DNA of 64,000 nt from Candidatus Gastranaerophilales bacterium (GTDB lineage: Bacteria; Cyanobacteriota; Vampirovibrionia; Gastranaerophilales; Gastranaerophilaceae), in the NCBI GenBank assembly GCA_944325735.1, contig CALVBI010000003.1, positions 149,051 through 213,050 on the forward strand. The letters run 5' to 3'. Numbering within the stretch: the first letter of the stretch is position 1; each line of letters starts with the position of its first letter. Below, in pieces: positions 1 to 64,000 of the stretch. The notes beneath the pieces were generated by a model. The model made no database searches. It was not told where the DNA came from and saw only the letters and a program-made list of their open reading frames with translations. The position numbers and the translations under genes were made by a program.

Positions 1-606
1 TTTCCCTGCAACTCTATCTGTCCAAACCGTAGGCACTTCAGTGATTATATCGCCATTTTTAAAAGCTTTTACAACGAGTTCCAAACCAAGCTCAAATCCA
101 CCTGTACTCTCTATTTTTACATAATCTAAAAATGATTTTCTGTATAATTTAAACGAATTAGTAACGTCATGAACAGGTATTCCTGCCAAATAATGTAAAG
201 ATAATCCTGCATACTTAGACATCATTTTTTTTAAAAAAGGTCCACCAATTTGCTTTCCTCCAACCATATAACGAGAAGCGCAAACTATAGAAGAGTTATT
301 TTTTATTGCGGAATCCAACATATTATTAATAACCTCAGGCGGATCAGATAAATCTGCCATAGTAACCACTGCAAATTCAGTCTGAACATTTTCCAAACCT
401 GTTTTTATTGCATTTAATACACCCTTGCCATATTTATTTTTTACAAGATTTACATTCAAATTTTTTGCAGGCTCAAGTGTTGTATCCTCATCAGAGTCAT
501 ATATTAAATTTATCTGATATGGATATTTAACCTCTTTTTCAATTCGCTCAACTGCGGATGTAATATTTTCACCTTCATTATATACAGGAATTATAATTGT
601 AAGCAT
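1..606 (-). CDS. family 2 glycosyltransferase (3' end outside window)
   Basis: The first 202 codons of a GT2 (GT-A fold) glycosyltransferase are present, starting at the ATG at 606. The N-terminus MLTIIIPVYNEGENI is the typical nucleotide-sugar-binding start, and an acidic DxD-like stretch (VTMADLSDPP, near residue 97) matches the dolichol-phosphate mannose synthase subgroup. It begins directly after the stop of the upstream methyltransferase, so it is the distal gene of a surface-sugar operon. The acceptor is unknown. Transfer of a sugar to a lipid carrier or polysaccharide is inferred from family and context. The reading frame is open to the window edge. Confidence 0.85.
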   Translation of the reverse strand, partial: MLTIIIPVYNEGENITSAVERIEKEVKYPYQINLIYDSDEDTTLEPAKNLNVNLVKNKYGKGVLNAIKTGLENVQTEFAVVTMADLSDPPEVINNMLDSAIKNNSSIVCASRYMVGGKQIGGPFLKKMMSKYAGLSLHYLAGIPVHDVTNSFKLYRKSFLDYVKIESTGGFELGLELVVKAFKNGDIITEVPTVWTDRVAGK

Positions 607-1260
607 TTATTTCTCCAATATTATTAATGATTGAGAACCAAAGAAAAAACCAGAAAATGGCATTAATTTTAAATACAAAAAAACGAGCCAATCAGCTTTA
701 GGTAATTTGGATTTAGTTGTATATGGCAAGAATTTTTTGATTACTTTTTTCACTTTAAAACCATTCATTTCACCTGCTTCAATTAATGAAACATCAGTCA
801 ATGCCAATTTATGATCTATAAAATCCCAATAGGCACCTTTTACATATTTAATATTAGGCTGTAATATAATTACCTTCCCATTTTCAGATAAAATTTCATT
901 ACACAATTTTAAAACATTTACAACATCATCTTTACTGTTTAAATGTTCAAAAAAATTAGATACAAAAACAGTATCAACAGAATTATCTTTAAGATATTCT
1001 CTCATATTAAAACAACTGCAATTTACAGCTTCAACATCTTGATTTGCTAAATCATTAATAGCAGGGTTCAAATCAAAAGCATATTTTTTCTTAGCCTTTA
1101 TATTATTTATGAATTCACATCCGCCAGCCGCAATATCTAAAACAATGTCATCTTCAGAAATAAAATGCTGAAAAAAGTTTTTACACAATACTTTCCATAA
1201 TGAATTTCTTTTTTGAGATTCATTATGAAACCTGTTTTCATAAAGTCTTTTCAACTCCAT
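607..1260 (-). CDS. class I SAM-dependent methyltransferase
   Basis: This 217-residue protein has a Rossmann SAM-binding motif I (VLDIAAGGCEF, residues 40-50) and an acidic ribose-binding position shortly after it (YAFDLNP, about 60-66). The segment DTVFVSNFFEHL is typical of motif IV in the Methyltransf_11/23 group. It lies between a sugar epimerase (2-nt gap) and a glycosyltransferase (start immediately after its stop), so translation is probably coupled. The context suggests methylation of a sugar or lipid-linked glycan, but the substrate cannot be read from the sequence. Confidence 0.8.
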   Translation of the reverse strand: MELKRLYENRFHNESQKRNSLWKVLCKNFFQHFISEDDIVLDIAAGGCEFINNIKAKKKYAFDLNPAINDLANQDVEAVNCSCFNMREYLKDNSVDTVFVSNFFEHLNSKDDVVNVLKLCNEILSENGKVIILQPNIKYVKGAYWDFIDHKLALTDVSLIEAGEMNGFKVKKVIKKFLPYTTKSKLPKADWLVFLYLKLMPFSGFFFGSQSLIILEK

Positions 1261-1262
1261 AA

Positions 1263-2282
1263 TTATATTCCTCCGATTTTGATTTGCTCAGCAATCCAAG
1301 GAATAACCTCATCTAAGATTTCATCTAACGAAGTCTCTGCCTTAAAACCTAACAATTTTTCAGCTTTTTCAACAGAAGGAACACGTTTTTGAACATCATA
1401 TTTAAAAGGTTCATCACTAACATAATTAAATTCCTTATCAGGATTTAAACGTTTCCAAATAACTTCAGCAAGCTCTAATACAGTTGTTGAAACAGGCGTT
1501 GACAAATTAAAATCTTCATTTACAGCATTAGGTGATTCAATACATAACCTAATACCTCTTGCAAGATCTCCTGCATATGTATAATGTCTTATTTGATTTC
1601 CTTTACCTAAAATATGGAGTGGATCCTGACCTTTTATAACTTTTTGAACTAAATCCGGTACAACATGACTCATTGCCAATTTTACATTCCCAGAAAGAAT
1701 CTCGGTATCACATAACGCTCTTTTTTCTCCAGTACCTACACAATTAAAAGGTCTGATTATAGTATAAGGTAATCCATACTGTTCATAAGCACCTTTACAA
1801 TAATATTCACAAGCTAACTTTTGGAATCCATATGTACTCAAAGGCGGAGGAATAATTTTTTCATCACCCTCTTTAGAAGGATAATTACTAGCACATTCAT
1901 ATACCATACTTGAGCTTAAAACATTAATCTTTTTCAATTTACCGTTTTTAAAAGCATGAATTGCAGCATCAAAAGTAGATGCCATTATTCTTTCATTCTC
2001 GGCTAACAAATCATAAGCCATTTCATGGAAATAAGCAATTCCTCCAATCATTGCCGCACAAGCAAGTATTTGATCACAATCTTCTGCCAACTTTTTCATT
2101 AAATCAACATCTTTTGCATCACCTTCAATAAAATGATAATTAGGATGATTATCATAAGATTTTTTGATTTTTCCATACTTTGAAAAATTATCAATCCCAA
2201 CAACCTCATGGCCATGAGACAATAATTCTTCCACAACATAACCACAAATAAAACCAGCAGAACCTGTTACTAATATCTTCAT
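1263..2282 (-). CDS. NAD-dependent sugar epimerase/dehydratase (extended SDR)
   Basis: This 339-residue protein has the extended-SDR layout of UDP-glucose 4-epimerases and related enzymes. It has an N-terminal dinucleotide-binding motif (TGSAGFICG, residues 6-14), a catalytic YxxxK (YGFQK) preceded by SSSMVY, and a C-terminal substrate domain with the DLARGI segment. The third glycine of GxxGxxG is replaced by Cys13 with Gly following, a small departure from consensus. It lies between a UDP-sugar dehydrogenase and a methyltransferase, consistent with making a modified nucleotide sugar for a surface polymer. The exact sugar is not determinable. Confidence 0.88.
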   Translation of the reverse strand: MKILVTGSAGFICGYVVEELLSHGHEVVGIDNFSKYGKIKKSYDNHPNYHFIEGDAKDVDLMKKLAEDCDQILACAAMIGGIAYFHEMAYDLLAENERIMASTFDAAIHAFKNGKLKKINVLSSSMVYECASNYPSKEGDEKIIPPPLSTYGFQKLACEYYCKGAYEQYGLPYTIIRPFNCVGTGEKRALCDTEILSGNVKLAMSHVVPDLVQKVIKGQDPLHILGKGNQIRHYTYAGDLARGIRLCIESPNAVNEDFNLSTPVSTTVLELAEVIWKRLNPDKEFNYVSDEPFKYDVQKRVPSVEKAEKLLGFKAETSLDEILDEVIPWIAEQIKIGGI

Positions 2283-2296
2283 TTATTAATTTCCTC

Positions 2297-3460
2297 TTAT
2301 TTCCATATATTCCAACAATCTACATAAGGTTTATCTATTTTTAAATCTAAATATTCCTTATGCGGTACACCTAAAATCAAAGCATCACAATCAGATAGAA
2401 CATCCTCTAACTTATATGAATCTTTTAAATAAGGATCTGATGGCAATACTTCTGCTAACTTAAATTCAAGTTCTTTTTTAATTTTAAAAGACAAACTTTC
2501 CCTTATATCATCATTATTTGCTTTAAAAGTCATACCTAAAATTGCAACCTTTTTATTTTTCAAAGAACCTAATTTCTTTTCCAACTGACCGACTAAAAAG
2601 TTTGGTAAACCTTCATTTACCAACATTGCAGATTGCCCTAAGAAAAATTGATTTCTGTAAAATGCTGATAACTGCATAGTATCCTTAAACAAACAAGGAC
2701 CTGCTGCTAATCCTGGACGACAATAATTTTTAGCTCGCGGATAATCTTCACTCATTGCATTGTATATTTTATAGAAATCCAGACCTTTATCTTCGACCAT
2801 CATATAAAATTGATTTGCAATAGCAAACTCCAAATATCTCCAAGTATTCAACATTAACTTCGACAATTCAGCCTCAATTGGTTTAAGATGAACAATTTTT
2901 GATGTTACTTTTGAAAATAAATTTTCAGCCTCACTTCGAGCATTATCATTTACAGCAGAAACAATTTGAGGAAGATTTCTAATTTCTTCAATACCTTTTC
3001 CCTGCAAAATTCTTTCAGGGCAAAAAGCCAATTTGGGCTGTGCATTAAAACATTTTTGCAATTTTTGTTCAATAATTTCAGTTGTACCTGGGTAAATTGT
3101 ACTGCGTAATATAATTAACTGTTCCTTATGCAATAAATGTATATATTTATCAAGAACATTCATTACTTCATGAATTTTAGGATTATGATGTTCATCTACA
3201 GGAGTACCTGTAATAAATACAACGACATCTTGGTCTTTTACAACATCTGAATTATCTGTTACAAAAAGTGTTTTATTCAAATTCTTATTTAAAAGCTCTT
3301 CAGCTCCTTCTTCCTGAAAAGGCACAATTCCATTATTAATCTTATTTATGGAATCTTTATTTATATCAAGCAGAGTAACATCAAAACCAACATCAGAAAG
3401 AACTAATCCCAAGGGTAATCCAACATGTCCACATCCACCTATGATACAAATTTTTTTCAT
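2297..3460 (-). CDS. UDP-glucose/GDP-mannose-type sugar dehydrogenase
   Basis: This protein of about 387 residues starts at the ATG at 3460, which follows a GGGAG ribosome binding site. A longer reading to 3499 lacks one. The N-terminal NAD motif KICIIGGCGHVGLPLG fits the UDPGDH_MGDH_N domain. The central segment ending in GPCLFKD carries the expected catalytic cysteine, and the C-terminal domain has the LGMTFKANNDDIRES signature. Such enzymes oxidise the C6 alcohol of a nucleotide sugar to the uronate (UDP-GlcA or UDP-ManNAcA class). It leads the surface-sugar operon that continues with the epimerase. Confidence 0.9.
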   Translation of the reverse strand: MKKICIIGGCGHVGLPLGLVLSDVGFDVTLLDINKDSINKINNGIVPFQEEGAEELLNKNLNKTLFVTDNSDVVKDQDVVVFITGTPVDEHHNPKIHEVMNVLDKYIHLLHKEQLIILRSTIYPGTTEIIEQKLQKCFNAQPKLAFCPERILQGKGIEEIRNLPQIVSAVNDNARSEAENLFSKVTSKIVHLKPIEAELSKLMLNTWRYLEFAIANQFYMMVEDKGLDFYKIYNAMSEDYPRAKNYCRPGLAAGPCLFKDTMQLSAFYRNQFFLGQSAMLVNEGLPNFLVGQLEKKLGSLKNKKVAILGMTFKANNDDIRESLSFKIKKELEFKLAEVLPSDPYLKDSYKLEDVLSDCDALILGVPHKEYLDLKIDKPYVDCWNIWK

Positions 3461-3536
3461 TAATATACTCCCTGTCTTCTTATATTTAGATATTAACACA
3501 AATAATAAAAATTATCTGTCGATAAATACTTATATG

Positions 3537-4623
3537 TCATAAATTCATACGCAAATAGCACTCAATAAATGAATCTAAATCTCCATCCATAACAGCGTCT
3601 ACATTCCCTGTTTCATAATTAGTTCTATGATCTTTTACCATTTTATAAGGGTGAAAAACGTATGAACGAATTTGAGATCCAAAATTAATATCTACATTTT
3701 CACCTTTTAACTCAGCTAATTTTTTTTCGTGTTCTGCTTGTCTTATTGCTAATAATTTTGATGCCAAGATTTGCATAGCATTTTCTTTATTTTGCAATTG
3801 CGATCTTTCCTGCTGACATTTAACAACTATACCTGTTGGTTTATGCAAAATTCTAACAGCTGTTTCTACCTTATTTACATTTTGTCCACCAGCTCCGCCT
3901 GAACGCATTGTATCAATTTCCAAATCTTCAGGAGGTATTACTATAGTTTTTTCAAAATCTTCAATTATCGGTGATACTTCAACTGAAGCAAAGCTAGTCT
4001 GGCGTTTACCATTAGCATTAAATGGAGATATCCTCACTAATCTATGCACACCTTTTTCAGCTTTTGAATATCCGAATGCATATTTTCCGGTAATTTTTAT
4101 TGTTGCAGATTTTATTCCTGCTTCATCTCCATCTAATTTATCAAGCAATTCAACTTTCCAATTATGACCTTCTGCCCAACGCATATACATTCGCAAAAGT
4201 AAACTAGCCCAATCTTGAGCATCTGTACCTCCAGCTCCTGCATTTATAGTTAAAATTGCATCTGCTTCATCGTATTCACCGCTAAGCATTTGTTTAATTT
4301 CAAATTTATCAAGAGATTTTTCCATCTCATTTAAATTATCAAAACATTCATTAATTAAATCAGAATCACCTATTTCTAAAGCTGTCACAGAATCTTCCAG
4401 AGTATTTACGCAATTATCTATAAATTCAAGATTATCTTTTATATCTCTAATTCTAGATCCTAATTCAGATGCTTTCTTTTGATTTCCCCAAATTTCTGGA
4501 GTCTGCATTTCTCTTTCTAATTCGCACAATTCTGTTTTTAATTTTGAAATGTCAAAGACACTCCTTTATTTTTTCAAATCTTGCTTTTAAATCATTTAAT
4601 TTCTGTTTAATTTCTATTTCCAT
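3537..4623 (-). CDS. prfB: peptide chain release factor 2, with programmed +1 frameshift
   Basis: RF2 releases finished proteins at UGA and UAA codons. The tRNA-mimic segment [12 protein letters not shown] carries the SPF discriminator, and [11 protein letters not shown] carries the catalytic GGQ. The gene starts at the ATG at 4623. After 23 codons the zero frame meets an in-frame TGA (4554-4552) in the context AAGGAG TGT CTT TGA C, the classic autoregulatory RF2 site. Skipping one T gives CTT-GAC and opens the remaining frame for a product of about 361 residues. The SD-like AAGGAG lies three bases before the CTT slip codon, as in E. coli. The gene is therefore intact, not broken. Confidence 0.96.
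4552..4566 (-). promoter_or_regulatory. prfB: prfB programmed frameshift site
   Basis: Reading 5' to 3' on the minus strand, AAGGAG is followed by TGT, CTT and TGA and then C. The internal SD-like element, the slippery CTT and the UGA stop are the three known parts of the RF2 autoregulatory +1 frameshift. Low RF2 stalls termination and favours the shift. Confidence 0.95.
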
Positions 4624-4652
4624 AATTAAAGTTTATATAAAAAATTTTTATA

Positions 4653-4680
4653 TTGCAATTAACAAAAAAACTGCTATAAT
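4653..4680 (+). promoter_or_regulatory. sigma-70-type promoter for the triple membrane-protein operon
   Basis: TTGCAA (4653-4658) and TATAAT (4675-4680) are separated by 16 bases, 26 bases upstream of the ATG at 4706. No hairpin is visible between it and the gene. Confidence 0.6.
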
Positions 4681-4705
4681 AATCACTATTGGTAAGGAGA
4701 TTTCA

Positions 4706-5485
4706 ATGGCTAATTTAATAGAGAGCTATAAAAAAATTTATGAAAATAAAAATGCTCATATTGGGCTTATTATAATATCAATAATATGGACTCTAATATC
4801 AACTATATGGGATATTAAAACTGGCAATATAAACAATTACAGACAAAATCCTTTTGATATTTTATTCAACATTATTATTGGAGCATACAGCATTAAATTT
4901 ATACACAACGCAATACATAACATTGATAATAGTATAATCCCTACATTCAAAAACACTCCTTTGATTATGTATTTAGGAATAATAAAATTAAATATTATTT
5001 GGGGAATATACGCAGCTATATTTTTAATTTTAGCAGTCTTGCTTTATATGCTAACTCATTTTTTAATTTTACCAATTTTAATCGTAATTGCATTATTATT
5101 TGTTGCTATGTTTGTATACTATATTTTTCTGGCTTTTGCGGATAATTTAACGACTAATGGACTTTTTAATATTAAAATAATTTTTAATTTGATACCACAT
5201 ACAATAAAACCTTTATATAAAAATTTTTTCATTTTTTTATTATTTAATTTATTAATCGCAGTAATATACATTATAGTATATACAATAGCGGGACTATTGG
5301 GAATTGATTCAATAATAAATATTACAGATGATGTATACCTTATAGACATATTTATGAGCACTATTGCAGGATACTTTGTTATTGTTACTTGGTATTTTGC
5401 ATTCCCATATTCTTTAATTGATTCATACAAAGAATTCATAAGACCAATATTAAGAAAGGAAGAAAATAATGACACAAATGCTTGA
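4706..5485 (+). CDS. polytopic membrane protein, first of three tandem paralogs
   Basis: This 259-residue protein starts at the ATG at 4706, preceded by AAGGAG. The N-terminus MANLIESYKKIYENKNAH is a short amphipathic segment followed by about six long Ile/Leu/Phe-rich membrane helices. The next two genes begin similarly (GFKKLYYGKKAF and GFKRVYSGEKVL), so the three are probably paralogs from tandem duplication. No catalytic motif is seen. The arrangement resembles DUF4013-type membrane proteins, but that is only an impression. Its 3' end overlaps the next start by 17 bases, implying translational coupling. Confidence 0.7.
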   Translation: MANLIESYKKIYENKNAHIGLIIISIIWTLISTIWDIKTGNINNYRQNPFDILFNIIIGAYSIKFIHNAIHNIDNSIIPTFKNTPLIMYLGIIKLNIIWGIYAAIFLILAVLLYMLTHFLILPILIVIALLFVAMFVYYIFLAFADNLTTNGLFNIKIIFNLIPHTIKPLYKNFFIFLLFNLLIAVIYIIVYTIAGLLGIDSIINITDDVYLIDIFMSTIAGYFVIVTWYFAFPYSLIDSYKEFIRPILRKEENNDTNA

Positions 5486-6215
5486 AGGATTTAAAAAACT
5501 ATACTACGGGAAAAAAGCATTTGAGAGACATCTTTCATTATTTTCAATCTGTGGAATTGTCGGAATTTTTAGCGCTTATATAGCTCTTGCAAATCAAGAA
5601 ATAATTGAAATTTCAAATATACAAAAACTTGGCTTTGCAACAATCCCAATTATTTTTACACTATTCTTTATTGGATATGAAACAATATTCATGCATACTA
5701 GAGAAATCCCAGATATTAGTCTGGATTCTTTTAAAATAGCTTTAAAAAAAATACCTCTGATTATATCTTTAATTTCTATATGCATATTAATAATAAGTCT
5801 ATTCACAAAATACCAATACCCTGCTTTTTGTGGGGAAATGATCATTGCGATACCACTTACAATGATGCAAGCAGGATTTTCTTATAATTACAACAACAGT
5901 GAATATAAGCTTTTATTCCATAAATTTCGAGTTAAAGAATATTTTCTTCTACTTATAAAAAGATTGTGGATAGTTATTTTAAGTTATATAACAACATATT
6001 TTTTAATTTTTGCATTATTTTTTATTATCGGAATAATAATAGCTATTTATTACAAAGGCAACTTGAGTACAATAAGCCTTACAATTTCATCACAACAAGT
6101 AACTATTGAGAAATTATCAAATTATATTGCAAGTATTCTATTTACATATATCGTATCAATAGGAATGCTTACTTGGGATTATGAACTGTTAAAAACATAT
6201 GAAAGAGAGGAATAA
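5469..6215 (+). CDS. polytopic membrane protein, second of three tandem paralogs
   Basis: This 248-residue hydrophobic protein opens with MTQMLEGFKKLYYGKKAFERH, matching the N-terminal pattern of its neighbours, and has roughly six membrane segments. It overlaps the upstream gene by 17 bases and the downstream gene by one base (TAATG). All three are therefore probably made from one mRNA in fixed proportion and may form one membrane complex. No enzyme motif or binding residue is recognisable. Confidence 0.7.
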   Translation: MTQMLEGFKKLYYGKKAFERHLSLFSICGIVGIFSAYIALANQEIIEISNIQKLGFATIPIIFTLFFIGYETIFMHTREIPDISLDSFKIALKKIPLIISLISICILIISLFTKYQYPAFCGEMIIAIPLTMMQAGFSYNYNNSEYKLLFHKFRVKEYFLLLIKRLWIVILSYITTYFLIFALFFIIGIIIAIYYKGNLSTISLTISSQQVTIEKLSNYIASILFTYIVSIGMLTWDYELLKTYEREE

Positions 6216-6988
6216 TGAACGTTATTGACATAATGATTAATGGATTTAAAAGAGTATACTCTGGAGAAAAAGTCTTATATAAACATCTTCTTATGTTTAT
6301 AATAATTACAGTTTTATCAATCGCAACAGTAAATGTGCAAATAATTGCTGACACATTAGAAAAAACTAAAGAACTACCTAATATGTGGCAATTATTACTA
6401 TGTATGATAATTACATTAATAGCAGGAATATACACAGGCGGATATAATTTACTGTTTTCTCATAATGCATTTGATACAGAGAATAAAAATACTTTACCAA
6501 ATGTCAATTTAACCCCATTCAAAGTATTTTTTAAAGCTTTACCATTAATGATAGTATGGTCATTATATATTCTTGTTGCAATATTCTTTTCAATTGCTTT
6601 AATTTCGAGTAAATCCCCATTAACAATTTTAGGAATATTTCTATTTCTATTTTTATTATTTTTATGTGGATTTGTTAACTTTATATACATCGCATACATA
6701 AAAAACTTTGATTATCAAGGGTTATTCAATATAACATTACCATTTAAATACATAAAACACTCTTTCTCAGACTTTGTCCTGCTTGGACTTCTTTTTATCC
6801 CAGTATATGGAGTTGCAATGACTCCAAGTTTTATAGTCGGTCTGTTATTTGGACTTATGGGAGCAAAAACAATCATGGCATTATATGCAGGAGGAATACT
6901 TGGTGGATATTTAGGATTTATTGTTCAAATAGTTTGGTATTATAGCCTTGTCCAAATATATAAAGAAAAAATTGAACCTAATTTATAG
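6215..6988 (+). CDS. polytopic membrane protein, third of three tandem paralogs
   Basis: This 257-residue protein begins MNVIDIMINGFKRVYSGEKVLYKH and then alternates membrane helices with short loops. The last helices are Gly-rich (PSFIVGLLFGLMGAKT, GGILGGYLGF). Its start overlaps the previous stop by one base. A strong terminator follows directly, closing the operon. Function unknown; the shared N-terminus among the three is the main clue that they act together. Confidence 0.7.
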   Translation: MNVIDIMINGFKRVYSGEKVLYKHLLMFIIITVLSIATVNVQIIADTLEKTKELPNMWQLLLCMIITLIAGIYTGGYNLLFSHNAFDTENKNTLPNVNLTPFKVFFKALPLMIVWSLYILVAIFFSIALISSKSPLTILGIFLFLFLLFLCGFVNFIYIAYIKNFDYQGLFNITLPFKYIKHSFSDFVLLGLLFIPVYGVAMTPSFIVGLLFGLMGAKTIMALYAGGILGGYLGFIVQIVWYYSLVQIYKEKIEPNL

Positions 6989-6992
6989 AGAA

Positions 6993-7016
6993 AGAGCCTA
7001 TTAAAGGCTCTTTTTT
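6993..7016 (+). terminator. rho-independent terminator after the membrane-protein operon
   Basis: GAGCC and GGCTC arms surround a short A/T loop and are followed by six T, just after the stop at 6988. Confidence 0.85.
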
Positions 7017-7128
7017 ATTATCAAAAATATTATTACAATTTGTAAATTAATATTATAATCTCCTAAAGTTTTCTATCTTCTAAACCGATATAAAAAATGT
7101 AATAAGAATAATAATGGAGATTTAATAT

Positions 7129-7284
7129 ATGCTTAAAAAGATAGTATCACCTTCGTGTAACGTATGCGACAGTGTGGAATTTATATTAAGAGGAGCGAGA
7201 AAACGCCGTAATTTGGCGATTGCATCTGCAAAAATGATTAACTCAGATGCAGGTATTCAAACTGGACTGAAAGCAGTCAAGTAG
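7129..7284 (+). CDS. small 51-residue basic protein with CxxC
   Basis: A short gene starts at the ATG at 7129, eight bases after GGAG. It encodes 51 residues: a CNVC motif near residue 10, a basic centre (RGARKRRN) and an alanine-rich amphipathic C-terminal half. It stands alone between two terminators, and a TATAAT at 7054-7059 could serve its promoter. The product is not recognised. Its separate transcription unit argues that it is real and not a chance frame. The basic patch and CxxC would suit nucleic-acid or metal binding, which is only speculation. Confidence 0.6.
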   Translation: MLKKIVSPSCNVCDSVEFILRGARKRRNLAIASAKMINSDAGIQTGLKAVK

Positions 7285-7321
7285 TGCTTATTGTTTAGAA
7301 AAGATTAGAGAGTTTATATTT

Positions 7322-7352
7322 AAAAAGACCGATAAAAATCGGTCTTTTTTTT
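7322..7352. terminator. bidirectional terminator
   Basis: AAAAGACCGAT and ATCGGTCTTTT form a stem around AAAA, with T-rich ends on both strands. It sits between the small plus-strand gene and the convergent dehydrogenase. Confidence 0.85.
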
Positions 7353-7354
7353 AC

Positions 7355-8386
7355 CTATGGCTTAATTAAAAATTTAATAGCTTTACCTTCAATATGTTGC
7401 TGCATAGCCCACTCAACTTTTTCTAAAGGTAAGGTATTCGTAATCAATTTTTCAACCTCTACATCTCCTGATGCTATATAATCCAAAGCCATTCTAAAAT
7501 ATTTTGGAGTGTGGTGAAACACACTCATTAATCTTATGTCACCATAATGCATCTTTGTAGTATCAAAAGTTACAGTAGAACCGGATTTACAACCTCCAAA
7601 GAAATGTACTGTACCTCCAGGGCGAACACAAGAAAATATTCTTTCCCAAATTTCAGGTAATCCAACACATTCAATTGCAACATCTAAGCCTCTATGTTCT
7701 TCTGTATATTCTCTAAATATTTTTTCTGGATTTGGATATTTCGTCAAATCCACAATTTCATCAGCATGAGCAAATTCATCTGCAGCCTTTAATTTTATAG
7801 GATTTCGACCTGCGACAATTACTCTTGCACCTTTTAATTTTGCTAATCTTGCAAACATCAAACCAATAGGACCAATTCCAATAATACCTACAGTTTGTCC
7901 AGGTTTAATATCAGTTCTTTCTACCCCATGAACAACATTTGCTAAAGGTTCACAAAAAGCAGCTTTGTCAAAACTTAAATTATCTGGCAAAATCAACATA
8001 TTTTTCTCAACAATACGAGCAGGTACTGTTATATATTCAGCATAAGCTCCATTTAACAAATCTAAATTTTCACAAAGATTATACTCTTCATGCCTGCAAT
8101 AAAAACATTTTCCACAAGGTGCAGAATTTGCAGCAACAACTCTGTCACCGACTTTAACATTTGTGACACCTTTGCCTACTCTATCTACAATTCCAGCAAA
8201 TTCATGTCCAAACCCAGAAGGGATTGACTTTATCAAAACAGGATGACCGCGTCTGTAGGTCTTCACATCTGTACCACAAGTCAAAGCTGAAATAACTTTT
8301 ACAACAACTTCACCCTCTTCAGGCGGTTTTACCATAACTTCTTCATATTTTATATTTTGTGGTCCGTAATATTGTATCGCTTTCAT
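7355..8386 (-). CDS. zinc-dependent medium-chain alcohol dehydrogenase
   Basis: This 343-residue MDR enzyme has the catalytic-zinc ligands in TCGTD (Cys about 37), GHEF (His/Glu about 61) and FCEPLANV. The structural-zinc lobe CGKCFYCRHEEYNLC has four cysteines, and the Rossmann motif is GIIGIGPIGLMFA. It resembles threonine/sorbitol-dehydrogenase-like enzymes that oxidise a secondary alcohol with NAD(P). The second dehydrogenase lies 42 bases upstream on the same strand and is clearly a paralog, so the two may act in one polyol or sugar-alcohol route. The substrate is not determinable. Confidence 0.88.
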   Translation of the reverse strand: MKAIQYYGPQNIKYEEVMVKPPEEGEVVVKVISALTCGTDVKTYRRGHPVLIKSIPSGFGHEFAGIVDRVGKGVTNVKVGDRVVAANSAPCGKCFYCRHEEYNLCENLDLLNGAYAEYITVPARIVEKNMLILPDNLSFDKAAFCEPLANVVHGVERTDIKPGQTVGIIGIGPIGLMFARLAKLKGARVIVAGRNPIKLKAADEFAHADEIVDLTKYPNPEKIFREYTEEHRGLDVAIECVGLPEIWERIFSCVRPGGTVHFFGGCKSGSTVTFDTTKMHYGDIRLMSVFHHTPKYFRMALDYIASGDVEVEKLITNTLPLEKVEWAMQQHIEGKAIKFLIKP

Positions 8387-8428
8387 TTTTTAACACAGCA
8401 CACACTCAATGTAGCTGTCCTTTCATTT

Positions 8429-9415
8429 TTAATTTGTAACCTTTATATATGCTTTCATAATTTTATTAGTCATTGTATCGTCAAAAGCATTTTGAATATC
8501 ATCTAAATTGTATACAGTAGAAATGCCTTTAACTTTTACTTTTCCATCTTTTAGCAAAGCTAAAGAATCTTTTAAATCTACCGGAGCCGGAGAATAACTA
8601 CCCATTATAGTTAATTCTCTATAATAAATTTCATTATTCGGATAAGCTGATAAATCCGATGGAGTGCTTGAAAATACAAGAATTTTACCACCGTTACGTA
8701 CATATTTTAAAGCTGTACCAATAGCCTTATCTGCCCCTGATGTCATAAATATACCATCAGCCTTGTAATCATAATCAAGTTCTCTCACATCACAAGCATC
8801 AATTCCAAAAGATTTTAAAAGTTCAATTCTCTCTTTTAATAAATCACAACCAAGAACATCATAACCATATGCTTTTAATGCCTGAGCAGTTAAAATACCT
8901 ATTGAACCTAATCCGACAACCAATGCTTTGTCACCTTGCAATAAACTTGCACGTTTAACAGCTCGCACAATACAACCTAAAGGTTCATAGAAAGATGCTT
9001 CTATATCAGATAAATTTTCAGGTTTCAAATGAGCAACATTTTTCAAATGTTCTTCACTTAAATAAACATATTCTGAAAACCCTCCAGGACGGATATTAGT
9101 AGACTTAAAATGTTCACACATTGAAACATTACCGTGCTTGCAATAAACACATTCTCCACAAGGTATATGATGAGATGTCACTATTTCATCTCCAACTTTA
9201 AAATCAGTATCTGAATTAATATCTACTATTTCAGCAACAATTTCATGTCCTAATACTGTTCCATCCTTTGATATTTTATGAACAAATTTAACTATATCAG
9301 ATCCGCAAAGTCCACAGCCTAAAACTTTAACAATTGCACCTTTTCGAGAATTTAATTTAATATCTTCAACATTTTTTACAATAATTTTTTCATTATCAAT
9401 TACAGCTATTTTCAT
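8429..9415 (-). CDS. zinc-dependent medium-chain alcohol dehydrogenase, second copy
   Basis: This MDR protein of 328 residues starts at the ATG at 9415, with GAGG upstream. A longer frame to 9520 only adds an implausible hydrophobic stretch. The metal motifs are CGLCGSD, GHEI, CGECVYCKHGNVSMC and FYEPLGCIV, and the nucleotide motif is VVGLGSIGIL. It is probably co-transcribed with the downstream dehydrogenase, which starts 42 bases after it. The short length fits the compact sorbitol-dehydrogenase-like branch. The substrate is unknown. Confidence 0.85.
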   Translation of the reverse strand: MKIAVIDNEKIIVKNVEDIKLNSRKGAIVKVLGCGLCGSDIVKFVHKISKDGTVLGHEIVAEIVDINSDTDFKVGDEIVTSHHIPCGECVYCKHGNVSMCEHFKSTNIRPGGFSEYVYLSEEHLKNVAHLKPENLSDIEASFYEPLGCIVRAVKRASLLQGDKALVVGLGSIGILTAQALKAYGYDVLGCDLLKERIELLKSFGIDACDVRELDYDYKADGIFMTSGADKAIGTALKYVRNGGKILVFSSTPSDLSAYPNNEIYYRELTIMGSYSPAPVDLKDSLALLKDGKVKVKGISTVYNLDDIQNAFDDTMTNKIMKAYIKVTN

Positions 9416-9448
9416 ACTCAGCCTCGCACAAAAAATTTTATCACAAAC

Positions 9449-9477
9449 TTGAAAATAAGAACAATAAATTATATAAT
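9449..9477 (+). promoter_or_regulatory. promoter placing the transcript start on the next ATG
   Basis: TTGAAA (9449-9454), a 17-base spacer and TATAAT (9472-9477). Only six bases separate the -10 box from the ATG at 9484, so the mRNA is predicted to begin on the start codon. Confidence 0.65.
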
Positions 9478-9483
9478 AAGTAT

Positions 9484-10470
9484 ATGGCAGTAATAAGAAG
9501 ATTAAATTGTTTTGATGCACCTAAAATCAAAAAAATGATTTCTTATTTAGGAAGCGATGATGGGAACAAGTACACAAAAGCTTTAAATGTAGAAGCTTTT
9601 ATTATGCTCCACGCAATTTTACCTCTAAAATATAAATTTCTGCCGGAATCTTATATTTTCCTTGAAAATAAAGAAATTATGGGACTAATTACAATTGTGC
9701 CAACAAGTGGCAACCCTTATAAAATTAATATTACAAGATTAATCTTCAAACAAAATTTATATGAAGTCGGAAAACAATTAGTAGAATTTGTAATCGCAAG
9801 ATATGGAGCAAAAGGAGCAAAATCATTTTTAGTTTCCATAGACCAATCACACGATGAATTAATAAATTTATTCTTACAAGGCTGCGGATTTAGACAATGC
9901 AGCTACGAAAATTTGTGGAAACTTGAAAATTTTACCCCACAAACAGATAAATGCGCAAACTTCAGATACTGCCAAAACTCTGATGCTAAAGCGATTGCAA
10001 AACTATACAACAATGAATTAAAAAACTTATACAAACCTTCTCTGGAACGATCTAAAGAAGAATATAAAGAGCCATTTTTTGAAGGTATGACAAATTTCTA
10101 CAAAAACAGATATGTACTTGAAGAACCTTCAAATCACAGAATTATAGCATACCTTTCAATAACCACAAATGACAATTACAATTTTATTATTGATATGTCA
10201 TTAAATGATGGTTATGACATTCCATATGACGAAATTATAAATTTTGCACTGGGAGAAATTTCAAGAAGAAAAACAAAATTCTACGCATTTTTAAAACATC
10301 GTCAATACACAAAAAATGCAGATATTTTAGAAAAATATCTGCACGAAAGAAATTTAAACTGCATTCAAACTCAATGTGTTTTGATAAAAGATTTTTACAA
10401 ACCGATAAAACAAACTGAAAATGCTATTCAAGTATTTTTATTTGGAGAAAATGAACTCGCATCTAACTAG
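9484..10470 (+). CDS. GNAT-like N-acetyltransferase family protein, probably leaderless
   Basis: This 328-residue protein starts at the ATG at 9484 (MAVIRRLNCFDAPKIKKMI). The order of an N-terminal DAPKIKKM helix, beta strands with YIFLENKEIMGLITIVP and a following ARYGAKGAKSFLVSI segment resembles two consecutive GNAT folds. The acetyl-CoA loop is not textbook, so the assignment is moderate. There is no Shine-Dalgarno sequence, and a consensus promoter ends six bases before the ATG. It is divergent from the dehydrogenase pair and convergent with the first pilin gene. The acceptor substrate is unknown. Confidence 0.6.
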   Translation: MAVIRRLNCFDAPKIKKMISYLGSDDGNKYTKALNVEAFIMLHAILPLKYKFLPESYIFLENKEIMGLITIVPTSGNPYKINITRLIFKQNLYEVGKQLVEFVIARYGAKGAKSFLVSIDQSHDELINLFLQGCGFRQCSYENLWKLENFTPQTDKCANFRYCQNSDAKAIAKLYNNELKNLYKPSLERSKEEYKEPFFEGMTNFYKNRYVLEEPSNHRIIAYLSITTNDNYNFIIDMSLNDGYDIPYDEIINFALGEISRRKTKFYAFLKHRQYTKNADILEKYLHERNLNCIQTQCVLIKDFYKPIKQTENAIQVFLFGENELASN

Positions 10471-10477
10471 AAAATAC

Positions 10478-11211
10478 CTAAAACCTTAACGGATAATCTT
10501 TAGATACACTCCAACCATCATACTGAATTAATGCCCCACAATCAGCAGGTATTTCTTTACAATGTTCGAGAAGATAAGATCTACTTTTTGTTGATAATTT
10601 ACCTTCTTCATTTATAAATTGAAGAGGTACATAGACTGAAGGACTTCCTAATTTCATTCTAAAGAGAAATTGATCCCTACCTGCAATATTAGGTTTAGCA
10701 GAACAATTATAATCATACCAACCATGAATATTAACATTTGCTGGACCTGTACCTCCCGTTAAAATACCAAAACAAGATCCATCAGAAAAAACATATCTTG
10801 AATAATTTAAACCATTTGTAGAGACATCTGCATCTACAGTTATATCAATACATTCTTTAGTACTACATTTCTTTATTCCTTTCATATATTGAAAAAAATA
10901 ATTATTAAAAAATTCGTCATTATCCTTAAAAGCTTGATCAGTTCCAATACTCTGAGACGCAAAATTCCAAGTATAGAAATCCCCATTTTCTGCCTGCGAA
11001 ATTTGAAGAGCGTTCATAAAAGTTGAATAGAATTTTTTTAATCTTACCTCAACAACTTTTTTCTTATGATTTGCAATTAATGTAGGAATAGTCAAAGCTG
11101 CAACAACACCAATAATACCTAAAGTAATTAATACTTCAGCGAGAGTAAATGCTTTGTAGGAGCTTAAATTACGCCCCCCCCCCGCATTTTAAAAATACAA
11201 GATTTTTTCAT
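10478..11211 (-). CDS. prepilin-like protein 1, out of frame at a 10-base tract
   Basis: The ATG at 11211 follows an AGGAG site and reads MKKSCIFKMR before a G10 run. Beyond the run the pilin frame reads AFTLAEVLITLGIIGVVAAL, a prepilin cleavage and membrane segment, then a C-terminal domain ending CGALIQYDGWSVSKDYPLRF. ATG to stop is 3n+2 bases. As written, translation meets TAA just after the run, while one added G would give about 244 residues. No plausible alternative start precedes the hydrophobic helix. A GRDQF element resembles the Gly/Asn loop of its paralogs. Expression therefore depends on tract length or slippage. Confidence 0.75.
11174..11183. repeat. C10 tract in prepilin gene 1
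   Basis: Ten C on the plus strand (G10 in the coding strand), 28 bases inside the gene. Eleven would be in frame. Confidence 0.9.
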
Positions 11212-11242
11212 ACTTATTGCTCCTTTCTTAATTAATACAGAT

Positions 11243-11271
11243 ATCATAACAAATTTGAAAAAACTTTACAA
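11243..11271 (-). promoter_or_regulatory. promoter of prepilin gene 1
   Basis: TTGTAA and TATGAT on the minus strand with a 17-base spacer, about 31 bases upstream of the ATG at 11211. Confidence 0.6.
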
Positions 11272-11299
11272 GATATATTTTTTCTTTGTGCTAAAATAA

Positions 11300-12346
<1,047 letters not shown>

Positions 12347-12375
12347 AAATATATTAGAAAAAATAAGGAAATAAA

Positions 12376-13218
12376 ATGTTCAGTACAGATGTAGATTATG
12401 AAGTTGTAATATTTTCAGTAGGTGATACAAAAGCCGGAACAAAAATGGGAAAACTCCAACTAAAAAATTTGGAAGATCATTCTCTTTTGAATTGTATTTT
12501 ATGGGAAGAAACCCTAAATCGTTTCGACAGCAAAATTTTCAGAACAGGAAATATTGTGAGAATAGTATCTGCATCTTTTAATGAAAAATTCAATAATTGC
12601 TTGGTATCGACCCTTTCTTTAGTAAAAGAAGCAAGAATGGGATTAGATGAAAAAGAAAGAGAAAAAGTATATTCCGAAATAATTTCTTATATTGATAAAA
12701 TTCAAGATGAAAAATTAAATAGTTTTGTAGCGACATATTTTACTCAACACAAAGACTTGATAAAAATTATGCCTGCTGCAAAACTAATGCACCATAACTA
12801 CATTGGCGGACTTATGGTACATATTTTGGAATGTCTTAAATTCGCTGAAACTAATATGAATATATCAGATTACAAATTTAATCGGGATAATATTATTGCT
12901 GCTTGCATTTTGCACGATATAGGTAAAATCTTTGAATATACAATCGACCTAGAAACTGGGCTTATTGATTATGATGAAAACTTTAGAAAAGAATGGCTTA
13001 CTCATTCTCAATACGGTTTTTCAATCTGTATGAATAAAGGTTTTAAAGAAATCGCAAGAATGATTGCAGCACACCATGGTAGAAGTGATTGGGGAGCAAT
13101 CATAGACTTGGATCAGAAAGATTTAGAACCTGAATTATATTTTATTCACATTGTAGATAATCTATCTGCAAAATTTGGAAAAATTAATGTTCACCTCTTG
13201 GAAGAAAAAGGAGTATAA
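12376..13218 (+). CDS. OB-fold/HD-domain protein, YhaM-like exoribonuclease
   Basis: This 280-residue protein has an N-terminal OB-like domain (residues 1-85) and a C-terminal HD domain. Metal ligands are visible at MHHNYIGG (His139/140), ILHDIGK (His180-Asp181), AAHHGR and IHIVDNLSA. This combination is the YhaM 3'-5' exoribonuclease family, which trims RNA ends. It is followed after two bases by the first of two thymidylate kinases, suggesting an operon for nucleic-acid turnover and nucleotide supply. The domain architecture is well supported; activity is inferred. Confidence 0.82.
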   Translation: MFSTDVDYEVVIFSVGDTKAGTKMGKLQLKNLEDHSLLNCILWEETLNRFDSKIFRTGNIVRIVSASFNEKFNNCLVSTLSLVKEARMGLDEKEREKVYSEIISYIDKIQDEKLNSFVATYFTQHKDLIKIMPAAKLMHHNYIGGLMVHILECLKFAETNMNISDYKFNRDNIIAACILHDIGKIFEYTIDLETGLIDYDENFRKEWLTHSQYGFSICMNKGFKEIARMIAAHHGRSDWGAIIDLDQKDLEPELYFIHIVDNLSAKFGKINVHLLEEKGV

Positions 13219-13220
13219 CA

Positions 13221-13895
13221 TTGTCTAAATTAACAGAAAAACATCATTATAAAGGAACACTTATTTGTGTAGAAGGGATCGACGGGTCTGGTAAATCTAC
13301 ACAATTAGCTCTTTTGAGAGATTGGTTAAAATCTATCGGACAAGATGTAATTTTTACAGAATGGAATTCTTCTGAACTAATTAGCCAAACGACAAAACTT
13401 GCTAAGAAAAAGAATATGTTATCACCTAGAACATTTTCTCTTTTGCACGCAGTTGACTTTGCAGACAGATTAAAACAAGTTATTGACCCTGCATTGAAAG
13501 CTGGGTTTATCGTACTTGCAGACAGATATGCTTATACCGCATTTGCAAGAGATGTCGCAAGAGGTGTTGATCCTAATTGGGTAAGAAATGTATACAGCTT
13601 TGCAATAAAACCTGATTTAGCAATATATTTTGATATTGATCCAAAACATTCTATGGAAAGGATTTGTGCAAACCGTGCTCCAAAATTTTATGAAGCAGGT
13701 ATGGATTTAAAATTAAGTAATGACCCTTATGAAAGTTATATGATATTCCAAGGCAGAGTAATCAAAGAATATCAAAAAATGGTCGATGAATTTGGGCTAA
13801 TAAGACTTGATGCAATGGATTCAATACATTCAAAACAAGTCGCAATAAGAGAAATGTTAAAAGAAGTTCTAGCAAACAAAGGAGTAAACTTATAA
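13221..13895 (+). CDS. tmk: thymidylate kinase-like protein, first of a tandem pair
   Basis: This 224-residue protein starts at a TTG at 13221 with GGAG eight bases upstream. The P-loop GIDGSGKST (19-27) and the DRYAYTAFARD segment place it in the dTMP kinase family (dTMP to dTDP with ATP). LID-like basic residues are less obvious than in the E. coli enzyme. The next gene is a close paralog that overlaps by one base. One of the pair may be the housekeeping kinase and the other specialised; which is which cannot be told. Confidence 0.82.
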   Translation: MSKLTEKHHYKGTLICVEGIDGSGKSTQLALLRDWLKSIGQDVIFTEWNSSELISQTTKLAKKKNMLSPRTFSLLHAVDFADRLKQVIDPALKAGFIVLADRYAYTAFARDVARGVDPNWVRNVYSFAIKPDLAIYFDIDPKHSMERICANRAPKFYEAGMDLKLSNDPYESYMIFQGRVIKEYQKMVDEFGLIRLDAMDSIHSKQVAIREMLKEVLANKGVNL

Positions 13896-14566
13896 TGGCA
13901 CAATTTAAAACAAAACACGGATATGAAGGTTTGCTTATTGTAATTGAAGGAACTGACGGATCAGGCAAATCCACTCAATTGGAATTATTAAAAAAATCTA
14001 TACAAGCTCAATCATATGGAGTTATGGTATCTGAATGGAAAACTTCAAGATTGATTGCTGGAGTCATTGATGATGCAAAAGAAAGAAACCTTTTGAATGC
14101 AACAACATACAGCCTTTTATATGCTGCAGATTTTGCAGACAGATTAGAAAACCAAATTATACCAGCACTAAAATCTGGTTTTATTGTATTATTAGACAGA
14201 TATTACTACACAGCATTAGCACGAGATGTTGTAAGAGGGCAGGATATTGAATGGGTTAAAAATTTATACGACTACGCGCCTGAACCTGATTTGATATTTT
14301 ATCTTGATATGCCTGTTGATGTCCTATTAAAAAGAATTATTGGAACTACAGGTCTTAACTATTATGAAAGTGGTAGAGATGTCGGTTTCTCAACTGACTT
14401 CTACAAAAGCTTTGAAATTTACCAAAACAAATGCTTAGAACAATATGAAAAAATGAAATCGGAATATAATTTTAAAAGTATTGATGGGACAAAATCTATA
14501 GAAAAAATTCATTCAATAATGAACAAAGAAGTCCAAAAAATCTTAGATTCAGGTGTTTTATATTAA
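13895..14566 (+). CDS. tmk: thymidylate kinase-like protein, second of a tandem pair
   Basis: This 223-residue protein begins at the ATG at 13895, overlapping the previous stop as TAATG. It shares GTDGSGKSTQLELL, DFADRLENQI and DRYYYTALARDVVRG with its neighbour, so the pair arose by tandem duplication and then diverged. The family phosphorylates dTMP. A strong terminator follows. The coupled arrangement would allow a heterodimer, which is inference only. Confidence 0.82.
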   Translation: MAQFKTKHGYEGLLIVIEGTDGSGKSTQLELLKKSIQAQSYGVMVSEWKTSRLIAGVIDDAKERNLLNATTYSLLYAADFADRLENQIIPALKSGFIVLLDRYYYTALARDVVRGQDIEWVKNLYDYAPEPDLIFYLDMPVDVLLKRIIGTTGLNYYESGRDVGFSTDFYKSFEIYQNKCLEQYEKMKSEYNFKSIDGTKSIEKIHSIMNKEVQKILDSGVLY

Positions 14567-14581
14567 AAAATTTAACTATAA

Positions 14582-14624
14582 AAAAATCAAATCAGATAAT
14601 AAAAAAATCTGATTTGATTTTTTT
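14582..14624 (+). terminator. rho-independent terminator after the kinase pair
   Basis: A long A/T-rich stem (AATCAAATCAGAT with ATCTGATTTGATT) is followed by a T run. Confidence 0.85.
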
Positions 14625-14773
14625 ATAAATACTCTAAGCATCGAAAATATATACACAATTGTTACGTAAATAAATAAAAATTTACGTTATGAAACATTTT
14701 GCGCCACAGAGCATGGTTTATGCTACATTAGAAAATGTAAAGAGAAATATATATAGTTTATAGGAGATTATGA

Positions 14774-15394
14774 ATGTCTGAATATTTGAGCAAAGAAGAG
14801 ATTAAACAATGGAGAAGCTCATTAGAAAAGATTACATTAGAAGAATTCGCTGCCAGATTAGGGAAGAAAATAGAAGAGGCTAAGCCTACAAACGATTTAA
14901 TAGACATAGTTTTAAAAGGGAAACCGGTTGTTTCAAATGAAGGAGAATGGAAACAAACTCACGCTGAACGTTTAAGTTCAATCGCTGAAAGAGGTTACGA
15001 TTTGGAAAGAGATATTGCTCCAAGTCCATTTTCTATTCATAAAATCCATACTCCTGAAGAAACTATTGAAACTAAAATTGAAAAACCAAAAACAGAAAAG
15101 AAACCTGCAGCTAAAAAGACAACTGCAAAATCTTCTAAAAAAACAGAATCTGTTAAAACAGAATCTTTAAGAGATGAAGTAAGAATTGTATTCAAAAAAG
15201 CTCTTACAGACAGAGAACAAAAAGTTTTTGACCACTTTGTTGAAAACAGAGGTAAAATAGTTTATGCAAAAGATTTAGCAGCATTACTTGATTTACCAAG
15301 AGACTATGTATACAAATACATTAAAAACTTAAGAGCAAAAATTGATGGTGAAACCCTTCAAAATGCCGACAAAGGCGGATTTATATTAAACTAA
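14774..15394 (+). CDS. winged-helix-like DNA-binding protein with Lys/Ala-rich linker
   Basis: This 206-residue protein starts at the ATG at 14774 after a GGAG site. There are three visible parts. Residues 1-90 are mostly helical. A low-complexity basic linker (KKPAAKKTTAKSSKK, about 112-128) resembles histone-H1 tails. The C-terminal 70 residues (TDREQKVFDHFVENRG, then KDLAALLDLPRDYVYKYIKN and LRAKIDG) read as a winged helix of the OmpR C-terminal type. It is monocistronic between two terminators. A nucleoid or transcription role is inferred; the target is unknown. Confidence 0.65.
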   Translation: MSEYLSKEEIKQWRSSLEKITLEEFAARLGKKIEEAKPTNDLIDIVLKGKPVVSNEGEWKQTHAERLSSIAERGYDLERDIAPSPFSIHKIHTPEETIETKIEKPKTEKKPAAKKTTAKSSKKTESVKTESLRDEVRIVFKKALTDREQKVFDHFVENRGKIVYAKDLAALLDLPRDYVYKYIKNLRAKIDGETLQNADKGGFILN

Positions 15395-15423
15395 TAAACA
15401 TTCAGTCATAATCATTTCACACT

Positions 15424-15462
15424 AATAAAAAAGCCTCCGTAGAAACAGAGGCTTTTTTATTA
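15424..15462. terminator. bidirectional terminator
   Basis: AAAAAGCCTC and GAGGCTTTTT arms with T-rich flanks on both strands, between convergent genes. Confidence 0.88.
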
Positions 15463-15468
15463 GAAATC

Positions 15469-16863
15469 TTATTTTCGTAAAAGAACATTCATACCTGCTA
15501 TAAAATAATTTTTTATTTCTGCAAATGATCTTATTCTTGACAACATTTTTAAAATATACAATGGTCGCAAATAAAAACGCTTAATTGCAGATTTATGCAA
15601 TTCAAAAACTCTTTCTCTTGAAAGGTTATGAGTATTTACAGCTGGATAATAATAAGCATTTTCAAAAGATGTCTCTTTATCAAATAAATTATGTTCCAAA
15701 GCATAGTCATAAAATCTTGACCCAGGTAGAGGAGTTGCAGTATAAAAACTTATAAAATCACTGTTTAATTCAATCGCAAATTTAATAGTTTCTTCAACAG
15801 TTTCCTCGGTCTCCCAAGGCAGACCGATTACAAAATAATTATAAATTCTGATTTTAGCTTTTTTGAAAACTTTAACAGTACGGCGGACATCATTTAGAGT
15901 AATTTTTTTACCCATTTTTTCTAACATATATTGAGATCCGCTCTCTACTCCAATACTTACTAATCGACAGCCTGACTTATACATCATCTCAGCCATTTCT
16001 AAATCCGCAGTATCTGCTCTTGTATTTGCTGACCAAGTAATTTTCAATCCACTATCAATTATTGCTTGGCATAATTTCATTGTCCAATCTTTATCTATAT
16101 TAAAAATATCAGACCAGAACAAGAAATTTTTTATATTGTACTTTTCTACACACTCTTTAATTTCAGCGACAATATTTTCTGGACTGCGACGTCTTACCTT
16201 AGCACCTGAAACAGGTGTAGCCAAACAGAAAAAGCAATGAAAAGGACAACCGCGAGATACTTTAATGGTCGCTTGAACTTTATTATTATCAGGACGTCTA
16301 TAAATATTATTATCCACAAGATGCCTTGCCGGAAATGGTAAAGAATCCAAATCTTCAATAAATGGTCTGTTACCGGTAAATTTTACTTCATCATTTTCTT
16401 TGTAATACAATCCTAAAATTTCAGCTTTAGGTTTATCTTCCAAAATTTCTTTTAATGTATTTTCAGCCTCACCTAAAATACCAAAATCTAATTCATTATG
16501 CTCTTTTATAATTCTTTCAGCAAGAGTTAAAAAAGCAGCACCTTTAGCAATTGTGATTACATTAGGACAAATCTCTTTTGCTTTTTTTACAGCGTCTAAA
16601 TCATGTTCTAAAGTCGGAGTTGCAATATTTACAACCAAATAATCAGGATTGAATTCTTTTAAGTCAGCTTCATAATCACCATTTTGACTATAATCATTAA
16701 TTTTTGCCTCAAGCCCTGCTTTTTCAGCCACTGCTGCTAAATACATTAAATCAGTAGGCGGCAATGGTGGAATTACAATAAGATCTTTTGTCGGTTGCTG
16801 ACAACGATCTTCTCTATTCAAAACAGGTGATGGCGGATAAATTAAAAGAATTCTTTTTTTCAT
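15469..16863 (-). CDS. B12-binding-domain radical SAM protein
   Basis: This 464-residue protein has an N-terminal cobalamin-binding-like domain (about 1-150) and a radical SAM core whose cluster motif is RGCPFHCFFC (about 205-213). Downstream segments are ANTRADTAD and GVESGSQYMLEKMGKK. It belongs to the class B (cobalamin) radical SAM group, which includes methyltransferases and lipid or hopanoid-modifying enzymes. The usual DxHxxG cobalamin His motif is not evident. It overlaps the MFS transporter by one base, so it may modify a compound moved by that carrier. Substrate unknown. Confidence 0.8.
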   Translation of the reverse strand: MKKRILLIYPPSPVLNREDRCQQPTKDLIVIPPLPPTDLMYLAAVAEKAGLEAKINDYSQNGDYEADLKEFNPDYLVVNIATPTLEHDLDAVKKAKEICPNVITIAKGAAFLTLAERIIKEHNELDFGILGEAENTLKEILEDKPKAEILGLYYKENDEVKFTGNRPFIEDLDSLPFPARHLVDNNIYRRPDNNKVQATIKVSRGCPFHCFFCLATPVSGAKVRRRSPENIVAEIKECVEKYNIKNFLFWSDIFNIDKDWTMKLCQAIIDSGLKITWSANTRADTADLEMAEMMYKSGCRLVSIGVESGSQYMLEKMGKKITLNDVRRTVKVFKKAKIRIYNYFVIGLPWETEETVEETIKFAIELNSDFISFYTATPLPGSRFYDYALEHNLFDKETSFENAYYYPAVNTHNLSRERVFELHKSAIKRFYLRPLYILKMLSRIRSFAEIKNYFIAGMNVLLRK

Positions 16864-18248
16864 TAAATCTTTTCCTTAACTGTATTTGTAATAACTGCAG
16901 CAATAGCCAAACATACTGCCCCAACTAAAAATGCATATTCCCAATGATAATTTATAAAATCAGATCCCATAGCAAAAGAACATTTAGAAATGAACCAAGC
17001 AACAAGCGTACATACAAAAACTTGAGGACCTGCGATAAATATATTGAAAATACCCATTACAGAACCTTCTGTACCTTTTTTTATAAATTGAGAAAGCATT
17101 GCAAAAGGTAATGCACAAATACTTGCCCAGCCAATACCTGCAACACCCATTAATGCTGCAACAGCTTTTGGCTGTTTTGTAAAGAACATTCCCAAATATG
17201 CCAAAATCATTGTGATTAAAGATATAATATGAACTTTTTTATTTGAATACTTAGCAGATAAAACACCTATTGGAATTGCAACTAAGAAACATATTAAATT
17301 AAATATTGCAAAACAAACTGATGAAAAATTGGTTCCATTCAATGTAGCCTGAGCATACAATTCTTTTGTAGATTCAGAAACAGTAGTTAAATCAGGAACG
17401 CAATAAATTGTATGCACTGCATATTGTGTAAAGAATATCATCATACACATAGTACCAATCCAAGTAAAAAATTGCATTGTACAAATTTTTGATACTTCTG
17501 GAGAAAGTGCAAAGAAATTTTTTACAGCGTCAATAAAAGAACCTTCTTTAATTTCAGCAGTTGCAACATCTTTTATAACTTCTTTTTTTACATTATGTTC
17601 TTTAATAGTAATACAAGTCCAAATCATCCCCAACGTAAAAGCAAGAGCTGCCATTATAAATTGTGCATTTATTGACATTTGATATCCAAAAGCCCATTTC
17701 AAAAACGGAGCAGTTCCAGCTGCAACAACAGAACCTAGTCCAATCGCAAGGCTAATATAAGAATTTGCAATTGAATACTGTTCTTCAGGCACAACATCAG
17801 GAACTAATGCTCTATAAGGACCTTGTGCAACGTTTACACAAGCATCAATAATCCATATCATAATTGCAGCAATTAAAAGAGCAGTCAATGGAGGTAAATT
17901 AATACCTGTAAAATTGTGCAAGAAATCAGCTACAGTTGCAGAATTTGGGAAAATCCACAAAGCTAAGGAAGCTAATAACGCACCACCTAATAAATAAGGT
18001 CTTCTTCTACCTAATGGAGAAATAGTTTTATCACTTAAAGCACCAACTAAAGGTTGAACAACCATCCCAGTAAAAGGGCCAGCAAGCCATATTAGTCCGT
18101 AAATAAAAGGGGATGCACCAAGACCTTCTGTTACAGGTCCTGATAAAATTATTCTCATTTGCCAAGCAAATTGCAAACCGAAAAAGCCCAATGCAAAATT
18201 TAAAAATTGAGCAGTAGTGAATTTTTTTAAAACATTATTCTCTTCCAT
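16863..18248 (-). CDS. MFS sugar-type transporter (GPH/SLC45-like)
   Basis: This 461-residue protein has about twelve membrane helices. The loop 2-3 signature GALSDKTISPLGRRRPYLLGG matches the glycoside/sucrose-proton symporter branch. The N-terminal sequence FGLQFAWQMRIILSGPVTEG is also typical of that branch. It is the first gene of a two-gene operon with the radical SAM protein (TAATG overlap). Uptake of a di- or oligosaccharide with protons is the likely role. Specificity cannot be read. Confidence 0.82.
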   Translation of the reverse strand: MEENNVLKKFTTAQFLNFALGFFGLQFAWQMRIILSGPVTEGLGASPFIYGLIWLAGPFTGMVVQPLVGALSDKTISPLGRRRPYLLGGALLASLALWIFPNSATVADFLHNFTGINLPPLTALLIAAIMIWIIDACVNVAQGPYRALVPDVVPEEQYSIANSYISLAIGLGSVVAAGTAPFLKWAFGYQMSINAQFIMAALAFTLGMIWTCITIKEHNVKKEVIKDVATAEIKEGSFIDAVKNFFALSPEVSKICTMQFFTWIGTMCMMIFFTQYAVHTIYCVPDLTTVSESTKELYAQATLNGTNFSSVCFAIFNLICFLVAIPIGVLSAKYSNKKVHIISLITMILAYLGMFFTKQPKAVAALMGVAGIGWASICALPFAMLSQFIKKGTEGSVMGIFNIFIAGPQVFVCTLVAWFISKCSFAMGSDFINYHWEYAFLVGAVCLAIAAVITNTVKEKI

Positions 18249-18323
18249 TTAAAATATCTCCCCAAATAATTATCTGTATGTACTAAAATACACGCAACAT
18301 AAGTCATAGTCAAGTAAAAATAC

Positions 18324-18352
18324 TTGACAAAAATAAAAAAATAATAAATAAT
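18324..18352 (+). promoter_or_regulatory. promoter of prepilin gene 2
   Basis: TTGACA (18324-18329) lies 17 bases before AATAAT (18347-18352). TAATAT two bases later is an alternative -10. The block is nearly identical to that of the 52.9 kb prepilin. Confidence 0.6.
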
Positions 18353-18376
18353 ATAGAAAAACATGGAGGTTGAAAA

Positions 18377-19086
18377 ATGTTTATTCAAGAAGCTTTGAGA
18401 GTGCCCCCCCCCCGCAAAACATCGATTATTCTAAGGGGTTCACACTTGCGGAAGTTTTAATAACTTTAGGGATTATTGGAATTGTTGCGGCAATGACAAT
18501 GCCTACATTAATTCAAAATTACCAAAAGAAAGAAGCTGCAACAAGATTAAAATATGCTTATTCTGTTATCGCACAAGCTGTAAAAATGTCAGAAATTGAT
18601 AATGGTCCAATGGAAGACTGGCTAGATGAATCAACTGCAACAGAAGGAACAACAGAAGTAACCAAAAAATTTGTAGATACATATCTCACTCCATATGTCA
18701 AAACTGTAAAACAAATCAAAATGCCAACATCAGGAATGCCATACGAATACTATTACAAAGAAAATGGGCAACTTATATCCGCAGGAGGGCATACTCATTA
18801 CAGTATCGCACTTGCAAATGGAATTTATCTCCACTTTAATGCATCCTATGGTCATGAAGATTCAATAACTTTACGAATCGATACTAATGGACAAAAAGGA
18901 CCTAATATAGTAGGTAGAGACACTTTTTACGCAAATTTTAATTCTAAAGGTTTTTACATGAAAGGTCATGGGTATAACAGAGATACTTTACTTAGATATT
19001 GTGGAGGTGATCAAAATGGAGCTCAAACTTGCGGAGCACTAATTGAAATTGACGGTTGGGAAATAAAAAAAGATTACCCTTGGTAA
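18377..19086 (+). CDS. prepilin-like protein 2, out of frame at a 10-base tract
   Basis: GGAGG lies seven bases before the ATG at 18377, which reads MFIQEALRV into a C10 run. The pilin frame after the run reads KGFTLAEVLITLGIIGIVAAM. ATG to stop is 3n+2; eleven C would give 236 residues with a Pro4 segment. An in-frame TTG at 18370 abuts GGAGG directly and is too close to be a good start. The C-terminus has IDTNGQKGPNIVGRDTF, probably a Gly/Asn loop like the calcium loop of pseudopilins, and ends CGALIEIDGWEIKKDYPW. It is monocistronic with its own promoter and terminator. Confidence 0.75.
18404..18413. repeat. C10 tract in prepilin gene 2
   Basis: Ten C on the coding strand, 27 bases inside the gene. 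Here the coding strand carries C, not G. Confidence 0.9.
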
Positions 19087-19088
19087 AT

Positions 19089-19118
19089 AAAAGCTCTCAA
19101 AAATTGAGAGCTTTTTTA
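19089..19118. terminator. terminator between prepilin 2 and pyrG
   Basis: AAAGCTCTCAA and TTGAGAGCTTT arms followed by T on the plus strand; it can serve both convergent genes. Confidence 0.85.
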
Positions 19119-19120
19119 AT

Positions 19121-20725
<1,605 letters not shown>

Positions 20726-20813
20726 TCACCTCAAAATTTAAAAATAATACTTATGAGAAACTAAAAATTAAATTTCTCTTTTACCACTTAACCCCAATAT
20801 AAATATTAATTAT

Positions 20814-20848
20814 TAAAATCTACATAGAAATATATCTATGTAGATTTT
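20814..20848. terminator. inverted repeat, likely gatC terminator
   Basis: AAAATCTACATAGA and TCTATGTAGATTTT form a near-perfect 14-bp stem just downstream of gatC. The T run on the minus strand is weak. Confidence 0.6.
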
Positions 20849-20855
20849 AATAAAA

Positions 20856-21137
20856 CTAATTAATTTTTGGAACTTTAAAAAATCCGTTTTCTTCTTCAGG
20901 AGCATTAGCCATCAAATCTTCCTTACTAATTTCCTGAACAACTTTGTCTTCTCTCATTACATTACAAAAATCTATAACTTGTGTCATAGGTTTAACGTTA
21001 GATGTATCAACTTCATTCATTTGATCAACATATTTTAAAACATCACCTAACTGTTTTGTATATAATTCTTTTTCTTCTTCTGTTAATTCTAATCTTGCAA
21101 GTTTTGCAACGTGTTCTACATCTTTTATCGTAATCAT
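20856..21137 (-). CDS. gatC: aspartyl/glutamyl-tRNA amidotransferase subunit C
   Basis: This 93-residue GatC acts with GatA and GatB to convert mischarged Glu-tRNA(Gln) or Asp-tRNA(Asn). The N-terminal MITIKDVEHVAKLARLELTE and the later VDTSNVKPM are characteristic. No gatA or gatB lies beside it, so the subunits are encoded apart. It is a single gene divergent from the sigma factor. Confidence 0.95.
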   Translation of the reverse strand: MITIKDVEHVAKLARLELTEEEKELYTKQLGDVLKYVDQMNEVDTSNVKPMTQVIDFCNVMREDKVVQEISKEDLMANAPEEENGFFKVPKIN

Positions 21138-21263
21138 AATTCTACTCCATTATTTAACTATGGTAGCACAAAAATTTTTCATGCAAAAAAATATATTACA
21201 TAAATTTAATGATTTCTAAAATAAAAAAATTATGTTATAATACTAATAATATTGGAGATAATT

Positions 21264-22052
21264 TTGTTGGAGAGTAAAGAAAAAAAAGTTGAAGACCTAG
21301 ATGAGCAAATTCTCATTTACAAAAAATGTAAAGATGAGAAAAAAAAGCGCATGCTTCATATAAATATTGTTGAAAACGGAATGTTCCTTGTAAAAAAAAT
21401 TGCGGGAAATATTTCCGCACAATCAGGGATTTCAAATGAAGATTTAGTGCAAGTAGGCTCTATTGGTCTAATTAAAGCTATTGAATTTTTTAACCCCGAT
21501 AAAAACACAAGATTTAAGACTTATGCATCTTATTTTATAAGAGGAGAAATAAAACATTACCTTAGGGATAAAGCTTCAATAATTAAAGCTCCAAGAGAAT
21601 TACAAGAATTAGTATTTAAAATAAGCACAGCCGTAAAACAACTAAAAGAAGACGGTTTTGAAGATCCTACTGAAGAACAAATAGCAGAAGCTGTCGGTGT
21701 CTCAGTAAAGAAAATACACGAAGTAATGGAACTTGAACTTTGTAAAAGTACATTATCATTGGATCAAGCAATCTCTTCTGTGGATGATGATGATTTAACT
21801 CTTATTGACAAGATTCCATCAGGAGACTATCAAGAATTTATGAATTCTTATGAAAATAAACTTATGCTGGCTGCTGCAATAAAAAAATTACCAAAAGATT
21901 TACAAGAAATAGTAGAAATGAGTTACTATCAAGACTTAAATCAAAGAGAAATTTCTGAAAAGATAAATATTTCTCAAATGCAAGTTTCTAGGAGACTTAA
22001 AAAAGCATTAAGTAAAATGTACGAAATAATCAAATCAAAAGACGATAATTAA
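21264..22052 (+). CDS. RNA polymerase sigma factor, SigF/SigB-like group 3
   Basis: This protein of about 262 residues probably starts at a TTG at 21264 or 21267, six to nine bases after GGAG. Region 2 is clear (GNISAQSGISNEDLVQVGSI, then FNPDKNTRFKTYASYFIRGE). Region 3 is short, and region 4 has a helix-turn-helix (LNQREISEKINISQMQVSRR). Region 1 is absent, so it belongs to the alternative SigF/SigB/SigG class. In cyanobacteria, SigF of this class controls type IV pilus genes. The prepilin peptidase starts 17 bases downstream, so pilin control is plausible here too (inference). Confidence 0.85.
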   Translation: MLESKEKKVEDLDEQILIYKKCKDEKKKRMLHINIVENGMFLVKKIAGNISAQSGISNEDLVQVGSIGLIKAIEFFNPDKNTRFKTYASYFIRGEIKHYLRDKASIIKAPRELQELVFKISTAVKQLKEDGFEDPTEEQIAEAVGVSVKKIHEVMELELCKSTLSLDQAISSVDDDDLTLIDKIPSGDYQEFMNSYENKLMLAAAIKKLPKDLQEIVEMSYYQDLNQREISEKINISQMQVSRRLKKALSKMYEIIKSKDDN

Positions 22053-22069
22053 ATCAAGGAGACATAAAA

Positions 22070-23065
22070 ATGGGAGCATTAATTGCAATTTTAGCACTGG
22101 TATTTGTAACAGGGCTATGCATTGGAAGTTTTTTAAACGTAGTAATTTTAAGGACATTAAGCGAAGAATCAATAGTATTTCCAGCATCAAAATGTCCAAA
22201 ATGCCAAACACCTCTAAAATGGTGGCATAATATTCCAGTTCTTTCATACATTTTTTTAAGAGGGAAATGCGCTTTTTGTAAAGAACATATCAGCATTCAA
22301 TACCCTATTATTGAATTACTAACAGGTATAATATTTACATTATTATTTATGAAATTCGGAGTAAGTGTTGACACATTATTTGCTTGGATAGTTTCAGCAA
22401 TATTAATAGTTATAGCTGGAACTGATATTAAAGAAAAAGTTGTCTATGATATCCACACTTATATATTAATGGGTATTGGCTTAATATATGCAATAGTAGT
22501 AACTGCTCTTTCTTTTTATCAAATGCATGTTGCGGGAACTCCAATTGAGTTTACAAAATACTTAATTCTTAATAACCCAATATCAAGTTCACTTTTAGGA
22601 TTGATTGCAGGTGCTTTGATTCTTGAAATTTGTGCAAGATCTGGATATTTGCTTGCTGGTACTAGAGCATTCGGAGAAGGAGATACTTTTATCGCAGCAG
22701 GTCTTGGCGCACTTTTTGGATGGAAAACTTTACTTATTGTACTTGCTTTATCCGTAATCATTCAAGTTATAATATTTTTACCAATTTTTATAAAAGGACT
22801 TATTAAAAACAAAGAATGGAAAACTCTAATTTCATTCACTGTATTTGCCCTGTTTGCAATAGCTTTTTATACATTGCAACATTTAAGAATAATCACTGTT
22901 GATAATGCAATTTTATATATAGGTCTTGCATTAATACTAATAATATTAGGCATTATATCTTGTATATTCATTTTCAAGGGGCTAAGAGAAAACCCTGAAA
23001 ACAGAACTTATATGCCATTTGGTCCAGCAATGGTAGCAGCTGCATTCATTGCATTAATTCTATAA
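22070..23065 (+). CDS. pilD: prepilin leader peptidase / N-methyltransferase (A24 family)
   Basis: This 331-residue membrane protein cleaves the leader of type IV prepilins and methylates the new N-terminus. It has the zinc-type cysteine pairs CPKC (42, 45) and CAFC (67, 70) in the N-terminal methylase part. The catalytic aspartates are at GTDIKEK (Asp119) and in the GxGD motif FGEGDTF (Asp205). About eight membrane helices are visible. It lies 17 bases after the sigma factor gene in one operon closed by a terminator. It is the obvious processing enzyme for the nine prepilins of this window. Confidence 0.93.
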   Translation: MGALIAILALVFVTGLCIGSFLNVVILRTLSEESIVFPASKCPKCQTPLKWWHNIPVLSYIFLRGKCAFCKEHISIQYPIIELLTGIIFTLLFMKFGVSVDTLFAWIVSAILIVIAGTDIKEKVVYDIHTYILMGIGLIYAIVVTALSFYQMHVAGTPIEFTKYLILNNPISSSLLGLIAGALILEICARSGYLLAGTRAFGEGDTFIAAGLGALFGWKTLLIVLALSVIIQVIIFLPIFIKGLIKNKEWKTLISFTVFALFAIAFYTLQHLRIITVDNAILYIGLALILIILGIISCIFIFKGLRENPENRTYMPFGPAMVAAAFIALIL

Positions 23066-23085
23066 AAACATATTTTATATCACAT

Positions 23086-23120
23086 AAAAAACTCACTAAT
23101 GATAAAATTAGTGAGTTTTT
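23086..23120. terminator. bidirectional terminator between pilD and ruvA
   Basis: AAAAACTCACTAAT and ATTAGTGAGTTTTT form a 14-bp stem with T runs. Confidence 0.9.
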
Positions 23121-23134
23121 TATTTTTTAATTAA

Positions 23135-23752
23135 TTATATTGAAAGAATTTTTAAAGCTTCTTTTAAAATTTCTTCAGCTGAGGCTTTGTCATTTAATAT
23201 TGTAACAGCTTTAGATATAGCATCTTGAATTTCTGCACGTTCATATCCTAATGAAACAAGTACCATTTGAGCATCTTCAACAGCTTGATTATCAACTTTT
23301 GCAGGAGTAATAGATGTAATTTTTATAGGTTCTTTAGTCTGGTAATTCATTAACTTATCTTTTAATTCCAAAATAATCTTTTGAGCTAATTTAGGCCCTA
23401 CCCCTTTTGCCCTTGTAATTTCTTTATAATTTCCATCAATTACAAAGCCGATAAGTTCTGATGATTCAAATTCATCTAAAAGTGTAAGAGCCATTTTAGA
23501 TCCTACTCCTGATACAGAAGTTAAAATATTAAATATATCTCTATCTTCCTTATGCAAAAAACCGCAAAGACTCATTTTATCTTCTCTATGCAAAAGTACG
23601 GTATAAATCTTAATATCACCATCAGGAATTTCATTAAAATCTCGTGTAGTAATTTCTAAAAGATACCCAATACCCGCTGTTTCGACAGTAACAAAAGTTC
23701 CTTTAGTTGAATTTGTTTTTCCTGCTAGAAACCCTTTTATATAATCGTACAT
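23135..23752 (-). CDS. ruvA: Holliday junction DNA helicase subunit RuvA
   Basis: This 205-residue RuvA binds four-way junctions and targets RuvB. It has the N-terminal OB domain (MYDYIKGFLAGK), the helix-hairpin-helix segments SVSGVGSKMAL and AKGVGPKLAQKI, and a C-terminal RuvB-binding domain ending in EEILKEALKIL. The start overlaps the dnaA stop by one base, so it is coupled to dnaA, an unusual partner. ruvB and ruvC are not in the window. Confidence 0.96.
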   Translation of the reverse strand: MYDYIKGFLAGKTNSTKGTFVTVETAGIGYLLEITTRDFNEIPDGDIKIYTVLLHREDKMSLCGFLHKEDRDIFNILTSVSGVGSKMALTLLDEFESSELIGFVIDGNYKEITRAKGVGPKLAQKIILELKDKLMNYQTKEPIKITSITPAKVDNQAVEDAQMVLVSLGYERAEIQDAISKAVTILNDKASAEEILKEALKILSI

Positions 23753-25149
23753 TAATTTTCCCTCAAAGTTCTTCTAATCACTGCGATATCTTGATCAAGA
23801 TCTTTATTTGTTTTTAAATCATCTCTTATTTTTTCGTAAGAATAAAGCATAGTGGTATGTTTCTTTTTGAAAAACTCTGCTATACTTTCAAAACTTTTTT
23901 GAGTAATTTCACGTGCCATATAAACTGCAACATGACGAGCTGATGAAACTCTTTGATTTCTTGCTGAACTCAAAAAATCACTCAATGATACGCCATAATA
24001 TTCACCTACAGCACGAGCAACTTTTTCAATTGTAATTTCTTGTTTCATACTCTCACAATTTAAGACTTTTTTAGCAAATTCAAGAGTTAAATCAGTCTTT
24101 TCAATATCAGCATACGCACTCACCTTATTAAAAGCACCTTCTAACTCTCTAACGTTATTAACGAAATTTTTGGCAATATATTCAAACACATCAAAATCAG
24201 CTTTTACATTAGCTTGATCAGCCAAATTTTTCAAAATAGCGACACGCGTCTCAAAATCAGGAGGAGTAATATCAACCATAAGTCCCATTTCAAAACGAGT
24301 TCTCAATCGGTCAGGGAGTGTCGGAATATCTCTTGGTAATCTGTCAGATGTGATTACAATTTGCTTATTTTTGTTATGCAAACTGTCAAATGTATGGAAA
24401 ATTTCTTCCATAGTGTATGTTTTACTTTCCAAAAATTGAATATCATCAATCAAAAGCACATCAACATTTCTATACTTTTGACGAAATTTATCCATACGGC
24501 TGTTTCTATCATTTCCACCGCATTGAATATTTTTGATTAATTCATTTACATATTCTTCTGTTTTAATATATTTAACCCTTAATTTTGGTTTGTTAAATAT
24601 AATATAATGCCCAATTGCTTGCATTAGGTGAGTTTTCCCTAAGCCTGATGCACCGTAGATAAATAACGGATTATATTTTTTTGCAGGATTTTGAGCTACA
24701 GTAAAAGCTGCTGCATGAGCAAATCTACTGTTTTCTCCAACCACGAAATTTGAAAATTTGTATTTCAAATTAAGATTAGCAGAAGATTGCATTTGAGCTA
24801 AATTATCAATAATCTTGCTTTCTTCTGTTTCAGGCAAAGCTCTTTTAGCTTTTTGTAATTCTTTTTTCTTTTCTTTTTGATATTTATCAGCTAATTCTGC
24901 ATCAAAAGTAATTTGGTAGGCAACTTCTTTACCAATAACCTTTTTTAATGCTTCTAAAATCTGGCTATCATAATTAGCCTTAATAACTTGAGGAGCAAGA
25001 GAATGAACTGTAGCTAGGAAAAATATATCCCCGTCAAAATTTGCAGGTTCTAAAGCATCCATCCACATTTGAAACGCAGGGGCAGGTACGTTTTCTTTTA
25101 AGTTATTTTTTACTTCACTCCAAAGATTTTTTACTTCCAAAATATCCAT
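23752..25149 (-). CDS. dnaA: chromosomal replication initiator DnaA
   Basis: This 465-residue protein has domain I at 1-90, a charged linker, a AAA+ domain with Walker A GASGLGKT (166-173) and Walker B VLLIDDIQF, and a C-terminal DNA-binding domain (SSARNQRVSSARHVAVYMAR). It opens the origin by binding DnaA boxes. The upstream gap is only 12 bases and the neighbours are an RNA methyltransferase and ruvA. The usual dnaA-dnaN-oriC arrangement is absent, and no DnaA-box cluster was seen beside it. Confidence 0.97.
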   Translation of the reverse strand: MDILEVKNLWSEVKNNLKENVPAPAFQMWMDALEPANFDGDIFFLATVHSLAPQVIKANYDSQILEALKKVIGKEVAYQITFDAELADKYQKEKKKELQKAKRALPETEESKIIDNLAQMQSSANLNLKYKFSNFVVGENSRFAHAAAFTVAQNPAKKYNPLFIYGASGLGKTHLMQAIGHYIIFNKPKLRVKYIKTEEYVNELIKNIQCGGNDRNSRMDKFRQKYRNVDVLLIDDIQFLESKTYTMEEIFHTFDSLHNKNKQIVITSDRLPRDIPTLPDRLRTRFEMGLMVDITPPDFETRVAILKNLADQANVKADFDVFEYIAKNFVNNVRELEGAFNKVSAYADIEKTDLTLEFAKKVLNCESMKQEITIEKVARAVGEYYGVSLSDFLSSARNQRVSSARHVAVYMAREITQKSFESIAEFFKKKHTTMLYSYEKIRDDLKTNKDLDQDIAVIRRTLREN

Positions 25150-25161
25150 ATAATAATTTTA

Positions 25162-25914
25162 CTATAAAAATAATTTGTACAACACAACAGCACAAGAAAC
25201 TGATAAATTTAAAGATTCAACATTCGATGCCATTTCAATTTTCACCTCTTTTGTTGAAAAATCAATCAATTCTTGAGACAATCCGTCAGCTTCTGATCCA
25301 AACATTACAAGCATTGGCTCATTTATTTTAATATTTTTCAAATATTCTGTTGCTCTAGGTAAAGTCGCAACACGTTCAAATTTCTCAAAAAATGTATTTA
25401 ATTCAGAAAATTCATTGATATACACAACAGGAATTTTCCAAAGATTACCAACTGATGAGCGAACACATTTAGGATTATATAAATCAGTACATTCACTACC
25501 GTATAAAACAACTGCATCTGCTCCAAAAGCAGTTGAGGTCCTTAAAATTGTACCTAAATTTCCTAAATCTTTTATATTTTCTAAAAGAACAACTTTTTTT
25601 GCATTTTTCAAATCTGCAGGTGAATAAATTTTCTTGAAAGCTACACCAACAGCATCAGGAGCACTATCTGTTGTTGATATTTTCTTTAATACAGGTTCTG
25701 TTGTAATAACTATTTTTTCTCCAAGATATTTATACAATTCAGCTTTTTCTTTTAAGACAAACACATATTCAATATCAATACCTGCTTGATATGCTTCTTC
25801 TATACATTTCATACCTTCAAGTAGGAATTTATTTTCTTTGTCACGATATTTTTTTTGCTGTAATTTAACGGTCTGTTTTACTAAATCATTATTAACACTT
25901 GTAATTTCCTGCAT
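25162..25914 (-). CDS. TrmH/SpoU family RNA 2'-O-methyltransferase
   Basis: This 250-residue protein has an N-terminal L30e-like substrate domain (SVNNDLVKQTVKLQQKKYRD) and a C-terminal SPOUT knot. SPOUT signatures are VVLLENIKDLGNLGTILRTS, MFGSEADGLS and the final ESLNLSVSCAVVLY. The family methylates ribose in rRNA or tRNA. It most resembles RlmB/TsnR-like rRNA enzymes, but the exact site is not known. It lies 12 bases upstream of dnaA and two bases downstream of the M24 peptidase, in one operon. Confidence 0.9.
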   Translation of the reverse strand: MQEITSVNNDLVKQTVKLQQKKYRDKENKFLLEGMKCIEEAYQAGIDIEYVFVLKEKAELYKYLGEKIVITTEPVLKKISTTDSAPDAVGVAFKKIYSPADLKNAKKVVLLENIKDLGNLGTILRTSTAFGADAVVLYGSECTDLYNPKCVRSSVGNLWKIPVVYINEFSELNTFFEKFERVATLPRATEYLKNIKINEPMLVMFGSEADGLSQELIDFSTKEVKIEMASNVESLNLSVSCAVVLYKLFL

Positions 25915-25916
25915 TG

Positions 25917-27437
25917 TTATAAAACCTCAAATTCTTTAAGCCATTCTTTTTCTTGCTCTGTTAACATTGAAAAATCAATCAATTTCTTTTCATAATTCAT
26001 ATGAACAAAAGATTTTATTTTTCCATTTTTCATATAGCAAGAATTTTCAAGTCTTACACCAAAATAATCTTCATTATAAAGACCGGGTTCGATTGTAAAA
26101 CACATGTTATTTTTAATTTCAACTTTTGCCATTTCATTCTTGCTCAAATTAGGCGGATATTCATGCACACTTACACCAATTCCATGTCCTAAACCATGAT
26201 TAAATACAAAACCTTCAATTTCATTTTCTGAATATATTTTTCGAGCAAGATTATCAATATCATACCCAACTTTTAAATCAGAATTATATGCATTCAAAAA
26301 CATTTTTAAAACAGTTGTATAAACTCGTTTTTGCAATTCAGAAGGAGCACCTTTTACAAAAACTCTTGTAATATCAGTTGCCAATCCTTGTTCATAATAA
26401 GCTCCGCAATCAATTAATACAAGACTACCGTCTTTTAAAATTTCATCTTTTGAGCACTTTGAATAATGAGCTAAAGCTGAATTTTTATCCTTTGCAACAA
26501 TTGATTTGAAACTTAAACTCTTTGCACCAAAACGCTTAAATTCTTTTTCCAACTGCTCTGCAATATCATATTCTGAAATATTATCATTATTTTCAATAAA
26601 ATCCCGAATTGCTTTAACTGCCATATCAGTTCGTTTAAAAGCCTCAATATAATGATTAATTTCATCATCAGTTTTTACTGACTTCATCAATTTTATCGGA
26701 CTATCAGATAATACCTCAACTTTTTCGCCAATTAATTTATAATCATAAGCATTAATTGTCGATTTATCTACATAAATTTTGCCTTTATAACTTTCGACAA
26801 AATCGTCAATATCATCTAACAAACGAGCTCGACCTGCTAAAATTACAGCTTTCCCTCTTATTTTAGAGGAATAATTTTTTGAAAAATCTCTCAAGTTAAA
26901 TAAATAAGCAACTTCTTCTAAATTAGTAATTAAAACAGCACCATCAATATCAATATCTTGTATTTTTTCTTCTACAGGAACACCATCAACTTTTACAATA
27001 TTTGAACTATCATAATCAATAGTTTTATCTAAAGGATCATTGTTAAAATACTTTAGGTTAATACCATTTTTTTCAAGATATTCAACACGAGTTTGAGAAT
27101 TTTTCTTTGCAAAAATTCCTAAAGTTTCACCTTGAGGAATTTTTTTTATTAACTCTTCTAAAAATGTTTGACCTGTCTGCAATTTAACAACAGATACAAT
27201 ATCATGATTAACCTCTAAATCTGCCTGAATATGGTATCTGCCATCAACAAATAAATAAATATCTTCCAAAGTTACTAAAACATCTCCTGTAGAACCAGAA
27301 AAATCAGTCAAAAAATATCTTGAATTTTCTTCTAAAGGAGTATATTCTTCCAAATATTTATTCGTAGAATTTACGAGCAGGAAATTTACTCCCTGTTCTT
27401 TCATAAATTCTCTAATCTTTTCGACTGAACTAATCAT
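25917..27437 (-). CDS. M24-family aminopeptidase P (Xaa-Pro aminopeptidase-like)
   Basis: This protein of about 506 residues starts at the ATG at 27437; a TTG one codon earlier is less likely. Two creatinase-like N-terminal domains precede a pita-bread C-terminal domain. The metal ligands are visible as [41 protein letters not shown] and GVRLEN. This is the layout of long aminopeptidase P enzymes that remove N-terminal residues before proline. It overlaps the parvulin stop by eight bases. Pairing a prolyl isomerase with an Xaa-Pro peptidase suggests a shared role in proline-containing peptides. Confidence 0.9.
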
Positions 27438-27720
27438 CAATCATGCCTGTCAATTGAATTAAGTGCCAACCAAATTGAGTTTGAACTGGATCAGAAATTT
27501 CACCAATTTCTTTCATGGCAAAAGCAGCATCTTCAAAAGGTTTTACCATAACTCCTTTTTTAAAGAAACCTAAATCTCCACCATCACGACCTGATGGACA
27601 AAGAGATACTTCTTTTGCAGCATCTGCGAAAGATTTACCACCCTTAATTTCTTCTAACAAATTTTTAGCTTCGTCTTCTGATTTTACCAATATATGACTT
27701 GCTCGAACTTCTCTTAACAT
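27430..27720 (-). CDS. parvulin-type peptidyl-prolyl isomerase
   Basis: This 96-residue protein is a single parvulin domain without signal peptide, so it is cytoplasmic. It has [18 protein letters not shown], the [21 protein letters not shown] loop and the closing FGWHLIQL, all typical of PpiC. It catalyses cis-trans isomerisation of Xaa-Pro bonds. It is the first gene of an operon running through the M24 peptidase and RNA methyltransferase to dnaA and ruvA. Confidence 0.93.
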
Positions 27721-27792
27721 AACTATTTACTCCTATTTTTATTCTACTTTTTAAATAATAACATTAAAAAATTTTTATACAATTACCCCATA

Positions 27793-27955
27793 ATTAAAAA
27801 ACTTGCCCGATTATCTCGGACAAGTTAGTGCATATCAAACATAGAGTCTGTAAATCTTGGGAATAAGCTTGTTATATTTTCAACCAAACCTGCAAAGAGA
27901 AAAAATCTTATCGCAACCCCGAAAAAGTGCCTGGATATAACAAGCTTACATATAT
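27793..27955 (-). ncRNA. candidate structured RNA with 14-bp helix and terminator
   Basis: This 389-base gene-free stretch (27721-28109) is not featureless. On the minus strand TAAGCTTGTTATAT (from 27948) pairs perfectly with ATATAACAAGCTTA (27877-27864), enclosing about 57 bases. After a 37-base linker comes a terminator hairpin (AACTTGTCCGA with TCGGGCAAGTT, 27826-27800) followed by six T. A TTGAAA lies a little upstream. This has the build of an independent small RNA or an attenuator leader of the parvulin operon. It does not match tmRNA, SRP RNA or RNase P as I know them. A 6S-like RNA cannot be excluded, but the 5' and 3' ends do not pair. Confidence 0.5.
27795..27826 (-). terminator. 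terminator hairpin of the candidate RNA
   Basis: AACTTGTCCGA, loop, TCGGGCAAGTT (one mismatch) and then TTTTTT on the minus strand. Confidence 0.8.
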
Positions 27956-28073
27956 ATGATAACGTTTTTTTCAACACTTTTCACCACTCTTAAGAATTAG
28001 TTTTTATAATATTTTATAAAGATTATTGATTAACTCTAAAGGATTAGTTTTTCTTATTTTTTTAATTTAACTC

Positions 28074-28101
28074 TTGCAAAAAATTTTTTTTATATTATAT
28101 T
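28074..28101 (+). promoter_or_regulatory. promoter of tRNA-Gly
   Basis: TTGCAA (28074-28079), 16 bases, TATATT (28096-28101), ending eight bases before the tRNA. Confidence 0.55.
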
Positions 28102-28109
28102 AGAGATAT

Positions 28110-28182
28110 GCGGAAGTAACTCAATGGCTAGAGTACCTGCCTTCCAAGCAGGCTGTTGCGAGTTCGAGTCTCGTCTTCCGCT
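28110..28182 (+). tRNA. tRNA-Gly (anticodon UCC)
   Basis: A 73-base cloverleaf. The acceptor arms GCGGAAG and CTTCCGC pair fully. The anticodon stem CCTGC/GCAGG encloses CTTCCAA (anticodon TCC), and the T-arm contains GTTCGAGTC. CCA is not encoded; a T run follows at once and may end transcription. Confidence 0.96.
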
Positions 28183-28231
28183 TTTTTTGTACTTTTATCA
28201 TCTCTTTTGATTATTTTTAAGTGAGGGAAAT

Positions 28232-29086
28232 ATGATTAATGAAATTTACGATTTTTCTGATAAGTTAGAAAAACTTCTTATTGCTCTACGCATAAAATTC
28301 GTGTTTGAAATCATTGTAATTTGTATTATCGGAATAATTTCTTTTAAGTTAATCGATATTCTAGACTCTCATATAAAACAAAAACTATCAGAAGGTAATA
28401 ATTCCCCACTCACAAGGTTTGTTCCAATTTTAAGCAACATATTAAAAGGAATTGTAATATTCTTTTTAGTTGCGTCATTCTTACAAAGTCATGGCTATTC
28501 AATGTCATCACTAATAGCAGGTTTTGGAATTACTGGTTTAGCAGTAGGTTTTGCAGCACAACACACTATTGCAAATGTATTTGGAACATTCGGAATTTTA
28601 TCAGACCACTCATACCAATTAGGTGACTACATTTCTGTTAACGGTTTTGAAGGAAACGTAGAAGATATAAACATGCGTTCTACAAAAATCAGAGCTCTTG
28701 ATAATTCTCTAATCATATTACCAAATGATGTAGTTGCCGGCACTGTTATCAAAAATGTAACTAATGGAGAAAAAAGAAGAATTTTTGAGACCTTTGGAGT
28801 TACATATGATACATCTGATGAAAAACTAAAAAAAGCAATTTCAATACTTGAAAATATCTTAAAAGATAACCCTAATATTCATGATGATTTTATCGTATAT
28901 CTAGAGACATTATCTTCTAGTTCAATTGATATAAAAGTAAATGCGTACACCAAAACAAACGTATACAAAGACTACTTAAAAATAAAAGAACAAGTTATAT
29001 TGGAAGCTGTAAGACAATTCAGAGCCGAAGGAATTGACTTTGCATTCCCATCTACAACTGTTTACATGGCTAAAGATGAAAATTAA
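28232..29086 (+). CDS. mscS: small-conductance mechanosensitive channel MscS
   Basis: This 284-residue protein has three N-terminal membrane helices and the pore helix motif GFGITGLAVGFAAQHTIANV. The soluble MscS beta domain follows (LGDYISVNGFEGNVEDINMR, then LIILPNDVV) and an alpha/beta C-terminal domain. It opens on membrane tension to release solutes under hypo-osmotic shock. The size matches the basic E. coli MscS. It overlaps rlmH, the next gene, by 11 bases. Confidence 0.94.
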   Translation: MINEIYDFSDKLEKLLIALRIKFVFEIIVICIIGIISFKLIDILDSHIKQKLSEGNNSPLTRFVPILSNILKGIVIFFLVASFLQSHGYSMSSLIAGFGITGLAVGFAAQHTIANVFGTFGILSDHSYQLGDYISVNGFEGNVEDINMRSTKIRALDNSLIILPNDVVAGTVIKNVTNGEKRRIFETFGVTYDTSDEKLKKAISILENILKDNPNIHDDFIVYLETLSSSSIDIKVNAYTKTNVYKDYLKIKEQVILEAVRQFRAEGIDFAFPSTTVYMAKDEN

Positions 29087-29546
29087 AATTATTGCACTCG
29101 GAAAAATTAAAGAAAAATTTTTAAAAGCTGGTATAGATGAATTCCTAAAACGTCTAACACCTTATGCTTCAATAGAAATTATTGAAATTCCTGCAATAGA
29201 AATTAAAGATGAGAATTTAACAAATAAAGTCTTAGAAGAAGAAGGACAAAAAATTCTCTCACACATAAAGCCGCAATCCTATGTAATTACAATGGAAATA
29301 AAAGGTAAAATGTTCTCATCAGAAGAATTTGCACAAAAAATAGAAGAACTAACTAATGACGGAACTTCTGAAATCATATTTGTAATTGGATCTTCTTGCG
29401 GGATTTCACCAATAGTATCAGAACGTGCTAACTTAAAAATGAGTATGTCTAAAATGACATTTCTTCACCAATTTGCACGTTTAATACTAGTAGAACAAAT
29501 CTATAGAGCTTTCAAGATTATTAAAGGTGAGACTTACCACAAATAA
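29076..29546 (+). CDS. rlmH: 23S rRNA pseudouridine-1915 N3-methyltransferase
   Basis: This 156-residue SPOUT enzyme is taken from the ATG at 29076 (MKIKIIALGKIKEKF). A longer reading to 29034 lies inside mscS and has no family support. Motifs are IFVIGSSCGIS and the C-terminal MTFLHQFARLILVEQIYRAFKI, giving the usual full length. It methylates pseudouridine 1915 in helix 69. It overlaps mscS, and the end abuts the convergent prepilin 3. Confidence 0.96.
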   Translation: MKIKIIALGKIKEKFLKAGIDEFLKRLTPYASIEIIEIPAIEIKDENLTNKVLEEEGQKILSHIKPQSYVITMEIKGKMFSSEEFAQKIEELTNDGTSEIIFVIGSSCGISPIVSERANLKMSMSKMTFLHQFARLILVEQIYRAFKIIKGETYHK

Positions 29547-29547
29547 A

Positions 29548-30251
29548 TCAATAATTCATCTCCCAATTATCATTTAAAATCTTACCAAAACAACCATACC
29601 AATCTTTACCTGTTGAATTACATATAGTATTAAACAAGTTTTCTCTTTCGTCTTTAGTTAATGGTGCTGAATTTCCAACATCATCAATCATACCATTATT
29701 ATAAAGGACTAATACAAAAAAATCTCTACCAGCTATATTAGGACCTTTTGCCCCATTAATATCTACATCAAAAACAGCAACAGCATTATCATTTCCATTA
29801 GTAGCAGCCACTCTACAGGAATAACCTAAAGAAACACCACTTTGTAATGCAACAAAATGAGTTTGAGAAGAACCTACAGCCTCATTCCCACTTAGTTTCT
29901 TATACTCTGAATTAGGAGCTAAACAAGGAGTACTTTTTTCTCCACAATCATTTACTATTTTAAATTTAGATTTTACAAATAGATCTAAAGAATCATCATT
30001 TCTAATACCAGCTTCTTTTAAATTAACTGCATTTCTTTCTGTCTGGTACTGTAATGCTGCTTGCTGCAATTCATTATATACTTTATGCAACTGAGTAACA
30101 TAAGATTTTCTTTGGTAATTCTGCATTAAAGTTGGAACTGTCATTGCTGACACAACACCAATTATTCCTAATGTTACCAATACTTCTGCTAACGTAAATG
30201 CTGGAGCTGAGCCTAGATTACGCCCCCCCCCCGATTTTCAAATCTTTTCAT
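29548..30251 (-). CDS. prepilin-like protein 3, out of frame at a 10-base tract
   Basis: A GGAG site precedes the ATG at 30251, which reads MKRFEN into G10. The pilin frame after the run reads NLGSAPAFTLAEVLVTLGII. ATG to stop is 3n+2, and the zero frame ends at TAG two codons after the run. Eleven G would give 234 residues. No start exists in the pilin frame before the membrane helix, so this member depends strictly on the tract. VDINGAKGPNIAGRDFF is the shared Gly/Asn loop. The C-terminus (WYGCFGKILNDNWEMNY) differs from the other family members. Confidence 0.75.
30223..30232. repeat. C10 tract in prepilin gene 3
   Basis: Ten C on the plus strand (G10 coding), 19 bases inside the gene; the out-of-frame stop TAG follows at once. 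Confidence 0.9.
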
Positions 30252-30284
30252 ACTTCGCTCCTTTCTCTATACTTTCTTTCTATT

Positions 30285-30313
30285 ATAATAACACTATTTT
30301 TTGAATTTATCAA
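30285..30313 (-). promoter_or_regulatory. promoter of prepilin gene 3
   Basis: TTGATA and TATTAT with a 17-base spacer on the minus strand. Confidence 0.6.
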
Positions 30314-30392
30314 GGTATATTCATCTGTTTGGTCTAATATAAATCTGAATTAATGTGTTATAATTGCGACAAAAGTAAAGGAGAGATATTAT

Positions 30393-32117
30393 ATGAAAGA
30401 TTTTGAATTGAATCTTACGATGGAAGAATTGGAAAAACGTACCCATAAAGATTATTTAATGACAAAAAAGATGTTAAAAGCTGATGCTCGAGAATATTTA
30501 GAACTTGCCGAAGGTGATAAAGAAGCTCTTAAACATCTTGTAAAAGCAGCTTATATTTTAGAAAAAATAAATATGCAAATTGATTGTCATCACAATCTTG
30601 AATTCAAAGCTTTTTTAGAAGAAGAAATCAAAAAAGGCAACAAACAAGCTGAACTTACAAAAATTCTTTTCGATGCCCAAAAGGGTATGAATGCAATAGA
30701 CACAATGTCTAATAAAATTAATCTTGCAAAAGGAATTGTAGAATATCCCGGCAAAGGTGTTTATCCAGAAGACTTGTCAAAAGAAGAATTTCATTCAATT
30801 TTAACAAAAATGATTAACGAAGGAAAAATTGAAGAAGTCAAAAATATATTAACTCAACGTTCAGTTGTTGAAAGATCTGGAGAGGAATTAATCGGAATTG
30901 ATTACATTAATAAATTCAAAGAAGATTTTTCAAAAATGGCAGATGAAATTGAAAAAGCTTCTGAAGTATCTACAAATGAAGATTTTAACGAATACTTAAA
31001 ACTTCAAGCAAAAGCTCTAAGACAAGCTGACCCTATGCTTGATGCATACGCTGACAAAAAATGGGCAACATTACAAGATACACCGCTTGAATTCACTATC
31101 ACAAGAGAAAACTATGAAGATGAAATGACAGGAACAATTGCTGAAAACAAAGAGCTTTCTGAACTTCTTGAAAAAAATGGAATTAAAGCAACTCCAAAAG
31201 ATTTTCTAGGCGGCAGAGTTGGTATTGTAAACAAAAAAGGCACAGAAGCCCTTATGGCAATAAAAAAATATCTTCCAACACTCGCTCAAAATATGCCATT
31301 TGCGAATGAATATGAGCAAAATATTAATCCCAACAGTGATGCAAAACAGACAATGGTAGATGTTGATTTAGTAGCTGTAACTGGTGATGTAGGTGCATAC
31401 AGAGGCGGTATTACACTCGCTGAAAACTTACCAAATGATGACAAATTATCACTTACAATAGGTGGAGGCAGACGAAATGTTTACCACAGACAAATCCGTT
31501 TTATAAGTGATATGAAAAAACTACAAGAAAGATTAGATGCAATTTTAGATAAAGAACAACACAAATATTATTTAGATGAAGCAGATCATTGGTTCACAAT
31601 AGGACACGAAAATGCTCACTCTCTTGGGCCTAAAAAAGCTTGTGAAACACTTGGAAAATACCGTAATATTATAGAAGAAAACAAAGCAGATATGGGTTCT
31701 TTAGCTTTTGTTGACTTATTAACAGAACTTGGAATGTATACAGAAGAACAAAGAAAACAAATCATTGTAACAACTATTGCGGACAATTTCTTAAAATCAA
31801 AACCAACACTTAGCCAAGCTCATAGAGTACGTACCGTAATGCAAAACAAATATTTCTCAGAACGTGGAGCATATGATATTGTAGATGGGAAAATTCATGT
31901 CAATATAGACAAAGTCGTACCTATTGCAAAAGAAATGCTCTCAGAAATAATTAAAATCCAAATGGAAGATGACTTTGATAAAGCTGAAAAATATGTACTT
32001 GATAACTTTATCTGGACAGATAACTTAGAATTAATTGCACAAAAATTACAAAAAATAAATAAAACACTAAACGGCAGAACAGAATCTGAACTTGCTGAAA
32101 AATTACTCAATGAATAA
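30393..32117 (+). CDS. zinc metallopeptidase related to dipeptidyl peptidase III (M49-like)
   Basis: This 574-residue cytoplasmic protein starts after AAAGGAGAG. The HExxH metal motif is HENAHSLGP, followed about 25 residues later by EENKADMGSL with the third ligand and catalytic-site acid. The HExxH...LGP...EExKAD pattern is the one found in bacterial M49-like peptidases. There is no signal peptide. The long helical N-terminus would form the other half of the clamshell. It is monocistronic with its own terminator. Substrate peptides are unknown. Confidence 0.75.
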   Translation: MKDFELNLTMEELEKRTHKDYLMTKKMLKADAREYLELAEGDKEALKHLVKAAYILEKINMQIDCHHNLEFKAFLEEEIKKGNKQAELTKILFDAQKGMNAIDTMSNKINLAKGIVEYPGKGVYPEDLSKEEFHSILTKMINEGKIEEVKNILTQRSVVERSGEELIGIDYINKFKEDFSKMADEIEKASEVSTNEDFNEYLKLQAKALRQADPMLDAYADKKWATLQDTPLEFTITRENYEDEMTGTIAENKELSELLEKNGIKATPKDFLGGRVGIVNKKGTEALMAIKKYLPTLAQNMPFANEYEQNINPNSDAKQTMVDVDLVAVTGDVGAYRGGITLAENLPNDDKLSLTIGGGRRNVYHRQIRFISDMKKLQERLDAILDKEQHKYYLDEADHWFTIGHENAHSLGPKKACETLGKYRNIIEENKADMGSLAFVDLLTELGMYTEEQRKQIIVTTIADNFLKSKPTLSQAHRVRTVMQNKYFSERGAYDIVDGKIHVNIDKVVPIAKEMLSEIIKIQMEDDFDKAEKYVLDNFIWTDNLELIAQKLQKINKTLNGRTESELAEKLLNE

Positions 32118-32137
32118 ATATACAAAATTTAAAATTA

Positions 32138-32168
32138 AAAAAAGGACAGATTAAATCTGTCCTTTTTT
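32138..32168. terminator. bidirectional terminator
   Basis: AAAAGGACAGATT and AATCTGTCCTTTT arms between the convergent peptidase and prepilin 4. Confidence 0.88.
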
Positions 32169-33095
32169 AATATAAACTATCCCAATAACCTTTTGTACTA
32201 TCATCAGGATTTACATCTTTTAAGGCATAATCATAACATCCGCGCCCATTAGCGTGCTGACCGTCTTGTTTTTTGGTACACAATTTATTCCAAGTCCCTG
32301 TATTATATAAAAATATATCATAACCATACCTATTAGGACCTTTAGCAGGACCATTAGTATCAAATGTTAAAGAAAGCCCATCACTAGGCTCATGGTAGAA
32401 AAAAGCAATACTAGTAACAGCTGTTCCATCTGCTAAAATATTTAATTGTGCATGCGGAGTATTAAAAGAATCTATACCATAAAGCTGAATATACCCCATT
32501 TGAGTTGTATTTGGGAAATTACTAAATTTATATTTTTTTGATATTATATCCTTAGGTTTTAAAACCGCAACTTTTTTAAATCTTGATATAAAAAAAGAAC
32601 TTATGTATTCAAAATTAGTTTGATTTAAAGATCTACAAGCTGCAGCATCAGTTTTACTTACACTCCCGCATATTGAATTTAATTCTTTAAAACTACCATA
32701 ACCAAATTCTACAGCCGTTTGATTTAAAGCACTTTCAATTATACTACTGCTACGCATAAATGCTGTACGCAACTGCTTTACTCTATATTTATTTATTAAA
32801 CTAGGTAATGTCAAAGCTGCTACAATACCGATTATTCCTAATGTTATTAAAACTTCTGCTAACGTGAATCCTAATCTGTCATTGCGAGACTTTTGTCGAA
32901 GCAATCCAGCTTTTGTTTTTAATAGGCTGGATTCTTTCGGGCATGCACCCTCAGAATGACTATCCTCCTTAAACCATTGTTGTGCAAGCTCTAAATTGCC
33001 CCCCCCCCGAGCAGCACTACGTGCGTAGACACTTCTACACAATTATCTTTTAATTTGGAAGATTTTTGTGTCTGTCTTTTAGAAAATCTTTTCAT
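32167..33095 (-). CDS. prepilin-like protein 4, long leader with palindromic insert, tract out of frame
   Basis: The ATG at 33095 (GAAAGGAG site) reads MKRFSKRQTQKSSK and on into G10. The zero frame stops at TAG just after; eleven G would give 309 residues. The pilin frame continues GGNLELAQQWF, then about 30 residues encoded by a palindromic repeat, then LGFTLAEVLITLGIIGIVAA. A TTG at 33042 is in the pilin frame but has no ribosome site. The mature part has FDTNGPAKGPNRYGYDIF and ends GYWDSLY, closely matching proteins 5 and 7. The leader of about 85 residues is far longer than usual for prepilins. Confidence 0.75.
32878..32960. repeat. palindromic repeat inserted in the leader of prepilin 4
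   Basis: About 83 bases. Outer arms GTCATT and AATGAC, then GAG and CTC, with an inner perfect arm AATCCAGC (32903-32910) and GCTGGATT (32926-32933). It is translated in the pilin frame between the tract and the cleavage site. The paralogs lack it, so it looks like a small mobile palindromic element. Confidence 0.7.
32999..33008. repeat. C10 tract in prepilin gene 4
   Basis: Ten C on the plus strand, flanked by CTAAATTG as in genes 5, 7 and 9. Confidence 0.9.
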
Positions 33096-33119
33096 TTCTC
33101 GCTCCTTTCTTTACTGAAT

Positions 33120-33148
33120 ATTATATACGATTTTTGAATATTTTTCAA
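33120..33148 (-). promoter_or_regulatory. promoter of prepilin gene 4
   Basis: TTGAAA, a 17-base spacer, TATAAT on the minus strand, about 25 bases before the ATG. Confidence 0.7.
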
Positions 33149-33235
33149 TATTTAAAAATATTAACAATTGAGCAATTTTTTAAAACAAAAAACGTTTATT
33201 AATACAAGGGATATTTATATATAAAAGGGGATATT

Positions 33236-33763
33236 ATGACAGAACCGGTAAAAACATTTGGCAATGTTTCAATTTCAAGTTTTCAATCATTTGACAAATC
33301 TAACTTTACAGTCGCAGGAGTTGAAAACAAGTATAAACTTGGAAAAGGTTACGCCTCAGCTTTTGTAGGTGCTGCTACAAATTTTAAAGATGATGGAATG
33401 TTTGTTGTTGATTTAAAAGGCGGATATAATTACGACAAAAATGGGATATTCAACCAAAATTTACGTATAAGAAATAAAATGGGTAAAAAAACAGAATCAA
33501 CTCAAATTAGATATTCTCCATTAACAGTAGACGTTCCTGTAGGGGAAAACACAAATATTTATTTGAATCCTCATTATTCAGGACAATATGACTATAAAAA
33601 AGATAAATGGACAAACAGTATTGGAGCTTTTGCGGGAATTACACAAAAAATAAACGACAAAACTTCAATATCAATTGAAGGACAAAGATATAATCTGCAA
33701 GATATTAAAGACAACAGTGGTAAAAATTGGAGTGTTAACGCAATAGTATCTTACAAATTCTAA
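33236..33763 (+). CDS. hypothetical beta-strand-rich protein, outer-membrane-barrel-like
   Basis: This 175-residue protein starts at the ATG at 33236 after AGGGG. The sequence alternates polar and aromatic residues in short strands (YASAFVGAATNF, GMFVVDLKGGYNYD, TSISIEGQRYNL) and ends in VNAIVSYKF with a terminal Phe, as outer-membrane barrels do. No signal peptide is visible, which conflicts with export. Family not recognised. It overlaps the end of convergent folE2 by four bases. Confidence 0.6.
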   Translation: MTEPVKTFGNVSISSFQSFDKSNFTVAGVENKYKLGKGYASAFVGAATNFKDDGMFVVDLKGGYNYDKNGIFNQNLRIRNKMGKKTESTQIRYSPLTVDVPVGENTNIYLNPHYSGQYDYKKDKWTNSIGAFAGITQKINDKTSISIEGQRYNLQDIKDNSGKNWSVNAIVSYKF

Positions 33764-34542
33764 TCTTTAATTTCGTGCTGAAAAGCCCACGCAGAATGAT
33801 TATGAATACTTTCAAAAGCTTCACATTCGACTTCAAACTCTTTTATTATATTATGATTTCTTAGTTTTACAACAACATCTCGTAAAACATCTTCAACAAA
33901 CTTAGGATTATCCCAAGCTTTTTCTGTTACATACTTTTCATCTTCTCTTTTTAAAAGAGGATACACTGGACAAGATGCACAAGATTCAATCAATTCAATC
34001 AAATCTTCAATCCATACTTGTTCACTTTCATCATAAGATACTCTAACTTTTATAAAAGCTCTTTGATTATGAGCACCATTTTCAGAAATTTCTTTTGAAC
34101 AAGGACAAAGAGTTGTAACAGGGACTTCTACTCCTAATATAAATTTATAATCACCATCTTCAATCCTACCCTCAAAAGAACAATGATAACTCATAGGTGC
34201 TACCATTCCCTTTACAGGAGATTTTTTGTCAAGAAAATAAGTAAATTTAAATTCTAATTCTCCGCTTTGCGCATCTAAATTTTTAATAATTTTTTCTAAA
34301 CACCCTTTTATATCAACACCTAACAAATTTTTATGCTGCCATTCTGTCAAAACTTCTACAAATCTTGACATATGAGTTCCTTTATAATCTCTCGGCAATG
34401 ATACATTAACTCGAGCTTTAGCACATACAACTTGATTTGAACTGTTTTTTCGTTGAATTATCAAAGGTAATTCAAGATGTTTAATACCAACTTTTTGAAT
34501 ATCTACATTTCTATTATCTTTTAAGTTTTGAATATCTTTCAT
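33760..34542 (-). CDS. folE2: GTP cyclohydrolase I type FolE2
   Basis: This 260-residue enzyme of the COG1469 family converts GTP to dihydroneopterin triphosphate for folate synthesis with a metal other than the usual zinc. The segment TLCPCSKEISENGAHNQR holds the conserved catalytic Cys, and ASCPVYPLLKREDEKYVTE is also typical. It lacks a clear ribosome site, and a TAGAAT ends six bases before the ATG, so the mRNA may be leaderless. It is the only folate gene here. Confidence 0.94.
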   Translation of the reverse strand: MKDIQNLKDNRNVDIQKVGIKHLELPLIIQRKNSSNQVVCAKARVNVSLPRDYKGTHMSRFVEVLTEWQHKNLLGVDIKGCLEKIIKNLDAQSGELEFKFTYFLDKKSPVKGMVAPMSYHCSFEGRIEDGDYKFILGVEVPVTTLCPCSKEISENGAHNQRAFIKVRVSYDESEQVWIEDLIELIESCASCPVYPLLKREDEKYVTEKAWDNPKFVEDVLRDVVVKLRNHNIIKEFEVECEAFESIHNHSAWAFQHEIKD

Positions 34543-34578
34543 AATTAAATTCTAACATAAATATAATATATAAGCATA

Positions 34579-34610
34579 AAAAAAAGACCTTGATAATTGT
34601 ATTCAAGGCC
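34579..34610 (-). terminator. terminator downstream of the thioredoxin gene
   Basis: CCTTGA and TCAAGG arms followed by a T8 run on the minus strand. A second, longer AT-rich hairpin (AGAGAGAG with CTCTCTCT, 34631-34665) lies upstream of it in the same 167-base gap. Confidence 0.65.
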
Positions 34611-34709
34611 TATCCGTTTAAATAAGAAGAGAGAGCTTTATATTTATATAAAGTACTCTCTCTAAAAAAAATTGCTATTTTAAAGTTGTTTTATTAAGAA
34701 ATATTACAA

Positions 34710-35183
34710 CTATTTTTGTTCCTGAGCTGTTGCCTTGTCTAAAAGACCTCTAATTCTAAGATATCTATCTAATTCAACTCTGAATTTAGGTAAATTTTGA
34801 TATAATCCGTTAGACATCAAAACTCTGTTATCATATTTAGGATCTAAAATATAAACAGTTGGAAATCCTCCGATACCAACATCTTCAACCAAAGCGGCAT
34901 TTTCAGGTGCTTCAACATTTATCATTACAAAATTAAATTTATTTTTGTAATTTCCACTTAATGTTTTAAATTTAGGCATAAATTTCATGCAATAACCACA
35001 CCAATCAACATAAAATAAAGCTACCATAGGTTTTTCAGATTCTAATGCCTTTTGATAAGTAATACCTATTTTATAATCTGACGGATGTTTTGGTGCATTC
35101 ATTGCTGCATAAGCAAAACCTAATACAGATGATACTGCAACTGCAATAATAATTCCTAGTGTTATTAATATCTTTTTCTTCAT
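34710..35183 (-). CDS. membrane-anchored thioredoxin-like protein
   Basis: This 157-residue protein starts at the ATG at 35183 after AGGAGGG. The first 27 residues form a signal anchor (KKKILITLGIIIAVAVSSVLG). The thioredoxin fold follows with the redox motif FYVDWCGYC (CGYC) and the cis-Pro loop IGGFPTVYIL. The active site would face the periplasm, where it could maintain or transfer disulfides. That fits a cell exporting Cys-rich pilins, but no direct link is seen. Promoter and terminator make it a single-gene unit. Confidence 0.88.
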   Translation of the reverse strand: MKKKILITLGIIIAVAVSSVLGFAYAAMNAPKHPSDYKIGITYQKALESEKPMVALFYVDWCGYCMKFMPKFKTLSGNYKNKFNFVMINVEAPENAALVEDVGIGGFPTVYILDPKYDNRVLMSNGLYQNLPKFRVELDRYLRIRGLLDKATAQEQK

Positions 35184-35200
35184 AATACCCTCCTTTTATA

Positions 35201-35228
35201 ATTATACAACAAAAGTTATATCTGACAA
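35201..35228 (-). promoter_or_regulatory. promoter of the thioredoxin-like gene
   Basis: TTGTCA, 16-base spacer, TATAAT on the minus strand, 17 bases upstream of the ATG at 35183. Confidence 0.65.
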
Positions 35229-35262
35229 ATTTTTAAATTTGAAATAAAACTTAACAAATGAC

Positions 35263-35291
35263 TTGAAATTTTATATATTATAATATATACT
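35263..35291 (+). promoter_or_regulatory. promoter of the sigma factor gene
   Basis: TTGAAA (35263-35268), 17 bases, TATACT (35286-35291). The -10 box lies in the first copy of an 11-bp tandem repeat. Confidence 0.55.
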
Positions 35292-35305
35292 AAGTATATA
35301 CTAAG
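35284..35305. repeat. 11-bp perfect tandem repeat over the sigma promoter
   Basis: TATATACTAAG occurs twice head to tail across the -10 box and the predicted transcript start. It may be an operator, an alternative -10 pair or a slippage duplication. Confidence 0.6.
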
Positions 35306-35378
35306 TAGTTATAAATATATATTCCCCAAAGTGTTGTATCTTGTGTCACTAAAAAAATAAGAAGGAGTTTAAAAAGGT

Positions 35379-36293
35379 ATGAAAAAAAATGTACTTGTAA
35401 AAATGAAAAAGACAAGTCAATCTTCAAATCCTGCAAAAAACGAAATTTTAGACGGCTCAAATGATAGTACTCTTTCAAATTACATAAGAGAAATATCAGA
35501 TTACCGTTCTCTATCTACATCAGAAGAAAAAGAATTAGCTAAAAAAGCAAAAAACGGCGATGCAGAAGCTAAACAAAAACTTATTAAAGCTAATTTAAAA
35601 CTAGTTATAACCATTGCAAAAAAAGCAATCCACATGTCTAACTTACCAATGATTGACTTAATTCAAGAAGGTAACCTTGGACTTATGGTCGCAGCAGAAA
35701 AATTCAACTATAAGCTTGGATATAAATTTGCGACATACGCAAGCTGGTGGATTAAACAAGCAATGTTTAAAGCAATCTCAGAACAATCTCACTGCATGAA
35801 AATACCTGTATATATTCAAGAAACACTATCAAGATTCTCAAAACTAAAACGAGAAATGGAACGAGAAAACAATTGTCAGGTAAAAAATGAAGATGTTGCC
35901 AAAAGAATGAATATTCCAGCTAATAAAATAGATGCATTTTTAAATGCATACACAAAAACAATTTCTATAGAAAGCGGCATTGAAAACAATAATGGAAAAG
36001 AAATAAACATTGCAGACATCATTGAAGATAAAAAAGCATCTGCAACAGAAGATGTCGAATATGAACATTTAAAATCTGACATTTTAAATGTTATTTCAAC
36101 CCTAAAAGACAGAGAACAAGCTGTTGTTAAAATGCGTTACGGCATTGAAAACGACACAAAAATGACACTTGAAGAAATCGGAAATATCTATGGAGTAACA
36201 AAAGAATGTATCCGACAAACTGAATTAAGAGCTTTAAAGAAAATGAGATTCTCCGTGTTAGGTCAAGAAGTTTTAGCAACTTATATTGACTAA
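35379..36293 (+). CDS. RNA polymerase sigma-70 family factor, group 2-like
   Basis: This 304-residue protein starts at the ATG at 35379, after AAGGAG with a rather long 13-base spacer. A Lys-rich N-terminal tail precedes region 1.2 (LSNYIREISDYRSLSTSEEK), region 2 (LPMIDLIQEGNLGLMVAAEK, then GYKFATYASWWIKQAM), region 3 and a region 4 helix-turn-helix (MTLEEIGNIYGVTKECIRQT). There is no long region 1.1. It is like cyanobacterial group 2 or RpoH-sized factors. With the SigF-like gene it is the second sigma factor in 64 kb. Confidence 0.9.
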   Translation: MKKNVLVKMKKTSQSSNPAKNEILDGSNDSTLSNYIREISDYRSLSTSEEKELAKKAKNGDAEAKQKLIKANLKLVITIAKKAIHMSNLPMIDLIQEGNLGLMVAAEKFNYKLGYKFATYASWWIKQAMFKAISEQSHCMKIPVYIQETLSRFSKLKREMERENNCQVKNEDVAKRMNIPANKIDAFLNAYTKTISIESGIENNNGKEINIADIIEDKKASATEDVEYEHLKSDILNVISTLKDREQAVVKMRYGIENDTKMTLEEIGNIYGVTKECIRQTELRALKKMRFSVLGQEVLATYID

Positions 36294-36333
36294 GAAGGTG
36301 TAATTTATATCTAATTAAATTTATAAAAAGTTA

Positions 36334-36370
36334 AAAAGTGATATAAAATATTTTATATCTCTTTTTATTT
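36334..36370. terminator. terminator between the sigma factor and prepilin 5
   Basis: Perfect palindrome GATATAAAATATTTTATATC followed by T-rich sequence on the plus strand. Confidence 0.7.
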
Positions 36371-36371
36371 T

Positions 36372-37261
36372 TTATTTATACAAACTTTCCCAATATCCTT
36401 TAGAAGAATCACTTGGGTTTTGATTTGCTTTTGCATAATTATAACAACCGTAAAAAACGTGAGAAGGGCAACCGCTCTTATTGTTACCACAACAAGATGA
36501 CCAATAATATCCACTATCAAAATCAAAGATATCATAACCATATCTATTTGGACCTTTAAAAGGTCCATTTGTATCAATAGTTACTTTTACCCCATCTTTT
36601 GGCCCATGGTGTTGAAAATTTATTTGTCCAATAGCAGACCCATCAAATAGAAGATAAAAAGCAACCTGTGACTGACCATGGTCATATGCTGAAGAAAAGT
36701 TATTAAATGAATATTTTCCAACTAAATTCCCAGAATAATCATATAATTTATTTTTACTGATAAGCTCACATGTAAATTGATTTGCACAAGCACCAGCTTT
36801 TATAGTAGCAACATTTATTATTTTTAATTTTTCTGCGAACAAATCATTTATAGTGGCTCTCTCCGAATTAGAAACAGTTGACAATTGATCTGATGCACCT
36901 TTTTTATTAGCCATGTATTCTAATGAATATTCACTTAAAACCGCTACTAAGGTATCTTCTAAGACTGCAGAACTTTTTTTAAAAGCTGTCTCAAGTTGTT
37001 TTACTTTAAATTTATTAATTACACTTGGTAATGTTAATGCAGCAACAACACCTATTATCCCTAATGTTATTAAAACCTCTGCTAATGTAAATCCCAAGCG
37101 TGCCGCTTGACCCGACACAAAATTTTTAAATAACTTCCTAAAACCTTGTGAGATAAGCTCTAAATTGCCCCCCCCCCGACTTCTACACAGGTAGACAATT
37201 CTACACATGCTTTATTGCTCTTACTAGATTTTTGTGTCTGTTCTACTTTAAATCTTTTCAT
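36372..37261 (-). CDS. prepilin-like protein 5, out of frame at a 10-base tract
   Basis: The ATG at 37261 reads MKRFKVEQTQKSSKSNKACV and on to G10; the zero frame stops at TAG right after. Eleven G would give 296 residues. The pilin frame reads GGNLELISQGFRK and then ARLGFTLAEVLITLGIIGVV. An ATG at 37208 is in the pilin frame with only a weak ribosome site, so limited expression at ten G is possible. The mature part has IDTNGPFKGPNRYGYDIF and a Cys-containing C-terminus (SSCCGNNKSGC) ending in GYWESLYK, like proteins 4 and 7. The ribosome site is GGGGG. Confidence 0.75.
37168..37177. repeat. C10 tract in prepilin gene 5
   Basis: Ten C on the plus strand, flanked by CTAAATTG; the coding strand carries G10. 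Confidence 0.9.
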
Positions 37262-37285
37262 AATTACCCCCTTTCTATGCCAAAT

Positions 37286-37314
37286 ATTATATACAAATTT
37301 AGAAAATTTTTCAA
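37286..37314 (-). promoter_or_regulatory. promoter of prepilin gene 5
   Basis: TTGAAA, 17-base spacer, TATAAT on the minus strand. Confidence 0.7.
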
Positions 37315-37368
37315 CATTTTCATATAAATAGACGTGTACTTTTTAATTAATATCATTAATATTAAAGT

Positions 37369-37902
37369 ATGCAAAAATTTCTTACAATACTTTTTACAAT
37401 TCTACTTGTGACAAGCAATACTGCATTTGCTGAAGGTGATTTATGGGACAATTTTGGGGATTCAAATGTATACGGTCAAACTCCAGTAAGTGATAAAGAA
37501 TTTGAACAAGCATTAGAAAGTAAAAAAGGGAAGAAAAAACGTGACAAAAATATCCCTAAGGGTGAAAGTTTTTCTCAAAGCAATGAAACAGAACAAATTA
37601 ATAATTCAACAAAAGAATTACCAATATTGCTAATTCCACTCACTTTAAAAAACTTTAATAATTCAATTATTCCAATAGGACATTACCAAATTGAAGGGGT
37701 TAAAGAAAATGGTAATGTGTACCTAAAACTATACCAAGCTCACAATGTTATTGCAAAAATTCCTGCTACAGAAACAAATGACGATTTTAATGAACCAACT
37801 ATCAATTTTGTAAAACTTTTACCACACGGAGAAAACCACGTTCAAATTATTTATGGTGGAGTTGACTTTAACGCATATACAATAATTGACATTGCACAAT
37901 AG
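37369..37902 (+). CDS. secreted hypothetical protein
   Basis: This 177-residue protein has a signal peptide (QKFLTILFTILLVTSNTAFA, cleaved before EGDLWD). A charged low-complexity stretch (KGKKKRDKNIPKGES) and a beta-rich C-terminal domain follow. The family is not recognised. There is no ribosome site: TAATAT ends six bases before the ATG, suggesting a leaderless mRNA. It is divergent from prepilin 5 and 39 bases upstream of deoB. Confidence 0.6.
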   Translation: MQKFLTILFTILLVTSNTAFAEGDLWDNFGDSNVYGQTPVSDKEFEQALESKKGKKKRDKNIPKGESFSQSNETEQINNSTKELPILLIPLTLKNFNNSIIPIGHYQIEGVKENGNVYLKLYQAHNVIAKIPATETNDDFNEPTINFVKLLPHGENHVQIIYGGVDFNAYTIIDIAQ

Positions 37903-37941
37903 TGTTTGCTAAAATAATATTTGCAAAAAGGGGTAAATATT

Positions 37942-39120
37942 ATGAAAAGAAGAGCAATAGTAATTGTTATTGATTCAATGGGCACAGGTGCAATGCCAGA
38001 TTGCAAAGAATTTAATGACTCACCAAAATGTAACACTCTAAAAAATGTATGCGAATTTAATAATGGACTTAATGTTCCTAATATGGAAAAAATGGGCTTA
38101 GGAAACATACAAGATTACAAAGGCATAAAAAAAGTAGAAAATCCGACTGCTCAATACGGAATAATGGAAGAAAAATCCAAAGGAAAAGATACAACAACTG
38201 GTCACTGGGAAATGGCTGGATTGATTTCAGAAAAACCATTTGCTACATTTCCTCAAGGTTTTCCAACAGAATTAATCGATAAATTTATCAAAGAAACAAG
38301 CTGTGGTGGAGTATTAGCAAATATTCCGGCAAGCGGAACGGCAATTATTACAGAATTAAATGAAGAACATCATAAAACCAAATATCCAATTGTATATACA
38401 AGTGCTGATAGTGTTTTTCAAATAGCAGTAGATACAGACCTAATTCCACTTGAAACTTTATATAAATGGTGCGAAATAGCAAGAAAAATACTTGACGAAG
38501 ACAATTGGAACGTTTCAAGAGTAATTGCAAGACCATACAAGATTATTGATGGCAAACCTACAAGAATATCAAAAGACAGACGAGACTATTCTATGGTTCC
38601 ATCTCACACAATTTTAAATGACATAAAAAATTCAGGGGCTAAAGTAATCGGAATAGGGAAAATTGAAGATATTTTCTCTAAATCAGGAATTACTCATGCT
38701 ATACACACAGGCTCAAATAAAGAAGGTCTTGAACTGACTTTAAAAGCCGTAAAAAATGAACTTGATTTAGAAAAAATCGCTTACAAAGATATAAATATAG
38801 CTCAAGATGCAGAATTTATATTCACAAATCTTGTAGATACTGATATGCTATACGGACACAGAAATGACGCAAAAGGCTATGGAAAAGCTATTGAAGAAAT
38901 TGATACATACATAGATGATATTATTGAAAACATGACAGAAAATGATTTACTCATTATAACAGCAGATCATGGTTGTGACCCAACAGTTGAAGGAACAGAT
39001 CATACTAGAGAATATGTTCCAATATTAGTTTATAAGCAAGGCATTCAAAGCAAAAATCTTGGTCTAATCAAAGGTTTTGACTACATAGCTGAAACAGTAA
39101 AAAATTGGTTACAAATATAA
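37942..39120 (+). CDS. deoB: phosphopentomutase
   Basis: This 392-residue enzyme, from the ATG at 37942 with an AGGGG site, interconverts ribose or deoxyribose 1- and 5-phosphates in nucleoside salvage. It belongs to the alkaline phosphatase fold. Metal-binding segments are VIDSMGTGAMPD, TTGHWEMAGL, and TADHGCDPT with DHTREYVP. No other deo genes adjoin it. Confidence 0.96.
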   Translation: MKRRAIVIVIDSMGTGAMPDCKEFNDSPKCNTLKNVCEFNNGLNVPNMEKMGLGNIQDYKGIKKVENPTAQYGIMEEKSKGKDTTTGHWEMAGLISEKPFATFPQGFPTELIDKFIKETSCGGVLANIPASGTAIITELNEEHHKTKYPIVYTSADSVFQIAVDTDLIPLETLYKWCEIARKILDEDNWNVSRVIARPYKIIDGKPTRISKDRRDYSMVPSHTILNDIKNSGAKVIGIGKIEDIFSKSGITHAIHTGSNKEGLELTLKAVKNELDLEKIAYKDINIAQDAEFIFTNLVDTDMLYGHRNDAKGYGKAIEEIDTYIDDIIENMTENDLLIITADHGCDPTVEGTDHTREYVPILVYKQGIQSKNLGLIKGFDYIAETVKNWLQI

Positions 39121-39208
39121 AAGAGTATAATTGAAATTTAAAAATTTTTATATTATAATCAATCTGTGAAGAAATTCACAATGTATATAACATAAGGAGA
39201 AAGTAGAA

Positions 39209-39385
39209 ATGACAGTAAAAGTAAATGATTCTTGTATCGGATGCGGCGCTTGCGAATCAATTTGTGATGCAGTATTTTCAGTAGATGGTGTTGCTCAAGT
39301 TGATGAATCTGCAGTAGCTGATAATATGGATTGCATTAAAGAAGCAGCAGATGCTTGCCCAGTATCAGCAATCGAAATTGAATAA
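39209..39385 (+). CDS. single-cluster [4Fe-4S] ferredoxin
   Basis: This 58-residue protein starts at the ATG at 39209 with an AGGAGA site. Cluster ligands are CIGCGAC (9, 12, 15) and the distant ACPVSAIEIE Cys. Two further cysteines (ESIC, DCIK) are placed like the disulfide of Thermotoga-type 4Fe ferredoxins. It is a low-potential electron carrier, acidic and Ala-rich. It is a single gene with its own terminator. Confidence 0.95.
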   Translation: MTVKVNDSCIGCGACESICDAVFSVDGVAQVDESAVADNMDCIKEAADACPVSAIEIE

Positions 39386-39403
39386 TTAATATATTCACAT
39401 ATT

Positions 39404-39444
39404 AAAAAAGGTTCTAATTTCATTTAAGAAATTAGAACCTTTTT
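39404..39444. terminator. terminator after ferredoxin
   Basis: AAAAAGGTTCTAATTTC and GAAATTAGAACCTTTTT form a long stem with T-rich ends on both strands. Confidence 0.88.
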
Positions 39445-39463
39445 AGTATAAACTTTTTTGATT

Positions 39464-39952
39464 TTATTTATATTGACAAACAAAAACAAATTTTTGAGAT
39501 TTTAAATCACTTGATGCATGTTGAGAATCCAAAGAGACAACATTATTATCTGAATCTAAAAAACCTTCAATTGAACAAATATAAGCATCTTTAACATCAG
39601 ATTTATTTTCAAGATTTCTCTTCAATTCATTCTGTCTTTGTTCAATATTATCAACTCTTGAATTTAATCTTCTTTCTAGCTCAAGAATATCTTCAGAGAC
39701 ATTCATACTTGAATTAGAATAATTTTTTGAGAAATCATCTTTACTATATTTATCTTCCATATAAGTATCTTGTTCATATTTTTTGTCACTAGAATAAATT
39801 ACAGAATCATCTTGATTTTCAATATTATCAGAAAGATTTTTATTTTTTGTATTATTAATAATCATTGGAGTACTCAAAATCATAGCAATTGCAATAATAA
39901 TAACAAGAATTATTGCATAACCTAAATTAGATATTCCAAATATTTTTTTCAT
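39464..39952 (-). CDS. membrane-anchored coiled-coil protein, pilin-like N-terminus
   Basis: This 162-residue protein is taken from the ATG at 39952. A longer frame to 40003 lacks support. The N-terminus MKKIFGISNLGYAIILVIII has a Gly before a long hydrophobic helix, reminiscent of a prepilin but without the usual Glu5. An acidic/Asn-rich linker and a heptad-like coiled coil (ILELERRLNSRVDNIEQRQN) follow, then a small C-terminal domain with two Cys. Function unknown; a minor pilin or envelope scaffold is possible. Confidence 0.6.
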   Translation of the reverse strand: MKKIFGISNLGYAIILVIIIAIAMILSTPMIINNTKNKNLSDNIENQDDSVIYSSDKKYEQDTYMEDKYSKDDFSKNYSNSSMNVSEDILELERRLNSRVDNIEQRQNELKRNLENKSDVKDAYICSIEGFLDSDNNVVSLDSQHASSDLKSQKFVFVCQYK

Positions 39953-40038
39953 AAAGCCCTCTATTTTGAAAAATATTATAACATACAAAAAGGGTAGATT
40001 CAATACAAATCCACCCTTTATTGTATGAAATTATATAA

Positions 40039-41697
40039 TTAAGCATTAATTAAAGCAGCTTCTTTTACAACAGCTTCTAATGCTTCTAATGCATCAGCAG
40101 GCAGTTTATCTAAGCCAGCTTTTTCTGTTTCTCTAGATTTAACAAATTCAATTCTATCATTCATACGAGCGATAAATTGTTCTGCATATTCTTTATTAGA
40201 GAATGAAGCATCAAAACCTTCAACATCCATAATTTCAATATCAGAGAAGTTTTCCCATTTATGGAAGTTAGCACTACCTTCAACAATAGCTTCAATAATA
40301 CCTAATGTATGAGCAGGTTTAACTTTAGTTCCCATAAATTCACCAGTATTCAAGATATAACAATCAACACCGTCTTCAATTAATTGTTTAAATCTTGTAT
40401 AATCCATAGCTAAAGGATAAACTCTGAATGGGTTAGCATAAGGTTCAACAACCAATGCATTTGGATCCACACCTGCAGCTAATCTTTCAGCAGAAGAACG
40501 TTTAGTCGCCAAAGTTGCACCCATAGCAGATCCTAATGAAGCTCCAGACAATTTTAAAACAGGAGGAATTGTTGGATCTTTCATTAACCAGAAAATAGCG
40601 TTAATTGGTTCATTAATTCTATCTACCCTGTTTGGAGACCACAATTTTGATTTAACCGCACGACCGTTACCATTTCTGATATCTTCTGTAACCGATACTA
40701 CCTTACCGTCAGCTAATGCAATTGCACCAGCATTTTGTTGAGTCAAGATATATTTGTTATCTTCACAACCGATTGGGTAATCTGCTGTTTTATCAAAATA
40801 TGCAGGTTCCAATGCAATAGAATATTTATCATGAACATTAATAATAAATGCATCATCGTGTAAAACAGTAATATTATATTTGTTATTATGTTTAGCATGA
40901 GTGATAGTTGACTTACCAGAACCAGATAGACCAAATACAGCTACTTGGAATGATTTACCGCCGTCAAGATTATAACGTTTCATACCACCATGGCAAGAAG
41001 CATAACCGTTACGAGCAGCACATCCCCAAGCTAAAGTCAATGTACCTTTTTTATGTTCACCAAAATATCTCATACCTAAAATCGCTGCACAGTTATGTTC
41101 AGGATCAAAGAATGTTAAACCATATGGAAAATCTGGATGTGACCAATCTGGATCAGAGAATACATAAATATCACCTTCAGGTAATTCTCTTGATTCTGAA
41201 TACATATTTGCATAAGCTTCATTTATATATTGGAAGTTCAACATCCAACTGTACATAATATTTTCAAAGCCTTCAGGGATCATTAAATGAGCTTTAATCA
41301 TAAAATCTTCATCAAGCCCAACAACAGCTTCTGTTTTATACATTAATCTATCACGAGTACCATAGATTGCTTCACGAATAATTGGTAATAAATATTTTAA
41401 ATCACAATTAGGTTCGCCAACGATTTTTCTAGCTGCTGCACAACGGCCAACAACCGTACCATCATTAAATAATAATTGATTAGCACCTTGAGGAAGACCA
41501 ATTTTTTCAGGTTTGTAAACAGGCATACCTGTCAATTCAATAGTACCTGGGCTGCTTTTTGCTAATTTGTATGCTTCAGAAACAGTTTTAACTTCTTCAA
41601 CATTGTTTCCAAAAAACGGTGCAGTAATTGTTGCACGTGCTGCAGACATAAGTTTTTTCAATTCTTCAGAATCTGTAAAGAATTCTTTTGTTGCCAT
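40039..41697 (-). CDS. pckA: phosphoenolpyruvate carboxykinase (ATP)
   Basis: This protein of about 552 residues is taken from the ATG at 41697, which follows GGAG; eight extra residues upstream are unlikely. It interconverts oxaloacetate and PEP with ATP and metal. The P-loop GLSGSGKST, kinase-2 VLHDDAF and the nearby ADYPIGCED with a metal-site segment are visible. In a fermenting gut organism it may run toward oxaloacetate. An inverted repeat ACACT/AGTGT (41718-41734) lies just upstream and could be an operator. Confidence 0.93.
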   Translation of the reverse strand: MATKEFFTDSEELKKLMSAARATITAPFFGNNVEEVKTVSEAYKLAKSSPGTIELTGMPVYKPEKIGLPQGANQLLFNDGTVVGRCAAARKIVGEPNCDLKYLLPIIREAIYGTRDRLMYKTEAVVGLDEDFMIKAHLMIPEGFENIMYSWMLNFQYINEAYANMYSESRELPEGDIYVFSDPDWSHPDFPYGLTFFDPEHNCAAILGMRYFGEHKKGTLTLAWGCAARNGYASCHGGMKRYNLDGGKSFQVAVFGLSGSGKSTITHAKHNNKYNITVLHDDAFIINVHDKYSIALEPAYFDKTADYPIGCEDNKYILTQQNAGAIALADGKVVSVTEDIRNGNGRAVKSKLWSPNRVDRINEPINAIFWLMKDPTIPPVLKLSGASLGSAMGATLATKRSSAERLAAGVDPNALVVEPYANPFRVYPLAMDYTRFKQLIEDGVDCYILNTGEFMGTKVKPAHTLGIIEAIVEGSANFHKWENFSDIEIMDVEGFDASFSNKEYAEQFIARMNDRIEFVKSRETEKAGLDKLPADALEALEAVVKEAALINA

Positions 41698-41798
41698 ATT
41701 TCTCTCCTTTTCCTTGAACACTCAGAATAAGTGTCCAAAATACATTAACCACTGATTAAATAATATCACAAAAGAATGAAATAAACAATAAATAAAGG

Positions 41799-41830
41799 AA
41801 AAAGGTGCCGAAATATTCGACACCTTACTT
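41799..41830 (-). terminator. terminator after prepilin 6
   Basis: GGTGTCGAA and TTCGGCACC arms (one mismatch), then T on the minus strand. Confidence 0.7.
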
Positions 41831-41869
41831 CTAAACTCAAAAGTTGTGATACTAATTAGAGCAGTTGAG

Positions 41870-43896
41870 TTAGAAGAAAAACTTAACCGGTTTAATTTGT
41901 TTTACACGACAGACTGAATCTGAATCTGTTGTACAATTTGGAGCTTTTGTTACTGCGCCATTATTTTTACAATATGGTGTTCCATCGCCAACATAACCGG
42001 ATAAACAAGCTCCTTCTTTAAATGGTACACTCTTAGCTAACCAAGTGATTGAGCGTTTGCCTCCATTATAATGTTCATATTCAACACTTACTTGCATATG
42101 ACTTTTACTATCTGCACCGGATCCGCTTGGATTTGCAGTTGCATCATAGCCTGGAATTACTTTTCCAGATAAAGTGATATAAAATGGATAAACATCACTC
42201 CATAATTTGGAATCGCCTTTTACGCCATCAATATCAATATATACAGTGTAGCCATATGCATTGGTGTTTGGAACACCATCATAGACTCCGCCCTGTGTAT
42301 TTCCGGCTAACATTGCTATTGCTGTTGCATCATTGTGCATATTATATATACGCAATCCGTTTCTCAATGTGACATCAGGTTTTTTATCTGAAAAATCTGT
42401 TGTATTTGATGCTATTGCACTGCCTTGGCAAACATCGGTATTCCCCATTATATTTGCATTGGCTTCAAATAATTTACAGAAGTTTGCACCCTGACGTGGC
42501 AATGTGCGTGGAGAGATGATACATTTACATTGTTCTTCACTCCATTCATAGGTTTCATCACTACATGTTCTATTTATATTTGGATTTTTGGATACTACGC
42601 CAGTTTCATTGCTACATTGCTGACATGGGGTCAAATTGCTTGGACAATCCAATACACATTCACAACCACTATTCAAGTGTTGACCACCTGGACATGTCTT
42701 AGCTGATCCTGTTAATTGACAAGTATGGTCATCCCAGCCTTGCCCACAAGGCAATGGATCTGGCTTATTTGTACAAGCTGGACACTCTGACCAATTATAC
42801 TTCTTACTTCCGTCCCAACAGGTTACATAACTTGGACAATTTGAGCTACTTGTTGCAAAACTGCCGTCCCAACAAGTGATTTTTGGTGGACAATCTGATG
42901 GTGTATTAGCTTGAGTGCCATTCCAACAATCTGCTTTTGGACATTCTGATGAATTATGTTTCTTTTCGCCATTCCAACAGGTTACATAACTTGGACATTT
43001 TGAACTACTTGTTGCAAAACTGCCGTCCCAACAAGTGATTTTTTGTGGACAACTGCCGCCACAAACGGTACTACCATCCCAACAAGATTGTTGTTGTGGA
43101 CATTGTGATGCATCTGTTTTATAGGAACCATCACAACAAGCGATTTTATCTGGACAATCTGATGGAGTATTGGCTTGAGATCCATCCCAACAAGTTGCCT
43201 TTGGGCAATTAGAAGTACTTGTTGCATAACTTCCATCCCAACAAGTAATTTTTGGGGGACACGATGATGCATTAGGAGCTTTAGATCCATCCCAACAGGT
43301 GACTTCTTGAGTGGGACAATCTGAATAACTTGAAGCTGTGGAGCCATCCCAGCAATCAACAACACAATTATAAGGAGGGCGTCTTGCTCCACCTAAATAT
43401 TCAGGTCGAGTAGGTTTTGGACAACAATATTGCCTATATGAACCACCTCCAAATTCAATCCTTAAACAATTATGATCACCATCTTCAAACGTAAACTGAC
43501 TTGCTAAAACAGATTGCAACCATAAATCTCTATATATACTTAATAGTCTATCTTTTATTGTTAAAATAGGATTTTGTAATCCATTTGAAAAATCTATTTG
43601 AGCTAATTTGGGTGTTTCTTCACTATTAAGTGCTTGTTTATACTCAGGATCTTTGGGATCCCAATTGGATAACATTTCTGTTGTTATTTCACGTAATGTT
43701 GAATATGCATTATAATAAGTATAGGAAATTACATTATCCAACTTTGCTTTAGTAATACCAATTGTTACTGATACTATTACTGCAATAATCAGCATTACAA
43801 TAATTACTTCCGCTAATGTATACCCCCAAAACCCTTGTGGGAGAAGCTTTAAATTACCCCCCCCCCGAGATTTTCAAATAATTTAAACTTCTTCAT
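41870..43896 (-). CDS. prepilin-like protein 6, large, with eleven Cys-rich CWDGS repeats, tract out of frame
   Basis: The ATG at 43896 (GGAG site) reads MKKFKLFENL into G10; the zero frame stops at TAA directly after. Eleven G would give 675 residues. The pilin frame reads NLKLLPQGFWGYTLAEVIIV, a prepilin site. There is no usable start between the run and the membrane helix. Then come a pilin stalk, eleven repeats of the type CWDGS...S.CP, a Cys-rich segment, and a C-terminal domain with VYIDIDGVKGDSK, equivalent to the Gly/Asn loop of the paralogs. It is probably a tip adhesin or structural pilin stabilised by disulfides (inference). Confidence 0.78.
42776..43354 (-). repeat. eleven tandem CWDGS coding repeats
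   Basis: Units of about 17-19 residues with consensus TCWDGS, about five variable residues, S.CP and a short linker. One unit has CCDGS and two have CWNG. Pairs such as QANTPSDCP and FATSSS recur, which suggests recent duplication. Confidence 0.9.
43857..43866. repeat. C10 tract in prepilin gene 6
   Basis: Ten C on the plus strand, flanked by TAAATTA; G10 coding, 30 bases inside the gene. Confidence 0.9.
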
Positions 43897-43928
43897 TTAC
43901 TGCTCCTTTAATTTAATTCCATATATAA

Positions 43929-43957
43929 ATTATAAGATATTTTATACATTTTTTCAA
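43929..43957 (-). promoter_or_regulatory. promoter of prepilin gene 6
   Basis: TTGAAA, 17-base spacer, TATAAT on the minus strand. Confidence 0.7.
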
Positions 43958-44040
43958 GTACATTATTTATTCGGGTAGTTACAAAAAATAAATATTGTGA
44001 TAGAATATTAATGTTAACAAATTAAATAGGGGATTTTTTA

Positions 44041-44538
44041 ATGAATAAAATTAAATTTTTAACAATAATTTTAACATTAATTTTGGGGATAAACGTATAT
44101 GCTGCAACATCTTCAAACCATATTGCTGTTAATTCTACAACACCAGTCCAATCAACACAAGCGGTTCAAAACTATATTACAGTGAACCCAATAGATGTAG
44201 TCGCAAGACCTAACTTTTATCTAAATAAAAACATCAAAATTAAAGCTAAATTTGATAAATTTTCAACATTAGGCCTTGATTACAAACCAGCAATGAGGAG
44301 TTCTGAAAAATATATTTCTTTTTTAATTCAAAGACCTGATGTAACTGATCACAATATTCCATTATCTGAATTAAAAATATTTTTAAATAGAGATGAAGCT
44401 GAAAAACATATAGACTTAAACTCTGGAGATATAATTGAATTTACAGGAAAAGTATTTTCTAATGCTCTAGGAGATCCTTGGATGGATGTTGATAAATTTA
44501 CAGTAATTAGTACAAAACCAAAAACTGATAATAAATAA
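44041..44538 (+). CDS. secreted hypothetical protein, possible OB-like fold
   Basis: This 165-residue protein begins with a signal peptide (NKIKFLTIILTLILGINVYA). The mature part has strands such as NFYLNKNIKIKAKFDKF and SGDIIEFTGKVFSNALGD with a final WMDVDKFTVI, a pattern seen in small OB-fold periplasmic proteins. The family is not firmly recognised. The GH57 gene starts 28 bases downstream with its own ribosome site, so co-transcription is likely. Confidence 0.65.
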   Translation: MNKIKFLTIILTLILGINVYAATSSNHIAVNSTTPVQSTQAVQNYITVNPIDVVARPNFYLNKNIKIKAKFDKFSTLGLDYKPAMRSSEKYISFLIQRPDVTDHNIPLSELKIFLNRDEAEKHIDLNSGDIIEFTGKVFSNALGDPWMDVDKFTVISTKPKTDNK

Positions 44539-44566
44539 ATAACTTTATTATTAATGGAGTTAAGAG

Positions 44567-47065
44567 ATGAGCGATAAAAAAAACGAAGTATTTCTAACAA
44601 TTCATGGACACTTTTACCAACCACCAAGAGAAAATCCTTGGTTGGAAGCTATTGAATTGCAAGATAGTGCACTACCTTTCCATGATTGGAACGAAAGAAT
44701 TAATAAAGAATGCTATAACCCTAATTCTGTATCAAAAATTGTAGACAGCAGAAACCGAATATTAGATGTCGTAAACAATTATGAATATATGAGTTATAAC
44801 TTCGGTCCAACCTTATTATCTTGGATGGAACAATTCGCTCCTTTAACTTATGAAAGAATAATTAAAGCTGATATTGAAAGTATCTCTGAACACAACGGAC
44901 ATGGTAATGCTATTGCACAGGTATACAACCATATAATTATGCCACTGGCAAATGAACATGATAAAGAAACACAAATCAAATGGGGTATTAGAGATTTTGA
45001 ATATCGTTTTGGCAGAAAGCCTGAAGGAATGTGGCTTGCTGAAACTGCTGTAGATGACGATACTCTAAGAATTTTAGAAGCAAACGGCATTAAATTTACA
45101 ATTCTTTCTCCTTATCAAGCTGACAAATTTAAGAAAAAAGGAGATAAAGAATGGACAGATGTAAGCTGGGGAAATATTGATCCTGCAAGATCTTATAAAT
45201 ATAACATTAAATCAGCACCTGGAAAATCTATCGACTTATTCTTTTATGACGGTGCAATATCAAGATCAGTTGCTTTTGATGAATTACTAAAAGATGGAAA
45301 TAAATTCATAAAAAGATTAAAAGAAGGAGTTTCTGATTGCAGAGATTTCCCTCAAATTGTAAATATTGCAACAGATGGCGAAAGCTATGGCCACCATACA
45401 AAATTTGGAGATATGGCTCTTGCATATGTTCTAAAAGTTAAAGCTAAAGATGAAGGCTTTAAAATAACTAATTATGCAGAATATTTAGAAAAATATAGAA
45501 GTGATTGTGAAGTAGAAATAAAACAAGCTTCAAGTTGGAGTTGTTTCCACGGTGTCGGCAGATGGAAAGAAGACTGCGGATGCTCTACTGGCGGTCATCC
45601 TGGCTGGAATCAAAAATGGAGAAAACCTCTAAGAGAAGCATTAGACTACTTAAGAGATGAATTAGTAATAATTTTTGAACAAGAAGGACCTAAATATTTT
45701 GATAATGTTTGGGAAGTTAGAAATAATTATATAGATGTAATTCTTGACAGAAATGAAATGAACGTCAAAAAATTCCAACAAGAAAACTTTAAACCTGATT
45801 TATCAGATGAACAAAAAGTTCATGCTATGGAATTATTAGAAATTCAACGACAAGCAATGCTTATGTATACAAGCTGCGGTTGGTTCTTCTCAGAAATTTC
45901 AGGAATTGAAACCGTTCAAATTATGAAATATGCAGCTCGTGCTATGCAACTTGCAACCAAATTTTCTAACAAAGATTTGGAAACTCATTTCCTTGAAATT
46001 TTATCTGAAGCAAAAAGCAATATCCCAGAACATGGGACAGGTAAAGATATTTTTGAAAGATTTGTAAAACCATCAATTGTAACAACAAAACAAATTGCAA
46101 GTTTATGGGCATTATCTTCACTATATCAGGATTTTGAAGATGAAGAAAGCGTATATTGCTACACTATCAAAAAAGAAGCGTATAAAAAAGTTCAAAAAGG
46201 CTCATCAACTTTTGTTGTAGGCCATATTGAAATTCAATCAAAAATTACACTACAAAAATCGAATGTTATGTTCGCATTAATGCAATATTCAGGTGGAGAC
46301 TTCCACTGCGCTATTAAAGAATATTCTGACGATTTTGAATTTAACAAAATTAAAACAAATCTTATAAAAACATTCTTAATGAATCCTTTAACTGAAATTA
46401 TAAGATCAATGGATGAATGTTTTGGAAAAGAATACTTTACATTAAAAGATATATTCATTGAAGAAAGAAGAAAAATTCTACAAATTCTGTTAAAAGGTAA
46501 ATTAGAAAAATTCTCTCAAACATATCAAGTTATGTACGATGAAGGAAAAGGCTCTATATACCATTTACAAGGATTGGGGCTAAAAATACCTGATGAATTT
46601 AAAATATCTGCAGCTTACGCTTTAAGCCATAAGTTTAATGATATAGTAGTACATTCTGGAGGTTTTTTAGATGAAGATTCTATTCAACAAGCTATGGATA
46701 TAAATTATGAAGCTAAAAAAATTGATATCCAGCTTGATAAGACTCCTTCTAATAAAATATTTAGTAAAAAAATTCTACAAAACATCAACAGACTTGTTCA
46801 TAGCTTTGAAATTCAACAAGCTGATGTTTTATTGGAAATATTTGACAGCATTAATAAATTGGAATTACAAATTGATATTTCAGAAGCTCAAAATATTTAT
46901 TTCTCAAAAATTTATCATAAAATTGGAGATATTATTGAATCCGGAACTGCAAATAAAAGAGCTTCAAATAAAAAATTTATTGAAATGCTTTTAGAAATTG
47001 GAGAAAACTTAAATATTAATACAGAATTTTACAGAAAAAAACTTGATAAATTACTATTACAATAA
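44567..47065 (+). CDS. glycoside hydrolase family 57 protein with DUF3536
   Basis: This 832-residue cytoplasmic protein begins with the GH57 start (FLTIHGHFYQPPRENPWLE). The conserved EGMWLAETAVDD carries the catalytic Glu, and the segment NIATDGESYGHHTKFGDMAL follows. The long C-terminal part corresponds to DUF3536, which accompanies this GH57 type in cyanobacteria and allied phyla. Likely substrates are alpha-glucans such as glycogen. No signal peptide is present. Confidence 0.92.
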   Translation: MSDKKNEVFLTIHGHFYQPPRENPWLEAIELQDSALPFHDWNERINKECYNPNSVSKIVDSRNRILDVVNNYEYMSYNFGPTLLSWMEQFAPLTYERIIKADIESISEHNGHGNAIAQVYNHIIMPLANEHDKETQIKWGIRDFEYRFGRKPEGMWLAETAVDDDTLRILEANGIKFTILSPYQADKFKKKGDKEWTDVSWGNIDPARSYKYNIKSAPGKSIDLFFYDGAISRSVAFDELLKDGNKFIKRLKEGVSDCRDFPQIVNIATDGESYGHHTKFGDMALAYVLKVKAKDEGFKITNYAEYLEKYRSDCEVEIKQASSWSCFHGVGRWKEDCGCSTGGHPGWNQKWRKPLREALDYLRDELVIIFEQEGPKYFDNVWEVRNNYIDVILDRNEMNVKKFQQENFKPDLSDEQKVHAMELLEIQRQAMLMYTSCGWFFSEISGIETVQIMKYAARAMQLATKFSNKDLETHFLEILSEAKSNIPEHGTGKDIFERFVKPSIVTTKQIASLWALSSLYQDFEDEESVYCYTIKKEAYKKVQKGSSTFVVGHIEIQSKITLQKSNVMFALMQYSGGDFHCAIKEYSDDFEFNKIKTNLIKTFLMNPLTEIIRSMDECFGKEYFTLKDIFIEERRKILQILLKGKLEKFSQTYQVMYDEGKGSIYHLQGLGLKIPDEFKISAAYALSHKFNDIVVHSGGFLDEDSIQQAMDINYEAKKIDIQLDKTPSNKIFSKKILQNINRLVHSFEIQQADVLLEIFDSINKLELQIDISEAQNIYFSKIYHKIGDIIESGTANKRASNKKFIEMLLEIGENLNINTEFYRKKLDKLLLQ

Positions 47066-47069
47066 AAAA

Positions 47070-47675
47070 TTACCAGTTTTCTGAACCGTATTTTTTATAC
47101 ATATCAATGTTTTTCTTAATCTTTTGTTCTACTGCTAATATTTTATTAACAGTTTCAGTATCTTTTGTTTTTTTACGCAAAAGTGCTAATTCAAGTAATT
47201 CTTCTTTATAACGTCTGACTTTTTGCTTAATTTCTTCACGCCGCCAAAAAAGCCATCCTTCAAACCCACACCCAGGAGGAACAATAACCCAAGGTGAAGA
47301 TGGGCAATGCTTACATAAAGTTAAGCGAGATTCATATCGAGAACATAAATTATCATCTTGCAGATATTTACAATAATAAAAAGTTGTATCAGCTTCATTA
47401 TAAATTCCATCTTCTATTTTGTGATGAATAATATTATCTACAACAGCAGCATCAACTTTTCTTGCTTCTTCAATTGATTCGTAAGGGACAAATAAAGATA
47501 GAAAATCTACAGCTCCACTATCCCCTTTTTCTGCCATTTTTTTTAATTCTTCATACGGAATTGGAGGAGATACAACACGACAACACTTTCCACACATATG
47601 ACACAAGTGTTGCGGACGCTTCGCTAAAAAATTTTCTTCATAACTTACCATATTTTGATTATAACTATCATGCAA
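47070..47675 (-). CDS. YkgJ-family Cys-cluster protein
   Basis: This 201-residue protein has the metal-binding pattern CHMCGKCCR near residue 25, then CKYLQDDNLC, LCKHCPSSP and PPGCGF. This is the YkgJ (Fe/Zn cluster) family of unknown function. A basic helical tail (EEIKQKVRRYKEELLELALL) closes the protein. A related protein at 54.7 kb shares the spacing (PYEELKKMAEKGD compared with SPEELEKKAENGD). Convergent with the GH57 gene. Confidence 0.82.
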   Translation of the reverse strand: MHDSYNQNMVSYEENFLAKRPQHLCHMCGKCCRVVSPPIPYEELKKMAEKGDSGAVDFLSLFVPYESIEEARKVDAAVVDNIIHHKIEDGIYNEADTTFYYCKYLQDDNLCSRYESRLTLCKHCPSSPWVIVPPGCGFEGWLFWRREEIKQKVRRYKEELLELALLRKKTKDTETVNKILAVEQKIKKNIDMYKKYGSENW

Positions 47676-47768
47676 AAATATAAAAAATTATGTAACATTT
47701 CTTAAAAATAGAGCAATAAAAATATTAAACTATACTTTATTTATATAAGTAGTAAAAGGGTAGTTTTC

Positions 47769-48590
47769 ATGCAAAGTTCAGTAGGACAAAAAAACATACA
47801 ACAACCACAAGTAATTACACAATGCAATACTTGTCAGGTACAACCGCAACAAAATACTCAACCTGCACAAGTTGCACAAACACCTGTTCAATATCAGACA
47901 CAACCAATGGCTCAACCACAATGTCAAAATGTACAGGTTCCAAATTACTCCGGTGTAAATATTCAAATTTTTAATCCATCTGTTGCAACTCCAGGGTCTA
48001 CTGCACCTGTATATAATGTAAATGCACCAAATTACGGAACAAATCCAGTAAATGGATGTTATCCACCAGAATATTATACAAATAATTGGGGAAATAAAGA
48101 TCAAAAGAATTCTGATAGTAAAACAACCACTACAACAACAAATACTACAGAAAATAAAACAACTGAAAAGAAAACTGAAAAACGAGAAATTGTTCAACTT
48201 ACAGATGAATATATAAAAAATCTTGAAAACTATTTAAACAGTCAAGATAAAGAAGTAAGATTAATGGGTGCCAAAGAAGTAATTGCAAGATTAGAAGAAG
48301 ATCACTCAAGAAAAGATGATAAAGCTCTTAATGCATTAGTAAACAAAATGCTTCAAGACCCATATACTCCTGTAAAAATCCTTGCACTTAGTGCATTAGA
48401 TTCAAGAGTAGTAACTGGTGATGATTATACAGTAGGACTTCTTAAAGCAATGCAAAATTCATCATCAGGCTATGGACAGGATGCAATGCAGGCAACAAAC
48501 ATCTTACTGAAGATGTCAGGCAAAAAGGTCGAAAAAGAATTCGAAGTAAAAGACACAAAAAAGACAGAAAATAAAACCGAACAAAAATAG
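47769..48590 (+). CDS. hypothetical protein, Gln/Pro-rich N-terminus and helical-repeat C-terminus
   Basis: This 273-residue protein starts at the ATG at 47769. Residues 1-100 are Gln/Pro/Val-rich low complexity with several Cys. A Thr/Asn/Lys linker (SKTTTTTTNTTENKTTEK) follows. The C-terminal 120 residues look like HEAT-type helices (LNSQDKEVRLMGAKEVIARL, DPYTPVKILALSALDSR). There is no signal peptide. The next gene starts seven bases later. A scaffold role is a guess. Confidence 0.6.
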   Translation: MQSSVGQKNIQQPQVITQCNTCQVQPQQNTQPAQVAQTPVQYQTQPMAQPQCQNVQVPNYSGVNIQIFNPSVATPGSTAPVYNVNAPNYGTNPVNGCYPPEYYTNNWGNKDQKNSDSKTTTTTTNTTENKTTEKKTEKREIVQLTDEYIKNLENYLNSQDKEVRLMGAKEVIARLEEDHSRKDDKALNALVNKMLQDPYTPVKILALSALDSRVVTGDDYTVGLLKAMQNSSSGYGQDAMQATNILLKMSGKKVEKEFEVKDTKKTENKTEQK

Positions 48591-48597
48591 GTGAAAA

Positions 48598-49074
48598 ATG
48601 AGTATCAGTACAGCACTTACATCAGTAAAAAGTAATTTTACAAAATATCTGGCTAAAGGCGTTGGCGCTGCAGCTTTAGGCGTAGTAGCCTATGATGCTC
48701 ATGTAGTTGGCAAACTTCAATCAGATGTTTATTCAAAAACAGGCGATGCTAATGCTTGCATGGAAGCATTTAGCAATACTCAGTATCTTTCAAGTCCTAG
48801 TATTACAACATCAAAGCTAAAAAAAGGATTCTTCAACTGGGAAGTTGAAAGCAACTGGAGACATTTTATCAATTCCGGAATAGGCTACTTTAAAGGCTTT
48901 GGCTCAATGGTTGTAAATAGTGTTGTTCCATTCACATTAGGACTTGGAGCACTCTTAGGAAAAGGTAAATGGTCTAAAGGTTCTGCAATAGGACTTGGCA
49001 TCTATGGTGTCGGAAAATTATTTAAAGATGTCCTAGGATTCGGACACTACAACGATTTAAACCGAAAATTCTAA
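48598..49074 (+). CDS. hypothetical glycine-rich membrane-associated protein
   Basis: This 158-residue protein is co-transcribed with the upstream gene (7-base gap with GGTG). The N-terminal helix is rich in small residues (LAKGVGAAALGVVAYDAHVV). Gly-rich hydrophobic segments near the C-terminus (VPFTLGLGALLGKG, SAIGLGIYGVGKLF) could insert in a membrane. Family not recognised. A terminator closes the pair. Confidence 0.6.
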   Translation: MSISTALTSVKSNFTKYLAKGVGAAALGVVAYDAHVVGKLQSDVYSKTGDANACMEAFSNTQYLSSPSITTSKLKKGFFNWEVESNWRHFINSGIGYFKGFGSMVVNSVVPFTLGLGALLGKGKWSKGSAIGLGIYGVGKLFKDVLGFGHYNDLNRKF

Positions 49075-49078
49075 ATTT

Positions 49079-49103
49079 AACGCCTCTTATAGAGGCGTTT
49101 TCT
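49079..49103. terminator. terminator after the two hypothetical genes
   Basis: AACGCCTCT and AGAGGCGTT arms around TAT, then TTTT. Confidence 0.85.
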
Positions 49104-49144
49104 AAATAAATTATTTCAAGCTATTACTTTTTGCAATATATTAA

Positions 49145-49980
49145 TTAATACAAACTATCCCAGTATCCTTTTGTATTATCATCGGGATTTACATCTTTTA
49201 TAGCATAATCATAGCATCCACGACCATTATAATCACCACCGTCTTGTTTTTTTGTGCACAACTTATACCAAGTCCCTGTATTATATATAAATATATCATA
49301 CCCATAGCGATTAGGACCTCTTGAAGGTCCGTTAGTATCAAATGTCATTGTTAGACCATCATATTTGCCATGGTAGAAAAAAAATAAACTAGAGATTACA
49401 GTACCATCTGGCAAATAATATAAACCTTCTTTATCTAAAATGCCATATCCTCCAACTCCGTATAATTCTCCATATAATATATTAGACATACCTGAAAAAT
49501 TATAAACCTTAATTCTTTGTTGATTTAATGTGAATTGTTTCATCTCTTTTAATTTATTAAAACGAGATAATAAATCACTGTTTATATCTTCAAATAATTG
49601 TTTATTACTATTTAAACAAGAACTCGTTTGAGATTCAGGCAATGTCCCACATATATTATTTAGTTCCTTAAAATTCCCATAACCAAATTCAGATGCAGTC
49701 TGATTCATTGCATTCTGAATTATACTACTGCTACGCATAAATGCTGTACGCAACTGCTTTACTCTGTATTGATTTATTAAACTCGGTAATGTCATTGCTG
49801 CGACAACACCGATTATTCCTAAAGTTATTAAAACCTCTGCTAACGTAAAGCCATTTGTATTTTTATAGTGATGTTCCATATCACTATTATTACATTTTTT
49901 ACAAAATTTTTCAATCCCTTGAAAGCCTTGTGGAGCAAGCTCTAAATTGCCCCCCCCCCGACATTCTTAAATCTTTTCAT
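49145..49980 (-). CDS. prepilin-like protein 7, out of frame at a 10-base tract
   Basis: The ATG at 49980 (GAAAGGAG site) reads MKRFKNV into G10; the zero frame stops at TAG after two more codons. Eleven G would give 278 residues with NLELAPQGFQG downstream. An in-frame ATG at 49879 gives MEHHYKNTNGFTLAEV, a leader of normal prepilin length, but it has no ribosome site. The mature part is very close to protein 4 (AFMRSSSII, NQTA.EFGYG.FKELN, ending GYWDSLY) with FDTNGPSRGPNRYGYDIF. The promoter lies inside the 3' end of trmD. Confidence 0.75.
49950..49959. repeat. C10 tract in prepilin gene 7
   Basis: Ten C on the plus strand, flanked by CTAAATTG; 21 bases inside the gene. Confidence 0.9.
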
Positions 49981-50007
49981 TTCTTGCTCCTTTCTTTTTT
50001 ATAAATA

Positions 50008-50036
50008 ATTATAACATTATTTTGACATCTTTTCAA
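50008..50036 (-). promoter_or_regulatory. promoter of prepilin gene 7
   Basis: TTGAAA (in the last codons of trmD), 17-base spacer, TATAAT on the minus strand. Confidence 0.7.
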
Positions 50037-50712
50037 TATAAGCAGAATAAAGATCTGGACGCTTAATTTGAGTTCTTTTTAAACTTTCCTGCATACGGAA
50101 TTCATTAATTTCTTTATGATTACCGTTTAATAAAACCTCTGGAACTTTCAAGCCTCTGTATTCTCTAGGTTTTGTATATTGAGGATATTCTAAAAGTCCA
50201 TTAGAGAAACTATCTTCATCAGCTGATTCAATTTTTCCTAAAGTCCCTTCGATTTTTCGACTGACAGCATCAATTAGACATAAAGCTGGAAGCTCTCCAC
50301 CAGTAAGCACAAAATCACCAATAGAAATTTCCATAGGTTTAATAATATCTCTTATGCGTTCGTCAAAACCTTCATAATGCCCGCATAACATAACTATTTG
50401 ATCATATTTAGCTAAATCATTAACTAATTTATCATCTAAAGGAGTTCCTTGAGGAGAAAGCATTACAGTAATAGAATTTTCTTGTTTTTTTACACTTTCG
50501 TAAGCATCGACATATGGCTGTGCCATTAAAACCATTCCAGCTCCGCCCCCATATGGCGTATCATCAACTTTTTTATGTTTATCAAGAGTAAAATCTCTGG
50601 GATTTATAGTGTTTACTTGCAAAACATTATTTTCAACAGCACGCTTCAATATACTGTATCCACAATAATTATCAATCATTTCAGGGAATAATGTTAAAAC
50701 ATCAAAAATCAT
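50017..50712 (-). CDS. trmD: tRNA (guanine-37 N1)-methyltransferase
   Basis: This 231-residue SPOUT enzyme makes m1G37, which protects the reading frame. Motifs are FPEMIDNYCGYSIL, DDTPYGGGAGMVL, LCGHYEGFDERI and SIGDFVLTGGELPAL. It overlaps rimM by four bases, the standard rimM-trmD order. Its last codons include the promoter of prepilin 7. Confidence 0.97.
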   Translation of the reverse strand: MIFDVLTLFPEMIDNYCGYSILKRAVENNVLQVNTINPRDFTLDKHKKVDDTPYGGGAGMVLMAQPYVDAYESVKKQENSITVMLSPQGTPLDDKLVNDLAKYDQIVMLCGHYEGFDERIRDIIKPMEISIGDFVLTGGELPALCLIDAVSRKIEGTLGKIESADEDSFSNGLLEYPQYTKPREYRGLKVPEVLLNGNHKEINEFRMQESLKRTQIKRPDLYSAYIEKMSK

Positions 50713-51221
50713 TCAATTAATCCCTCAATGTTATTAATAATAATTTTTTTATCCTTAATACTTACATCTGTTACAATAGCTTTCACAAAAGGAACAAGCA
50801 CTATTTGCTTTGAATTTGTTTTAACAGATAATAAATCATTAGCGCCATTATTTGAAACGCCAACAACAAACCCTAATTTTTTACCTGCTTGATCAAATAC
50901 TTCCAAACTAACTAATTCATCTACTAAAAATTCGTCTTCTTCCAAATTTTCACGAATAGTATTTTCTTCAACATAAAGAAAAGCTCCCTTATATTCCATA
51001 AGCTCATTAATAGAATCTATGCCATCAAATTTTACAAGTGCAAAATTTTTATGAAGCCTTGTACTATTAATCTTTAAGGCTTTATAATCATGGTCAACTT
51101 TTACAAAAACTTCTTTTAACGAACAGAAAAAATCGGCCTGATTTTTTGTAAAACCAACTTTTGCTTCACCTTTAATTCCATGAAAATTTAAAATTTTACC
51201 AACAGAAACAAATTTAGTCAT
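50709..51221 (-). CDS. rimM: ribosome maturation factor RimM
   Basis: This 170-residue protein has the N-terminal RimM domain (SVGKILNFHGIKGEAKV) and a C-terminal PRC-barrel (DEFLVDELVSLEVFDQAGKK, then VPFVKAIV). It assists 30S subunit maturation. It overlaps trmD, and the zinc-ribbon gene lies five bases upstream, so all three are probably one operon. Confidence 0.95.
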   Translation of the reverse strand: MTKFVSVGKILNFHGIKGEAKVGFTKNQADFFCSLKEVFVKVDHDYKALKINSTRLHKNFALVKFDGIDSINELMEYKGAFLYVEENTIRENLEEDEFLVDELVSLEVFDQAGKKLGFVVGVSNNGANDLLSVKTNSKQIVLVPFVKAIVTDVSIKDKKIIINNIEGLIE

Positions 51222-51226
51222 AACAA

Positions 51227-52264
51227 TTATGCTTCCGGAGTTTCTTCAACTTTCTTAGGTTTTCTTCCTCTTTTAGGTTTAGCTGGTTCTTCTGCAACAG
51301 GAGCTTCTGCTTTAGGCTCTTCTTTTTTAACATCTTCAGCCTTTGCAGCTTCTTCTTTTTGCTTTTTAAATTCTTCTGGTAAATCAGGTCTATCCTGATT
51401 CCATCTATCTAATCCCATTTGAGAACGAATTAAACCGATACCAACGTGAACTCTCCATTCATCCATTTTTAATTGAGCTGCAATAATTTTATGGCAACCA
51501 ATTGGAGGCAATGGTAACAATGGTTCATATAAATTTTTAATTGCAAACAACTGATCAGGAGAAATTGCTAATTTTCTTTTTGGGAAAGGTAATTTAGGCA
51601 ACATCATTTTTTGTCTTACTAAATTAATTCCGAAAAATACTTTTCTTGGTTCTAAACCAATTTTTTCTCCAATTACTTCATGACAATCAGGGTTTGGTAA
51701 TGGTAACATAGCCTTATATAGCTTTTCAATTAATTCTAATTGTTCCTTACTTACAAGTAACTGTTTAGGAGCTTTTTTCTGAACAGGACGTTTATTAAAG
51801 TTATTTCTATTATTTTGAGGACGTCTGTTTTGGAATCCGCCTTGATTATTGTAAGGTCTTTGAGGTCTGTTATATCCACCACCTTGTCTATTATAATTAT
51901 TATTAGATCTATTATAACCACCTTGAGAATTTCTGTTGTAATTATTAGGTCTATTATACCCGCCTTGTCTGTTATAACCACCTTGTTGGTTGTTATAAGA
52001 TCTTTGAGGTCTGTTATATCTTGGTTCAGGGCTACCACCGGCACTATAAAAACGTGGAGGTTCATCTGTTCCACCTGCGCTATAACCGTTTAATGATTCG
52101 CTGCTGTATGAAGATGCAGGAGTTGAATTTGCTTCTGAATCATTTGTTGAAGATGATGATACCATCATTTTTTTATCAGGATACAAACAATCCGGACAAA
52201 TAACTCTTTTGGGGTTTTTTGTTTCAAACTCACGACCACATTTGATACACTTGTTTACATACAT
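51227..52264 (-). CDS. zinc-ribbon protein with Asn/Gly/Tyr/Arg-rich disordered region
   Basis: This 345-residue protein has three parts. Residues 1-26 form a zinc ribbon (CIKCG, then CPDC). Residues about 40-165 are low complexity with repeated GGYNR, YNRPQR and NNYNR units. Residues 170-290 contain two similar helical units (KQLLVSKEQLELIEKLYKAM and KLAISPDQLFAIKNLYEPLL, each followed by LPLP and a Cys-His). An acidic/Ala/Lys tail ends in an AT-hook-like KPKRGRKPKK. The composition suits RNA binding and condensation. Linkage to rimM and trmD points to translation or rRNA (inference). Confidence 0.75.
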   Translation of the reverse strand: MYVNKCIKCGREFETKNPKRVICPDCLYPDKKMMVSSSSTNDSEANSTPASSYSSESLNGYSAGGTDEPPRFYSAGGSPEPRYNRPQRSYNNQQGGYNRQGGYNRPNNYNRNSQGGYNRSNNNYNRQGGGYNRPQRPYNNQGGFQNRRPQNNRNNFNKRPVQKKAPKQLLVSKEQLELIEKLYKAMLPLPNPDCHEVIGEKIGLEPRKVFFGINLVRQKMMLPKLPFPKRKLAISPDQLFAIKNLYEPLLPLPPIGCHKIIAAQLKMDEWRVHVGIGLIRSQMGLDRWNQDRPDLPEEFKKQKEEAAKAEDVKKEEPKAEAPVAEEPAKPKRGRKPKKVEETPEA

Positions 52265-52400
52265 AATAAAAGCCTCTTAATTAAAAAATAATAACGTAAT
52301 ACGGGTTAAATTATTCTCCTCAGTCAAAAAAAATCGATTTCTAACTCTATGATAATATTTGTATTATAACATGAATTATTTTTTTTTGCAACATGTGCCG

Positions 52401-52838
52401 TTATTTTTCAACCCAAAACGTGACAGGACCGTCATTTATAAGTTCGACATCCATCATTGCTCTGAATTTCCCTGTTTTTACAGGAATATTATTATCTTCT
52501 ATACATTTAATAAAATATTCATATAAGTCAACAGCTAAATCAGGACTAGCAGCTTTATCAAAAGAAGGACGAGTTCCTTTCTTACAATCTCCACAAAGAG
52601 TAAACTGAGATACAACAAGCATTTCGCCATACACATCTTTTAGCGATAAATTCATTTTTTCATTTTCATCTTCAAAAATTCTTAAATTAACAATTTTTTG
52701 AGCTAATCTTTCCGCGTTCTCTTTTTCATCGCCTTTTTCCACTCCTAAAAAAACCAGAATGCCTGAATTTATTGCAGAAAAAAGTTCTCCCTCAATCGTC
52801 ACAGATGCTCTTTTTACTCTTTGAATTAATGCTTTCAT
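52401..52838 (-). CDS. dtd: D-aminoacyl-tRNA deacylase
   Basis: This 145-residue protein hydrolyses D-amino acids from mischarged tRNA. The signatures are SQFTLCGDCKKGTRPSF with the active-site Thr and NDGPVTFWVEK with the cross-subunit Gly-Pro motif. The length is usual. Convergent and divergent neighbours make it a single gene. A 136-base AT-rich gap before the zinc-ribbon gene holds no recognisable element. Confidence 0.97.
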   Translation of the reverse strand: MKALIQRVKRASVTIEGELFSAINSGILVFLGVEKGDEKENAERLAQKIVNLRIFEDENEKMNLSLKDVYGEMLVVSQFTLCGDCKKGTRPSFDKAASPDLAVDLYEYFIKCIEDNNIPVKTGKFRAMMDVELINDGPVTFWVEK

Positions 52839-52866
52839 AAAAATAAAATATTACAAAAATAAAATC

Positions 52867-52895
52867 TTGACAATTATAAAAAAATAATGAATAAT
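52867..52895 (+). promoter_or_regulatory. promoter of prepilin gene 8
   Basis: TTGACA (52867-52872), 17 bases, AATAAT (52890-52895). TAATAT two bases later is an alternative -10. Confidence 0.6.
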
Positions 52896-52919
52896 ATAGA
52901 AAAATATGGAGGTTGAAAA

Positions 52920-53632
52920 ATGTTTATTCAAGAAGCTTTGAGAGTGCCCCCCCCCCGCGAAGTATAAGTGGTTCTAAGGCATTCACACTTGCGGAAGTTT
53001 TGATCACTTTAGGTATAATTGGAGTTGTAGCAGCTTTAACCATTCCGACACTTATTCAAAACCATAAAAAACATGTTATAGAAGTAAAATTAAAAACATT
53101 CTATACAATTATAAACCAAGCGTTACAAAAAAGCGAACTAGACTATGGAGATAAGTCAACATGGAATGATGCTGGTGGGAGTTTAAGCTACGGAGCAATA
53201 AAAGCAAATCCAGTAATATCAGATGAACAATTTTTCGACAAATATCTAGGTCCAAATTTAACAGTTATTGCTCATAAAAAAATACCACAACCAGGAATTG
53301 CAGATTTTCAACTTGACACATACACATTAAAAAACGGTCTTCAATTTTCAATGTATGATGGTGGAGCAACATACTGGCTATTTACTGATACAAAAACACA
53401 AAAAATTTTAGGGAAAAATGCTTTTACCTTTGGCTTTATCCCAAGAATTGAAGAAGGACATAAAAATTTATGGATATTTCATGAAAACAAGGGGATTGAA
53501 CCATATGCATATGGATTCACAAATTCTTATGAATACAATATGAGTATGTGCAAAAAAGATAATAAATATTGTGGGAAATTAATTCAAATGAATAATTGGA
53601 AAATTCCTAAAGACTATCCAATAAGATTTTAA
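52920..53632 (+). CDS. prepilin-like protein 8, out of frame at a 10-base tract
   Basis: The 5' end, from promoter to tract, is almost identical to gene 2: GGAGG seven bases before the ATG at 52920, then MFIQEALRV into C10. The zero frame meets TAA four codons past the run; eleven C would give 237 residues. The pilin frame reads GSKAFTLAEVLITLGIIGVV. The mature part is diverged from gene 2 but shares the C-terminal CGKLIQMNNWKIPKDYPIRF with gene 1. The Gly/Asn loop is reduced (TKTQKILGKNAF). The shared 5' cassette on a different body suggests recombination. Confidence 0.75.
52947..52956. repeat. C10 tract in prepilin gene 8
   Basis: Ten C on the coding strand, 27 bases inside the gene, in the same context as gene 2. 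Confidence 0.9.
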
Positions 53633-54648
53633 TTTACTTTTCCTCTCAATTGTCCACAAGCTGCATCAATATCAGCACCTCGTTCTAATCTTACTGTAAC
53701 CTTCTTTCCAGACTGTTCTAACAAAGATTTAAAACGCATTATTGAATGACTTGAAGGCTTTTGGTAATCATTTTTCTCTGTCGGGTTATAGGGAATTAGG
53801 TTAATATTGCATTTCAAATCGTGAAGATATGCAACTAATTCCTTTGCACTTTGCAAAGTATCATTCAAATCTTTAATTAATAAATATTCAATTGTAATTC
53901 TTCTACCAGTCATTGCAATATAATCTTTCAATGCTTTTTTTAAATCAGGCATCGGATATTTATTTTCAATCTGCATTAACTGCTTGCGTATTTCATGATT
54001 TGGAGCGTGCAAGGAAATAGCCAAAGTTGATTGCATATCAATTGAAGCTAGTCTATTTATACCGGGAATAATACCTGAAGTTGATACAGTCAAGCGTCTT
54101 GCGCCAATTTGAAAATTTTCATTAAAAATTTCCATAGCTTTTAAAACATTATCAAGATTTAAAAGCGGTTCACCCTGTCCCATAAATACAACATTTGTAA
54201 CTTTTAGCCCTGTATCTCTTTGAATAGTCAATACCTGCTCAATAATTTCCTTATAAGAAAGATTTCGTATAAACCCTCTTTTACCTGTAGCACAAAAAGA
54301 GCAATTTACCGCACAGCCAACCTGAGAACTTACACAAGCTGTAAGATTTGCACGGTTATCAAAGCGCATCAAAACAGTCTCTACACATTCTCCATCAGGA
54401 TATTCTAGTAAATATTTCAATGTACCATCAGAACTTTCCTGTTTCACTTTAATTTTTGTATCAGAAACTTTTGCAACTGTCTTTAATTCTTCACGAAATT
54501 TTACTGACAAATCAGTCATTTCATCAATATCTTTAACTGATTTTAGATAAATCCAATTATGAATTTGTCTAGCTCTAAATTTAGAAGCATGCAATTCATC
54601 TGTAATCTTTTCAATTTCTTGAAGTGTAAGTCCTGACAATATGTTCAT
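53629..54648 (-). CDS. rlmN: dual-specificity 23S rRNA/tRNA adenine C2-methyltransferase
   Basis: This 339-residue radical SAM enzyme methylates A2503 of 23S rRNA and A37 of some tRNAs. The cluster motif is CAVNCSFC with the following ATGKRGFIRNL. The C-terminal RLERGADIDAACGQL supplies the second catalytic Cys. It lies two bases after the YkgJ-like gene, in one operon, and convergent with prepilin 8. Confidence 0.97.
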   Translation of the reverse strand: MNILSGLTLQEIEKITDELHASKFRARQIHNWIYLKSVKDIDEMTDLSVKFREELKTVAKVSDTKIKVKQESSDGTLKYLLEYPDGECVETVLMRFDNRANLTACVSSQVGCAVNCSFCATGKRGFIRNLSYKEIIEQVLTIQRDTGLKVTNVVFMGQGEPLLNLDNVLKAMEIFNENFQIGARRLTVSTSGIIPGINRLASIDMQSTLAISLHAPNHEIRKQLMQIENKYPMPDLKKALKDYIAMTGRRITIEYLLIKDLNDTLQSAKELVAYLHDLKCNINLIPYNPTEKNDYQKPSSHSIMRFKSLLEQSGKKVTVRLERGADIDAACGQLRGKVN

Positions 54649-54650
54649 AA

Positions 54651-55331
54651 TTAATCCTTTTTATATGGTACTTTTTGTTTGTAATAATCAATTATTTCAA
54701 CCATTGCATGAAGCATCATAGCAATAGGTTCAACTTCTTTACGCCACTCATAAAATCCGCAGCTTTCTGGTAATATGCTTAATGGATTATCTGGGAAATC
54801 CCTGCAAATATGAGGTCTGTTTTCATAATCTGAACAACGCTTACAATCATTTAATTTCGGACAATGATAAAAATATACAGGCTCTTCAACATTATCCGAA
54901 AGAAGTTTTAAATATTCAGGATAAATTTTTTCAGCTTCTTCTGTTGTTTTATAAGGGATAAAAATACTCAAAAATTGTTTTGCGAATTTATCACCATTTT
55001 CAGCTTTTTTCTCTAATTCTTCAGGAGAAAATTCCGAACAAGCTAAATTACAACAAGTTGCACAGCCCTTGCAGTGAAAATTTTCTCTATATGCTATAAT
55101 CTCACGCCATTTTCTATAAATTTCGTGAGAAATATCATCTTCAAACATTTCTAAAACAGCAGCTTGCCACTGTTCACCCTTAGAATTTTCATCAAACTTA
55201 TCAAAAATATCACCTTCCAAATTTGATGGTCTAATTTCTTCTACACGTTTTTGAATAGCATCCATAGATTTCAAAAAAATCTCACGATACCTCTTTTTCA
55301 TATTATTTACAGTTCCAGTCAAATCAGTCAT
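54651..55331 (-). CDS. YkgJ-family Cys-cluster protein, second copy
   Basis: This 226-residue protein has the cluster CKGCATCCNLAC near residue 92, then HCPKLNDCKRC, HICRDFP and ESCGFYEW. It is the same family as the protein at 47.1 kb, with a longer N-terminal helical part. Function is unknown; the family is thought to bind metal. It is directly upstream of rlmN, an iron-sulfur enzyme, so a role in cluster supply is conceivable but unproven. Confidence 0.82.
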   Translation of the reverse strand: MTDLTGTVNNMKKRYREIFLKSMDAIQKRVEEIRPSNLEGDIFDKFDENSKGEQWQAAVLEMFEDDISHEIYRKWREIIAYRENFHCKGCATCCNLACSEFSPEELEKKAENGDKFAKQFLSIFIPYKTTEEAEKIYPEYLKLLSDNVEEPVYFYHCPKLNDCKRCSDYENRPHICRDFPDNPLSILPESCGFYEWRKEVEPIAMMLHAMVEIIDYYKQKVPYKKD

Positions 55332-55437
55332 ATTAAAATAATAACACGAACTTTAAGTATTGTAAAAATTTTATTATATATATAAAAATTTTTTCTTTTT
55401 CAATTTAAAATGTATAAGCTAAAATAAGGATTTACAT

Positions 55438-56343
55438 ATGAGAATATCTGCAATAAGTACACCTGTACATTTTAATGGTCAAAATCCAGATTATAAAAAA
55501 GAAGTAGAAGAGAAGTCTAATACAACCTTAAAACTTGCAATTGGAACAGCAATTGCAGGGATTGGAATGATTGGAACATATTATCTTACCAAAGGTAAAA
55601 AAACTCCAAACCAGTCAAATACAATTAAAGAAAATCCATCTATCAAACAAGTCCCAGATACAATAAAAGAAAAATTGGAAACTATTTCTGAAATAATTGA
55701 TAAAACTAGCAAAGAAATTATTGATAAGCTACCTGATAAAGTTATAAATACAATCAACGAAATAAAAATAAAATCACAAAATTTTAAAGAAAGAATTATC
55801 TCAATACTTGATAATGGAAAGACAAAAATTGAATATTTAGGCAAAGAAAATAGTAAAATCTTAAAAAAACGCATATACTTAACAAAAGATGGAGAAATTC
55901 AAGGCTCAATCACTAATTTTAAGAATGGTAATACAATTTTAGAAAAATTTAATCATACTGAGAAATCAGATCTTCATAAAAAAATATTTTTAGATAAAAA
56001 CGGAAAAACATACAAAATTCAATCATCCACAACCGAACTTCGAACATCTGCGAATTTTCCATTGGGATTTAAAAACACAACAGAAATTATTGAACAAGGT
56101 AAAATACCTCTTATAAGAACAACTGATTTTTATTCTGATTTGAAACCAATCGAAACAAATTCAAATGGCAACAAAATAATATATGGATATTCAGCAGCAA
56201 AAGCAGATGAAATTATTGGTCATGCTTTTTCAAATAGGAATAAATTCATAGTAAAATTCATCAACAATCCAAAATTCAAAAAAGAATTTAATACCGTTGA
56301 TGAAATTTATACTTGGGCTAAAGGTAATTTTAAAAGAAGATAG
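55438..56343 (+). CDS. hypothetical protein with one membrane helix
   Basis: This 301-residue protein starts at the ATG at 55438 with an AAGGA site. It opens MRISAISTPVHFNGQNPD, then a charged stretch and one Gly-rich membrane helix (AIGTAIAGIGMIGTYYLTKG, about 33-52). A long Lys/Ile-rich helical part and a beta-rich C-terminal domain ending WAKGNFKRR follow. Not recognised. Very Lys/Asn-rich, in line with the AT-rich genome. Confidence 0.6.
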   Translation: MRISAISTPVHFNGQNPDYKKEVEEKSNTTLKLAIGTAIAGIGMIGTYYLTKGKKTPNQSNTIKENPSIKQVPDTIKEKLETISEIIDKTSKEIIDKLPDKVINTINEIKIKSQNFKERIISILDNGKTKIEYLGKENSKILKKRIYLTKDGEIQGSITNFKNGNTILEKFNHTEKSDLHKKIFLDKNGKTYKIQSSTTELRTSANFPLGFKNTTEIIEQGKIPLIRTTDFYSDLKPIETNSNGNKIIYGYSAAKADEIIGHAFSNRNKFIVKFINNPKFKKEFNTVDEIYTWAKGNFKRR

Positions 56344-56349
56344 TCTTTA

Positions 56350-57354
56350 TTAAGAAATATCCCATCTTCCACAAGTTCCGCCCCATCGAGCAATAATATT
56401 ACCTTTGATATCTTTAATTTTTTCAACATGTTGGATTTCTTGTTCACCTTCAACAATTGTAATTACCTCACAATTGTTAGAGCAACCAGTACAATCACAA
56501 GTAATAGAATGGAAATGCATTTCCCCTACTTGCCAACCTTTAAATTTAGTAGCAGCATCAGTATATTGATGATTTTCCATTGCTAATAATGCAGCACCAA
56601 TTGCACCCATAGTTTGGTGATTTTCAGGAACAACAACTTTATGACCTAAAGCTTCTTCAAAAGCTTTTACCATACCTGAATTTGTAGCAACACCGCCTTG
56701 GAATGAGAATACAGGCAATAATTCTTTCCCTAATGCCAAGTTAGATAAATAATTTCTAACTAATGCTTGACAAAGACCATATAATAAGTCTTCCACAGGA
56801 TAACCTAATTGTTGTTTATGGATTAAATCACTTTCAGCGAATACTCCACAACGTCCTGCAATACGAGCAGGGTTAGTTGATTTTAGCGCAGTCGCACCAA
56901 AGTCTTGAATAGGCACATTCAATCTGTTTGCTTGCTGATCAAGAAAACTTCCTGTACCTGCAGCACATACGGTATTCATAGCAAAATCTGTAACAATACC
57001 GTCACGTAAAATAATAATCTTACTATCCTGACCACCAATTTCTAAAATAGTTTGTACACCAGGAACATTTATACTTGCAGCAACGGCATGAGCTGTAATT
57101 TCATTTTTAATAATATCAGCTCCAACTAAAGCGCCAGCTAAGTTACGCCCTGAACCAGTTGTACCAACTCCCATTACATCATAATCTGTAATTCTTTTAG
57201 CATATAATTCATTCAAACCTTTTTGAACAGCCATAACAGGCTTACCTGCTGTTCTAAGCATGTAACTATCAACATACTTACCTTTTTCATCTACTAATGC
57301 TAATTTTGTTGTAACTGATCCTACATCTATCCCTAAGTATACTGTTAAACTCAT
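56350..57354 (-). CDS. 2-hydroxyacyl-CoA dehydratase activator-type ATPase (BadF/HgdC family)
   Basis: This 334-residue protein has an ASKHA fold with LGIDVGSVTTKLAL, TTGSGRNLAG, EIGGQDSK, CAAGTGSFLDQQ and FSFQGGVATN. The two cysteines in CAAGTGSF and GRCGVFAESD would hold the shared [4Fe-4S] cluster of the dimer. A C-terminal Cys patch (CDCTGCSNNC) is an extra feature. Such activators inject electrons into 2-hydroxyacyl-CoA or benzoyl-CoA enzymes using ATP. No partner dehydratase is in the window. Confidence 0.88.
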   Translation of the reverse strand: MSLTVYLGIDVGSVTTKLALVDEKGKYVDSYMLRTAGKPVMAVQKGLNELYAKRITDYDVMGVGTTGSGRNLAGALVGADIIKNEITAHAVAASINVPGVQTILEIGGQDSKIIILRDGIVTDFAMNTVCAAGTGSFLDQQANRLNVPIQDFGATALKSTNPARIAGRCGVFAESDLIHKQQLGYPVEDLLYGLCQALVRNYLSNLALGKELLPVFSFQGGVATNSGMVKAFEEALGHKVVVPENHQTMGAIGAALLAMENHQYTDAATKFKGWQVGEMHFHSITCDCTGCSNNCEVITIVEGEQEIQHVEKIKDIKGNIIARWGGTCGRWDIS

Positions 57355-57405
57355 ATCCTTCCCTCTGTTAATATCTCAATAAATTTATAGTAACACAAAA
57401 AAAAT

Positions 57406-57437
57406 AAAAAAGCCCATAATAAAATGGGCCTTTTTTT
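57406..57437. terminator. terminator after prepilin 9
   Basis: AAAAAGGCCCAT and ATGGGCTTTTT arms on the minus strand with T runs at both ends. Confidence 0.85.
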
Positions 57438-58346
57438 AATCTTTAGATTCACCAGCAGTATATTTAGTATAAATAGGATTTCCTCCTTGTAAAATATTTT
57501 TTAAACTATTCCAACCAGCACCAGACCAACCACTAAAGGTGCCATCTGATCGGACCTTAACCTGAAAAACATCTGCACCAAACTGATTTGGCTTTGCTAA
57601 CCCATTAGAATCAAAAGTAATAGTTGCACACATATATTCAGTCCATTCAAAAATTACAGGATCACCAGAAGAATCAACTATCACATTTCCATTAGAATCA
57701 TATTGCGGCCCAGAACTTTTAAATTCACAAGATGTATTCTGATTTATAGAGATAATAGATGAGTCTTTTAATACAATTATAGGATAACTTATCCAAGAAC
57801 CTCTAGAAATACCATCTTTATCATAATAAGGTGATGCATAAATTAATTGATATCGAAATTTACTACAATCACCTGAAGATTGATTTTTACATAAGTATGC
57901 TCCATCAAAATATTTAGCAAAATTCTCAGCTACCTCTATTGAAGTCTTATTTGTATCAAATAATCCAGTTACATCCCCTATAACCCCATTATCAGCTTGA
58001 TATTTTTGTATAGCTTGACTAATTATAGAATAACTTTTCTTAGCACGTACAGCTAACTCTTTATCTTTAAAATTTGCAATCAATGCAGGAAGAGTTAAAG
58101 CTGCAACAACACCTATTATACCTAAAGTTATTAAGACTTCTGCTAACGTAAATCCGTTTGTTTTTATATAGTGATGTTTCATATCACCAGTATGACATTT
58201 TTTTAAATATTTAGCAACCCCTTGAAACCCTTGTGGAGCAAGCTCTAAATTGCCCCCCCCCCGACTGTTACACAGGTAGACACTTTTATACTAGCACTAT
58301 TGCTCTTACTAGATTTTTGCACATGTTCTGCCTCAAATCTTTTCAT
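57436..58346 (-). CDS. prepilin-like protein 9, out of frame at a 10-base tract
   Basis: The ATG at 58346 (GAAAGGAG site) reads MKRFEAEHVQKSSKSNSAS and on to G10; the zero frame stops at TAG just after. Eleven G would give 303 residues with NLELAPQGFQG and then MKHHYIKTNGFTLAEVLITL. The ATG at 58182 could give a normal 10-residue leader but has no ribosome site. The pre-tract leader is clearly homologous to that of gene 5. The mature part differs from the others, with a DSNGLAKPNQFGADVF loop and a Gly/Ser-rich C-terminus (SGWSGAGWNSLKN). Confidence 0.75.
58253..58262. repeat. C10 tract in prepilin gene 9
   Basis: Ten C on the plus strand, flanked by CTAAATTG; G10 coding. Confidence 0.9.
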
Positions 58347-58374
58347 TTCGCGCTCCTTTCTTTTTACATATTTT

Positions 58375-58403
58375 ATTATAACAAAATGGCTCTACTTTTT
58401 CAA
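58375..58403 (-). promoter_or_regulatory. promoter of prepilin gene 9
   Basis: TTGAAA, 17-base spacer, TATAAT on the minus strand. The -35 box sits in the loop of the hppA terminator hairpin. Confidence 0.7.
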
Positions 58404-58418
58404 GCAGAGCCATTTTTA
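58383..58418 (-). terminator. terminator after hppA, overlapping the prepilin 9 promoter
   Basis: AAAATGGCTCTGCT and AGTAGAGCCATTTT arms with one mismatch around TGAAAA. Confidence 0.8.
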
Positions 58419-58439
58419 TATGAGATAATACTCATTTCC

Positions 58440-60863
58440 CTATTTATTTGATGGAATTCTCATTGCATAGAATGAACGAATTACAAAAATCAATGCAATA
58501 ATTAAGAATATCCAACCTGCAATTGGAGCAATATTTCTGAATGATTCAGAGATTGCAATTTCCATTGCTAACAATCCGAATAATGTCGTAAATTTAATAA
58601 TCGGATTCATTGCAACTGATGATGTATCTTTGAATGGGTCACCAACAGTATCACCAACTACAGTTGCCTCGTGAAGCGGAGTTCCTTTTTCTGCTAAGTC
58701 AACTTCAACAATTTTCTTAGCATTATCCCAACATCCACCTGCGTTTGCCATAAATACAGCTTGGAATAAACCAAATACAGCAATTGCAATTAAGTAGCTT
58801 ACAAAGAATGCTACAGGTGCTGATGTCTTGCAGCTAGGAGCTGATAGACAAGCAAATGCTAATGCAAATGCAAATAATGCGATAAAGATATTAATCATAC
58901 CTTTTTGAGCATATTGTGTACAAATTTTTACAACTTCTTTTGAATTTGCAACATTTGCACTTTTTGAATTTGCATCATCTAATTTAATATTATCTTTAAT
59001 ATATTCAGTTGCAGAATATGCACCAGTTGTAACAGCTTGCATAGACGCACCTGAGAACCAGTAAATTACAGCACCACCAGATAATAAACCTAGTAATGTA
59101 TATGGGTTCAACATATTTAAAATCATTTCAGGTTCGATACCTAAAGTTGATTTAATTACAAGAATTAATGAGAAAATCATTGTTGTAGCACCAACTACAG
59201 CTGTACCAATTAATACAGGTTTAGAAGTTGCTTTGAATGTATTTCCTGCACCGTCATTTTCTTCTAAGTATTTTTTAGCATTTTCAAAGTCAGGTTTGAA
59301 ACCGTATTCTTTTTCGATTTCTTCACCAACATTTGGAATATCTTCAATTAAAGATAATTCATATACTGATTGAGCGTTATCAGTTACAGGACCGTAAGAG
59401 TCAACTGCAATTGTAACAGGTCCCATTCCTAAGAAACCGAATGCTACTAAACCGAATGCAAATACAGACGGATAAATCATTACAGTTTCAGGAATATAAG
59501 TTGATGCAACATAAGCTAGTCCCATCAATAATACAATTACCATACCAATCCAGAATGCTGAGAAGTTACCAGCAACAATACCTGAAAGAATTGTTAAAGA
59601 AGAACCGCCTTCTCTTGAAGCTGTAACAACTTCTTCAGTATGTTTTGCTTTTGGAGAAGTAAATATTTTAGTAAATTCTGGAATTAATGCTGCACCTAAA
59701 GTACCGCAAGAAATAATTGTAGATAATACTAACCATAATTTACCACCCAAATCAGCTAATAACCAGTGGCTTACACCAAAAGTCATTACGATTGATAAGA
59801 TAGAAGTTAACCATACTAAGTTAGTTAATGGTTTTTCAAAATCGAATTTTTGAGTTTTAGCTGCATAAAATTTATCAGCAATACCGTTAATCCAGTATGC
59901 AACTACTGATGTAACGATCATTAAGAATCTCATTACGAAAATCCAAGTCAATAATTGAACTTGGTTATCTGTACCTGCAACAGCTAAAAGGATAAATGAA
60001 ACAAGAGCAACACCAGTTACACCATAAGTTTCAAAACCGTCAGCTGTAGGACCTACAGAATCACCAGCGTTATCACCAGTACAGTCAGCGATTACACCAG
60101 GGTTTCTTGGGTCATCTTCTTTGATACCGAATTGAATTTTCATCAAGTCAGATCCAATATCAGCAATTTTTGTAAAGATACCACCTGCTACACGAAGAGC
60201 AGAAGCACCTAAAGATTCACCGATAGCAAAACCGATGAAACAAGCACCTGCGATTTCACCAGGTACGAATAACAAAATTGTTAACATTAAAATAAGTTCA
60301 ACTGATACTAAACATACACCAATTGACATACCTGCTTTTAAAGGAATATTTAAAATATTTAAAGGATTTCCTTTCAAAGACACAAAAGCAGTTCTAGCAT
60401 TTGCTAAAGTATTCATTCTGATACCGAACCAAGCAACTGCATAAGAACCTAAAATACCAATTACAGACCATGCAAGAATAATTAATACATGGCTTAATGG
60501 CATATGTTGTAAGTAACCGAAGTAAAATGCGATACATAGACCGATTAATACTTCTAACACAAGTAAGAATTTACCTTGTTGAATAAGATAAGTCTTACAA
60601 GTTTCAAAAATTGTATTACCCACTTCAGCCATTGCTGCGTGAACATCCAATTTTTTAATTCTTACAAATTCAATAAATCCAAATATCAAACCAATAACTG
60701 AAATAATAATCCCAATAACTAAATAGTTAAAGAAATCAGGATTAGCTTGTCTGATATTAGGAACAACTAAATCTGCTTCACTTGCTAAAACAGGTGAAAC
60801 ACCCATTAACAAAGCTGCGAACATCGCAAACAATGCCTTTGGTGAAGTTAATTTCTTAAACAT
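58440..60863 (-). CDS. hppA: membrane-bound ion-pumping pyrophosphatase
   Basis: This 807-residue protein with about sixteen helices hydrolyses pyrophosphate to pump protons or sodium. Pyrophosphate-site segments include KIADIGSDLMKIQFGIKEDD, DCTGDNAGDSVGPTADGFE and, near the end, DTVGDPFKDTSSVAMNPIIK. The first 28 residues (FKKLTSPKALFAMFAALLMG, then VSPVLAS) look like a cleavable signal peptide, an unusual addition. Selectivity for Na or H cannot be settled by eye. Single gene with its own terminator. Confidence 0.95.
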   Translation of the reverse strand: MFKKLTSPKALFAMFAALLMGVSPVLASEADLVVPNIRQANPDFFNYLVIGIIISVIGLIFGFIEFVRIKKLDVHAAMAEVGNTIFETCKTYLIQQGKFLLVLEVLIGLCIAFYFGYLQHMPLSHVLIILAWSVIGILGSYAVAWFGIRMNTLANARTAFVSLKGNPLNILNIPLKAGMSIGVCLVSVELILMLTILLFVPGEIAGACFIGFAIGESLGASALRVAGGIFTKIADIGSDLMKIQFGIKEDDPRNPGVIADCTGDNAGDSVGPTADGFETYGVTGVALVSFILLAVAGTDNQVQLLTWIFVMRFLMIVTSVVAYWINGIADKFYAAKTQKFDFEKPLTNLVWLTSILSIVMTFGVSHWLLADLGGKLWLVLSTIISCGTLGAALIPEFTKIFTSPKAKHTEEVVTASREGGSSLTILSGIVAGNFSAFWIGMVIVLLMGLAYVASTYIPETVMIYPSVFAFGLVAFGFLGMGPVTIAVDSYGPVTDNAQSVYELSLIEDIPNVGEEIEKEYGFKPDFENAKKYLEENDGAGNTFKATSKPVLIGTAVVGATTMIFSLILVIKSTLGIEPEMILNMLNPYTLLGLLSGGAVIYWFSGASMQAVTTGAYSATEYIKDNIKLDDANSKSANVANSKEVVKICTQYAQKGMINIFIALFAFALAFACLSAPSCKTSAPVAFFVSYLIAIAVFGLFQAVFMANAGGCWDNAKKIVEVDLAEKGTPLHEATVVGDTVGDPFKDTSSVAMNPIIKFTTLFGLLAMEIAISESFRNIAPIAGWIFLIIALIFVIRSFYAMRIPSNK

Positions 60864-61090
60864 AAACTCTCCCTCTTTAAATTAAGTCGTTACACGAGAA
60901 CATTATAATCCAAACTAAAATTTGTGACAAGATTGTAACAAAACTATTCTTTCGCAACAAGAATGAGGTTAAAACGAACAGGAAAAATTAACTGAATTAT
61001 TAAACAATATTGATAAAAAACTCTTTTAAACCTTATACAAATAAGTTACGACCTGACAGCACCAAAACGCAAAAAGAATAATGTTTAATA

Positions 61091-62035
61091 TCATTCCGGA
61101 TAAAAATACGAAATATCATTTTTTATAATCAGAAAACTTCTTAAAACTATAAGAAACATTATAATCGAAATAATACCACCCACCAAACTTGCTCTATCAA
61201 AAAAATAAATTATTAACATCAATACTGCAGGCAATGCCCCAAAATGCAAAACAGCAACATAAGGGTGTCCTTTTATAACATCCCATATAGAAACAGGTAT
61301 AGTACTGTCAAAATTTCTTAAACTTACATCGGTTTCGTATGTCAAAAATCGCCAGAGAAGAACGCAGAAAAGTGCCAGAGCAAAAAAGCCAAATACTATA
61401 TTCCCTGATAAAAAAGACGCAACCGTCATTAAATAAAAAACGACAAACGAGAGCGGAAATACTATGCTAAAATAAATATTGCCTTTTAACACATCAAACA
61501 CCGAAATCTGTATTTTAGCAGCATCTTGCAGCGACTGCAAATACATTTCATCCATGTTTGAATGTTTTATTGCTTTATTATAAATCTTTTTGTCAATTAA
61601 ATTTTTATCCGACAATTCTTTGAGAGATTTTTTAAAACTTTCTTTAACGATTTTTTCTATTTTTATCAGAAAATCCTCTCTTTGCGGACCGTATACACCA
61701 AGTGCCTCCATTTGTTTCAAATTTTTTATTTCAAAGTCATACAAATCCGAATACAGATTATTCAAAACTGTTTCATGTAGTTCTTCGGGCACTCCCGATG
61801 CAATAAGGTCAATTGTTTTGTGAAAAACCCACTCCGCAATAACCTGTACAACTATACTTCGCGAGTAATTATCTTTACAGTTTTCTGAAATTACGCGCTC
61901 TCCGGCCCGAACAGAATATTTGTAAACCAAGTCACGAACGTAAATTTCGCTCTCTCTGTATTTTTTAGATATTAGACCTCTAATCTGAAACCTCAGCTGA
62001 TTTGCAAATTCTTTGTAATCAAATTCGTCACTCAC
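61091..62035 (-). CDS. hypothetical protein with soluble helical N-terminus and four membrane helices
   Basis: This 314-residue protein has about 175 charged helical residues and then about four membrane segments in two pairs (FSIVFPLSFVVFYLMTVASF, GFFALALFCVLLWRFL, VLHFGALPAVLMLIIYFF, GGIISIIMFLIVLRSFLII). Each pair follows a similar cytoplasmic phrase (SVFDVLKGNIYFSIV and SIWDVIKGHPYVAVL), so the membrane part is an internal duplication. The family is not recognised. Codon use looks somewhat more GC-rich than in neighbours. It follows the secreted protein gene by 15 bases. Confidence 0.6.
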   Translation of the reverse strand: MSDEFDYKEFANQLRFQIRGLISKKYRESEIYVRDLVYKYSVRAGERVISENCKDNYSRSIVVQVIAEWVFHKTIDLIASGVPEELHETVLNNLYSDLYDFEIKNLKQMEALGVYGPQREDFLIKIEKIVKESFKKSLKELSDKNLIDKKIYNKAIKHSNMDEMYLQSLQDAAKIQISVFDVLKGNIYFSIVFPLSFVVFYLMTVASFLSGNIVFGFFALALFCVLLWRFLTYETDVSLRNFDSTIPVSIWDVIKGHPYVAVLHFGALPAVLMLIIYFFDRASLVGGIISIIMFLIVLRSFLIIKNDISYFYPE

Positions 62036-62050
62036 TAAACTTTCCTTTTC

Positions 62051-62944
62051 TTATAAACTCAAATAAACATCTTCCTGCAGTTTAATTTCAAACTCGCTTC
62101 CGGCAGGGATTGAAATTCTACCACCTTTAGACCAAATTGCAAACAATGGAGATCCTACAAAATTTACTGCATAAACTACAATCCCAGTTATTGTAGGGAT
62201 AGGAGAAATTATTACACCCACAGGATTATCCGCAAGTTTTGAAGATGTCCTGCGAGTTTTTTTGTAAAAATTTTCACCTTTATCGATTTGATTTGCGACA
62301 CCTTTCCAGTATTGGCGTTTGCCTTTTATATTATTAAAAAATATTTTTTTCAAATTAGCTTTTGTAATTTTTCCATGAACAGATCTTGTCTGACCATTGA
62401 CTGTAATACTATCAACCATAAGGACAATAAGACCGCCATTTCCCGTCATTTGAGGAAGATGAGAATCTTCTACAACTGCTGTAAATTTTGTACCATCCAT
62501 TACAGTTATATACCTTTGTGTTACAGGTTTGATTGTCGTAAATGAAACTCTAGCACCTTCTTTTAAATAATCTGAAATTACAGAATTTGATTTAACTCGG
62601 AATTTTGTACCTTTTTTAATTCTTATTGCAGTTGATTTATCAAATTTATATTCATTTGGGAGTTTTTTTACACCCAATTGAGGTTTAGCCACAGGCGTTG
62701 ACGGTAAAGACTTCGGAGCTGTCTGTGGTGCTTGTGTTGTTTGCGAAGTTTTTGGCACAGTATTTTGTTGTGTAGGAGCAGTCTTTGGTAATGCAGGTAA
62801 AGACTGTTCTAATTTTGATGGATCATAAGTTCTTCTTATTTCATCGTCTACAGAAGTATCTAGCTCCAATGCAAAAGCCGGTATTGCACTAATTAAAAGT
62901 GCAAATACCAAACTTATAAATTTTTGCATAAATGTATATTTCAT
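62051..62944 (-). CDS. secreted proline/threonine-rich hypothetical protein
   Basis: This 297-residue protein starts at the ATG at 62944, with another Met at residue 6 as an alternative; neither has a clear ribosome site. The signal peptide is QKFISLVFALLISAIPAFA. A disordered Pro/Thr/Gln linker (residues about 50-90) is followed by a beta-rich domain and ends with ISIPAGSEFEIKLQEDVYLSL. That last element resembles exit motifs of envelope channel or stalk proteins, but no family assignment is safe. Its start is one base after the GltD-like stop, so it is coupled to that gene. Confidence 0.6.
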   Translation of the reverse strand: MKYTFMQKFISLVFALLISAIPAFALELDTSVDDEIRRTYDPSKLEQSLPALPKTAPTQQNTVPKTSQTTQAPQTAPKSLPSTPVAKPQLGVKKLPNEYKFDKSTAIRIKKGTKFRVKSNSVISDYLKEGARVSFTTIKPVTQRYITVMDGTKFTAVVEDSHLPQMTGNGGLIVLMVDSITVNGQTRSVHGKITKANLKKIFFNNIKGKRQYWKGVANQIDKGENFYKKTRRTSSKLADNPVGVIISPIPTITGIVVYAVNFVGSPLFAIWSKGGRISIPAGSEFEIKLQEDVYLSL

Positions 62945-62945
62945 A

Positions 62946-64000
62946 TTATTTTAGCATTTCGTTAATAGCTTTTGCTGCTTTTTTACCTGCTCCCATAGCG
63001 TTAATAGCGTTAGATTCTCCAACCGGAGCAACATCACCGCCTGCATATACAGTCGGGATATTTGTAGCACGAGTCTCGCCATCAACTGTGATATAACCTT
63101 TTTTATCAGTTATAATTTCAATACCATCTGCTTCTGCTGAACGCTGAATAATTGGGTTTGGCCCTGTACCTAATGCAACAATTACAGTATCAAGATCCAT
63201 AACTTCTGTTTTTCCTGTAGATACAGGACGTCTTCTACCTGACTCATCAGGTTCTCCTAATTCCATAACTTCTAATTCAACAGCTTTTACATAACCGTTT
63301 TCTCCGATAATTTCTTTAGGAGCATATAAAAATTTAAATACAACACCTTCTTCTTTTGCGTGTCTAATTTCTTCCAAACGAGCAGGAAGTTCTTTTTCTG
63401 TTCTTCTGTAAATAATATAAACTTCTTCAAATCCTACACGAACAGCAGTTCTCGCTGCGTCCATTGCAACGTTACCGCCACCGAAAATTGCTGCCTTTTT
63501 ACCAACTTTCAATGGTGTAGGGCTATCAGGCTGTCCTGCATGCATTAAGTTTACTCTTGTCAAAAATTCATTTGCAGAAAATACTCCGTTTAAATTTTCT
63601 CCTGGAACGTGAAGCATTTTAGGTAATCCGGCACCTGAGCAAATAAATATTGCATCAAAACCGTCTTCTTTTAATTGTTTCAAAGTAATGGATTTCCCAA
63701 CAATAACATTCGTATGGAATTTAACCCCCATTGCTTTAAGGTTTTCTATTTCCCTGTCAAGAACAACACGCGGTAATCTGAAAGGAGGGATACCATATCT
63801 TAAAACCCCGCCTAATTCGTGCAAAGCTTCAAATACTTCTACTTCGTGACCTTCTTTTCGTAAATCACAAGCAGCAGTCATGCCTGCACAACCAGAACCT
63901 ACTACCGCAACTTTTTTACCGGAAGGTTTAATTTCAGGCATTTCAGCTTTTGTATTATCACCAACATATCTTTCTAAAGCACCTATTGCAACAGGTTCAC
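62946..64000 (-). CDS. NADPH-dependent glutamate synthase small-chain-type oxidoreductase (5' end outside window)
   Basis: About 351 C-terminal codons are present, and the frame is open to the right edge. The upstream EPVAIGALERYVGD is the conserved region before the FAD domain in GltD proteins. The FAD motif is VAVVGSGCAGMTAACDLRKE, the NADPH motif AAIFGGGNVAMDAARTA and the FAD-closing motif VYAGGDVAP. A shorter start inside (MPEIKPSGKK) is not the true one. GltD-like chains also serve in NfnB and other flavin complexes, so glutamate synthase is only the first choice. Confidence 0.88.
   Translation of the reverse strand, partial: EPVAIGALERYVGDNTKAEMPEIKPSGKKVAVVGSGCAGMTAACDLRKEGHEVEVFEALHELGGVLRYGIPPFRLPRVVLDREIENLKAMGVKFHTNVIVGKSITLKQLKEDGFDAIFICSGAGLPKMLHVPGENLNGVFSANEFLTRVNLMHAGQPDSPTPLKVGKKAAIFGGGNVAMDAARTAVRVGFEEVYIIYRRTEKELPARLEEIRHAKEEGVVFKFLYAPKEIIGENGYVKAVELEVMELGEPDESGRRRPVSTGKTEVMDLDTVIVALGTGPNPIIQRSAEADGIEIITDKKGYITVDGETRATNIPTVYAGGDVAPVGESNAINAMGAGKKAAKAINEMLK

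Follow-up and report, generated by a model that had tools for sequence, protein, structure and literature searches.

6S RNA is a stand-alone, terminator-ended RNA that folds into a long hairpin with an inner bubble. Bacterial SRP RNA is one long hairpin, in which an invariant apical part sits on a freely changing stem. The Gastranaerophilales are non-photosynthetic gut relatives of cyanobacteria and are known almost only from metagenome assemblies. For the human microbiome, a structured RNA pipeline has produced 3161 candidates (Fremin and Bhatt 2021, PMC8040213, covered here in part). We analysed a window of 64,000 nucleotides (the whole stretch of DNA under study) from a Candidatus Gastranaerophilales genome, in which a gap of 389 bases separates ppi (27430-27720, minus strand) from tRNA-Gly-TCC (28110-28182, plus strand). 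The element in this gap is a conserved structured RNA gene and no chance hairpin.

On the minus strand, from about 27949 to 27795 within the locus at 27955-27793, lie in order a promoter, a long helix (P1), an enclosed helix (P2) and an intrinsic terminator. The RNA core, as delimited by the covariance model match, is 91 nt long (27861..27951, minus strand; G000:C3:176911-177001) and scores 109.7 bits with model R1, the training set of which includes this copy. The 5′ strand of P1 (27935..27949) pairs with the 3′ strand (27863..27877) and comprises AAGCUUGUUAUAU/AUAUAACAAGCUU plus flanking pairs, giving 14 Watson-Crick pairs, or 15 with the outer G-U. Within it, the 5′ strand of P2, CCAGGC (27929..27934), pairs with the 3′ strand, GUUUGG (27884..27889). 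A nearly invariant hairpin, P3, follows at 27906..27926 with the form UUUUUCG[GGGUUG]CGAyAAGA, where y is a bulged pyrimidine. Beyond P1 come a linker motif, GACUCUAUGUUUGAUAUGC (27830..27848), which is the window's form of YRYGTTTKRTA, and the intrinsic terminator (27795..27826), with a hairpin at 27826-27800 of 11 pairs, 5 of them G-C, and then a T-run. A previous sequence-only reading had described a perfect 14-bp helix, the enclosed pairing CCAGGC/GUUUGG and a strong terminator, in that order on the minus strand, and all of this was confirmed at the positions above. Scanning 700 bases gave 2 terminator-like sites, against 0.2 expected from shuffles. Folding of 27955-27793 gave -47.9 kcal/mol compared with -30.2 +/- 3.6 for 200 dinucleotide shuffles (z = -4.94), none of which was equally good.

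The sequence-only reading had also proposed a search for compensatory changes, of the kind expected of a stand-alone structured non-coding RNA, and these are present. In a model-fitted alignment of 49 diverse copies, 94.1% of cells are paired and 24 of the 28 pairs show both-sided changes. As counts on the model-fitted alignments A4 and A5 lean to the model's own structure (and L220 is misplaced by about 2 columns in A5), we give alongside them a count from a sequence-only MAFFT alignment of 38 diverse copies. Here P1, P2 and P3 together are paired in 92.3% of cells, with both-sided changes in 18/28 pairs and none of 500 shuffles did as well. On this alignment, slid versions of the structure are just 38-48% paired. 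Among 30 copies aligned within the genus, P1 and P2 are paired in 99.4% of cells with both-sided changes in 6/21 pairs, a result equalled by 0/500 shuffles.

The letters of P1 and P2 vary freely and the pairing is maintained. All 15 pairs of P1 show both-sided changes in alignment A5. For P2, 98.6% of cells are paired in the 49-copy alignment and 5/6 pairs change on both sides; genus copies carry CCAGGC/GUUUGG, CCGAAC/GUUCGG and CCGGGC/GCUUGG with pairing kept. P3 is paired in 93.5% of cells of the 49 copies. Its both-sided changes (4/7 pairs) occur only in the most distant genera, for example UUUAUUCG/CGAUAUAAA in L218, and support P3 as a real hairpin. CGGGGUU is invariant in all 38 rows of alignment A3. 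Three g30 genomes (L209, L221, L225), however, have an interrupted CGGGG run. The U-run inside the most conserved part has 5 or 6 bases, and because its length varies by a single base the RNA core is not protein-coding. In L092 much of the apical half of the RNA is repeated directly after it, just after 6529 (TTGCGATAAGAGTTTTTCTTTAGCGGGTTTGGTTGAA), possibly a partial tandem duplication.

We then examined the ends of the gene in 83 copies confirmed by the covariance model. In the window a consensus match to a promoter, GTGAAA - 17 nt - TATCAT, lies at 27956..27984 on the minus strand, and the consensus over the 83 copies is GgtgAAAa...gtTATtATata. In 57 copies the end of the -10 box lies precisely 6 nt ahead of where P1 begins. 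A hexamer with at least 5/6 matches to TATAAT is found within 22 nt upstream of P1 in 79/83 copies, a count that is weak alone because about 61% of AT-rich shuffles also reach ≥5/6. Consensus matches at a fixed position point to a promoter and an intrinsic terminator of the gene's own, and we infer that it is transcribed. Transcription would begin with the first P1 base, some 6-7 nt downstream of the -10 box, a start that the sequence supports. The transcript would form one long hairpin of P1, P2 and then an asymmetric inner loop bearing P3.

Two kinds of 3′ end are predicted. A U-run stands straight after the 3′ strand of P1 in 22/83 copies, most of which come from distant genera, although L026, from the same genus as the window, is among them; in these copies P1 could itself act as a terminator. 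The YRYGTTTKRTA linker is found in 43 of the 61 copies without this U-run and in none of the 22 with it. A separate terminator hairpin with a T-run is present in 57 model-confirmed copies (mean -12.7 kcal/mol). So there appear to be two forms of the RNA: a short one of about 90 nt, in which P1 and the U-run would end transcription, and a long one, in which the linker and separate terminator of the window's clade would lengthen the transcript to about 155 nt, as in the window.

The sequence-only reading had left open whether the element is a stand-alone small RNA or an attenuator controlling whether transcription continues into ppi, pepP, the methyltransferase, dnaA and ruvA. In near relatives the RNA lies between tRNA-Gly and ppi. 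The tRNA-Gly gene is found within 650 nt upstream in 70/94 loci, and ppi lies no more than 400 nt downstream, in the same orientation, in 85 of the 100 pattern-found near loci with enough downstream sequence. One reading of neighbourhoods left out L178, L179, L180, L082 and L094, the cores of which do not match the orientation regular expression. Such an arrangement, with a terminator between the RNA and ppi, is what a cis-acting attenuator or riboswitch of the operon would show. However, the RNA is not always upstream of this operon on the same strand. Distant genera keep it without ppi, which is absent downstream in most of the distant loci examined, and the next downstream gene is often convergent. 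Among the distant loci listed, the RNA follows leuB (L182, L183, L186, L188, L189, L190, L191, L194, L195, L221, L225), a tcdA-like gene (L220, L222) or a sugar permease gene with pyrF downstream (L223, L227), or accompanies trx and a prepilin gene (L181, L184), where gene names come from a reading of the translations rather than a family search. Changing neighbourhoods of this kind are unlike those of a cis-regulatory leader. L115 and L162, from near genera, lack ppi downstream; there the RNA is immediately preceded by a gene for an XRE-type regulator in the same orientation.

Nor was a conserved antiterminator pairing seen in the one pairing scheme considered. The 3′ strand of P1 against the 5′ arm of the terminator averaged -4.51 kcal/mol when both came from one locus, compared with -4.29 +/- 0.24 when partners were swapped between loci, and 35/200 swaps were as good as the own-locus pairing. 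Moreover, an extended -10 box, TGTTATTAT, can be read directly at 27755..27763 (minus strand), between the terminator and ppi. A box of this type follows the terminator in 29/57 loci compared with 173/1140 (15%) of shuffles, an excess that suggests a separate promoter for ppi; the box in the window is probably that of the ppi operon. We consider an attenuator or riboswitch governing the operon highly improbable, with both synteny and the pairing test against it. The stand-alone reading is favoured by the promoter at a fixed place, the gene's own terminator, the covariation and the conservation of the RNA where no ppi operon follows. Because distant genera have other and often convergent neighbours, we regard the element as very probably a stand-alone structured RNA gene.

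The loci after leuB raise another explanation, that the RNA is the processed 3′ end or the terminator of an upstream gene (such as leuB in g30 and g37) with no start of its own. In g30 the RNA begins about 50-60 nt past the leuB stop codon, and P1 with its U-run would terminate transcription. A -10-like box is, however, kept at the same place in g30 too, and the tRNA-Gly gene is divergent in the window's clade, so that no near gene reads into the RNA there. A 3′ end would also leave the invariant P3 unexplained, and this origin seems most improbable.

Upstream of the promoter of this probable stand-alone gene, at 28030..28047, is a palindromic element, TTAACTCTAAAGGATTAG, a variant of CTAATTCTnnAGnATTAG that is kept in the genus alignment. 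The strict palindrome (TAATTCTNNAGNATTA/TAATTCTnnAGnATTA) is present in 8 copies at 7 sites genome-wide, and the backwards control gives 0; sites in G000 include C2:155111, C2:155357, C2:572593 and C4:1671. Several tandem copies are near a rex-like gene, one site is near genes for an XRE-type regulator and prepilins, and the variant sits between tRNA-Gly and the RNA promoter. The palindrome is probably a transcription factor site and would be a candidate regulator site for the RNA promoter.

To determine how widely the RNA is distributed we used both BLASTN and covariance models. Plain BLASTN of 58 genomes matched 30: the genome itself, 28 of the 32 others of its genus and 1 from another genus of the family. 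A second BLASTN match in the same genome, at C2:429705, covers only the promoter part, before a prepilin gene, and is no second copy. Model R1, built from the genus copies, matched 174/286 genomes of the order. R2 and R3, rebuilt with more distant copies, matched 187 and 191 of the 382 genomes of the class, and R2 matched 128 of 386 from the phylum; the E-values of the covariance searches come from a shortened calibration and are rough. All matches listed in these searches belong to the window's own bacterial family, within which R3 matched 251/383 genomes, 196/289 of good quality, in 27/41 genera. Outside the family there was no significant covariance model match, and 20 genomes of other families searched with permissive filters gave matches only at E 0.44 to 0.94. 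Where a genome had no other copy, R2 matches with E of 0.36-0.94 were taken as chance.

Within the family the RNA is present in, for example, g1, g23, g27, g30 and g37, and was not found in g20, g31 and g33. The 132/383 family genomes without an R3 match, some of them well assembled, imply that the RNA is either dispensable or has diverged beyond the model. Three well-assembled g20 genomes (G058, G066, G069) gave no copy even with permissive filters, which would reflect loss or strong divergence. Copy number is one in nearly all genomes, with two copies in G003, G254 and G650 and three in G165. The G165 copies (L218, L219, L220) are near-identical and two of them are at contig ends, consistent with a recent duplication or an assembly effect. 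Most matching GTDB contigs are titled Candidatus Gastranaerophilales, Melainabacteria or bacterium, and a few bear other names (Fusobacterium, Muribaculaceae, Brachyspira, Clostridiaceae). Among the latter, L070, L112 and L163 have ppi-pepP downstream as in the window, which suggests mislabelling.

How might such an RNA act? P3, its loop, the bulge and a flanking CAC are conserved in their exact sequence, and in P1 and P2 only the pairing is kept; we therefore infer that P3 with the loop GGGUUG, the bulged pyrimidine and CAC would be the surface recognised by a partner, with P1 and P2 as its scaffold. P3 is likely the active part. The RNA would then most likely act in trans, with this invariant hairpin displayed to a partner, either protein or RNA. 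The presence of the gene in two thirds of the family's tested genomes, together with the near-invariant hairpin, suggests that a partner so far unsought exists in the cell.

A base-pairing small RNA would share the whole anatomy and differ in mode of action alone, the loop GGGUUG or the U-run pairing with several mRNAs and altering their translation or decay. A stand-alone gene with a terminator, usually in single copy and with changing neighbours, fits this, and the G-rich loop is exposed in the model. However, the P3 stem is kept nearly as strictly as the loop, and the complement GCAACCCCG is found only twice in the genome, with the RNA's own complement as one of the two, compared with 3 matches for the backwards control. 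With no genome enrichment, we rejected an antisense target defined by the full complement. The scarcity of GCAACCCCG makes a simple, long pairing by P3 less likely; short or imperfect pairing is compatible with it. We regard base pairing with mRNAs as possible, if rather doubtful. An 8-nt stretch of 16S rRNA around position 1107 would be complementary to GGGUUGCG in the loop region, although chance alone should give a match this long somewhere in rRNA.

Since the letters of the P3 stem are kept too and the complement is not enriched, a protein-type partner is somewhat more likely than plain base pairing with mRNA, and the partner could be a protein or a ribonucleoprotein, which we put forward tentatively. 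A more specific proposal, speculative and on balance unlikely, is that the RNA is a lineage-specific, housekeeping-type RNP RNA of the Gastranaerophilales, a long rod, free to evolve in sequence, that would present the invariant UCG[GGGUUG]CGA hairpin to a dedicated protein, the ribosome or RNA polymerase. With the covariance alignment at hand, the RNA should be easily found in existing metatranscriptomes.

Lastly, we compared the element with known families. The covariance search against Rfam that the sequence-only reading had called for was carried out with Rfam 15 and gave no match at gathering score over the window element, so that no known family, 6S RNA included, accounts for it; up to E 10 there were only sub-threshold, unrelated matches. 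Rfam searches of nine distant loci found tRNA only, apart from an SRP RNA in L196 that is separate from the element. Low E-values for miRNA-like families in L191 were dismissed, being far below those families' gathering scores and of a kind that any long hairpin would give. 6S RNA was rejected, with no RF00013 match over the element; the genome's only 6S-like candidate lies elsewhere (C2:664807-664990, 38.2 bits, under the cut-off of 46.4). SRP RNA was rejected likewise (no RF00169 or RF01854 match here), and the genome's SRP RNA is at C2:582185-582270 (RF00169, 50 bits; RF01854, 82.6 bits). A usually single copy, one long hairpin and a promoter of its own would also suit a known housekeeping RNA (6S, SRP, tmRNA, RNase P) in divergent form. 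Such an origin is nevertheless extremely improbable, given no match at gathering score, none of weight below it, and SRP and 6S-like RNAs located elsewhere in the genome.

No paper on this RNA was found in the open-access literature of PubMed Central. The pipeline of Fremin and Bhatt could have found it; the main text of that article (PMC8040213), of which part was covered, does not name Gastranaerophilales, cyanobacteria or dnaA, and the RNA may sit unnamed among the supplementary candidates. With that proviso as to the supplement, the RNA is a new family as judged by Rfam and the open-access literature.

Taken together, the element is like 6S RNA (RF00013) in being a stand-alone gene that ends in a terminator and folds into a long hairpin with an inner bubble, but it is about half as long, has no match to that family and coexists with a separate 6S-like candidate. 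With bacterial SRP RNA (RF00169/RF01854) it shares a long stem that changes freely beneath an invariant apical part, yet it has no SRP match and the SRP RNA of the genome is elsewhere. The raiA motif (ModT), going by part of the published account (PMC11706538), is likewise a conserved structured RNA gene of many genomes, and the element differs from it in having no Rfam match and in belonging, as far as tested, to one bacterial family. If the proposal of a housekeeping-type RNP RNA were true, this RNA would rank with 6S, raiA and OLE RNA, across most of a single family.
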